Positions 1 through 30,607 of a DNA stretch of 30,607 nt are shown here, in pieces (within the stretch, counting starts at the first letter, position 1; the number at the start of each line of letters is the position of its first letter). The stretch is from a virus. The position numbers and the translations under genes were made by a program. The stretch covers positions 1 through 30,607 of the IMG/VR virus record IMGVR_UViG_3300049825_000215; one strand, given 5' to 3'. The notes under the pieces are model-generated. The model did no database searches, was not told the origin of the DNA, and saw only the letters and a program-made list of their open reading frames with translations.

Positions 1-77
1 GTGTTGGCATGAACCCCGGACTTGGTGGCGCGGGTGGCGCGGGTGGCAACGGTTATTGCATCGTCTACACGATGTAA
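1..77 (+). CDS. C-terminal end of a Gly-rich phage protein (partial)
   Basis: An open frame enters from the left edge and stops at TAA 75-77, eight bases before the next gene. It encodes a Gly/Ala-rich run (GLGGAGGAGGNG) and ends in YCIVYTM. A glycine-rich stretch followed by a short beta-type tail is common at the ends of phage fibre or tail proteins, which suggests a virion protein. The direction matches the following structural genes. Only about 25 residues are visible, so the function cannot be assigned. Confidence 0.5.
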   Translation, partial: VGMNPGLGGAGGAGGNGYCIVYTM

Positions 78-85
78 GGTGACGC

Positions 86-970
86 ATGGCTGATAACGGC
101 TCAATATTCGCCACAGAGACAGTTCCCGGCGGATGGTTTGCCCCGGAAACGCAGGGGCATGGATGGTTTGACAGGGACGGATTAGACCCGGCAAGCGCGG
201 GCGGCGTTACGATTACCGGCACTTTGTTTGCCGATGGCGATAGTTTCGGCTCTGGTTCTGTCAATCATGTAATTTCGGGAGCGATATTCGCCGATCCAGA
301 CGCCTTTGGCGCGGGGACGATCACATCGGGGATAAACATCACCGGCACCTTGTTTGCCGATTCTGATGCTTTTGGCGCTGGCTCTGTTTCAACAAGGCTT
401 ACCGGAACGCTTTTCAGTGACGGCGATAGTTTCGGGTCGGGCAGTTTCTCAATCAATGTTATCGGCTCTCTATTCAGCGATGCGGACACGTTCGGGGTGG
501 GGTCTGTTGGCCTTGGCGTATCAGGAACTCTTTATGCCGATCCTGATGCGTTTGGCGGAGGCGTTGTTTCAGGGCCGGGCGTCCAGAATATAGCGGGGAC
601 GCTTTTTGTTGACGGGGACACGTTCGGCTCTGGAGTTGTCGAGGTTCAACAGAAAAGTGGCGGCGGCATCGGCGGCATCCCTCGGAAAAAGCGCAAATAC
701 ATTATCATCGAAGAGGCGATAGAAGAGGCGGGAAAAGCCGTCCAGATTGCGATTGCGGAGCCGACAAAGGAAACAAAAAAACAAGCCGTTATTGCGGTGA
801 AAAGACTTGCGGAGGTTGACCCTGAATTTGAAGCGCCGAAAGCCCTTGTTCAGAACATGCGTTCAATTGCGCCCCTTGCGGCTGTTGATATATCACTGTA
901 TAAGGCAAAGCAGCGCGCGACGGCGCAGAAAAGGCGACAAATGATGATCCTGCTTTTGATGGCGGCTTGA
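86..970 (+). CDS. Virion-region protein with seven DxDxFGxG repeats
   Basis: This is a 294-residue protein of unknown function at the head of the structural cluster. Residues about 40-190 hold seven copies of a 20-24 residue repeat, roughly [IVL]xG[TSA][LI][FY]xDxDxFGxG, for example GTLFADGDSFGSG. The pattern predicts a repetitive beta structure, and the paired Asp residues could bind metal; both are inference. A basic patch (PRKKRK) follows near residue 200. The C-terminal third is charged and helical and ends in a hydrophobic tail (MMILLLMAA). The start at 86 follows the preceding stop by 8 bases, and the next gene begins directly at its stop. Its position upstream of scaffold and capsid, where a portal or connector gene often lies, suggests a head or connector role. 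It is not a portal by sequence. Confidence 0.75.
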   Translation: MADNGSIFATETVPGGWFAPETQGHGWFDRDGLDPASAGGVTITGTLFADGDSFGSGSVNHVISGAIFADPDAFGAGTITSGINITGTLFADSDAFGAGSVSTRLTGTLFSDGDSFGSGSFSINVIGSLFSDADTFGVGSVGLGVSGTLYADPDAFGGGVVSGPGVQNIAGTLFVDGDTFGSGVVEVQQKSGGGIGGIPRKKRKYIIIEEAIEEAGKAVQIAIAEPTKETKKQAVIAVKRLAEVDPEFEAPKALVQNMRSIAPLAAVDISLYKAKQRATAQKRRQMMILLLMAA

Positions 971-1240
971 ATGGAAAAGTTAACGCCAGAAGCGCGGATT
1001 GCCAGATCAGAAGCTTTCAAACGGCTTTGGGCGGAATATGAGTTTGACGGGTTATTCGAGGAGCTTGAAAACCAGTATGTCAAAGAATGGCGCAAATCGG
1101 AAATTCACGAAACGAAAAAGCGTGATGACCTTTGGCGCGCGTGCCAAGTTGTCGGGCATGTCAGGCAACACCTTATTTCAATTGTGAGCGATGGCGCGAG
1201 CGCCAAGATCGAGCTTAGAGGAAAATCAAATGCCAAGTGA
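971..1240 (+). CDS. Small charged protein upstream of scaffold, function unknown
   Basis: The protein has 89 residues and is rich in Glu, Lys and Arg, with predicted helices (LTPEARIARSEAFKRLWAEY). Its ATG follows the TGA of the preceding gene without a gap, and its end overlaps the scaffold start by 11 bases, so it is part of the same late operon. Small helical proteins in this place are common in phage head clusters, but I do not recognise a family. Confidence 0.7.
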   Translation: MEKLTPEARIARSEAFKRLWAEYEFDGLFEELENQYVKEWRKSEIHETKKRDDLWRACQVVGHVRQHLISIVSDGASAKIELRGKSNAK

Positions 1241-2075
1241 AGAAGAAGAACTCGTAGCTCTTGCGACAAATGCTCCGGCCATTGAAGATGAGCCGGTTGA
1301 AACTGCGACAGAAGAAGCCGTAGCGGAAAAGCCATCCGCTGAAGGCGAGGAAAAGACTGCCGAAAAAGCCGCAAATGATGACGGCAAGGCAGATGAAGAA
1401 AATGACGATTTCGCGTTTCTAGGCGTTGATTTGGGCTCAAAGCCCTCCGCCGTTGAAACTGCCGCCCCGTCCGTCAATGTTGAATTGGAACAATCGCGGG
1501 CTGAGATTGCCGCCGCGAAGGCAGAAGTTGAAACGCTGCGCCGCGCCCTTGCGGAATCGGAAGGCGCGCCGGTCCCGAATATGGACCTGATTAACCCGGA
1601 TTCGCCCAACTACGACCCGGACGCTTACAATAAGCAGATGTTCAAGTATCAGACATCGCAAGCGGAAAAAATGCACGCGCAACAGAGCAACGATATTGAA
1701 ACGCGCGCGAAGGCAAAGAAGTTTGTCGCCGAACGGGATGCGCAACTCCTAAAGGAAATGCCGTTTCTCTTTCAGGGCGAAAAGGGCAGACTCGCCGCTA
1801 AAGCAATTCTGGGCGAGGCCGTTAGGAATGGCCTTCCTGAAAATGAAGTCTGGGCGCTTACGGCTCCCATGATTAAGACGTTTTACAACAGTTTGCAGTG
1901 GCAAGCGGCGAAGGCCGCTAAGGCTGCGGCTGTTTCCAAGGCGTCTGAAAAAGATAGCCCGAAGCCGATCAAAACGGAAAAGTCTCGGGACGACAAGGCC
2001 GGTGCGGCGCTTGAAAGACTCATGCAAACCGGCTCCCGTGAAGACGCCATTGCGGCGTATATAGCGAGGGGCTAG
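1230..2075 (+). CDS. Probable capsid scaffolding protein
   Basis: The protein has 281 residues. It is very acidic at the N terminus (PSEEEELV and many Glu/Ala residues to about residue 80). A predicted coiled coil follows at about 85-115 (ELEQSRAEIAAAKAEVETLRR), then a helical middle and a Lys/Ala-rich C-terminal part. Low complexity, acidity, coiled coil and a position directly before the capsid gene are typical of phage scaffold proteins, which fill the procapsid and leave before packaging. ATG 1230 is preferred to an upstream in-frame ATG because AGAGGA lies nine bases before it. The assignment rests on context and composition. Confidence 0.75.
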   Translation: MPSEEEELVALATNAPAIEDEPVETATEEAVAEKPSAEGEEKTAEKAANDDGKADEENDDFAFLGVDLGSKPSAVETAAPSVNVELEQSRAEIAAAKAEVETLRRALAESEGAPVPNMDLINPDSPNYDPDAYNKQMFKYQTSQAEKMHAQQSNDIETRAKAKKFVAERDAQLLKEMPFLFQGEKGRLAAKAILGEAVRNGLPENEVWALTAPMIKTFYNSLQWQAAKAAKAAAVSKASEKDSPKPIKTEKSRDDKAGAALERLMQTGSREDAIAAYIARG

Positions 2076-2099
2076 CAACCCGCCTTAAGGAGAATTTCC

Positions 2100-3092
2100 A
2101 TGGCCTCATCTACGAATGCTTTTCTAACCGCGTCCGCTAAGGGCAATTACGAAGAACTCTCGGACATCGTTGATGTTACTCAGCGCTCCGACACGCCGAT
2201 CTATTCGATGATTGGCTCTGACAAATCCTCTGCGGTTTTTACCGAATGGGAAACCATGTCTCTCGATGCGCCCGCGGACAATGCGGCGGAAGAAGCCCGC
2301 GACTACACGTTCGCCGCGACTACCCCCGCCGTCCGTATTGGCAATTATCACCAGATTCTTGAAAAGACCGGCAAGATCGGCAACACTCAGGAAGCTGTGA
2401 GCAATGCCGGTGGAGCGGAGCAGATTGCTCAAAAGAAGATTGACAAGGCGTTGGCTTTGAAAACTGACATTGAGTATTCGCTTGTTGCGGCAAACGCTTC
2501 GGTTGCGACCGGGTTCCGCAAATCCGGTTCTTTGTCCACATGGGCGACAACCAACGTATCGCGCGGCGCGACGGGTGCGAATGGCGGTTACAATACCGGC
2601 ACTAAGCTGACTGTTGCCCCGACCAACGGCACGCTGCGGGCGTTTACGAAAGTCCTTATGGACGATCTTCTCCAAGCGTCTTTTTCGTCCGGCGCGAAAC
2701 TTCGGCACATGTTCACGTCGCCTTACAACAAGCGTGTCTTTGCAACGTTCATGTCGGATACGAACGTGGCGTCGTTCCGCTATGCCGCAAAAGAAAGCGG
2801 CAAGAATACGCTAGTCGCGGACGCGGAAGTTTATCAGGGTCCACTCGGCCTTGTTTACGTGCATCCTAACTTTGTGATGGGCGGATCGGCTGCGTTGGCC
2901 AGGAATATCTTTGTCCTTGATACGGACAAGATCAAATGGGCTTGGCTGCGCAAAATCAAGGAAGATACGGACCTTGCCAAGCTCGGCGATTTCAAGAACT
3001 TCGTCATTCAGGGCGAAGGCTGCGTCAAGCCTTTGAATGAAAAGGCCGTTGGCGTCATTGCTGACGTGTTCGGCTTGACCGCTTCGACGTAA
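2100..3092 (+). CDS. Major capsid protein, SU10/DUF5309-type
   Basis: The protein has 330 residues and forms the head shell. The N-terminal part (YEELSDIVDVTQRSDTPIYS then VFTEWETMSLDAPADNAAEE) matches the start of the SU10-like major head protein family (DUF5309), where a short helix is followed by the W-E-x-x-x-L strand of the HK97 fold. The length is usual for the family, and the C-terminal part (DTDKIKWAWLRKI, then NEKAVGVIADVFGL) also fits. AAGGAG lies seven bases before the ATG, the best ribosome binding site in this part of the window, as expected for the most abundant virion protein. Confidence 0.88.
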   Translation: MASSTNAFLTASAKGNYEELSDIVDVTQRSDTPIYSMIGSDKSSAVFTEWETMSLDAPADNAAEEARDYTFAATTPAVRIGNYHQILEKTGKIGNTQEAVSNAGGAEQIAQKKIDKALALKTDIEYSLVAANASVATGFRKSGSLSTWATTNVSRGATGANGGYNTGTKLTVAPTNGTLRAFTKVLMDDLLQASFSSGAKLRHMFTSPYNKRVFATFMSDTNVASFRYAAKESGKNTLVADAEVYQGPLGLVYVHPNFVMGGSAALARNIFVLDTDKIKWAWLRKIKEDTDLAKLGDFKNFVIQGEGCVKPLNEKAVGVIADVFGLTAST

Positions 3093-3154
3093 TGGCGGGC
3101 TATGAAGATCAGGGCAGCGGATTTGACCCGTTTGCATCTGGATATGAGCTTCAA

Positions 3155-3177
3155 GGGCGGGGGATTGTTCCCCGCCC
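3155..3177 (+). terminator. GC-rich hairpin just after the capsid gene
   Basis: GGGCGGGG (3155-3162) pairs perfectly with CCCCGCCC (3170-3177) around the loop GATTGTT. The hairpin lies 63 bases after the capsid stop. It has no T tract, so it may be a weak terminator, an attenuator that lowers expression of downstream genes relative to capsid, or a block that protects the capsid mRNA 3' end. Confidence 0.45.
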
Positions 3178-3205
3178 GGACAAAATGACAAAATTGGAGA
3201 ATATC

Positions 3206-3370
3206 ATGGCAGAAGAAAAGCTCATTCGCTGCATTGTCCAGCGTGACCGTTGGGATGAAAAAGGACAGCGCATCCCGGCCGGAACGGAAATTGATGTTCC
3301 CGTTGAGGAAGCTATGGACGGTGTTGAGAGCGGCGCTCTTGTCCGGGCTAAGGCGAAGGAAACGAAATAA
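3206..3370 (+). CDS. Small protein between capsid and adaptor, function unknown
   Basis: The protein has 54 residues (AEEKLIRCIVQRDRWDEKGQ, then PAGTEIDVPVEEAMDGVESG). The core looks like a small beta domain with a C-terminal helix, of the type found in short head-completion proteins. The frame is open back to an ATG at 3092 that overlaps the capsid stop, but the stretch 3092-3205 contains a strong hairpin and has weak coding character. ATG 3206 has GGAG seven bases upstream, so I prefer it. The stop overlaps the next ATG (TAATG). Confidence 0.65.
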   Translation: MAEEKLIRCIVQRDRWDEKGQRIPAGTEIDVPVEEAMDGVESGALVRAKAKETK

Positions 3371-3696
3371 TGATGGTTAGTGATGGCGATTGGGAACTTG
3401 TGGGTCACAACCTTCATTCCGGCGTCAGCACTTGGCGGCTTGACGTGGGGGACGGCTATGTTTTCAAAACTGTTTCTGAATCAGCGGGCGATATTTTGGA
3501 CGAAAACCGCACCTTGCGGAACATGGCGTCATCCGGGTGGTCCGGCGATTATCACCTAATTGGAAAAGTTCCGTTGAACCTTCTGCATGACGGCGCGCTT
3601 AGGGGCGCTGCGATTGACGGCGACGATGAATACGTTAAGCGTTGGCTTTCCAATTCCGATAATTCGGGATGGCGCACAAAGGACGGGCGGCTATGA
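3370..3696 (+). CDS. Conserved-looking phage protein, function unknown
   Basis: The protein has 108 residues. It contains motifs I associate with small proteins found beside phage capsid and adaptor genes: DENRTLRNMASSGWSGDYHL, then DEYVKRWLSNSDNSGWRTKD and a terminal GRL. The pattern suggests a small alpha/beta domain, but I know of no role. TAATG coupling to the gene before and ATGA to the adaptor gene place it firmly in the late operon. Confidence 0.7.
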   Translation: MMVSDGDWELVGHNLHSGVSTWRLDVGDGYVFKTVSESAGDILDENRTLRNMASSGWSGDYHLIGKVPLNLLHDGALRGAAIDGDDEYVKRWLSNSDNSGWRTKDGRL

Positions 3697-4490
3697 TACG
3701 CGACGTTGACACGCTCAAGGCGGAAATTCTCGACTGGATGCAACGGGCGGATTTGGTCGATAAGACGGATATGTTCATTGCCCCGGTCATTGCCGACAGC
3801 GCGACGTTGTTAAACATCTTTGTCACCGAAACATTCATGACGCAAAAGGCGGTTGAAGGGCAGGACTTTATGATCCTGCCAACGTTGTTTTGCGGTGCGT
3901 TGGAATTTCGCGTCGAGGATAAACGCTATCAGCGGGTTTCTTTTCGGGAAGTGATGGACGGGGAGATAAATTGCTCTTACACGGTGCACGGCGAGCGGAT
4001 TTTGTTTTACCCTGCGGCCAAGTTGAACGATGTTCTTCGGCTTGAGTTTCGCGGTTTGTCGCGGGGCGGCAAGGTCGGTTTTGATATGGACCTTGAGCAG
4101 CTGGCACAATTTTTCCACCGTTCGGAATCCGTCACGGGTTCGACGGGAACGATAGGTGACAGTCAAGGCCGCTATCCTTTGGTCTTGGAGGAAATCACAC
4201 AGCCCAATCGTGATGCTGATGCGGTTCCCGGCCCTGCTTATGTGGACCGCATCACAGACAGCTACAACGCGGCGCAGCGGCTTTTGGAACGGTTTCCAAA
4301 CCTGTTTTTGTATGGTGCATTGGTCAACGCCTATCGCTACATTCAAGACGAAACGCGGGCGCAATACTGGCAAAGCCTTTATGCGGAACAGATCAGCCTT
4401 GCGCAGCGTCAATTGCTCGCGGCCAAACACGGCGGGGATAAGCTTCACATCCGGCCACGTGGCAGGTCGTTGTTGCAGGGGCGGCGCTAA
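3693..4490 (+). CDS. Head-tail adaptor protein (SU10/P22 gp4-like)
   Basis: The protein has 265 residues. The N-terminal helix (IRDVDTLKAEILDWMQRADL) and the C-terminal helical pair (NLFLYGALVNAYRYIQDETR then WQSLYAEQI) match the layout of podovirus adaptor proteins, in which helices dock on the portal ring and a beta insertion sits between them. In this family it joins portal to nozzle. ATG 3693 overlaps the preceding TGA; an upstream in-frame ATG at 3669 is less likely. The next gene, a nozzle-like protein, supports the call. The family is judged by eye. Confidence 0.78.
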   Translation: MIRDVDTLKAEILDWMQRADLVDKTDMFIAPVIADSATLLNIFVTETFMTQKAVEGQDFMILPTLFCGALEFRVEDKRYQRVSFREVMDGEINCSYTVHGERILFYPAAKLNDVLRLEFRGLSRGGKVGFDMDLEQLAQFFHRSESVTGSTGTIGDSQGRYPLVLEEITQPNRDADAVPGPAYVDRITDSYNAAQRLLERFPNLFLYGALVNAYRYIQDETRAQYWQSLYAEQISLAQRQLLAAKHGGDKLHIRPRGRSLLQGRR

Positions 4491-5770
4491 TGCGTATGTC
4501 GCCTGTTATACCCTTTGGCGCATGGGAGCCGGACATGCCGCCCCTAGGGGCTAAGACGGCGACGGAAATCATTAATGCCGTCCCGGTCAAGGGCGGATAT
4601 GGGCCGTTCAAGGAACTGGCAATTTCGGGGCCTATCGGGCCGGGCGCGCCGAAATCAGGAATTCGGATTGACGGCAATACATACATCGCGACAGCGGCGG
4701 GGGTTTACTACAACGGGGCGCAGATTGAAGGGGGCGCACCGGGGATTGCATGGGAATTTGAACGGTGGGGCAATTACATTGCCGCCGTTTCAAGCCTTGG
4801 CGTGTTCAGGGGCATTGCGGGCGTTCTGACACATGTTCCCGGCTCTCCGGGGGGGCGGCTTGTTCGCCGCGTCAAGGATTTTCTCGTTATTGGCCGAAGC
4901 GATAATCCGCATTTTCTGCATTGGTCCGCGATTAATGACATGATGGATTTTGCCCCTTCAAAAACCCGGCAAGCTGATCTGAATGATATGGGCGCTCAAT
5001 TCGGCGCGGTCATGGGCATTGCGGGCGAAGAAAGCCCGTTCGTATTGCAAGAGCGTTCAATTTCCCGAATGACATATGCGGGGCCTCCTGTCATTTTCTC
5101 ATTCTTGCGGGTTTCGGATGACCGGGGATGCATCTCGAAGGGGTCGGTTATCAATACTCCTTTCGGGTCCGGTTTTTTCAGCCAAGACGGGCCTAACGTT
5201 ATTTTGGGCGATGAGATAAGACAGATTTCCAAAGGCAGCTTTCAACGCTGGTTTGCTTCGAATTTCAACCCGGCTTGGCCGGTAAGCGCCGGGTATGACT
5301 GGCGTGAGAAAACGATTGTCTGGGCGTGGGATGAAGGAACACGGCGCAGGGGTTTGGCCTATTCGGTCACACAAGACAGGGCGACGTTGATTGAAGATGC
5401 TCCCGCGCTTTTGTTGAATGACGGGAATTTAGCGTTCGGCGTCGACGTGACCGGGCGGGTAGGGACGTTTACAGGTCCGAATGCAAGGGCGACACTGACA
5501 ACGGGCGAAAGCCAAATGGAGCCGCAGAGGCGGGCTTTCGCGGCTGAGATTTGGCCGGTTGTTGATGCTCAAATAAAGTCGGCAAGCGTAGGGGTAAGGG
5601 ACGGGCAGACTGTAACATATTCGCCTGAATATGAGGCTAATTCGGCAGGGATGGTTCCTTGCCGGGTTTCGGCGCATAATCATCGTTTTAAGACAATCAT
5701 CCCGCGCGGGCAGGACTGGCAATTCGCGCAAGGCGTCCAGGTTGGATTCAGGCCGGAAGGAAGGCAATAA
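4490..5770 (+). CDS. Tail nozzle / head-stabilisation protein
   Basis: The protein has 426 residues and is dominated by beta-strand repeats. It opens with PFGAWEPDMPPLGAKTATEI, the start typical of podovirus nozzle or P22 gp10-like stabilisation proteins, which list output values early (INAVPVKGGYGPFKELA). The middle contains VKDFLVIGRSDNP and AAVSSLGVFRGIAG, blade-like strands of a predicted beta propeller. It forms the tail tube extension below the adaptor and keeps the packaged DNA in. TAATG links it to the adaptor gene. I am fairly sure of the class, less so of the exact family. Confidence 0.8.
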   Translation: MRMSPVIPFGAWEPDMPPLGAKTATEIINAVPVKGGYGPFKELAISGPIGPGAPKSGIRIDGNTYIATAAGVYYNGAQIEGGAPGIAWEFERWGNYIAAVSSLGVFRGIAGVLTHVPGSPGGRLVRRVKDFLVIGRSDNPHFLHWSAINDMMDFAPSKTRQADLNDMGAQFGAVMGIAGEESPFVLQERSISRMTYAGPPVIFSFLRVSDDRGCISKGSVINTPFGSGFFSQDGPNVILGDEIRQISKGSFQRWFASNFNPAWPVSAGYDWREKTIVWAWDEGTRRRGLAYSVTQDRATLIEDAPALLLNDGNLAFGVDVTGRVGTFTGPNARATLTTGESQMEPQRRAFAAEIWPVVDAQIKSASVGVRDGQTVTYSPEYEANSAGMVPCRVSAHNHRFKTIIPRGQDWQFAQGVQVGFRPEGRQ

Positions 5771-6135
5771 TGGCAAAAACGCAACTTGGCCCGATTCACA
5801 TTACGGCATGGGATACGCCGACAACGCTTTTCACGGGCGGCGCGAGTGGCACAATTATCGATCAGGTCATCTTGAACAATTCGAGTGACGTTTCGAGCGG
5901 CGCGATCACCACTAAGGTAAACATCTCAATTGTTCCAGCGGCGGGAAGCCCTTCTGCGGCAAATCAGGTTCTTTCCGGCAAGTCGATATTCCGGCAGAAA
6001 AACTATGAATTGAAAGAATTGGAAGGAATGTTTATAGCTACCGGGACAACGTTTGTTGTGACCGCCGTTCCGTCAACAAGCGGCACGGGTGTTGCGCCTA
6101 GCATTGTGGTTTCAGGCTCATATGAGAATTTGTAA
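5770..6135 (+). CDS. Small beta-rich virion protein
   Basis: The protein has 121 residues, with alternating strands (TIIDQVILNNSSDVSSGAIT then KVNISIVP) and a C-terminal GSYENL. The composition (Thr, Ser, Val, Gly rich, no Cys) suits an Ig-like or jelly-roll accessory protein on head or tail. It lies between nozzle and internal virion genes and is coupled by TAATG on both sides. No family is recognised. Confidence 0.7.
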   Translation: MAKTQLGPIHITAWDTPTTLFTGGASGTIIDQVILNNSSDVSSGAITTKVNISIVPAAGSPSAANQVLSGKSIFRQKNYELKELEGMFIATGTTFVVTAVPSTSGTGVAPSIVVSGSYENL

Positions 6136-6545
6136 TGTTGATTGTCGGCCTTGACGCATCGAATGTGCAAAAGCTTTGGCCGTCACTGAAGCCGTTTTTT
6201 GAGAGTTTCGCATCTTGTTCAAATGGCCGTGATTCGGCTGAGACATTGAAGCGGATGGTGATTGAAAGGGACATGCAGTGCTGGATAGCGCAAGAGGATG
6301 GCAAGATTTATGCTACGGCGCTTTCGGAGATTGTCCTAACCCCTACAGGCCAGCGTTGGGCGCATTTGGGGTATCTAACTGGGCGTGAGCGTAAGCGTTG
6401 GCTGCATTTAGCGCCGGAGTTCAAGGCCAAGGCCAAAGAGGCGGGCATGGACGGAGTTACAATCCACGCTCGGAAGGGCTGGACTAAGTTCCTTCAAAGC
6501 CAAGGGTTTAAGGATACCCACGTCATATTTGAGGTCAAGTTCTAA
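6135..6545 (+). CDS. GNAT-like acetyltransferase-fold protein
   Basis: The protein has 136 residues. The order of elements fits the GNAT fold: an N-terminal helix (LWPSLKPFFESFASCS), a strand pair (MQCWIAQEDGKIYATALSEI), a beta-4-like strand (RWAHLGYLTG) and a late helix plus strand (WTKFLQSQGFKDTHVIFEV) that reads like the usual GNAT C-terminal GF motif. The acetyl-CoA loop (Q/R-x-x-G-x-G/A) is not clear, so it may be a structural derivative. GNAT-like genes are common beside podovirus internal-protein genes; the substrate is unknown. Confidence 0.6.
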   Translation: MLIVGLDASNVQKLWPSLKPFFESFASCSNGRDSAETLKRMVIERDMQCWIAQEDGKIYATALSEIVLTPTGQRWAHLGYLTGRERKRWLHLAPEFKAKAKEAGMDGVTIHARKGWTKFLQSQGFKDTHVIFEVKF

Positions 6546-7306
6546 TGCCTAGCAAAAACCAGACAGTCACGTCAAAATCGGACCCGTGGGAAGATGCGCA
6601 ACCGTATATTCTCGCGGCGCTAGAGGGATATCAGGAGCTTTTCGAGAGCGATCCTAATGGCGATTTTACCGTAGAGGCGCGCGACGAATACACAATTCAA
6701 GCGGAAGAACTGGTGATAGCCCGCGTTGATTCCGGCGATGCGGTTATGGTTTCGCAAGCGGCTCAGGCGGCTTTGTTGGGGATAGTTTCCGCGCCCGCTT
6801 ACTCGCAAGGGGCAAATCTTTACGCGAATGTTGAAGCTCTCGTTGTCCCTACTATCACGGCGCAATTCGCCGGGGCTAACAGGATTGGCGGGGCTCTATA
6901 TGCTTTGGAAATGGCGCGGGGCTTGACGGAATCGTTTGCGCCAATCGCATTGCAAGCTCGCCAAATGGAGCTTCAATCAATTCTTAATGTCGCTGCCGTC
7001 GCTGACAAGGTTGACACTGGCGCGATGCTGGATGTGAAGTTGTTGGCGGGTGTCGGTTCTGATCGTGAGACTTATGCCAAGCGGCTCATTGACGCGCCTT
7101 ATGTGCAGAAGAGCCGTTGGCTTGATGTTACCGGCGCGGCGGGCGGTTTCGGCGGCACAAACCAGACAACGAGTAACAATAGGGGCGCTGGCATTGCGTC
7201 TTCTCTCGGCGGGGCATTGTCGGGCGCGGCAACAGGGTTTTCAATGGGCGGGCCGTTCGGCGCACTTATCGGCGGTGGCCTAGGTCTACTTTCGGGGTTA
7301 GTTTGA
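6545..7306 (+). CDS. Internal virion / tail-associated protein
   Basis: The protein has 253 residues. It starts with a segment typical of phage internal proteins (SDPWEDAQPYILAALEGYQE), then a long Ala-rich helical body (EEL to QSILNVAAVADK), and ends in a Gly-rich hydrophobic stretch (GAATGFSMGGPFGALIGGGL) that could insert into a membrane. It is followed by three more genes of similar style, as expected for a DNA ejection set that is expelled into the cell envelope. Assigned by composition and place. Confidence 0.65.
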   Translation: MPSKNQTVTSKSDPWEDAQPYILAALEGYQELFESDPNGDFTVEARDEYTIQAEELVIARVDSGDAVMVSQAAQAALLGIVSAPAYSQGANLYANVEALVVPTITAQFAGANRIGGALYALEMARGLTESFAPIALQARQMELQSILNVAAVADKVDTGAMLDVKLLAGVGSDRETYAKRLIDAPYVQKSRWLDVTGAAGGFGGTNQTTSNNRGAGIASSLGGALSGAATGFSMGGPFGALIGGGLGLLSGLV

Positions 7307-7653
7307 TGAATGGTTTTTTCGGTGGAATGTTCAGGCCCGGAATGGGCATGGGCGGAATGATGCAAAAGCCCATGGGGCTTATGAGCGCGCGCGCGCCTAT
7401 GCAAGGGCCTATGCAGCCAAACTATTTCCCTCCTGCGCCGCAAGCGCCGGGCCTGATGGGTTCAATGACGGGCGGCGATATGCTCGGCATGGCTTCACAA
7501 GCTTTTGGTTCAGGGCAAGGGCAGCAAGAGCAGCTTGCGCCACCCCCGTCATTCTATCAGAAATCCGGCAAGCCCGCGCCTCAATTGAGCGCGATGCAAT
7601 ATGAACAGCCGCGCCCAATGTCACGGCTAAATGCGTTTTTCGGGGGCATGTGA
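7306..7653 (+). CDS. Met/Gly/Pro-rich small virion protein
   Basis: The protein has 115 residues and is low in complexity: the N-terminal half is Met/Gly/Pro rich (FFGGMFRPGMGMGGMMQKPM) and the rest is Gln/Pro rich. The same motif, FFGGM, occurs near the N terminus and as the last five residues. ATG 7306 overlaps the preceding TGA (TGATG). It is probably disordered. Its place within the ejection-protein run suggests a virion component or linker. No known family. Confidence 0.65.
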   Translation: MNGFFGGMFRPGMGMGGMMQKPMGLMSARAPMQGPMQPNYFPPAPQAPGLMGSMTGGDMLGMASQAFGSGQGQQEQLAPPPSFYQKSGKPAPQLSAMQYEQPRPMSRLNAFFGGM

Positions 7654-9398
7654 TGAACGGATTTACCGGCGTTTCCCCTAGTGCTTTGGCTGCATGGAAG
7701 CGGCTCAATTCCGCATGGGGAAAGCCGTTGTCCGTTGTTTCTGCATATCGCGATGCTGCCAAAAATGCAGAGGTCGGCGGGGCGCGGAAATCGCAGCATA
7801 TCCATGGGAATGCGTTTGACGTTTCCGGGGCCGGGATGTCGGAACAAGACAAGATTGCATTGATCGGCCAAGCTAGGAAATCAGGCTTCGGCGGCGTCGG
7901 CGTTTACAATAACAACCTGCATTTTGATGTCGGCAAAGAAAGGGCGTGGGGGCCTGACTATTCTAACAAGTCAATTCCTGCATGGGCGCGCGGGGCTGTT
8001 GGGATGCCGGGAACATATGCCCCTCATCCTACATCGGTTTCGGCAACGCCGGTAGGCAAGGCGTTGAACACTTTGGCCGTAGGGGAAAGCACAATTCCCA
8101 CTCCTGCGCAAAGCCCTTTCGGCGCGCCGGAAATTCCGTTACAAGCGCAACAGACAGCACAGGCCGCGCCGATGCAAGACAAGAAGATATTTGGCCTCTC
8201 CACAACGCCGCCGGACCCGAACAGCCGCGCTATGGCGATTGCCAAGGCTATCGGTGCTTTCGGAACTGGTTTGGCTGCTGGCAACCCTGCCGCTGGTCTA
8301 CAGGGCGCTGCCGATGTTGCGAGCGATTTCACGCAAGGCCGCGCCAATATTCAACAGGCTCAAACGATGGGTTTGACGCCGCAGCAAATGGGCGTTTTGG
8401 GTTCCTTGCCTCCCGAACAGCAAAGCGCAATCTTGGCGCAACAGGCGTTTGCCAAGCCCGCCGGTCCAACGGAATTGCAGCGCAACCTTGAGCTTTTGCC
8501 GGAATCTGACAGACAGAAGGCAATGCGCGTTGAATTCGGTCTTGAGCCGAAGGCTACGGATATGGCGGCAACCGCACCGGCGTCATATCAGGAATTCAGG
8601 CTTGCGCAGCAAGACCCGGTTGCACCGTTCAAGGGTTCATTTACCGAATGGAAAAAGTCAGGCGGCGGCGGGGCCGATTACGCGAAGCAACCCCAATATG
8701 GCGTTGATAAAGACGGCAATGTAGTCATTCTGCAATTGGGAAGTGACGGGCAAGCGGTTCAAACGAAATTGCCGGAAGGCGTTTCTTTGTCCAAAGAGCC
8801 GATAAAGATGGACGCCGGAACACATTTTGTTTTGATTGACCCTGTTACGCGGCAAAATGTCGGGACTATTCCGAAGGGCAATTACAAGGCCGAATTTGAC
8901 AAGGCGCAAGGCGGGGCGGAAGGCAAAGCCAAGGGCGAAGCAACGGCGTCGTTTGAAAGCATGAGCAGCAAAATGCCGGGATTGAAAGCAGTTGTTGCTG
9001 ACTTGGACAAGGTTGCGGAAAAGGCCACATATACATCATTGGGCCAAGCGCGCGATTTTGTTAACCGTGAACTTGGACGCGAGCCGGGGGAGGGAGCGCT
9101 TGCGCGGACAGAATACATTGCCAAAGTTGACAACCAAATTCTGCCCTTGCTTCGGGACACTTTCGGCGCGGCCTTCACCGTCAAAGAAGGCGAGACGTTG
9201 CGCGCCACCCTTGGCGATCCGAACAAGTCGCCCAAAGAAAAGCAAATCGTTCTCAAAGCGTTTATTGAACAAAAAATGCGGGACGTTGAAGCGCTTCGCA
9301 GCCAATCAAACGGCGGCAGCAATGATGTTATCCCGCAAGGCGTTGATCCTGCCGATTGGGAATTCATGTCGCCAGAAGACAGGGCTTTGTTCAGATGA
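7653..9398 (+). CDS. Internal virion protein with N-terminal M15 peptidase domain
   Basis: The protein has 581 residues. Residues about 8-95 form an M15-type (VanY/D-Ala-D-Ala carboxypeptidase-like) zinc peptidase: SVVSAYRDAAKNAEVGG, then SQHIHGNAFD giving the SxHxxGxAxD signature with ligands His49 and Asp56, and NNNLHFDV with His90. This domain cuts peptidoglycan peptides. The remainder is Ala/Gln-rich and helical, like other ejection proteins, with charged helices near the C terminus. A virion-borne peptidase would open the wall for DNA entry. ATG 7653 overlaps the preceding TGA. Domain call is strong; virion placement is inferred from the body and neighbours. Confidence 0.82.
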   Translation: MNGFTGVSPSALAAWKRLNSAWGKPLSVVSAYRDAAKNAEVGGARKSQHIHGNAFDVSGAGMSEQDKIALIGQARKSGFGGVGVYNNNLHFDVGKERAWGPDYSNKSIPAWARGAVGMPGTYAPHPTSVSATPVGKALNTLAVGESTIPTPAQSPFGAPEIPLQAQQTAQAAPMQDKKIFGLSTTPPDPNSRAMAIAKAIGAFGTGLAAGNPAAGLQGAADVASDFTQGRANIQQAQTMGLTPQQMGVLGSLPPEQQSAILAQQAFAKPAGPTELQRNLELLPESDRQKAMRVEFGLEPKATDMAATAPASYQEFRLAQQDPVAPFKGSFTEWKKSGGGGADYAKQPQYGVDKDGNVVILQLGSDGQAVQTKLPEGVSLSKEPIKMDAGTHFVLIDPVTRQNVGTIPKGNYKAEFDKAQGGAEGKAKGEATASFESMSSKMPGLKAVVADLDKVAEKATYTSLGQARDFVNRELGREPGEGALARTEYIAKVDNQILPLLRDTFGAAFTVKEGETLRATLGDPNKSPKEKQIVLKAFIEQKMRDVEALRSQSNGGSNDVIPQGVDPADWEFMSPEDRALFR

Positions 9399-11599
9399 CG
9401 CCGGAACAGCAAAGGGCAATAGCGATAGCCAAAGCGAAGCGGGCGCGGGCGGCGGCTGGAAATGCTTCACCGCAACAAGCTGCGCCGGATGGGTTTACAA
9501 GAGTTCAAGACGTTGGCGACGGGGCAATCTATCGCTCATCGTCGGGCGCTATGTCTTTCAAAAGCCCGTCTTATGCCACAAGCAACCCGGATGAAATCGC
9601 AAAGATGATGCAAGGCGGCGATCCTGCCGCTTCGGCGCAATCCTTATCCGATCAATCAACACTCGGCATGAACCCGCAAATCGGCATGGGCGGCGCGGCG
9701 GCAAATTTCCTGCAAGGCGTGCCGTTTGCCGGTCAATATCTTGATGAAGGCGTAGGGCTTTTGAAAGGCGAAGGCGCGCAAAATGACGTGCGGACAATGC
9801 AAGGCGTTTTTGAAAGACAAAACCCAAAAACAGCGCTTGGCTTGAAAGTTGCGGGCGGCATTACAGGTTCAATTCCTGCGGCAGTTTTGGCGGGTCCGGC
9901 GCTTTCTGCCGCCGCTCCGACTTCACTACTTGGACAATCGGCATTCGGCCTTGGCGTCGGTTCATTGTCCGGCGCGGCGGAAGGTGCGGTATCGGGTTAC
10001 GGTTCCGGCGTTGATGATGCTAGCCGCGTTGAAAATGCCAAAATGGGCGGTATTGTCGGCGGCGGATTGGGTGGCGTTCTAGGTGCAGCCGCTCCTTTGT
10101 TGGCGGCGGGTATAAAGGCAGGCGCGGGGAAAATCCTTGACCGTGTAAATGGCGGTCGGCGGCTCAAGGCGGCGGGACTTGACCGGCCTAGCTATGATGT
10201 ATTGTCGAGGGCAATGGAAGCCGACGGCTCATTGGCAGGCGCGGGACAATCACGCATCGCGGCGGGCGGTGCGGACGCAATGCTTGCCGATGCGGGGCCT
10301 AATGCGCGAACGCTTCTCGACACGGCTATTCAAAAGAGCGGCAGGGCGGGCGTTGTTGCGCAAGGCGCTATTGAGCAAAGGGCAACAAAGGCCGGTGGTG
10401 ACATTAGCACTGCATTAGATGACGTTCTAGGCGCTCCGGGCGGCATTCGTGCGGCGGCTAGGAATATCGCGTCCACAAGCGCCCCTGCCCGTAAAGCTGC
10501 CTATGATGCGGCTTATGCTTCACCTATCGACTACGCGGGGGCTGGGCGGCAGGTTGAAGATGTTCTCGCGCGTGTTCCGAACCGGATATTGAAAAGCGCC
10601 GTTAGTGAAGCGAATGAGGCCATGCAAGCCGCTGGCGTCAAAAACATGCAGATCATGGCGGACATAGCCGATGATGGAAAAATCACGTTTCGGGAAATGC
10701 CAAACGTGCAACAGCTCGATGAAATCAAGAAAGCGCTCGGCACAATTTCAGCGACGGAAGTTGACCAATTCGGGCGCAAGACCGCAGCGGGCAACAGGGC
10801 TGCGGGGCTTGCTTCTGATCTGCGGGAAGCCATTGGAAACGCCGTTCCCGGCTATAAGAATGCGGTAAACCTTGGCGGCGATAAGATTGCGGAAGATAAC
10901 GCGCTTGCTCTAGGCGCGAACCTTTTCAAACCGTCCACAACGCGGGAAATAGTCGGTGATGCGACAAAGGGGATCACGGATGCAGAGCGCAAGGCAATGA
11001 TGAAGGGCGTCCGTTCCAATATTGACGAAAGCCTTTCGCAGGTCAAACGCGCCATTTCGGACGGCAATGTTGACGCGCGGGAAGCCATTAAAGCGGTGCG
11101 CGACCTTTCAAGCCGTGCAAATCGTGAAAAGCTGAAAATGGTCGTTGGGGATAATCAGGCCAAGAAACTTTTTGCGGAAATTGACAAATCTGTCATGGCG
11201 CTGGATTTGCGCGCCGGGGTATCGCAAAACTCCAAGACTTTCGCCCGCACATCCATGGATGACATTATCAAAGGCCAGACCGATGGAACGGCTATTCAAG
11301 CGCTGAAATCGGGTGAGCCGGTCAATGCTGCAAAGCGGGTTGTGCAGATTTTGACGGGTTCAACGCCGGAAGCCAAAATCGCGGCGCATGACAAGATTTA
11401 TTCGCAGATCGTGGACGTGCTGACAAAGACGCGCGGCGCGGCTGCGGCAAAAACACTCGATGACCTTTTGGGCATCATGAAAACCGTGAAGAACAATGAC
11501 GAGTTGGCTAAAACAATTTCACGCCGTTTGACTTCCGCCGCTGCTCTTCCTGCTTATCAAACAGGAATGCAATCGGCAGGAAGCCAAGGGCGGCAGTGA
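9395..11599 (+). CDS. Large internal virion (DNA ejection) protein
   Basis: The protein has 734 residues. After a basic N-terminal helix (PEQQRAIAIAKAKRARAAAG) it has a long Gly/Ala hydrophobic region at about 150-250 (AAPLLAAGIKAGAG and similar) that could cross a membrane. Long amphipathic helices follow, and the C-terminal part is charged (ISDGNVDAREAIKAVRDLSS). This is the usual style of podovirus ejection proteins that form a trans-envelope channel. ATG 9395 overlaps the previous TGA; an upstream ATG at 9356 lies inside the preceding gene without a good ribosome site. Its 3' end is overlapped by an antisense gene. Confidence 0.7.
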   Translation: MTPEQQRAIAIAKAKRARAAAGNASPQQAAPDGFTRVQDVGDGAIYRSSSGAMSFKSPSYATSNPDEIAKMMQGGDPAASAQSLSDQSTLGMNPQIGMGGAAANFLQGVPFAGQYLDEGVGLLKGEGAQNDVRTMQGVFERQNPKTALGLKVAGGITGSIPAAVLAGPALSAAAPTSLLGQSAFGLGVGSLSGAAEGAVSGYGSGVDDASRVENAKMGGIVGGGLGGVLGAAAPLLAAGIKAGAGKILDRVNGGRRLKAAGLDRPSYDVLSRAMEADGSLAGAGQSRIAAGGADAMLADAGPNARTLLDTAIQKSGRAGVVAQGAIEQRATKAGGDISTALDDVLGAPGGIRAAARNIASTSAPARKAAYDAAYASPIDYAGAGRQVEDVLARVPNRILKSAVSEANEAMQAAGVKNMQIMADIADDGKITFREMPNVQQLDEIKKALGTISATEVDQFGRKTAAGNRAAGLASDLREAIGNAVPGYKNAVNLGGDKIAEDNALALGANLFKPSTTREIVGDATKGITDAERKAMMKGVRSNIDESLSQVKRAISDGNVDAREAIKAVRDLSSRANREKLKMVVGDNQAKKLFAEIDKSVMALDLRAGVSQNSKTFARTSMDDIIKGQTDGTAIQALKSGEPVNAAKRVVQILTGSTPEAKIAAHDKIYSQIVDVLTKTRGAAAAKTLDDLLGIMKTVKNNDELAKTISRRLTSAAALPAYQTGMQSAGSQGRQ

Positions 11600-11732
11600 G
11601 AGAAATAAGGTATGTAAAAGCCGCCCCGTATTTGATATAAACCGCTTCAATGCCGAAGCGGACGACTATTCCGAAGGCGATTGCGCCGGTCAAGAGAGAG
11701 ACAGCAATCACCAAAATGACAAGAGTTCGCAT
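11508..11732 (-). CDS. Antisense two-helix membrane protein
   Basis: This minus-strand frame encodes 74 residues with two clear membrane helices (LVILVIAVSLLTGAIAFGIV at about 4-23 and YLISLTAALGFLPIAFLF at about 39-56), then a charged tail (DKQEEQRRKS). Such a clean membrane pattern is unlikely for a chance frame. The chosen ATG has GGAA upstream; a longer frame starts at 11774. It points against all its neighbours, and its end overlaps the preceding virion gene by about 90 bases. A separately expressed accessory gene, for example for superinfection control, is possible but is inference. Confidence 0.55.
   Translation of the reverse strand: MRTLVILVIAVSLLTGAIAFGIVVRFGIEAVYIKYGAAFTYLISLTAALGFLPIAFLFDKQEEQRRKSNGVKLF
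11642..11661. other. Inverted repeat within the 198-base gap between plus-strand genes
   Basis: CCGCTTC (11642-11648) pairs with GAAGCGG (11655-11661) around AATGCC. On the minus strand it is followed by a short T-rich run. It lies inside the antisense membrane gene, so it may be only a coding coincidence. No other structure is seen in 11600-11797 apart from AGAGG before the fibre gene. Confidence 0.25.
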
Positions 11733-11797
11733 TTGTGTTTCCGATTGTTTCTTTCGTGTAGCACAAACCGCCAAATGACAAAATAGAGGTTTCTCTC

Positions 11798-14752
11798 ATG
11801 GTCGATAAAGTAACAGTTGCCGATTGGTCAACCATAGGCGACGAAAACGACAACATCGCGGGCGTAAAGCTGGCTGAGGGCGAAGCCATTATCAGCGATT
11901 TGAACGATGTCTCGCGTGAGATAATGGCGCAGGCAAAGGCCAAGTTTAACGCGGTTGATGTTGCTGTCGTCGCGGCGCAATCGCAAGGGGATGGCGCACT
12001 AGCCGCCGCCAATGCCGCGCAATCAGACGCCGACGCGGCTCAGGTAACGGCCAATACAGCCGTTGCAAACGCCAGCACGGCGCAGACGACAGCTGACGCG
12101 GCGCAGGTTACCGGAGCCAATGCGCAGGCTGAGGCTAATATTGCCCAAGAAACAGCAAACCTTGCCATTGACACAAGCGAGGAAGCCCTTGCTGCGGCGC
12201 TTTCCGGCGCGAAGCCTCCCAAGGCACTCGTTCGCATTTTGACGACAACGAACGTTAACCCTGCAACCGGGCTGGTTAACGGCGCGACAATTGACGGCGT
12301 TGTGGTTGCGACCGGAAATCGGGTCGCTCTGGCCGGGAATACCGCCCCGGCAGAAAATGGCTGTTATGACGTTGTTGCTGCCGGGGCGGCGGCTCGCTCT
12401 ACTGATATGGACACAGGCGCGGAACTCGTCGGGGCGACGTTTCAGATCGATGTAGGAACGCACGCTGGCGAAGTACATTCCGTTTCCACACCTTCCCCTA
12501 TCACTGTTGGGGCAACGGCGATCACGATTATCAAAACCGGCTCGGCCTCGCCCGTTACCGCCGAAGTTTTTGACATGCGCGATGGGGCTGCAACCGCGCA
12601 AGCTAGACTTGTCCGCGACGGACTCCCGACCGTTAACCCTCGTTTCCTTTCTTCCGCCGCGACGATGGGGACAAGTTCTATCGTCGCGGAAGCGGCATAT
12701 GGGATAACGACACCCGACACGCTAACGTCTGGCGCGGGGTCGGCATACGGCAACATCCTTCCAGCCCCGGCTGCGGCGGCTTTGAAAAGCGTCACTGCCC
12801 GTATGAGCGCAGCATCTACAGGCGAAATCCACATTGTCTCAGTTTCCGGCATAATCCTAAAGGCTTTTCCGGTTTCCACGTCCGGCGCTGGGCTGGTTAC
12901 TTGGAGTGATTTTGGAAATTACGTTGTTCCGAAAGGGAGTAACGTTTTTTACCTGCCACTCACGGGCGGGCATGTGCGCTATGTCTCAGGCGGAATTTGT
13001 CAATTCTATTCTAATGCCCAATACACCGGGATCGGGGCGCAGGTCACGCTTGCGCAGACAACCGCAACGTTGGCGCTTGCCTATTCTCTCGTTTCGGCTG
13101 ACGTAACGCTAGCCGACACTATCCGTAAAGCCTCGGAAGCATTGGACGCGGCAACAAACGAGAGCGGCGGGGTTTTGGTTTCTGCCAGCGTTGGCGATTC
13201 ATCCCCAAATGTCAGCACAATCGGCGCGGGGCATATCCCTGTTTTTCCTGGGTATATCGACCGCCCTGCCACCTTGCGGCAAGCCAATGTTAGGGTCTCA
13301 TCCCCGGCAACTGGCGAGATACAGCTCTATCGGCAGGTGATGGGGCATCACTACAAGCTCATCAAAAAGCAGTTTGTCCAGCTTGTGACCGGGGATAACC
13401 CCATTACATCTATTTCAGGATGGAGCCTGAAACGCGGCGACGTGCTGGCTTACAATGTCCTTACGGGCGTTTTCCCCCGCTACACAACGGTCAACGGCGG
13501 GGTTTGGCGGACCTTCGCCACTGCCGATGCGCCTGTAATTGGCAGCGTTGTCAAAATGACAAACTATTCCAGCCCGCTTCTGATCCCGGCAATGTCGCTG
13601 CAATATGACTATGTGCAGACGGGGCCTCTAATTGCAAAGTCGGCATCAAACGACGATATCAACGGCCCTCTGTCTATCGCATCGGAGCAATTTGCCGGAA
13701 CTTCGACCCCGCCTATGTGGGTTATTGGCGCGAATTTTTCAGTCAATAACGGTCTGATTGCCACCGGCGCGGGCGCTTGGAATACGGGCAGCTATTTTGA
13801 TGCTTATTCCGCATCTTCACGGCGCAGACTGTCTATGCGCGTGCGGATTGACGACGCGGCGTCGGACTTTGGTTTCGGCGGGCAATCCTATGCAGGCAAC
13901 GCAGGTTTGATGATCCGCATCAACTGTGTGACCGGAAAAATGGGGACATATTATTGGGACGGCACGGCAACGCCGGGAACTTTCGGTGTTGACGTGAACC
14001 TGCCAGCAATAGTCGTCGGGCGCGAATACGTGCTGTCTCTTGTCCGCACAGGTCTTGATACAGTCGTCACATTCACTGACACGATCACACAGGCCAAATG
14101 CACAATCAACGACGTGTGGGCGGGCGGCGAGCGGCGGCAGTTGTTTGGCCGTCCTTACATCATGTCGCTGGCGGGGACGATCAAAGTTATATGGGCCGAT
14201 GCTCACCTAGATTGCCCAAAAACCCTTCGCGCGGTGATACTTGGGGATTCCATTGCGGAAGGAACGCAAAATGCGTCAACTTTCCCATCATGGGCTTTCC
14301 AATTGGCATCCGGGCGCAAGGATTTCCTTGTTTGCTCAAGGGCAGGGTTAACCGCCGCCAATCTTATTTTGAACGGCGGCCTTGATATCATGTCATTAAC
14401 GCCAAGGTTTGCCGTTATCGCCATAGGGACAAATGACGCGGCATCGCAAGCGACATGGCGGGCAAATGTCGCACAGCTGATTTCCATGGTGAAGTTTGCC
14501 GGGGCAGAGCCTGTGCTTTGCACAATGGTTCCGAAAACGACACAGCAGGCAACACTCACATTGATGAACACGGATATTAGGACCGGCTATTTCGGTCCTT
14601 ACCGTTACATCGACATGGCACGCGCCGTCAGTACGGGAAATGACGGCGTGACACAGAACGGCGCATTATTTACCGATGGCACGCATCCTAATCTTGCGGG
14701 TGAAACCGCGATGTATGAACAGGTAAAAGCCGATGCGCCTTATCTTCTATAG
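11798..14752 (+). CDS. Tail fibre/spike with C-terminal SGNH esterase
   Basis: The protein has 984 residues. The N terminus (about 1-50) is a likely tail-attachment segment. Residues about 55-135 are Ala-rich heptad-like repeats predicted to form a trimeric coiled coil, and a long beta-rich Gly/Thr shaft follows. From about residue 810 there is an SGNH/GDSL hydrolase: GDSIAEG with nucleophile Ser818, GTND with Asn879, and DGTHPN with Asp960 and His963, so all blocks are present. In phage spikes such domains remove acetyl groups from surface polysaccharide. The gene has its own AGAGG site after a 198-base gap, so it may have separate control. The target polysaccharide is unknown. Confidence 0.85.
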   Translation: MVDKVTVADWSTIGDENDNIAGVKLAEGEAIISDLNDVSREIMAQAKAKFNAVDVAVVAAQSQGDGALAAANAAQSDADAAQVTANTAVANASTAQTTADAAQVTGANAQAEANIAQETANLAIDTSEEALAAALSGAKPPKALVRILTTTNVNPATGLVNGATIDGVVVATGNRVALAGNTAPAENGCYDVVAAGAAARSTDMDTGAELVGATFQIDVGTHAGEVHSVSTPSPITVGATAITIIKTGSASPVTAEVFDMRDGAATAQARLVRDGLPTVNPRFLSSAATMGTSSIVAEAAYGITTPDTLTSGAGSAYGNILPAPAAAALKSVTARMSAASTGEIHIVSVSGIILKAFPVSTSGAGLVTWSDFGNYVVPKGSNVFYLPLTGGHVRYVSGGICQFYSNAQYTGIGAQVTLAQTTATLALAYSLVSADVTLADTIRKASEALDAATNESGGVLVSASVGDSSPNVSTIGAGHIPVFPGYIDRPATLRQANVRVSSPATGEIQLYRQVMGHHYKLIKKQFVQLVTGDNPITSISGWSLKRGDVLAYNVLTGVFPRYTTVNGGVWRTFATADAPVIGSVVKMTNYSSPLLIPAMSLQYDYVQTGPLIAKSASNDDINGPLSIASEQFAGTSTPPMWVIGANFSVNNGLIATGAGAWNTGSYFDAYSASSRRRLSMRVRIDDAASDFGFGGQSYAGNAGLMIRINCVTGKMGTYYWDGTATPGTFGVDVNLPAIVVGREYVLSLVRTGLDTVVTFTDTITQAKCTINDVWAGGERRQLFGRPYIMSLAGTIKVIWADAHLDCPKTLRAVILGDSIAEGTQNASTFPSWAFQLASGRKDFLVCSRAGLTAANLILNGGLDIMSLTPRFAVIAIGTNDAASQATWRANVAQLISMVKFAGAEPVLCTMVPKTTQQATLTLMNTDIRTGYFGPYRYIDMARAVSTGNDGVTQNGALFTDGTHPNLAGETAMYEQVKADAPYLL

Positions 14753-14766
14753 TCAGGAGTAAGACC

Positions 14767-15531
14767 ATGGACCGCAAGGCATTCTTTGACGCCATTCGCA
14801 AGCCGCTGTTTGGCGGGACGTTTGAACAAAGCCAAGTTGCCGGTATCACCCGCCTGCTTGACGTTTGGGATAAGTTCTATGCCGTTGACGGGAACTGCGA
14901 AGAACTGGCCTATGATTTGGCGACAAGCTACCATGAAACCGCCGAGACGATGCAGCCAATCATGGAACGCGGGCCGCGCAAGTATTTCAACAAATACGAA
15001 CCGGGAACGCGGCTTGGTAAAATTCTCGGCAACACAAAGCCTGGTGATGGGTTCATCTTCCGGGGAGAAGGCGATGTGCAAAATACCGGGCGGGCCAATG
15101 CGGCAAAGGCAACCCGCCGCTTGAATAAAATGTTCGGCTTGAACATTGACCTTGAGGCAAATCCATCATTACGCGGCGATCCGATGATTTCGGCTCATTC
15201 GCTGTTCTTGGGGAACCGTGAAGGATGGTGGACGGGAAAGGCGCTGGGCAGGTTCATTGACGGGATTGATGAGCGTGATGACGAAGACGTGAAGGAATAT
15301 CTTGCGGCTCGCGGCGTTGTGAACGGCTCCGACAAGGCGCAGAAAATCGCCGGTCATGCCATTGTTTTCGAGACGGCCTTGCGCGGCGCTGGGTATGACG
15401 GCAAATCTCTTGTTTCCCACGCATTGCCAGTCACGCAATCCGCGCATACGCCTGAGCCTGTAACCGGCATGGCGGGAATTCTGAAATATCTTTTCGCCGC
15501 GTTGTCGGCAATGTTCAAGAAAGGAACATGA
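14767..15531 (+). CDS. Endolysin, GH19 chitinase/lysozyme-like
   Basis: The protein has 254 residues and should hydrolyse the glycan chain of peptidoglycan at lysis. The catalytic Glu57 lies in SYHETAETMQPI, and the GH19 core follows at about 97-115 as FRGEGDVQNTGRANAAK, matching the usual RGxGxxQxTGRxN block. No signal peptide is visible, so export depends on a holin. The C terminus carries a hydrophobic segment (GILKYLFAALSAMF) that may bind membrane. AGGAG lies eight bases before the ATG, and a membrane protein and spanins follow downstream. Confidence 0.85.
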   Translation: MDRKAFFDAIRKPLFGGTFEQSQVAGITRLLDVWDKFYAVDGNCEELAYDLATSYHETAETMQPIMERGPRKYFNKYEPGTRLGKILGNTKPGDGFIFRGEGDVQNTGRANAAKATRRLNKMFGLNIDLEANPSLRGDPMISAHSLFLGNREGWWTGKALGRFIDGIDERDDEDVKEYLAARGVVNGSDKAQKIAGHAIVFETALRGAGYDGKSLVSHALPVTQSAHTPEPVTGMAGILKYLFAALSAMFKKGT

Positions 15532-15713
15532 CTATGCTAAAAGGCTATCGCACCATCATCTGGAATTTGATCGGCGGCACGCTTGCCATTCTCGAAACCA
15601 CTGACTTGTCATTCCTGCCACAGGGCTGGGGCGGCTATGTGGCAATTCTCGTGGCGATTGGCAATCTCTGGCTCCGCACGCTCACGACCGGGCCTGTTGG
15701 AACGGCGAAATGA
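15528..15713 (+). CDS. Small membrane protein, holin candidate
   Basis: The protein has 61 residues with one or two short hydrophobic segments (IIWNLIGGTLAILETTD and GYVAILVAIGNLWL). It overlaps the endolysin stop by ATGA, a second in-frame ATG lies six bases later, and AAAGGA precedes both. Size, place and hydrophobicity fit a holin or antiholin; a dual-start arrangement is known in some holins but is unproven here. A larger membrane protein at 16315 is the rival holin. Confidence 0.65.
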   Translation: MTMLKGYRTIIWNLIGGTLAILETTDLSFLPQGWGGYVAILVAIGNLWLRTLTTGPVGTAK

Positions 15714-15919
15714 CCAAGCTTCAAATTGAACACATGGTTCAGCGCTTCCTGGGTTGGAGTCTGCCTGAAACATTCAGCCCAGATGGGGGAATCAGCTTCA
15801 AAAGAGCCACTTACGGCGATCACATTTACCCAATGCCGATTGGCACAAATTTTCTGGATTACAATCAAGCCACTGATATGGTGAAACACATGATTGAAGG
15901 GCTGCCGAACGATGATTGA
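15710..15919 (+). CDS. Conserved-looking small phage protein, function unknown
   Basis: The protein has 69 residues with motifs common in small phage proteins near lysis genes: WSLPETFSPDGGISF, MPIGTNFLDYNQATDMVKHM and a terminal EGLPNDD. I recognise the pattern from many phages but no function is established to my knowledge. ATGA overlap with the gene before; its stop lies within the start of the i-spanin gene. Confidence 0.75.
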   Translation: MTKLQIEHMVQRFLGWSLPETFSPDGGISFKRATYGDHIYPMPIGTNFLDYNQATDMVKHMIEGLPNDD

Positions 15920-16136
15920 ACTCTTGCTCGCTGGCGCTTGGAAATACGTCGCTCTTGGCGTGGCCGTCTTGGCTGCGCTTTGGGCGGCGCGCAAGTCTGG
16001 CCGTGACGATGAACGTGACAAGCGAAACAGACAAGACCTTGCAGCTTCGAATGAGGCAGACAAGATCGAACAAGAAGTAGCGGGAAATTCACCGGCAACG
16101 AACCGCGAAAGGCTAGGGAAATGGTCGCCAAGATAG
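15912..16136 (+). CDS. i-spanin (Rz-like) candidate
   Basis: The protein has 74 residues: an N-terminal membrane helix (LLAGAWKYVALGVAVLAALW) followed by a highly charged helical domain (RKSGRDDERDKRNRQDLAAS). This is the layout of inner-membrane spanins, though short for the class. It overlaps the previous gene by eight bases, and the next gene, a lipoprotein, begins within it in another frame, as in Rz/Rz1 pairs. Together they would fuse inner and outer membranes at the end of lysis. Confidence 0.75.
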   Translation: MIELLLAGAWKYVALGVAVLAALWAARKSGRDDERDKRNRQDLAASNEADKIEQEVAGNSPATNRERLGKWSPR

Positions 16137-16318
16137 CACTTGTTTCCCTGATTTTTCTCGCGGCTTGTCAATCAACGGGCGGCTCTTTCTGCGCTGTTGA
16201 AAATCCAATCAGGCCAACACAAGCGGAAATCGCCGCAATGGGTGACGCTACTGTTGCCGCAATTCTGGCACATAATGAAAAGGGTAAGAAATTATGTGGC
16301 TGGAGGATTGGCAAGTGA
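16121..16318 (+). CDS. o-spanin (Rz1-like) lipoprotein
   Basis: The protein has 65 residues. The signal peptide ends in the lipobox LAAC with lipidated Cys16 (ALVSLIFLAACQSTGG). The mature part contains NPIRPTQAEIAAM, a pattern seen in Rz1-like phage lipoproteins. The start lies 16 bases before the end of the i-spanin gene in a different frame, supporting a spanin pair. A second Cys lies eight residues after the first, and one more near the C terminus. Confidence 0.8.
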   Translation: MVAKIALVSLIFLAACQSTGGSFCAVENPIRPTQAEIAAMGDATVAAILAHNEKGKKLCGWRIGK

Positions 16319-16674
16319 CCCTTAGCGGCAAGCTCCTAGGCGCGGCGGCTATTGGCGGAACAGCTGCCTATCTCATGCAAGGCGACTGGTCGCGCCGGGC
16401 AAAGGCGCACGCTGTTGCGTCGTCGGTTTTCGGTTGGGCGTCCGCCGTCATCATCATTCACATTTTTCCAGACATGCAAACGGCTGCGGATGAAGTCAAA
16501 ATGGGGCTTGTCGGCATATGCTGCGGAATTGTAGGCTACATTTTCGACCGGCTTCATAGACTTCGCGTAACTGCCGAATTTGTTGGCGTGAAAATCGTAA
16601 GCGACGGCATGGACAACAGCGCCGAAATGGTCAGCACGACAATCACAAGAGAAGGAAAACAAAATGCCGATTAG
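16315..16674 (+). CDS. Membrane protein, second holin candidate
   Basis: The protein has 119 residues with two to three hydrophobic segments (GAAAIGGTAAYLMQG, ASSVFGWASAVIIIHIF and GLVGICCGIVGYIF) and a polar C-terminal domain. I prefer GTG 16315, which overlaps the o-spanin stop (GTGA) and has GGAGGA seven bases upstream; an ATG at 16294 in frame has a weaker AAGGG site. Topology and place in the lysis cassette fit a holin. Confidence 0.65.
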   Translation: MTLSGKLLGAAAIGGTAAYLMQGDWSRRAKAHAVASSVFGWASAVIIIHIFPDMQTAADEVKMGLVGICCGIVGYIFDRLHRLRVTAEFVGVKIVSDGMDNSAEMVSTTITREGKQNAD

Positions 16675-16945
16675 CCAGAATACGATTAATATTGCACAGG
16701 CCGCATTGAACCGCCTTGATGCTGCCCGCTTGGCTTCTGACGCCGCTTATCTTGATCTGATGGGGATTGAAGCACAAGCCCGCGCTGAAGGAGCTGCGGC
16801 GGTCAAGGTTGACGAGCTGGTCACGTTCGCCACCGCCGTGAAGAATGCCAACTTTGCCCTTCTCGGCGCAAACAAAGCCTTGCGCGGCAAGTTCAACACG
16901 CTTTTCATCGTTCCGGGCGGAATCAATCTTCAAACCGGCTGCTAA
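16664..16945 (+). CDS. Small Ala-rich helical protein, function unknown
   Basis: The protein has 93 residues and is strongly helical (NIAQAALNRLDAARLASDAA, KVDELVTFATAVKNANFALL), with no membrane segment and a C-terminal Cys. GAAGGA lies upstream of the ATG. It is translationally linked to both neighbours (overlap before, TAATG after). No family is recognised. Confidence 0.65.
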   Translation: MPISQNTINIAQAALNRLDAARLASDAAYLDLMGIEAQARAEGAAAVKVDELVTFATAVKNANFALLGANKALRGKFNTLFIVPGGINLQTGC

Positions 16946-17388
16946 TGACGCCCGTTGACTGGATAGAGACAGTCATTTTCATCGGCCTGTCCAGACTGGC
17001 GTTTGTCAGCGGGCGGGCCGATTTCGTTTTGATGTTTGCAATCCTCTTGGGCAGCTTGATTTGGGGAAGAACGGCAATTGCCTTCACAAGCCCGCTGGCG
17101 AGCGTTTGCCTTTGCGTGGCGTATCAGGCCGGAGCGTGCCTTGCTATCGCGTGGCGAGGCAACGGGCTGGCGGCAAAGATGATTGGCGCATTGTTCGCAG
17201 TCCAGATCGTCGCGGCAGGGCTTACCCTGATTGGATTTCTCTCTCCTGAGACAAGCAACGGTCCTGCTTTGAACTATTGGACGTTCATGACAACGGCGTC
17301 CTTGTTCCAGGACATTGTGCTTGTCGGGGCTTTTTATCTGTCGGGTAATATGTGGCGTGCAAAATCTTACCCGTCTAATTCAGCGTAG
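16945..17388 (+). CDS. Four-helix membrane protein, function unknown
   Basis: The protein has 147 residues with about four membrane helices (FVLMFAILLGSLIW; VCLCVAYQAGACLAIAW; MIGALFAVQIVAAGLTLIGF; LFQDIVLVGAFYL). It starts at TAATG. It lies downstream of the lysis genes among small membrane proteins. It is too large and too multi-helical for a typical holin of this layout; an accessory envelope role is possible. Confidence 0.65.
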   Translation: MTPVDWIETVIFIGLSRLAFVSGRADFVLMFAILLGSLIWGRTAIAFTSPLASVCLCVAYQAGACLAIAWRGNGLAAKMIGALFAVQIVAAGLTLIGFLSPETSNGPALNYWTFMTTASLFQDIVLVGAFYLSGNMWRAKSYPSNSA

Positions 17389-17416
17389 TGCAACCCCTAG
17401 GCGGCGGTGCTATTCT
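17388..17416 (+). promoter_or_regulatory. Possible promoter for a leaderless transcript
   Basis: GTGCAA (17388-17393) and TATTCT (17411-17416) are 17 bases apart. The predicted start of transcription coincides with ATG 17423, which has no usual ribosome site, only GGA immediately adjacent. Box scores are modest, so this is a weak call. Confidence 0.3.
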
Positions 17417-17422
17417 GCCGGA

Positions 17423-17539
17423 ATGGACGCGCACACGCTCATCGGCTACGCATTGATTGACGGCGGGGTTTGCGCAGTCGTATGGTTTCTCTGGCCTAGC
17501 GTGAAAGAGAAGGTCGTGAAATGCTTGAAATCATCCTAG
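17423..17539 (+). CDS. Tiny single-helix membrane protein
   Basis: The protein has 38 residues with one hydrophobic segment (IGYALIDGGVCAVVWFLW) and a basic C terminus (KEKVVKCLKSS), positive-inside style. It is in frame with a longer open frame from 17315, but that part overlaps the previous gene and looks non-coding. The stop overlaps the next gene by 19 bases. Function unknown. Confidence 0.5.
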   Translation: MDAHTLIGYALIDGGVCAVVWFLWPSVKEKVVKCLKSS

Positions 17540-17775
17540 CCGCAGCGCTCCCGTGCATCACCATCGCCGACTATGGCCCACTGCTGAACACATCCGTCGC
17601 TGAAATCACGCAGGTCTGGCCTTACGGAGATCCCGGCAATTCGTTTGTCTGGACGTTCAATGACGGCACGCAATGGGCCGCGTCATTCCGGCATGATGGC
17701 TGCCTGTCGAGCCATTTCGTCGTAAACAAGAAAATGGCCGACGAGCTCATCCGGCTGCTTGGCGACGGGATTTAA
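17521..17775 (+). CDS. Small protein with possible signal peptide
   Basis: The protein has 84 residues. The N terminus (LEIILAAALPCITIADYG) resembles a short signal or membrane segment. The rest has strands rich in aromatic residues (QVWPYGDPGNSFVWTF, then WAASFRHDGC) and a final helix (KKMADELIRLLG). GAAGG lies about ten bases before the ATG. It is the last plus-strand gene of the late block and ends three bases from the end of the convergent gene. Confidence 0.6.
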   Translation: MLEIILAAALPCITIADYGPLLNTSVAEITQVWPYGDPGNSFVWTFNDGTQWAASFRHDGCLSSHFVVNKKMADELIRLLGDGI

Positions 17776-17778
17776 CGG

Positions 17779-18138
17779 TTACCGTTTCGCCGCTCGTCTG
17801 CCGGTCATGTCGTAACCCATGCTTTCCCCGGCAAACAAAACCCTGCCGTTCAAGTCGTCCAGCGCTTTGGATGCTGAATTCCAGCGGCGCGTATGAGCGG
17901 GGCGTTTTTTGTCCTCTTCATTCCACATGAATTCAACGCGGCACATTTCTTTCCAAACTCCCATGGTCTTGGCCGCATCACGCTCGCGCCGCATGACGCG
18001 GAACAGGTGATAGAGCTGCGCGCCTCGGACGGCGGCGCGGTTGTGAAAAGACTTACGGCACTCTGTCTTGCAGAAACAGGCGTCATGGCGCGGCTGAGCG
18101 AAAGCAGTGCCGCATTCGTGGCAATGTATGGTTTTCAT
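17779..18138 (-). CDS. Zinc-finger protein of a common phage type
   Basis: The protein has 119 residues. An N-terminal zinc site is formed by CHECGTAF (CxxC) and DACFCKTECRKSFHNR (CxCxxxC). The middle contains RAAVRGAQLYHLF, and the rest is basic, ending RRAAKR. I have seen this arrangement as a conserved phage protein of unknown function; nucleic-acid binding is likely. AAGGATGA precedes the ATG. It is the last minus-strand gene of the recombination block and is separated from the upstream gene by a hairpin and a possible promoter. Confidence 0.75.
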   Translation of the reverse strand: MKTIHCHECGTAFAQPRHDACFCKTECRKSFHNRAAVRGAQLYHLFRVMRRERDAAKTMGVWKEMCRVEFMWNEEDKKRPAHTRRWNSASKALDDLNGRVLFAGESMGYDMTGRRAAKR

Positions 18139-18180
18139 GATTGGTTCATCCTTGGTGGCTATGGCAGGTAGCGACTAGTC

Positions 18181-18209
18181 ACTTAACATAGGAAGACTGC
18201 CCGCGTCAA
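18181..18209 (-). promoter_or_regulatory. Possible promoter for the zinc-finger gene
   Basis: On the minus strand TTGACG (18209-18204) and TTAAGT (18186-18181) are 17 bases apart. Near the predicted start site lies an imperfect palindrome centred on GACTAGTC (18173-18180), a possible operator. TTGACG is a frequent alphaproteobacterial -35 box; the -10 box is weak. Confidence 0.35.
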
Positions 18210-18228
18210 TAGGGATAACGCGGGCAGT
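18196..18228 (-). terminator. Ten-base-pair hairpin after the Topo VI-A-like gene
   Basis: ACTGCCCGCG (18196-18205) pairs perfectly with CGCGGGCAGT (18219-18228) around a 13-base loop. It lies 18 bases beyond the stop of the 18246-19160 gene. There is no good T tract on either side, so termination may be partial. The putative promoter of the next gene overlaps one arm. Confidence 0.5.
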
Positions 18229-18245
18229 TGTGGTGTAGCCTAAAT

Positions 18246-19160
18246 TTAGATGTCACGCTCCGAGAGATAGTCCTTGATGGCGTCGTAGTTGTTTGAAATC
18301 AGGCGCAGCTCGTCTTGACCTTCGCGTTCAAGGCTCCTGCGCGCCTGCATCTTCTCGCCGTCGATATAAGGCTCGACGCTGCGGCGTATCAGCCGGTCAA
18401 TGTAATTGGGGTCCAGCGCGTCAAGCTCCCACGACTTGTTGCCGAAACGCCGCTTGTATTCACCTGACCGGCTGTCGGTTTCCTTGGCCGGGTTCGGCGG
18501 CGGATTAAGCTCTTCGATCTGATCCATGTTCAAGGCAATGCGGTGCACCTCCACATTCTCATAAGAGAACATCGCGAGCCGGTCGGCATTGTCGCGCGTC
18601 ATGTCAATTCCGCTCGGATCGTGGTCGCCAAGGTGGAAAACATGACACGCCTTGCCGCTGCTGTATTCGTTATAGAAACGCTTGCCAGCGCCGAACTGCT
18701 CTGACTGAGACGAGTAGCCCCGACATGCAAAGTACGGAATGCGAAAAGCGTTGCAGGACTTTTCGACAACGCCAATCAGCGCGTCCTTTTCCACCCATAC
18801 CTCAAGATAGTTTTCCTGACCTTGCCATATATCGACAAAGTAGCCGTCTGCAATCCCGTCAATGTAATCGGGAACGTCGTTGTAACCGCCGCTCCATCCT
18901 TTGAGATTTCGCGTCCTATCTTCGATTGCATCCCAATCAACATGACCGGCCAGCCGCGCCTTTGACAAAAGCGCGCCGAGGGATTTGTAATTACGCTGCT
19001 GATTTGCCAGAAGACCGCGCGCGACAAACTGGTAATAGAGCTGGCGCAAGGTGAGTTGGAAACCCTGCGCTTGGTAGCTTTCGATGATTTCGTTCGCCTG
19101 AGAAATCAGCTCCATGCTTTTGGCGTGAAACTTGTATTCTTGGAAAATTTCAAATGACAT
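18246..19160 (-). CDS. Stand-alone topoisomerase VI subunit A / Spo11-like protein
   Basis: The protein has 304 residues. Residues 36-45 (LTLRQLYYQF) match the region around the catalytic tyrosine of Topo VI-A/Spo11 (candidate Tyr42 or Tyr43), in a winged-helix-like N-terminal domain. A Toprim domain follows: VWVEKDALIG with Glu124, ACRGYSS at 145-151, and HLGDHDPSGIDM with Asp179 and Asp181 as metal ligands. The layout resembles the short Mini-A proteins described in mobile elements, which lack a partner ATPase subunit; no subunit B gene is visible here. It could make or process double-strand breaks, close to a phage exonuclease. AGGA lies eight bases before the ATG. Nicking or breaking activity is inference. 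Confidence 0.8.
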   Translation of the reverse strand: MSFEIFQEYKFHAKSMELISQANEIIESYQAQGFQLTLRQLYYQFVARGLLANQQRNYKSLGALLSKARLAGHVDWDAIEDRTRNLKGWSGGYNDVPDYIDGIADGYFVDIWQGQENYLEVWVEKDALIGVVEKSCNAFRIPYFACRGYSSQSEQFGAGKRFYNEYSSGKACHVFHLGDHDPSGIDMTRDNADRLAMFSYENVEVHRIALNMDQIEELNPPPNPAKETDSRSGEYKRRFGNKSWELDALDPNYIDRLIRRSVEPYIDGEKMQARRSLEREGQDELRLISNNYDAIKDYLSERDI

Positions 19161-19181
19161 TTTTTCATCCTTTCAAAAGAA

Positions 19182-19199
19182 AACCGGCCAAGGCCGGTT
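19182..19199 (-). terminator. Intrinsic terminator upstream of the Topo VI-A-like gene
   Basis: AACCGGCC and GGCCGGTT form an inverted repeat (19182-19189 with 19192-19199). On the minus strand it is followed directly by TTCTTTT, a usable T tract. It should end or reduce transcription of the exonuclease operon before the Topo VI-A-like gene. Confidence 0.65.
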
Positions 19200-19202
19200 C
19201 TC

Positions 19203-19231
19203 AATCCATCATTGTTTGGGTTGCGTGTCAA
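19203..19231 (-). promoter_or_regulatory. Possible promoter for the Topo VI-A-like gene
   Basis: On the minus strand a perfect TTGACA (19231-19226) overlaps the stop of the preceding gene, and TGGATT (19208-19203) follows after 17 bases. Predicted start is near 19196, inside the first arm of the terminator hairpin, so its transcript would not form the full hairpin. Confidence 0.4.
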
Positions 19232-19527
19232 GCGTTGGCGGCTGGCTCGCCCTTCTTCTTTGACGTTTCCGGCTCCGGTTCCTCCTTCGGCTTGTCGGCC
19301 ATGGCCGCAACCTGCTCCGGAGTGAACCGCTTGTTGATGTGCTGCTGACGAATTTCAAGGTCTTTCAGAAACGGGATGATTTCCGCTGGCGACTTGCGCC
19401 CCTCCTGCACGTCCAACAGCAACAGCGGAACGTCCGCTTGTTTGCGCAAGTCGTTTTTCGGTATAGGAATGAACCCGGTCAACATGACCGCAAACCCTGA
19501 AAGCGTCGTTGTAGCTGGCTCTGGCAT
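19228..19527 (-). CDS. Small protein of the recombination operon, function unknown
   Basis: The protein has 99 residues: a moderately hydrophobic N-terminal half (SGFAVMLTGFIPIPKND), a helical middle (SPAEIIPFLKDLEIRQQHIN) and a charged, disordered C terminus (KPKEEPEPETSKKKGEP). AGGAG lies before the ATG. It follows the 209-residue gene after a 31-base gap and is the last gene before the terminator. Confidence 0.65.
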   Translation of the reverse strand: MPEPATTTLSGFAVMLTGFIPIPKNDLRKQADVPLLLLDVQEGRKSPAEIIPFLKDLEIRQQHINKRFTPEQVAAMADKPKEEPEPETSKKKGEPAANA

Positions 19528-19558
19528 TGTCGTCTCCTGTTAATTCTGCCGTGATTGG

Positions 19559-20188
19559 CTAGAATGCGTCTTGTTCCATGATTTCGCCGTCGATGATCTC
19601 GCCTGTGTCGGCGTCGTGCGCGGGATTGGCTGCCTCCCATGCGTCGTAAGCCGCTTGCATCTTGGCAAGCCTGTCAGCCGGAACCGCAGCCCGCCGCTCT
19701 GCCGTATCTCGCCAGAACTCGCGCGGGCCAGTATCTGATTTCAACGCCGCCCCGAACTCCTTTGCATAGGCGTCAACGGGATTGACCGTCTTTTCCGCAA
19801 GCGGCTGCACAGTGAACGGCGCGCGCTTGGATTTGCTGGCCGTGAGCGCCATGGTTTTGGGCGCATTCAAGCCGCTCATGTGGCTGATGCGAATGCCTCC
19901 AACCTCCATGCCACCGAATATCACCTTCGGGTCGCGGAACAATGTCATAGATCGCCCGGGGTAAGAATTTCCGTCCGGCCCCCAAATGTCAACGAAAACC
20001 CGGCGCATGGATTTGCAGGGCTTGTATGGCTTGCCGCCGTCACCCTCGAAAAAGACGCAAATGGGCTGCGCTGGATTGGACGGGTCGGCGGAAACCTTGG
20101 TTATTTTCACGGTCATTGGACCGGCGATAAGATCATCCGAATTGAGCTGGTCGGACTTGGGTGCGATGGTTTTTGAAACGTCGGTCAC
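19559..20188 (-). CDS. Probable DNA-binding partner of the exonuclease
   Basis: The protein has 209 residues. The first 120 residues are beta-rich (TVKITKVSADPSNPAQPICV, then RRVFVDIWGPDGNSYPGRSM and GGMEVGGIRISHMSG), which could be an OB-like fold. The C-terminal part is helical and ends in an acidic tail (DADTGEIIDGEI), as in many single-strand DNA-binding proteins. It starts with GTG that overlaps the exonuclease stop (GTGA), and AGGAG lies 14 bases upstream. Phage exonucleases are usually encoded next to an annealing or ssDNA-binding protein, so this is the best candidate. Family not recognised. Confidence 0.6.
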   Translation of the reverse strand: MTDVSKTIAPKSDQLNSDDLIAGPMTVKITKVSADPSNPAQPICVFFEGDGGKPYKPCKSMRRVFVDIWGPDGNSYPGRSMTLFRDPKVIFGGMEVGGIRISHMSGLNAPKTMALTASKSKRAPFTVQPLAEKTVNPVDAYAKEFGAALKSDTGPREFWRDTAERRAAVPADRLAKMQAAYDAWEAANPAHDADTGEIIDGEIMEQDAF

Positions 20189-20859
20189 GATGCGATAATC
20201 TCCTGTTGAACTTTTCGCTCGGTCGCATAAAGATGCTCGGACGCAAGAATGTAAGCCTCCATATTGTCTTGGAGCCGCGCCTCAAATGCGACTGCCGCGT
20301 TGATGATTGCCATTTGAATTGCCTCATCGGGAAAAACCCGGCAAACAAACATCGGCATACCGCCGCAATAGGAAATGAAGTCGCACCATTTGCGTTCGGA
20401 AATCAGCAATCCAGACTGAACTTGCAGCATGTATTCTGACGGACATTTGCCCTCTATGATCGTCTGCGCCTGATATTTCTGGCGGCGCGATTTGGCTTCG
20501 ATTAAACCGTCATCGCCAACAAGGCCGTCCGGCGAACAACCGATAGGAAATCCAAGCTTGTCGTTGGTGATGAATCCGCATTCGGTGACCGGCTCGTATT
20601 TCTCCGAATACAGGAGCCGCGCGTCAAATTCCTCATCTTTGCCGCGCAGCATGTCATCGCCGATATAATGGGGTTCCACATAGTTGGTGACACGCTGAGC
20701 AAGAAGCTCGTAAAGATGCTGTCTCTCTTTGTCGTTCGCCGCCATTTTGAGCGTCGGCGTGAGTATCAGGCTCATGTTGCTGGCGGTCAGCATTCCGCAG
20801 CGGATTTCGTGCCACTCGTCTGAGCCTTGAACCATGTTGGTGTGGTGGGTTACGGTCAT
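20185..20859 (-). CDS. YqaJ/lambda-type exonuclease
   Basis: The protein has 224 residues. Family blocks in order are GSDEWHEIRCGMLTAS (12-27), then the PD-(D/E)xK core GFPIGCSPDGLVGDDGLIEAKS with Asp111, Glu121 and Lys123, and YMLQVQSGLLI with Gln146/Gln148. These enzymes resect double-stranded DNA ends 5'-3' for annealing-type recombination. ATG 20859 overlaps the previous stop (ATGA) and has GGGGAG upstream, so I prefer it to the ATG at 20874. Clustered with a putative ssDNA-binding protein and a Spo11-like gene. Confidence 0.88.
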   Translation of the reverse strand: MTVTHHTNMVQGSDEWHEIRCGMLTASNMSLILTPTLKMAANDKERQHLYELLAQRVTNYVEPHYIGDDMLRGKDEEFDARLLYSEKYEPVTECGFITNDKLGFPIGCSPDGLVGDDGLIEAKSRRQKYQAQTIIEGKCPSEYMLQVQSGLLISERKWCDFISYCGGMPMFVCRVFPDEAIQMAIINAAVAFEARLQDNMEAYILASEHLYATERKVQQEIIAS

Positions 20860-21098
20860 TCTCGTTCTCCCCATTTGACAACGTAAGCTTGGCGAATTGG
20901 AACGCCGGAAATTTCGACGTTGTGAAGTCCGCCAACTTCCAAATATTTGGTGTCGTAGCCGTCACGGTGTAGCTGATCCGCCAGCTTCTGCACTTCGTTT
21001 GGAGCAACATTGAAGCAGGTCAAATGAAGTCCAGCGTTTTGCAGCGCGTTTGAAAGCTCGCGCACCGCGTCAATGATGCGGCTGGATGGGGTTGTCAT
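20856..21098 (-). CDS. Small protein, function unknown
   Basis: The protein has 80 residues: helix (SRIIDAVRELSNALQNAGLH), helix (PNEVQKLADQLHRDGYDTKY) and strands (YLEVGGLHNVEISGVPIR). The start is coupled to the repeat-protein stop as TGATG, and the stop overlaps the exonuclease start. A longer frame extends upstream into the repeats but is an artefact of their composition. No family recognised. Confidence 0.7.
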   Translation of the reverse strand: MTTPSSRIIDAVRELSNALQNAGLHLTCFNVAPNEVQKLADQLHRDGYDTKYLEVGGLHNVEISGVPIRQAYVVKWGERE

Positions 21099-21637
21099 CA
21101 CGCCCTTCGCAAAGCTGTTATCCGCGTGTCCGCCCGGAAGTTGGTGCACGCGGGCAGTTCGGGCAGGGCGGTCACGCCGGGGAGATTGTCCACCCGGAAG
21201 TAGGTGCACGCGGGCAGCGCGGGCAGGGCGGTCACGCCGGGGAGATTGTACGCCCGGAAGTCGGTGCACGCGGGCAGTTCGGGCAGGGCGGTCACGCCGG
21301 GGAGATTGTACGCCCGGAAGTCGGTGCACGCGGGCAGTTCGGGCAGGGCGGTCACGCCGGGGAGATTGTCCGTCCAGAATTTGGTGCACGCGGGCAGCGC
21401 GGGCAGGGCGGTCATGCCGGGGAGATTATCCGTCCAGAAGTTGGTGCACGCGGGCAGTTCGGGCAGGGCTGTCACGCCGGGGAGATTATCCGTCCAGAAG
21501 TCGGTGCACGCGGGCAGCGCGGGCAGGGCGGTCACGCCGGGGAGATTAATCGCCCAGAAGTTGGTGACTTTCGAAAAATCAAAATTCTTGGCGACTAGGC
21601 TATCGAGATGTGATTTTGATGTGATTGTCAGTTTCAT
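21098..21637 (-). CDS. Leucine-rich-repeat-like protein from 60-bp tandem repeats
   Basis: The protein has 179 residues. After a short N terminus (KLTITSKSHLDSLVAKNFDF) it consists of about seven 20-residue units of the form LPGVTALP[EA]LPACT[ND]F, with Glu and Ala alternating for most of the array. The LPxLPxxxxF rhythm and 20-residue period recall the short bacterial LRRs of YopM/IpaH type, so a curved binding surface is possible. Each unit has one Cys. ATG 21637 has AAGGA upstream; an earlier in-frame ATG at 21688 lies within the promoter region. It is the first gene of the leftward recombination operon. The role is unknown; the LRR call is by eye. Confidence 0.7.
   Translation of the reverse strand: MKLTITSKSHLDSLVAKNFDFSKVTNFWAINLPGVTALPALPACTDFWTDNLPGVTALPELPACTNFWTDNLPGMTALPALPACTKFWTDNLPGVTALPELPACTDFRAYNLPGVTALPELPACTDFRAYNLPGVTALPALPACTYFRVDNLPGVTALPELPACTNFRADTRITALRRA
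21128..21566 (-). repeat. Tandem 60-bp repeats, about 7.3 copies
   Basis: Units repeat exactly every 60 bases and differ at only a few positions. Two neighbouring units at 21241-21360 are identical. Differences cluster in two sites, giving CAGTTC/CAGCGC alternation (Glu versus Ala). The length is a multiple of three, so copy-number change keeps the frame of the 21098-21637 gene. Confidence 0.95.
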
Positions 21638-21654
21638 GGCAGGTTTCCTTTTAA

Positions 21655-21706
21655 GTTGACAGGCATGTATCCGTCCCATTAATGACATTGGATACTAATT
21701 GTCAAC
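21655..21706. promoter_or_regulatory. Interlocked opposed promoters and operator
   Basis: Plus strand: TTGACA 21656-21661 and TTAATG 21679-21684. Minus strand: TTGACA 21705-21700 and TTAATG 21682-21677. Both have 17-base spacers, and the two -10 boxes share the palindrome CATTAATG (21677-21684). GTTGACA/TGTCAAC is exactly symmetric about 21680.5. A second inverted pair GTATCC (21667-21672) and GGATAC (21690-21695) is offset by half a base and could be the operator arms. The plus promoter serves the HTH gene and the minus promoter the recombination operon; RNA polymerase could occupy only one at a time. Confidence 0.75.
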
Positions 21707-21716
21707 GGGAAAAATC

Positions 21717-22001
21717 ATGCGAACCACGAACGCCGGAAAACTGTTTGCCCTGTTCGGCAGCGCTGCCGCACTCGCGCGTGAAATCGGCGTGACGCGCGCG
21801 ACTGTCTCCCGTTGGGACTGGCCGTCTGACAATCCGCGCGGTCATGGCGGGATTGTTCCAACTGAATATTACCAGCGCATCCGTGACGCGGCTGAGCGTT
21901 TGGGTCCGGTGCGCGGTGAGCCTTGGATTGCCGCCGTGCTGCAATGTCTGCCGCTGGCTCGGTGTCCGGCGTGTGGCGAAGTGATTGAGGGCCTGAAATG
22001 A
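21717..22001 (+). CDS. HTH regulator, Cro/YdaS-like
   Basis: The protein has 94 residues. The helix-turn-helix is at about 7-28 (KLFALFGSAAALAREIGVTR, then ATVSRW), the form usual in Cro/YdaS-like phage regulators. A C-terminal CPACGE suggests half of a zinc site. ATG 21717 is chosen because an in-frame TTG at 21699 lies inside the promoter. It is divergent from the recombination operon and next to a symmetric operator, so it probably represses one or both promoters. It is also the first gene of a helicase/nuclease operon. Confidence 0.8.
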   Translation: MRTTNAGKLFALFGSAAALAREIGVTRATVSRWDWPSDNPRGHGGIVPTEYYQRIRDAAERLGPVRGEPWIAAVLQCLPLARCPACGEVIEGLK

Positions 22002-22123
22002 CCAAACTCAAACCCGGCGAATATTCCTGCGGCTGCGGGCATGTGTTCAAGCCGGTCAAGTTTCCGCATACGCGCAAGTGCGGCTGCGGCGTGGTGATAA
22101 CTGTCGTCAAGCCCGGTGTGTAA
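21998..22123 (+). CDS. 41-residue CxC zinc-ribbon-like protein
   Basis: The protein is only 41 residues long, with two CGCG motifs (YSCGCGHVF and RKCGCGVV), giving four Cys in two CxC pairs, a likely zinc knuckle. It overlaps the regulator by ATGA, and the helicase ATG follows its stop with no gap, which supports translation. Function unknown. Confidence 0.65.
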   Translation: MTKLKPGEYSCGCGHVFKPVKFPHTRKCGCGVVITVVKPGV

Positions 22124-23572
22124 ATGGAACTGCGCGATTACCAAATGCGCGTCGTGGAGGAAACGCGCCAGCGGCTGCGGAAACGCAAGCGTGTTTTAAT
22201 CCAGCTGCCGACTGGCGGCGGCAAGACGGCAATCGCGGCGCATATCACAAAGTCCGCCGTTGCTCGCGGTTACTCCACAATGTTTCTTTGCCACCGGGAT
22301 TTTCTGGTTGACCAGACAAGTAAGACGTTCGCGCCTTCCGGGATAGACCATTCATTCGTCGCTGCGGGGCGCTGGTATAACCAATGGGCAAACTCGCATA
22401 TCGGCATGGTCCAGACTGTGCGAGGCCGTCTTGCCAAGCTGGCAACGCCGCGACTAGTCGTTTGGGATGAGGCGCACCACATAGGCGCTGCGACTTGGGC
22501 GGCTATCATGGCGGCTTGGCCTGACGCAATCCACATAGGGCTGTCCGCAACGCCCGTGCGGCTGGACGGCAAAGGGCTGGACAAGCATTTCGATGATCTT
22601 GTCATCGGGCCGTCCGTCAAGATGCTTATTGAGCGCGGCCATTTGTCAGACTATCGCGCCTATGCGCCGTCAACACCTGACTTGACCGGCCTCGCCACCC
22701 GCATGGGCGATTACAAGGCGGACGAAATTGAGGCCGTCATGGACAAGTCTGTCCTGATTGGCGATATGGTCCAGCACTACCGGCAGCACGCGGCGGGCAA
22801 GCTTGGTGTCTATTTCTGCACGTCAATCAAACATTCGCAACACGTCGCCGCCGCGTTCCGTGAGGCCGGAATTTCAGCGCAGCACTTGGACGGCACAAGC
22901 ACCACGTTTGAGCGCGGACAAGCGGCGCAAGCATTCGCAAATCGAGATATAATGATATTGACAAACGTTGATCTGTTTGGCGAAGGCTATGACTTGGCCG
23001 CGCAAGCGCAGCGTGATGTCACAATTGAAATGGTTGGTCTTGGCCGTCCAACTCAATCGCTCGGCATGTTCATGCAGCAAGTCGGGCGGGCGCTTCGGCC
23101 TGAGCCGGGAAAGATGGCAATCATTCTCGATCATGCGGGCAACATATCGCGGCATGGACTGCCCGATGATGACCGCGACTGGAAGCTGACCGGCCTGAAA
23201 AAGAAACCGGCAAGCGATGCGTCAACGGTGCGCCAGTGTGAATACTGCTTTTCCTCGATCTCAAAATTCGAGCGCAAGTGCCGTTATTGCGGCGGCGTCA
23301 AGGAAGCGGCGGCGGGTGCTGGCGGGCGGGAAGTGGAGCAAAAGGATGGCGAGCTGCAAGAGATTGACAAGGACGCAATCCGCAAATCTCGCAAGCTCGA
23401 AGAATGGCAGTGTTCCTCGTTGCAGGAACTAATCGATCTTGGAGAGCGGCGCGGCTACAAGGATGCTGTGAAGTGGGCCGGGTTTATGTTTACTGCGCGC
23501 GCTGAACGGAAAAACAAAAAGGCTTACGCTGAGCAACAGGCGTTGAATTTTTATGAGACGATGATGAGGTAA
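22124..23572 (+). CDS. SF2 DNA helicase, RadD/DEAH-like, with zinc finger
   Basis: The protein has 482 residues. Motifs: Q-like start (LRDYQ), Walker A PTGGGKT (29-35), DEAH (115-118), SAT (141-143), then the second RecA domain with LTNVDLFGEGYDL and MFMQQVGRALRPEPGK (motif VI). A four-Cys finger (CEYC and CRYC) follows the helicase core, and the C-terminal part is helical. This set fits ATP-dependent branch or duplex remodelling helicases of phages. It is followed by two nuclease genes in one operon. Confidence 0.88.
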   Translation: MELRDYQMRVVEETRQRLRKRKRVLIQLPTGGGKTAIAAHITKSAVARGYSTMFLCHRDFLVDQTSKTFAPSGIDHSFVAAGRWYNQWANSHIGMVQTVRGRLAKLATPRLVVWDEAHHIGAATWAAIMAAWPDAIHIGLSATPVRLDGKGLDKHFDDLVIGPSVKMLIERGHLSDYRAYAPSTPDLTGLATRMGDYKADEIEAVMDKSVLIGDMVQHYRQHAAGKLGVYFCTSIKHSQHVAAAFREAGISAQHLDGTSTTFERGQAAQAFANRDIMILTNVDLFGEGYDLAAQAQRDVTIEMVGLGRPTQSLGMFMQQVGRALRPEPGKMAIILDHAGNISRHGLPDDDRDWKLTGLKKKPASDASTVRQCEYCFSSISKFERKCRYCGGVKEAAAGAGGREVEQKDGELQEIDKDAIRKSRKLEEWQCSSLQELIDLGERRGYKDAVKWAGFMFTARAERKNKKAYAEQQALNFYETMMR

Positions 23573-23575
23573 CCC

Positions 23576-23899
23576 ATGCCGATTAGTGCTGAAAAAATGA
23601 AGATATATCCAGGCGGATCAATCAGGTCAAATATCTGGCGTGAATTTCGCGCCTTGATTTTGAAGCGCGCTGATAATCGCTGTGAAGGAACTCCGCAGCA
23701 TCCGGCCTGCCGTGCCATTGATCGTTTCCCTCACCCAGAAACGGGCGGATTTGTCGTACTGACGATTGCTCATATGGACCACGACGAAAGCCATGCTGAC
23801 GCTGAGCGCTGCCGCGCGTTGTGCCAGCGTTGCCATAACAAATGGGATGCGCCGCATCGCAAGATAAACGCGGCAAAAACGCGCGCGATGTCCAAATGA
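23576..23899 (+). CDS. HNH endonuclease
   Basis: The protein has 107 residues. The HNH core reads VLTIAHMDHDESHAD, then CRALCQRCHNKWDAPH, with a partner pair at CEGTPQHPAC making a four-Cys zinc cluster. His residues in AHMDH supply the catalytic metal site. GAGG lies seven bases before the ATG. Phage HNH proteins often act in packaging or as homing enzymes; here the context is helicase plus VRR-NUC. Confidence 0.82.
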   Translation: MPISAEKMKIYPGGSIRSNIWREFRALILKRADNRCEGTPQHPACRAIDRFPHPETGGFVVLTIAHMDHDESHADAERCRALCQRCHNKWDAPHRKINAAKTRAMSK

Positions 23900-24294
23900 C
23901 CGAACGCCCGCTGATAGATGAAATTATGCTTGGCGCGTCCAAGATAGGCGCGCGGCTGTTCCGGCAAAACACAGGCCTCGGATGGGTCGGCAGGATCGCT
24001 GGCAAAACAGCCAAGACCATAACGCTCGAAAATCCGCGTCCGTTACATGCGGGGCTATGCACTGGCTCTTCTGACGTGATCGGTATCATGCCGGTCATTG
24101 TCACGCCGGAAATGGTCGGGCGCACGGTCGGGCTGTTTGTGGCAATTGAGGTCAAGACCGGGAACGTGCCGGTTTCGCAAGAGCAAGCGCGGTTTCTTGC
24201 CATGGTGCGAGACTGCGGCGGGGTTGCCATGCTGGCTAAGTCCGCGCCCGACGCGCTGGCTGCACTGCAAAAGCAAACCGCCCCGGAAGGATGA
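23896..24294 (+). CDS. VRR-NUC domain nuclease
   Basis: The protein has 132 residues. The catalytic core is PD-(D/E)xK-like: GSSDVIGI with Asp60, then FVAIEVKTG with Glu85 and Lys87, and SQEQARFL with Gln97. The order and size match single-domain phage VRR-NUC proteins, which act on branched DNA. ATG 23896 overlaps the HNH stop; a longer frame from 23842 is within the HNH gene. Last gene of the operon. Confidence 0.85.
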   Translation: MTERPLIDEIMLGASKIGARLFRQNTGLGWVGRIAGKTAKTITLENPRPLHAGLCTGSSDVIGIMPVIVTPEMVGRTVGLFVAIEVKTGNVPVSQEQARFLAMVRDCGGVAMLAKSAPDALAALQKQTAPEG

Positions 24295-24307
24295 AAACCG
24301 GGGCGGT
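24277..24307. terminator. Strong hairpin between convergent operons
   Basis: ACCGCCCCGG (24277-24286) pairs perfectly with CCGGGGCGGT (24298-24307) around 11 bases. On the minus strand it is followed by TTTGCTTTT, so it can end the primase operon; in the plus direction it lacks a T tract. It overlaps the last codons of the VRR-NUC gene. The stretch 24308-24354 shows nothing else. Confidence 0.7.
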
Positions 24308-24354
24308 CGCGTTAGAAGCGCCAGCCTGCCAGCATCGCGCCGCCGCCTATTAGC

Positions 24355-26886
24355 CTATTCTGGAATGTCAGTCAAATTCAGGCCAGTCGGATTGTTGTAA
24401 AAAACGCCTTTTTCCGTCACTTCCCTGTGCCATCCCTTCGAATGCAGGTGACTTGCGATGCGCCGGTTCGTTCCGGAATTGCGCCTCTCCTTGGGAATTT
24501 CAAGCAATCCCATGATCTGGATCGTCGTCACGCGGGTGTAGCTGGTAATCAGGTCGTCAATCATCTGGCCGTAGGGGTCTTCTTCATAGCGGTCACGCTG
24601 CACAAGCTCGGCAAGCCCGTTCTCGTCTCCCTCAAGCCACCATGCCGTGCCTGTGTCATACAGCGCGACTGCCTCGGCCCATATCTGTGGCGCGGCGGCG
24701 GAAAGTTCTTCAAGCCGGATGTTTCCGCATTTGACCGGCTCGAACCGGCGCGCGCCTGTCGGGTCTTTGAGGTATCCTGTGCCTGACGGGTTGACGGTTC
24801 CGGCAAACACGCAAGAGCGCGGAAATTCTTCGACAATCTTGCCATAAGGGCGGCGGAAGCGGTCGGTCTGACGTGACAGCCAAGCCTTGATCTGCGTGAT
24901 TTCGGCGCGGCGGAAGGCGTCCAGCTCGGCGATTTCGACCATGAACGCGCCCTGCATTTGAAGTCCCGCGTCTTTGGAATTTGGATCTGAAATCTCGTCG
25001 GTGAAAAGGTCCGGCCCTATCGCATCGCACATGGTTCTGAGCGCACTTGATTTGCGCAAGCCCTGCGGTCCCTCAAGGATAATCATCGTGTCCATCTTGC
25101 ACCCTGGCTGAAATGCGCGGGCGACGGCTCCAACGAGATACTTCATGCCAAAAACCTGATTGATGCGGGAGTTCTCCGCGCCAAGAAATTTTGTCAGCCA
25201 TGGCTCGCTGGCTCCGCTGTTGACGCGGTGAACGCCATCCCATTTCAGAAGGCGCAGCGCGTCGGTGACCGGGTTGTAGCTGTTGTGTTGGGCAACGCGC
25301 TGTATCAGCTTGCCAACGTCATTCGATTTGATGGACAAGCCGCAATACTCAAGCCAGCAAGCGGCGCTGGTAACGTCCGTGTCACGGATTTTACGCACAT
25401 GCCAATAGGCCATGTTGCCGGAAATATCCCATTCGGGGCGGCGCTGGATGTAAACTTCTTTGGCGAATTCGTTCCATGCGAATGTTCCGGCGAACCGCCG
25501 CTCGTATTGCAGCATAAGCGATGCGTTTTGTAGGCTTGTGGATTTCAGCCCGTCGCCGTCCGCCTTCATAATCAGGTGGTAGCGCCAGCTCGTTTCGTCT
25601 ATTTCCTGCCCTCTGAATTTTGCCCGCGCTGGCGTCTGCGCCTCGGTTTTATGAGAAAACTCTCCGCTATCTGTTTGTTGATCTGCGCCATTACCGCCAG
25701 CGCTTTTTTCTCTCTTGCCGTCAATCTCCTGCTCGGCAGCATCTGAATTTCGTCGGTCTTGCGGCTCATCGTTTTTTTTTACCTCCCTGCGGTTTGCTTT
25801 CCATGTGTCAAATCGGTCGCGCGGCCATGACTGCACCCGGTCGCGTATAATGAGGGATATGTCGGCGCGTGTCAGTCCCTCGGCCTCGGCGTCGGCGATG
25901 TCCCAACCCTCTGCGCGGCTTTCCGGCGTGATGTGGATAATCTTGACGCGCTCGGCTCCGGCCTCATAGGCATACTCGACAAGGCCCTTGATCCATTGAC
26001 CATCGGGCGTTGGGTAACCCATGACTGTGCGCCAGCCTTCTTCGTCATTGTCCGGCCAAATCAACAGCGAGCGGCCTTTGAGGGGTTTCCAATCTGTCTT
26101 GGAAAGTGACTTGCCGCCGCCCATGTTGGCTACTGCGACAAGCGGGACTTGGCCGGAAAACAGGCGCTCGGCGGCGTCAACCTTTTTCTCACCCTCCACC
26201 CACAAGACCTGCTCCTGCTTGCGGCTGGTGAGCTGGTCTAAATTATAGAGCGGCTTTGGCGACGGGAACGCGCCGTGTGACCATCCTTCAAATCCCGCTT
26301 TCTCGTTGACGGTCCACCATACCCCAGGCGTGATCTTGCGCGTCTTGTCACCGGCCTGAATGTCAACTCGGATCACGTAACCCAAGAACTGGCCGTCACT
26401 GTCCCGGTAGGGGAAAACCATCGACGGCGTATATTGGATTGTCTTTGGCTTGCCTGTCGCAATGTCGATCCGCTTGGGGTTCAAGATGCGCGGGGTTCTG
26501 ACGCCAGCTTTGAGCTTCGGCGCGTCATCGGGCGGCGTCGTGATGTCGTAGCCTTCATAAGGATTGTTGGCTTCCGAGTATGTCGGCCTCTCGGCGATCT
26601 TGAAATCGCTGCGCTCGCCGGTCAAAATCTCGACCGCCTCCATGGGCTTGCACGCATATTTCTCGCGGACGTAATCAATCACGTCGCCATGCGCGCCGCA
26701 TCCAAAACAGTGATACTTCCACGTCCGCGACTTGTCCAAATAGGCCGTGAACGAACTGGTTTTCTCGCCATGAAACGGGCATAAGCCGACGAACTCATTG
26801 CCGTCCTTTGACAACGTATCGCCGCATTGCCGGATAACATCGGGCAAGGCGTAATTTTGTCTTATACGGTCAAAATCAAATTTCAT
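24355..26886 (-). CDS. Primase-helicase: CHC2 zinc finger, Toprim, VirE-type P-loop
   Basis: The protein has 843 residues. The N-terminal DnaG-like zinc finger is CPFH...CFGC (Cys36, His39, Cys60, Cys63). The Toprim region has VEGEKK with Glu231 and WPDNDEEG with Asp279/Asp281. A linker of about 70 low-complexity residues (370-430) follows, then a VirE/VapE-type ATPase with EGPQGLRKS as P loop (Lys612) and VEIAELD as Walker B. It should make primers and unwind DNA for phage replication. ATG 26886 overlaps the previous gene by 11 bases and starts at the family-like KFDFDRIRQNYALPDVI; starts at 26952 and 26937 are also open. Confidence 0.88.
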   Translation of the reverse strand: MKFDFDRIRQNYALPDVIRQCGDTLSKDGNEFVGLCPFHGEKTSSFTAYLDKSRTWKYHCFGCGAHGDVIDYVREKYACKPMEAVEILTGERSDFKIAERPTYSEANNPYEGYDITTPPDDAPKLKAGVRTPRILNPKRIDIATGKPKTIQYTPSMVFPYRDSDGQFLGYVIRVDIQAGDKTRKITPGVWWTVNEKAGFEGWSHGAFPSPKPLYNLDQLTSRKQEQVLWVEGEKKVDAAERLFSGQVPLVAVANMGGGKSLSKTDWKPLKGRSLLIWPDNDEEGWRTVMGYPTPDGQWIKGLVEYAYEAGAERVKIIHITPESRAEGWDIADAEAEGLTRADISLIIRDRVQSWPRDRFDTWKANRREVKKNDEPQDRRNSDAAEQEIDGKREKSAGGNGADQQTDSGEFSHKTEAQTPARAKFRGQEIDETSWRYHLIMKADGDGLKSTSLQNASLMLQYERRFAGTFAWNEFAKEVYIQRRPEWDISGNMAYWHVRKIRDTDVTSAACWLEYCGLSIKSNDVGKLIQRVAQHNSYNPVTDALRLLKWDGVHRVNSGASEPWLTKFLGAENSRINQVFGMKYLVGAVARAFQPGCKMDTMIILEGPQGLRKSSALRTMCDAIGPDLFTDEISDPNSKDAGLQMQGAFMVEIAELDAFRRAEITQIKAWLSRQTDRFRRPYGKIVEEFPRSCVFAGTVNPSGTGYLKDPTGARRFEPVKCGNIRLEELSAAAPQIWAEAVALYDTGTAWWLEGDENGLAELVQRDRYEEDPYGQMIDDLITSYTRVTTIQIMGLLEIPKERRNSGTNRRIASHLHSKGWHREVTEKGVFYNNPTGLNLTDIPE

Positions 26887-27109
26887 CCTGTTCCGCTTTG
26901 CTGGCAGGTCTGCGGTTTGGCGAGGGGTTATGCTCATGGCAATACCACTCACCGAATTTGTTCTTTAGCGTATTCACTTTGTATCCGAAAGGGGCGTCCG
27001 TCCTTCCGCACAATTTACATGGATGCCAAAACGCAACGTATCCGGCCTTCGCGCGCCCGATGCGTGGGCGTCTGTCGTCTGAATATTTTGGAACGAACGG
27101 CACTTTCAA
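26876..27109 (-). CDS. Small zinc-site protein before the primase
   Basis: The protein has 77 residues with CKLCGR and WYCHEH, giving a probable four-ligand zinc site. The likely start is TTG at 27109, overlapping the preceding TGA (TTGA); GTG at 27103 is the alternative. It overlaps the primase start. Function unknown. Confidence 0.65.
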   Translation of the reverse strand: MKVPFVPKYSDDRRPRIGRAKAGYVAFWHPCKLCGRTDAPFGYKVNTLKNKFGEWYCHEHNPSPNRRPASKAEQDEI

Positions 27110-28026
27110 AAAGCATCTTGGTTCGAAAGCGTCTTGGCCTTTAACACGCGCTCGCCCTTCGGCGTCAACTTGATCCGCATGGTCTGAATGCGCTGGCTGG
27201 ATATAGACGAGCGGGAGATTTTCACGTCGGCCATTTTGTGCCGCTGCAACAAAAGGCCAATGCGGAAAAGCCGAATGTCTGACTTGTCTGTCAGAACTTC
27301 TGTTGGCCCAAGCTCAAAGATGGCCTTGACCAGATTATTCGTGATGGGAAATGGGCGTTCCGCCGCTTGGTCAACGGGCGCGAAAAGGCCAGCGCCAAGG
27401 CTGATGATCTTGGCATGTTTTTTTGAAGCGTAAAGCGTCATGAACCGGGGCAGCAAGACGCCGCCCGTCATTTCCTCAATGTCTTTGCTGCATATCGGCC
27501 AGCCGTCACGCTCGAACAATTCAAACAAAGCGCTTAGTCGCTGGCTTTTGAGGCGGGTTGTGATGATCTTGCCGTCTGGTGACGTGTATTGAGGCGCAGT
27601 CCAGTAGCCGCAGCCGGTGATGTGAAAATAACCAGCTCGCAGCATTGTGGCACGCAGGCGTCCAAGCGGCATTGACGCCTGAGAAAGCGCGCAACGCTCG
27701 ATAAGTTCAAGCGTGTCAATTGGCGCGTCGGCGGTTTTGAACACGCGCGCAACAGCGTCCAGAAATATCCTGTGGCCTGTCGCAACCGGATTGAACGCTT
27801 CGCCCTCGTGGGTCGGCAGATAGACACTGCCGGACTTGACCACAAAGCCGCGCGCCGTCATCGCGTTGGCAAATCCGTGCCGGTCCATGTCCCAACAGTC
27901 GAAAAATCCGAACTGCTCGGCGTCGTCAAGCAGTTGCTCAATCGTCCTCGACGGCTCGCCAAGCTCCGTCATGCGGCTGGCGATGTAGTCATAGACGTTG
28001 GCGGCTTTGAATGAGGGTTCAAGCAT
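27106..28026 (-). CDS. Protein of possible tandem winged-helix modules
   Basis: The protein has 306 residues. Four stretches look like helix-helix-helix-wing units: about 10-65 (YDYIASRMTELGEPSRTIEQ...), 85-150 (RIFLDAVARVFKTADAPIDT... AGYFHITGCGYW), 165-225 (RLSALFELFERDGWPICSKD) and 235-300 (NLVKAIFELGPTEVLTDKSD... ending in a KLTPKGERVL wing). Such layouts occur in DNA-binding replication and partition proteins. It lies two genes upstream of the primase, so an origin-binding or loader role is possible. ATG 28026 lies within the end of the previous gene. The domain count is by eye. Confidence 0.6.
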   Translation of the reverse strand: MLEPSFKAANVYDYIASRMTELGEPSRTIEQLLDDAEQFGFFDCWDMDRHGFANAMTARGFVVKSGSVYLPTHEGEAFNPVATGHRIFLDAVARVFKTADAPIDTLELIERCALSQASMPLGRLRATMLRAGYFHITGCGYWTAPQYTSPDGKIITTRLKSQRLSALFELFERDGWPICSKDIEEMTGGVLLPRFMTLYASKKHAKIISLGAGLFAPVDQAAERPFPITNNLVKAIFELGPTEVLTDKSDIRLFRIGLLLQRHKMADVKISRSSISSQRIQTMRIKLTPKGERVLKAKTLSNQDAF

Positions 28027-28156
28027 TGGACACACTCGGAACATCGCGCGAAACCAGAACGTAGTTACCCTCGTCGCCGTCACGGTTGTGGATTGACCAT
28101 TCTTGTTGCAGCTTGCCGTTAAGCCAGCGGAGTTTTCCTGTGAGTTGTTCAGTCAT
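28019..28156 (-). CDS. 45-residue small protein
   Basis: The protein has 45 residues (TEQLTGKLRWLNGKLQQEWS, then NYVLVSRDVPSVSNA). Its start overlaps the previous stop by ATGA, and its stop lies inside the start of the 306-residue gene. The strand pattern is like a small beta domain. No family recognised. Confidence 0.6.
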   Translation of the reverse strand: MTEQLTGKLRWLNGKLQQEWSIHNRDGDEGNYVLVSRDVPSVSNA

Positions 28157-28551
28157 GATTTTGTCCTATCTTGTGAAAGCTCACCAGCCAGAATACGTTT
28201 TATGAGCCTGTCGTATCGCGGACCCATTTGCGCGATTTCCGCCTCATGCATAGCCTCTGAAAGCTTATCTATCGCCACATCACGCCCCATGATTGGGTTG
28301 GCGTAAAGCGCTTTCGTGATGGCGTTCTCCGCGTCAAACATTGCCAAATGGTAAATATCGTCAAGCTGATCTTGCGTGAGTATCTGGACGCTTGCGGTCG
28401 CCTCTTCCTGCGCTTTCCACTTGGAAATCAGCATCCGCAGCTCGTCGCGCTTGCGAACTGTCGCCGGTCCAAGCAAACCGCTAGCGTCGTCGGCTATGGA
28501 CGCCTCAATATGATCGGTGGCGGCGTCGATAATCTGTTCAATCGTAATCAC
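28153..28551 (-). CDS. Helical early protein, function unknown
   Basis: The protein has 132 residues, almost wholly helical and charged (ITIEQIIDAATDHIEASIAD; KRDELRMLISKWKAQEEATA; YDRLIKRILAGELSQDRTKS). The start is GTG overlapping the previous stop (GTGA). No motif recognised. Confidence 0.65.
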   Translation of the reverse strand: MITIEQIIDAATDHIEASIADDASGLLGPATVRKRDELRMLISKWKAQEEATASVQILTQDQLDDIYHLAMFDAENAITKALYANPIMGRDVAIDKLSEAMHEAEIAQMGPRYDRLIKRILAGELSQDRTKS

Positions 28552-28739
28552 CGCTTCAATCCCTCCACAATCCGAATGAGCCGCTTGACGCGCTTATGCT
28601 GGAATTTAATGCAGTCAATCGCTTCCTCCATCGTGAGCTGGTCGATGGGAACGCCTTTCCAGCGCAGTTCCGGTATCATCGACATCAACGCGCCTTCAAC
28701 GGCCAAATCGATGCGGCGCTCGTCTGATCTTGTCGGCAT
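28548..28739 (-). CDS. Small helical protein, function unknown
   Basis: The protein has 63 residues (PTRSDERRIDLAVEGALMSM, ending HKRVKRLIRIVEGLKR), with a basic C-terminal helix. ATG 28739 is preferred to 28778 because GGAG lies about ten bases upstream. It overlaps the 28696-28914 gene by 44 bases in another frame. Confidence 0.6.
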   Translation of the reverse strand: MPTRSDERRIDLAVEGALMSMIPELRWKGVPIDQLTMEEAIDCIKFQHKRVKRLIRIVEGLKR

Positions 28740-28914
28740 TGGACCGTTCTCCATAAATCGTTGTGAATATTTTTGCATTGCGATTAACCGGAATTGGCCC
28801 CTTCACAATGAAGGTGTCCGGTCGAATTCCGGCGCGGACAAACGCATCAAATTGCGCTTGCGTAACAAACAGGCGCTGGCTTTCAGGCAACGGCAACGGC
28901 TTGATATCTGTCAT
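28696..28914 (-). CDS. Small protein, function unknown
   Basis: The protein has 72 residues (LPLPESQRLFVTQAQFDAFV, then RAGIRPDTFIVKGPIPVNRN). The chosen ATG has AGGAG six bases upstream and overlaps the previous stop (ATGA). No family recognised. Confidence 0.6.
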   Translation of the reverse strand: MTDIKPLPLPESQRLFVTQAQFDAFVRAGIRPDTFIVKGPIPVNRNAKIFTTIYGERSNADKIRRAPHRFGR

Positions 28915-29153
28915 TTCTTGCTCCTGTGCATTCTGCGTCCAAGCCAAATCGGTATTTGCCTGATGATATTGCCCTCGCCTCGCGTGACGGAAATCTCCGC
29001 GAACTGCTTGGCCGAATAGTTGACCAGCGAATACCTCAAACACTGCCGCGCCATGCCGCTGAGCCTGTCGAACGCGGACATTTCCGCCTCAAGCTCGACA
29101 TTCACAATCGTCTCTTTCTCCATGGCGCGAGTGTTTGAAGCTTCGTCGGTCAT
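28911..29153 (-). CDS. Small protein, function unknown
   Basis: The protein has 80 residues: an acidic N-terminal half (EKETIVNVELEAEMSAFD) and a basic C terminus (IWLGRRMHRSKK). ATG 29153 lies one base after the upstream stop; the frame continues upstream but over a membrane gene. No motif recognised. Confidence 0.6.
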   Translation of the reverse strand: MTDEASNTRAMEKETIVNVELEAEMSAFDRLSGMARQCLRYSLVNYSAKQFAEISVTRGEGNIIRQIPIWLGRRMHRSKK

Positions 29154-29154
29154 G

Positions 29155-29325
29155 TCAGTATCCGGCAAGCCAGAAAAAGAACACGCCGCCAAGACCAGCC
29201 GCGCCTAAGGCAACCATGATAAACCCGGCGACTTCCGCAACCCGGACAAGCGGGTTCTCGGCTTTGATCTGAGCGGCGCGGCGGCGCTGCTCGGCGGCAA
29301 GCTGTTTTCCAGTGATCTCAAACAT
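29155..29325 (-). CDS. 56-residue membrane protein
   Basis: The protein has 56 residues: a charged N-terminal helix (EITGKQLAAEQRRRAAQIKA), then a hydrophobic C-terminal helix (GFIMVALGAAGLGGVFFFWL). AAGGAG lies eight bases before the ATG, one of the best sites on this strand. Single-helix membrane protein with cytoplasmic basic tail; function unknown. Confidence 0.7.
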   Translation of the reverse strand: MFEITGKQLAAEQRRRAAQIKAENPLVRVAEVAGFIMVALGAAGLGGVFFFWLAGY

Positions 29326-29808
29326 GACTTTCTCCTTGTTGTGTTTCGCATGGCACTGTAGGCGGCAAAAGGTTAAAACTTCCCTTCACAATCATTGCAA
29401 GACGCGCGCGTTTTCGTTGCGTGTGAGCCCATTCGCCTGTTGCAATAAACATCCGATGAGGGTGAACGTCCTCCCGCACCATGGCCTCAATCATCGTCTT
29501 GGCTGCGCGAACGTCCATGCTGGACCGCAGCGAATTGCAGCAAGCGCAAGCGGCCAATCCATTATCACGCGCGACGTTTCCGCCTGCCGATTTTGGGATG
29601 AGTGGTCAAACGTCAAATGCCGCCCCTTCACTGCCGGGTGGGTTTTGCGCATCGTGTAGCGCTCCGGGCGCGGCCTGAATTCGGCCTGCCAGTTGAAATC
29701 ATCGCCGCAGCGGAACATGCGAAAACCGCAGTAGTAGCATTTCAAATCCTGTTCGGTGGCGAACTCCAATGACAGCTTGCGCGCAAGGCGGTTTGGCCAA
29801 TGTGGCAT
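29318..29808 (-). pseudogene. HNH endonuclease split by a one-base frameshift
   Basis: The first frame (from ATG 29808) gives CYYCGFRM and RHLTFDH, then loses the motif (SSQNRQAE). In the -1 frame the match resumes at once as LIPKSAGG, then DNGLAACACCNSLRSSMD. Joined at about 29601, the product would be about 163 residues with a complete H-N-H core and two CxxC pairs (CYYC, CACC) for zinc. One missing C after the codon for His in FDH explains the break. There is no evident slippery heptamer. It may be a decayed gene, a sequencing error or a recoding site. Flanking genes overlap both ends. Confidence 0.75.
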
Positions 29809-30191
29809 CACATACCCCTCCCATATCCATGCGCGCCATGCTGGGCGATATGCGCCTCAACCAGATAAGCCCGGTGCGCCAGCGAGTTCTGACGCCGCTC
29901 ATCCTCGCCCGGTCCCGGATTTGCCCGTTTCCAAGCTTCGACTAGTCGCTCGTCCTCAATGATGCTCAGGACGCGCGCAATTTCGCGGCGGTTCTCATAT
30001 CCCCGGATGGTCAACCGGCGCGGTTTGGTATCGGTGCGCCGGAAAAAAGCGGCAACCCGCTGGTATCGACCGTCCTCGTCAACGTCGATGGCGACATAAA
30101 ACCGCTTTCCCTGCCGCCCCGTCCAGTCGATCATCGCGCGGCGGCGGTCGGCGTAGGTGACGGCAACATCGGAAACGCATGGGTTTTTCAT
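29808..30191 (-). CDS. Early protein, function unknown
   Basis: The protein has 127 residues. The first half has strands (KRFYVAIDVDEDGRYQRVAA) and a basic patch (TDTKPRRLTIRGYENRRE); the C-terminal half is helical with RANPGPGEDERRQNSLAHRA. ATGA overlap with the previous stop, and GGAGGATAA before the ATG, one of the strongest ribosome sites here. Not recognised. Confidence 0.65.
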   Translation of the reverse strand: MKNPCVSDVAVTYADRRRAMIDWTGRQGKRFYVAIDVDEDGRYQRVAAFFRRTDTKPRRLTIRGYENRREIARVLSIIEDERLVEAWKRANPGPGEDERRQNSLAHRAYLVEAHIAQHGAHGYGRGM

Positions 30192-30370
30192 TTCTTATCC
30201 TCCATGCAACGCCGTGCAAACCACGCCTCGATCTGGCGGCAGTATTTCCGAGCGCCGTCTCTCGCCGCGTTCGATGGCATTCCGGGGCCTCTGCCCGCCG
30301 CGACAACCATCTCCCAAACCTCAAGCTCGTTTATCAGCTCGTCGCGCGTCATTTCGGAAACAGGTTTCAT
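30188..30370 (-). CDS. Small early protein, function unknown
   Basis: The protein has 60 residues (MTRDELINELEVWEMVVAAG, then GARKYCRQIEAWFARRC), helical and with two Cys. ATG 30370 overlaps the TGA of the repeat protein upstream (ATGA); an in-frame ATG at 30385 is less suitable. No family recognised. Confidence 0.65.
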   Translation of the reverse strand: MKPVSEMTRDELINELEVWEMVVAAGRGPGMPSNAARDGARKYCRQIEAWFARRCMEDKK

Positions 30371-30607
30371 GCCTCTGGCTCCCATGCGTCAAGATCGGCG
30401 ATTGTCGCAAACCCGAACATCGGAAGGAAAACCAGATTGTCGAGTTTGGAATGGCCTTGGATTTCGTTTGTCGCATAGCGGGCGGCAACGCTGGCGGGAG
30501 CGCTGGCGGCAATGCGGGCGGCATTGGCGGCAACGCTGGCGGCAACGCTGGCGGCAACGCTGGCGGCAACGATGGCGGCAACGCTGGCGGCATCGCGGGC
30601 GGCAAGG
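30367..30607 (-). CDS. Ala-rich repeat protein, C-terminal part (partial)
   Basis: The frame is open from the right edge to TGA 30367-30369: about 40 residues of AASV/AAIV/AARD-type units, then a unique end (ATNEIQGHSKLDNLVFLPMF, then ATIADLDAWEPEA). Phage proteins with long AAxxAA repeats of this kind exist, with no clear function. The stop is coupled to the next gene, which supports this frame over the Pro-rich minus frame and the Gly-rich plus frame also open here. The N terminus lies outside the window. Confidence 0.65.
   Translation of the reverse strand, partial: LAARDAASVAAIVAASVAASVAASVAANAARIAASAPASVAARYATNEIQGHSKLDNLVFLPMFGFATIADLDAWEPEA
30481..30607 (-). repeat. 12-bp tandem repeats at the right edge
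   Basis: About ten imperfect copies of GGCGGCAACGCT (minus strand AGCGTTGCCGCC) run to the last base. They encode the four-residue AASV unit of the minus-strand gene. The array may continue past the window. Confidence 0.85.

Follow-up and report, generated by a model that had tools for sequence, protein, structure and literature searches.

A Topo VI-A/Spo11-like gene and its surroundings

The stretch of DNA analysed here (the window) is an IMG/VR virus record of 30,607 bases. On the left its plus strand encodes head and other structural proteins and lysis proteins; DNA-metabolism genes lie on the right. The original prediction had placed a stand-alone Topo VI-A/Spo11-like protein at 18246-19160. 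A real open reading frame does occupy this interval, but it lies on the minus strand (19160-18246), the plus strand there being packed with stops. The gene, whose product belongs by its sequence to the Mini-A family (see below), has the following features within and around it, some of which recur at the loci of its nearest relatives, L002 and L043:

17779-18138, minus strand: 119-aa ORF (phrog_20494), downstream of Mini-A; zinc-finger-like by reading; homologue in the same slot of L002 and L043
18170-18183, no strand: near-palindrome AGTGACTAGTCGCT, downstream of Mini-A, with core AGTGACTAG
18196-18228, no strand: perfect 11-bp inverted repeat between Mini-A and the 119-aa ORF
18246-19160, minus strand: Mini-A gene (304 aa; Topo VI-A/Spo11-like), with Tyr43 as the predicted nucleophile, Glu124/Asp179/Asp181 in the Toprim and Arg39/Glu245 as a clasp-like pair
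18366-18809, minus strand: Toprim domain of Mini-A, residues about 118-265 (predicted model)
18825-19160, minus strand: winged-helix (5Y-CAP-like) domain of Mini-A, residues 1-112, carrying the LRQLYY helix (predicted model)
19179-19202, minus strand: terminator-like hairpin (10-bp stem, then a U-rich tail) between the 99-aa ORF and Mini-A
19228-19527, minus strand: 99-aa ORF, conserved and in the same place in L002 and L043
19559-20188, minus strand: phrog_11517 protein, its gene overlapping the exonuclease gene by 4 bp
20185-20874, minus strand: YqaJ/lambda-type exonuclease (PF09588, E 2.3e-15; phrog_149 exonuclease)

Farther off in the window are genes for a ResIII helicase, an HNH nuclease, a small endonuclease/resolvase-like protein and a VapE-like primase/helicase. 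No Rfam family was found in the window, L002 or L043. At 21098-21688 the window encodes a protein in which units of about 20 residues (NLPGVTALPELPACT-type) are repeated in tandem and which has a weak PHROG match, and at the right end of the record (30367-30607) it holds a low-complexity reading frame with Ala/Ser/Val- or Gly-rich repeats.

The YqaJ-type exonuclease expected near Mini-A on the same strand is there, about 1.0 kb upstream, with a PF09588 score of 57.6 bits against a cut-off of 22. The protein between them that had been proposed to bind ssDNA belongs to phrog_11517, a family without functional annotation, and has no sequence match in the PDB; its C-terminus is acidic and ends in Phe, and RecT holds its slot in L043. 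The family turned up in 186 phage records, and the match often overlaps or adjoins an annotated exonuclease. Given the acidic tail ending in Phe and the company of exonucleases in phages that show no trace of Mini-A, the phrog_11517 protein is probably an ssDNA-binding or annealing partner of the exonuclease, and possibly an SSB or annealing protein so far undescribed. The pair itself is not a hallmark of Mini-A, since just 3 of 42 Mini-A records contain YqaJ and, among 38, the window alone contains phrog_11517, and since the pair is common in phages without sign of Mini-A; among the matches listed, none of the 20 phrog_11517 records was one of the 60 Mini-A records.

The window, L002 and L043 each have a GC-rich hairpin followed by a U-rich tail immediately upstream of Mini-A, in the same place though with a different sequence. 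A generic terminator scan did not flag this upstream hairpin; as read from the sequence, it may end or attenuate transcription of the exonuclease genes before Mini-A is reached. A simple co-acting operon is thereby made less probable, because a terminator-like element separates the exonuclease genes from Mini-A. Downstream of Mini-A, the exact AGTGACTAG core was confined, among 147 loci, to the window (which L001 overlaps), L002:9411-9419 and L043:10965-10973, and the palindrome or hairpin to which it belongs could be an operator or an enzyme site.

Family membership, predicted fold and active site

The protein matched PHROG_6247 ('DNA topoisomerase') over residues 3-297, its full length, with an E value of 5.8e-109, and in tblastn searches it was 44% identical over 93% to gp49 of Pseudomonas phage NP1 (E 1e-72). 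A review takes the NP1 protein as its example of Mini-A, the truncated Top6A homologues of phages and archaeal viruses (PMC7614492). Homologues were present in 76 of 50,697 phage records (tblastn) and on 45 plasmids, and a plasmid record annotated 'Topo Mini-A' (LC711082) was matched at E 1e-18. Takahashi et al. 2020 reportedly described Mini-A as A-like proteins of the type IIB topoisomerase class, found in phages, in archaeal viruses and on plasmids. Because of the full-length PHROG_6247 match and the 44% identity to NP1 gp49, we assign the window protein by sequence to Mini-A, an already known kind of A-subunit homologue of type IIB topoisomerases carried by mobile elements. It resembles other members in its length of about 300 aa, its A-type domains without a B subunit and its carriage on a mobile element, and shows nothing that sets it apart; only its neighbourhood, with YqaJ and phrog_11517, is its own.

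Sequence searches of Pfam, NCBIfam and the PDB did not identify the protein, so that its tie to Topo VI-A at the sequence level is remote. The curated TP6A_N family of Pfam left it unmatched and recognised only 2 of the 29 relatives, with E values no better than 0.014. Weak matches to Catalase and Cry were chance.

An AlphaFold model built from an alignment of the 29 relatives (pLDDT 91) consists of a winged helix and a Toprim domain. Foldseek alone returned nothing from the PDB under E 0.001, and from BFVD one partial, nameless match. VIA-align was then applied to Foldseek's candidates, with the two domains searched separately. For the Toprim part (model residues 118-264) Topo VI-A 1d3y came top with a Z of 12.0 over 135 residues, ahead of further Topo VI-A chains, of MksG and JetD (Z 11.0-11.3) and of Spo11 (Z 9.8). 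For the N-terminal 113 residues, predicted alone, 1d3y was top again (Z 7.5, 69 residues, rmsd 2.3); that Z is middling by itself, and its weight comes from the same protein heading both searches. Moreover, a profile of 125 Mini-A proteins scored 45.7 against 18 genuine Topo VI-A sequences collected via TP6A_N, where 59 column shuffles reached at most 23.1 and the reversed profile 18.7; the signal was clear with 18 sequences and not with two. The likeness to Topo VI-A is thus not chance, given the PHROG_6247 match, a profile score above those of the shuffles and a Topo VI-A protein as the best structural match of both domains. In its predicted winged-helix and Toprim fold and in the conservation of its tyrosine, the protein agrees with the original prediction.

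The LRQLYY tyrosine region, which ends at Tyr43, and the Toprim residues named in that prediction are all present. Tyr43, Arg39, Glu124, Asp179 and Asp181 were found in 125 of 125 homologues and Glu245 (of WELDAL) in 122. The prediction had left the nucleophile between Tyr42 and Tyr43; Tyr42, however, was kept in only 119 of the 125 (otherwise F, W, H or A), and since Tyr43 is invariant and Tyr42 is not, Tyr43 is the predicted nucleophile. In mouse SPO11, likewise, the second tyrosine is catalytic, and the first varies in Spo11 (PMC11922746). The winged-helix superposition sets model residues 12-83 on 72-143 of the 1d3y chain, and Tyr43 would fall on residue 103 of M. jannaschii Topo VI-A, the active tyrosine (PMC3102714), if the superposed stretch is ungapped around the motif. 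In the profile alignment Arg39 and Tyr43 correspond to the Arg and Tyr of Topo VI-A, Glu124 to the Toprim Glu, Asp179 and Asp181 to DxD, and Glu245 to the first Glu of ELEAL. Carried over to M. mazei Top6A, Arg39, Tyr43, Glu124, Asp179, Asp181 and Glu245 become R102, Y106, E202, D254, D256 and E342, which supply the nucleophile, the metal ligands and an R102-E342 'electrostatic clasp' that restrains cleavage (PMC13040014). The Spo11/Topo VI-A active site is intact in the window protein.

That the protein stands alone, with no visible ATPase subunit, also held. It is a single A-like ORF of two domains, with no fused or encoded ATPase part seen, and neither HATPase_c nor HATPase_c_3 turned up in 38 Mini-A records (the window and 37 others, many of which, like the window, may be fragments); control genomes were positive in 14 of 14 cases, although a highly divergent B-like partner could escape such a search. 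Because mouse SPO11 cuts DNA in vitro without partners (PMC11922746), the missing B subunit is no argument against cleavage.

Measured against better known enzymes, the window protein shares with Topo VI-A (1d3y, 2q2e, 2zbk) the R-x3-Y of the winged helix, the Toprim E and DxD and an ELDAL/ELEAL-type motif, but it is shorter, has no Topo VI-B partner that we could find and goes unrecognised by TP6A_N. With Spo11 it has both domains and the active-site residues in common, and its gene adjoins end-processing genes; it differs in that no accessory partners are known for it, and the neighbouring enzyme is a phage 5'-3' exonuclease, not one of Mre11 type. Topo VIII joins a B-type ATPase part with the A part, whereas the window has an A-like ORF alone and no HATPase domain.

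Recombination genes near Mini-A across loci

The original prediction saw in the locus a break-making enzyme beside an end-resecting one. As a pairing with YqaJ this is rare, as given above, but exonuclease and annealing genes do recur near Mini-A in several separate arrangements. In L002 and L043 the order of exonuclease, ssDNA protein, 99-aa homologue, Mini-A and 119-aa homologue is as in the window, and outside that block both have VapE and helicase genes related to the window's; unlike in the window, however, an exoVIII-like exonuclease is followed there by RecT. Elsewhere RecE-type and RecT genes precede Mini-A (L003, L044, L046 and L049), Mini-A stands between an exonuclease and RecT (L006), or it is followed by Sak4 (NP1 and L031) or by a RecE-type gene (L092 and L107). 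On the tree, adjacency came about on several branches and forces at least four changes (starred branches), with a minimum of seven in all.

An exonuclease or annealing gene was present in the fetched flanks of 23 of 105 dereplicated loci, nearly always on the same strand and in 13 cases within 1.5 kb; the other 82 had no such gene detectable with locally built profiles. One survey of the neighbours of Mini-A found mostly repressors, integrases and methyltransferases. In Pfam searches of whole records, YqaJ, RecT or Sak4 lay less than 2 kb from Mini-A in 9 of 13 family matches (Fisher-combined p of 0.012, 0.011 and 0.020, respectively), and a nearest-gene contrast with helicase, VapE and polymerase controls, which leaves out Cas4-type exonucleases, gave 12/18 against 9/37 (p 0.004) or, collapsed at 60% identity, 6/9 against 5/24 (p 0.03); these p values flatter the association, because the genes used to seed the locally built profiles came from next to Mini-A, a choice biased towards adjacency, and because RecT and Sak4 were selected once the neighbours were known. 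Among controls, the counts within 2 kb were 1/17 for ResIII (p 0.09) and 3/14 for DNA polymerase A (p 0.27). PDDEXK_1 exonucleases were no closer to Mini-A than chance (0/10, p 0.28).

The recombination reading is partly supported. Exonuclease or annealing genes of different, unrelated kinds recur next to Mini-A, nearer to it than genes for helicases or polymerases. It is this recurrence, and less the window by itself, that supports a functional tie, though the general clustering of such genes in phages could also explain it.

Possible roles of Mini-A

Reviews of type IIB topoisomerases give Mini-A no function. The reading that we prefer, at a probability of roughly 45%, is that Mini-A is capable of making breaks and is used on the phage's own DNA, alongside the neighbouring exonuclease and the ssDNA-binding or annealing protein, for recombination. 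From the observed family, conserved residues and neighbourhood and from the predicted fold we infer dimerization, cleavage and role along the following lines. Two copies of Mini-A would clamp duplex DNA, and Tyr43 in the winged helix of either would act together with the Toprim metal site (Glu124, Asp179 and Asp181) of the other. Both strands would be cut a few bases apart, the protein staying on the 5' ends. The enzyme would cut or nick and then reseal and, because no ATPase partner is encoded, would do so without ATP-driven strand passage. Its target would most likely be the phage's own replicating or recombining DNA, where it would start or help recombination.

A bolder version makes Mini-A the phage counterpart of Spo11, producing programmed, protein-linked double-strand breaks that are processed by whichever exonuclease and annealing pair is present, so that bacterial DNA viruses would open recombination with a deliberate break and the resection module would be freely swapped round a constant break-maker. 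We think this possible but doubtful. Spo11-type cleavage leaves protein on the 5' ends, and tyrosine-linked 5' ends are a poor substrate for a lambda/YqaJ-type 5'-3' exonuclease. A host SbcCD-like step would therefore be needed, since the YqaJ-type enzyme is not expected to load on protein-blocked ends. This expected block and the hairpin between the genes both weaken a simple meiosis-like pathway. If Mini-A does cut by Tyr43 and feed phage recombination, viruses of bacteria would share with meiosis the logic of breaking first, possibly near its evolutionary source; the recurring placement of exonuclease and annealing genes beside Mini-A points to genes worth testing, for which NP1-like Pseudomonas phages offer laboratory systems, and makes an old analogy testable, not proven.

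Several rival readings can be set beside this one. Mini-A might be an ATP-independent relaxase that nicks or breaks DNA, lets it swivel and reseals it, relieving supercoils during phage replication without lasting breaks. The conserved, clasp-like Arg39/Glu245 pair would suit such an enzyme, the clasp of Top6 being one that holds cleavage back, as would the helicase, primase and polymerase genes that often surround Mini-A and the ability of a Topo VIII (M. marina) to relax DNA without ATP (reviewed in PMC7614492). We nevertheless judge this role unlikely, with recombination genes lying nearer than replication genes and topoisomerases being supplied by the host. A nuclease that attacks the DNA of the host or competing DNA, comparable to the nucleases related to Topo VI-A in Wadjet (JetD/MksG) or Gabija, would fit the Toprim fold, for which the Z scores of JetD and MksG almost equal those of Topo VI-A. 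The 5Y-CAP-like domain of MksG, however, lacks a candidate tyrosine (PMC10123090), whereas Tyr43 is invariant here; JetD and MksG come with an SMC partner operon, and PADLOC matched neither the window Mini-A nor five neighbouring proteins; we hold this role to be quite improbable.

We give as little credence to an enzyme of ends or origins, which would cut at a specific site and keep its protein on the 5' end to start replication, form genome ends or carry out resolution. The palindrome beside the gene, confined to the closest relatives, and the tendency of Streptomyces plasmid homologues towards plasmid ends speak for it, but the palindrome is limited to three loci and many tailed phages with otherwise ordinary-looking genes carry Mini-A. 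That Mini-A is a catalytically dead, DNA-binding remnant is scarcely credible: many Topo VIII enzymes are described as inactivated to varying degrees (PMC7614492), yet all catalytic positions are invariant across the 125 homologues, and in two contigs an intein-like insert lies one residue before the Toprim Glu, the type of site that inteins favour in active enzymes.

Some further observations concern variant members of the family. Streptomyces plasmids often carry divergent Mini-A homologues (24-31% identity), which tend to lie towards the plasmid ends (KS p 0.001 over 37 records, with no correction for relatedness); among the few of these plasmids whose topology was checked, pNO33 is circular. 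Three plasmid Mini-A proteins (L143, L144 and L145) have Gln where Glu245 stands, the position of E342 in M. mazei Top6A, whose E342Q variant is far more prone to cut DNA (PMC13040014). Finally, the two contigs with the insert encode Mini-A ORFs of 687 aa (L035:5183-7246 and L036:8549-10612), in which the intein-like segment starts with CFLPGTPV, contains a LAGLIDADG-like stretch and ends with THN before Cys.

Follow-up and report, generated by a model that had tools for sequence, protein, structure and literature searches.

Opposed, overlapping predicted promoters in the divergent control region of a tailed phage: probably a shared bidirectional site, not a proven switch

Can two opposed promoters that overlap on the same DNA commit a phage to one of two operons without any repressor? 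This question is raised by a 79-bp gap (21638-21716), which separates a leftward from a rightward gene block in the IMG/VR virus contig analysed here (30,607 bases, hereafter the window; the record is probably partial and may be a fragment). The original prediction described two opposed promoters, each with TTGACA and TTAATG boxes 17 bp apart, whose -10 boxes share a central palindrome, as well as a GTATCC/GGATAC pair as possible operator arms, and proposed that this arrangement acts as a phage switch. The symmetry of the -35 pair is exact, as claimed: GTTGACA (21655-21661) and TGTCAAC (21700-21706) are mirror images about 21680.5, and the octamer CATTAATG (21677-21684) is centred on the same axis. 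Each strand of the record contains a single TTGACA-N17-TTAATG, at 21656-21684 (+) and 21677-21705 (-). GTATCC (21667-21672) and GGATAC (21690-21695) do form an inverted pair, but its centre at 21681 is half a base off the box axis, and the operator role given to it was a guess.

Table 1. Predicted regulatory elements and neighbouring genes of the divergent gap in the window.
Feature	Coordinates	Strand	Evidence
-35 box TTGACA, rightward promoter (HTH-helicase operon), predicted	21656..21661	+	sequence; promoter-score rank
-35 box TTGACA, leftward promoter (repeat protein / YqaJ exonuclease operon), predicted	21700..21705	-	sequence; promoter-score rank
Palindrome ATTAAT, predicted -10 of both promoters, core of CATTAATG	21678..21683	.	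PWM scan; spacer 16 on each strand
Left arm GTTGACAGGCATGTATCC, candidate degenerate operator, weak	21655..21672	+	arrangement resembles L085 GTTGACACGATGTAAAC
Right arm GTTGACAATTAGTATCC (read on - strand), candidate degenerate operator, weak	21690..21706	-	arrangement resembles L085 GTTGACATGCCGTAAAC
YdaS/P22-Cro-like HTH protein, C-terminal CPxCG tail, candidate autoregulator	21717..22001	+	Pfam YdaS_toxin 1.3e-5, P22_Cro 3e-4
41-aa protein with two CxC motifs, gene 2 of rightward operon, between HTH and helicase	21998..22123	+	L074 match
Superfamily 2 DNA helicase	22124..23572	+	PHROG 16, 2.9e-87; ResIII
20-aa-repeat protein, first leftward gene	21098..21637	-	60-bp tandem repeat
YqaJ-type exonuclease, recombination gene of leftward operon	20185..20874	-	Pfam PF09588, 2.3e-15

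The rightward block begins with the genes of an HTH protein, a small CxC protein and a helicase (Table 1), beyond which lie HNH and VRR nucleases. The domain scores of the HTH protein are below the respective cut-offs (YdaS_toxin 25.4 bits, cut-off 30; P22_Cro 20.9, cut-off 30.2; HTH_3 15.7, cut-off 23), and its homologues are found at the equivalent place in five relatives. The CxC protein shares 68% identity over 31 aa with a protein of the relative L074. The leftward unit had been called a recombination operon, and it does encode a YqaJ-type exonuclease, but its first gene codes for a repeat protein, with the exonuclease gene behind it. Other leftward genes encode a PHROG 11517 protein and a topoisomerase-like protein of PHROG 6247. 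The repeats of the first gene, each of 20 aa, are encoded by a 60-bp tandem repeat at 21127-21566 (7.3 copies, 91% matches). In the relatives, the slot of this gene is occupied by an HNH-like gene in L074 and by a gene for a small possible membrane protein in L085, and it is empty in L039 and L082.

Promoters were scored using a weight matrix of E. coli frequencies, which may differ from the consensus of the host. The best calls in the gap are two opposed, overlapping sites, which bears out this part of the original prediction, as does the recurrence of the superposed form in two relatives. The best -10 element for both -35 boxes in this matrix is ATTAAT, read from the same six base pairs on both strands. 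At a spacer of 16 bp it scores 8.9 bits on each strand versus 5.3 bits for TTAATG at a spacer of 17, and these spacer-16 sites rank 9th (+ strand, of 30,581 starts) and 10th (- strand). TTAATG matches TATAAT at two of six positions, without -11A and -7T, whereas ATTAAT matches at four of six, with -7T present and -11A absent. In a strict consensus promoter scan, the two TTAATG-based promoters were not among the listed calls. Thus, the opposed promoters and the palindrome shared by their -10 boxes stand, but the predicted common -10 is the ATTAAT core of the octamer at a spacer of 16 bp, and not TTAATG at 17 bp.

From these sites, transcription would start at ~21690 (rightward) and ~21671 (leftward), with leaders of ~27 and 34 nt. 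The predicted separation of ~19 bp must be odd, because the axis lies between two bases, and it departs from the 18-bp optimum of bidirectional promoters. The reciprocal overlap of -7T and -11A, which is typical of the commonest, 18-bp class of bidirectional promoters without defining it, is also absent from the window, where position -11 is T on both strands, and the common -10 may be weak because it lacks -11A. The capsid relatives (55-59% identical, including Rhizobium and Sulfitobacter phages) suggest an alphaproteobacterial host. In an alphaproteobacterial start-site study, the highly conserved -7 thymidine was missing from the -10 consensus (PMC9320726), so the choice of the -10 is uncertain if the host belongs to that group. 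The Rhizobium and Sulfitobacter phages were set aside: integrase and repressor genes are present in them, but their early regions differ.

TTGAC is frequent across the genome, so either box, or both, might be an unused chance occurrence. The window contains 27 copies of TTGACA versus ~14 expected, a moderate over-representation, and TTGAC and GTTGAC are in excess across the record, perhaps partly due to codon use; single boxes therefore carry little meaning. A symmetry of at least 15 of 26 base pairs is reached at 23 of ~30,500 axes in the record. When the left and right halves of the intergenic region were simply aligned with gaps, the p value was only 0.049, so the case is built on the boxes and not on general symmetry. 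Chance nevertheless appears very improbable as an explanation of the pair, since nowhere else in the record do two opposed TTGACA boxes lie within 75 bp of each other, this sole pair falls in the divergent gap, and all five relatives have opposed boxes in the same place. Gaps simulated to match the dinucleotide composition of this one contained an opposed TTGACA pair with p ~5e-4, and a pair centred on a 6-bp palindrome with p ~4e-5.

The five relatives (L039/L083, L074/L087, L082, L084 and L085) have an HTH-helicase operon facing a recombination operon, and their helicases are ~51-62% identical; L082 is a contig in a MAG labelled Paraglaciecola. Opposed TTGAC boxes are present in the gap between the HTH and recombination genes in all five, and in each of them the best promoter call on both gap strands uses a TTGAC box. 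The distance between the outer ends of the boxes is 53 bp in L085 and L087, 27 bp in L083, and 15 bp in L082 and L084, compared with 50 bp in the window; even L083 and L085, a close pair, differ in it. Superposition with overlapping -10 boxes is found at the 53-bp spacing (L085 and L074/L087), with implied starts 17-18 bp apart. The comparison with related phages proposed together with the switch thus gives a divided answer: the genes and the opposed boxes are kept, but the spacing is changed in three relatives, and neither CATTAATG nor the palindromic -10 sequence is conserved. Only one opposed TTGACA pair was found in the other sequence of the helicase-bearing contigs (838 kb). The more distant contig L150 has an opposed pair 34 bp apart just upstream of its HTH gene. 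A scan of the viral collection (IMG/VR) for the full nested pattern including GTATCC/GGATAC revealed no contig with the exact arrangement, and superposed TTGACA boxes were not seen in those named phages whose helicases are related (ep3, MQ-4, Mica and Murka).

The gaps of four relatives contain a perfect 17-bp dyad, TTGAC-N5-GTCAA, positioned like an operator over the -35 box; where the boxes are 15 bp apart, they themselves make up this dyad. In a leave-one-out PWM analysis, the relatives' dyads rank first or second in their own loci. Three phage genomes contain two perfect dyads each and no match to a reversed-pattern control, and a 5.6-Mb bacterial assembly has seven dyads versus eight control matches, which corresponds to background. 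L085 has two one-mismatch copies in a mirror-image arrangement. These dyads point to a repressor and would suit an operator recognised by the HTH protein.

The TTGAC boxes could then be primarily repressor half-sites, with promoter resemblance secondary: the HTH or another phage protein would bind both GTTGACA arms and silence the gap, and the promoters would use other or overlapping elements. The exact N5 spacing in four relatives would be unexpected from promoters alone, G001 and G004 each have a second dyad in an intergenic region elsewhere, nested arms are repeated on a single axis in L085, and a related motif in L040 is found ~23 bp upstream of the start codon of the helicase gene, too near to serve as its -35. 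We regard this explanation as possible but rather doubtful. The best match to the family dyad in the window gap is 7 of 10 positions, no better than chance (shuffle p 0.31), and in every relative the top promoter call on each strand of the gap also uses TTGAC. In L084 (TTGACG-N17-TAATAT) the -35 box lies inside the dyad, so operator and promoter site coincide. Against the PWM of the relatives' dyads, the best sites in the window gap rank 32 and 34 of 30,591; rank 34 belongs to the right arm, GTTGACAATTAGTATCC, which is placed between the predicted start site and the start codon, whereas the left arm, GTTGACAGGCATGTATCC, does not register as a family dyad. GTATCC and GGATAC are positioned like GTAAAC and GTTTAC in L085, and these arms may represent a diverged second half-site.

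The reading that we favour, with somewhat better than even confidence, is that the gap controls the divergent early genes of an uncharacterised tailed phage and is built around a single sigma-70-type promoter that works in both directions. The consensus -35 boxes, one on each strand, would flank a palindromic ATTAAT used as the -10 in both orientations, and RNA polymerase would sit on the common site in one orientation at a time. Because it would fit only one way, the two operons would compete for initiation, and the two promoters are likely mutually exclusive. The HTH protein encoded by the first rightward gene would be the likely regulator, probably acting at the TTGAC boxes, as suggested by the 17-bp dyads of the relatives, and damping both directions; autoregulation by this adjacent YdaS/Cro-like protein is probable. 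What the sequences establish is the geometry, how improbable it is, and that opposed TTGAC boxes are kept in five relatives; from these we infer promoter activity, the start sites, steric exclusion and binding of the HTH protein.

Previously, bidirectional promoters with a common -10 and starts 7-25 bp apart on opposite strands have been described as widespread by Warman, Grainger and co-workers (PMC10268837, PMC12825309; the findings of Warman et al. 2021 are taken here as given by Middlemiss et al. 2023, PMC10268837, and by PMC12825309). The window resembles them in its near-symmetric common -10, in predicted starts within the 7-25 bp range and in a polymerase that would bind one way only. 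In contrast to the typical sites, its predicted separation is 19 and not 18 bp, -11A is missing from either strand, and the site lies in a phage control region. Its two full-consensus -35 boxes should also place it in the competition regime. Basal activity was too low for competition at the five E. coli bidirectional promoters tested by Warman et al. (2026), and competition appeared there only with an activator or after one -35 box had been brought closer to consensus (PMC12825309).

In a true genetic switch of the kind proposed, exclusion between polymerases would be enough by itself to commit the phage to either operon. Superposed promoters with two consensus -35 boxes would suit such a mechanism, as would the competition seen in E. 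coli when one -35 is raised toward consensus, but we consider it improbable. At basal activity, little competition is seen between the two sides of natural bidirectional promoters (PMC12825309), exclusion that lacks feedback and cooperativity provides no memory, and both operons carry replication or recombination functions, which are expected to be needed together. Searches for tyrosine and serine integrases and S24 repressors (PF00589, PF00239 and PF00717) found none in G000 or in the relatives' phage records, several of which may be partial, as the window record probably is; a lysis/lysogeny meaning is therefore unsupported. The proposal that the choice is built into the DNA even without a repressor is accordingly not supported, since exclusion alone does not make a switch, and neither is the phage switch: no feedback element is seen in the window, no integrase or S24 repressor was found in the phage records of the family, and the spacing is not conserved. 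We infer that mutual exclusion follows from the geometry, whereas a decision-making switch is unsupported. Because the relatives keep the opposed boxes at other spacings, the gap is probably a two-way shared on-ramp under a small phage regulator rather than a proven switch.

In the lambda-type cI/cro control region, divergent early genes are read from back-to-back promoters. The window shares with it the divergent early genes and a Cro-like HTH protein encoded first in one operon, and the relatives have 17-bp dyads over their promoters. Unlike in lambda, the window promoters are superposed, no CI-type repressor or integrase was found, and the divergent gene encodes a repeat protein or an exonuclease. 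Paracoccus phage vB_PmaP_KLEP18-1 (OM654376.2) has a regulator-helicase operon facing an operon of a RecE-type exonuclease and RecT, and on either strand of its gap the top promoter call uses a TTGAC box. However, its boxes point apart, as in ordinary back-to-back divergent promoters, and its regulator has no CxxC tail. The overlapping divergent promoters Pr and Pc are part of a real switch on pLS20, with a regulator, RcoLS20, that both activates and represses, and with DNA looping (PMC4207663). The likeness lies in divergent promoters that overlap on a mobile element, the regulator being made from one of them, and in an operator over the promoters (PMC4207663). What sets pLS20 apart is that its two promoters differ in strength, that its regulator is a tetramer, and that looping and a second operator take part.

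With both -35 boxes at consensus, and competition seen only at strong promoters (PMC12825309), the window is a good test case. It offers a natural phage example, and the relatives at other spacings provide a ready-made series, which could test whether steric exclusion between polymerases serves regulation. It is conceivable, although we would not expect it, that TTGAC in this phage group doubles as -35 box and operator half-site, with spacings of 15, 27 and 50-53 bp producing differing promoter overlap and with exclusion itself being regulatory in the superposed form. If so, related phages would run the same operon pair with differing degrees of promoter overlap, and in the superposed form with two consensus -35 boxes, polymerase exclusion would be strong enough to act as a regulatory mechanism of its own.

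Several repeats were observed outside these gaps. Perfect dyads in L114 and L141 were discarded because they lie within exonuclease coding sequence. The second perfect dyads of G001 and G004 (L245 846-862, G001:39346; L084 12856-12872, G004:21394) are both intergenic and are located ~40-60 bp upstream of a gene of unknown function; they would fit a two-promoter regulon. In L150, a long imperfect inverted repeat, TTGACACGCCCTA...TAGGGTGTCAA (5757-5790), abuts the start codon of the small HTH gene. L040 (538-554, 1040-1056 and 2741-2757) and L043 (3005-3021 and 4283-4299) contain 17-bp motifs of the form GTTGAC-N5-GCAAAC or GTTGAC-N5-GTTTAC, which precede several genes, including the L040 helicase.
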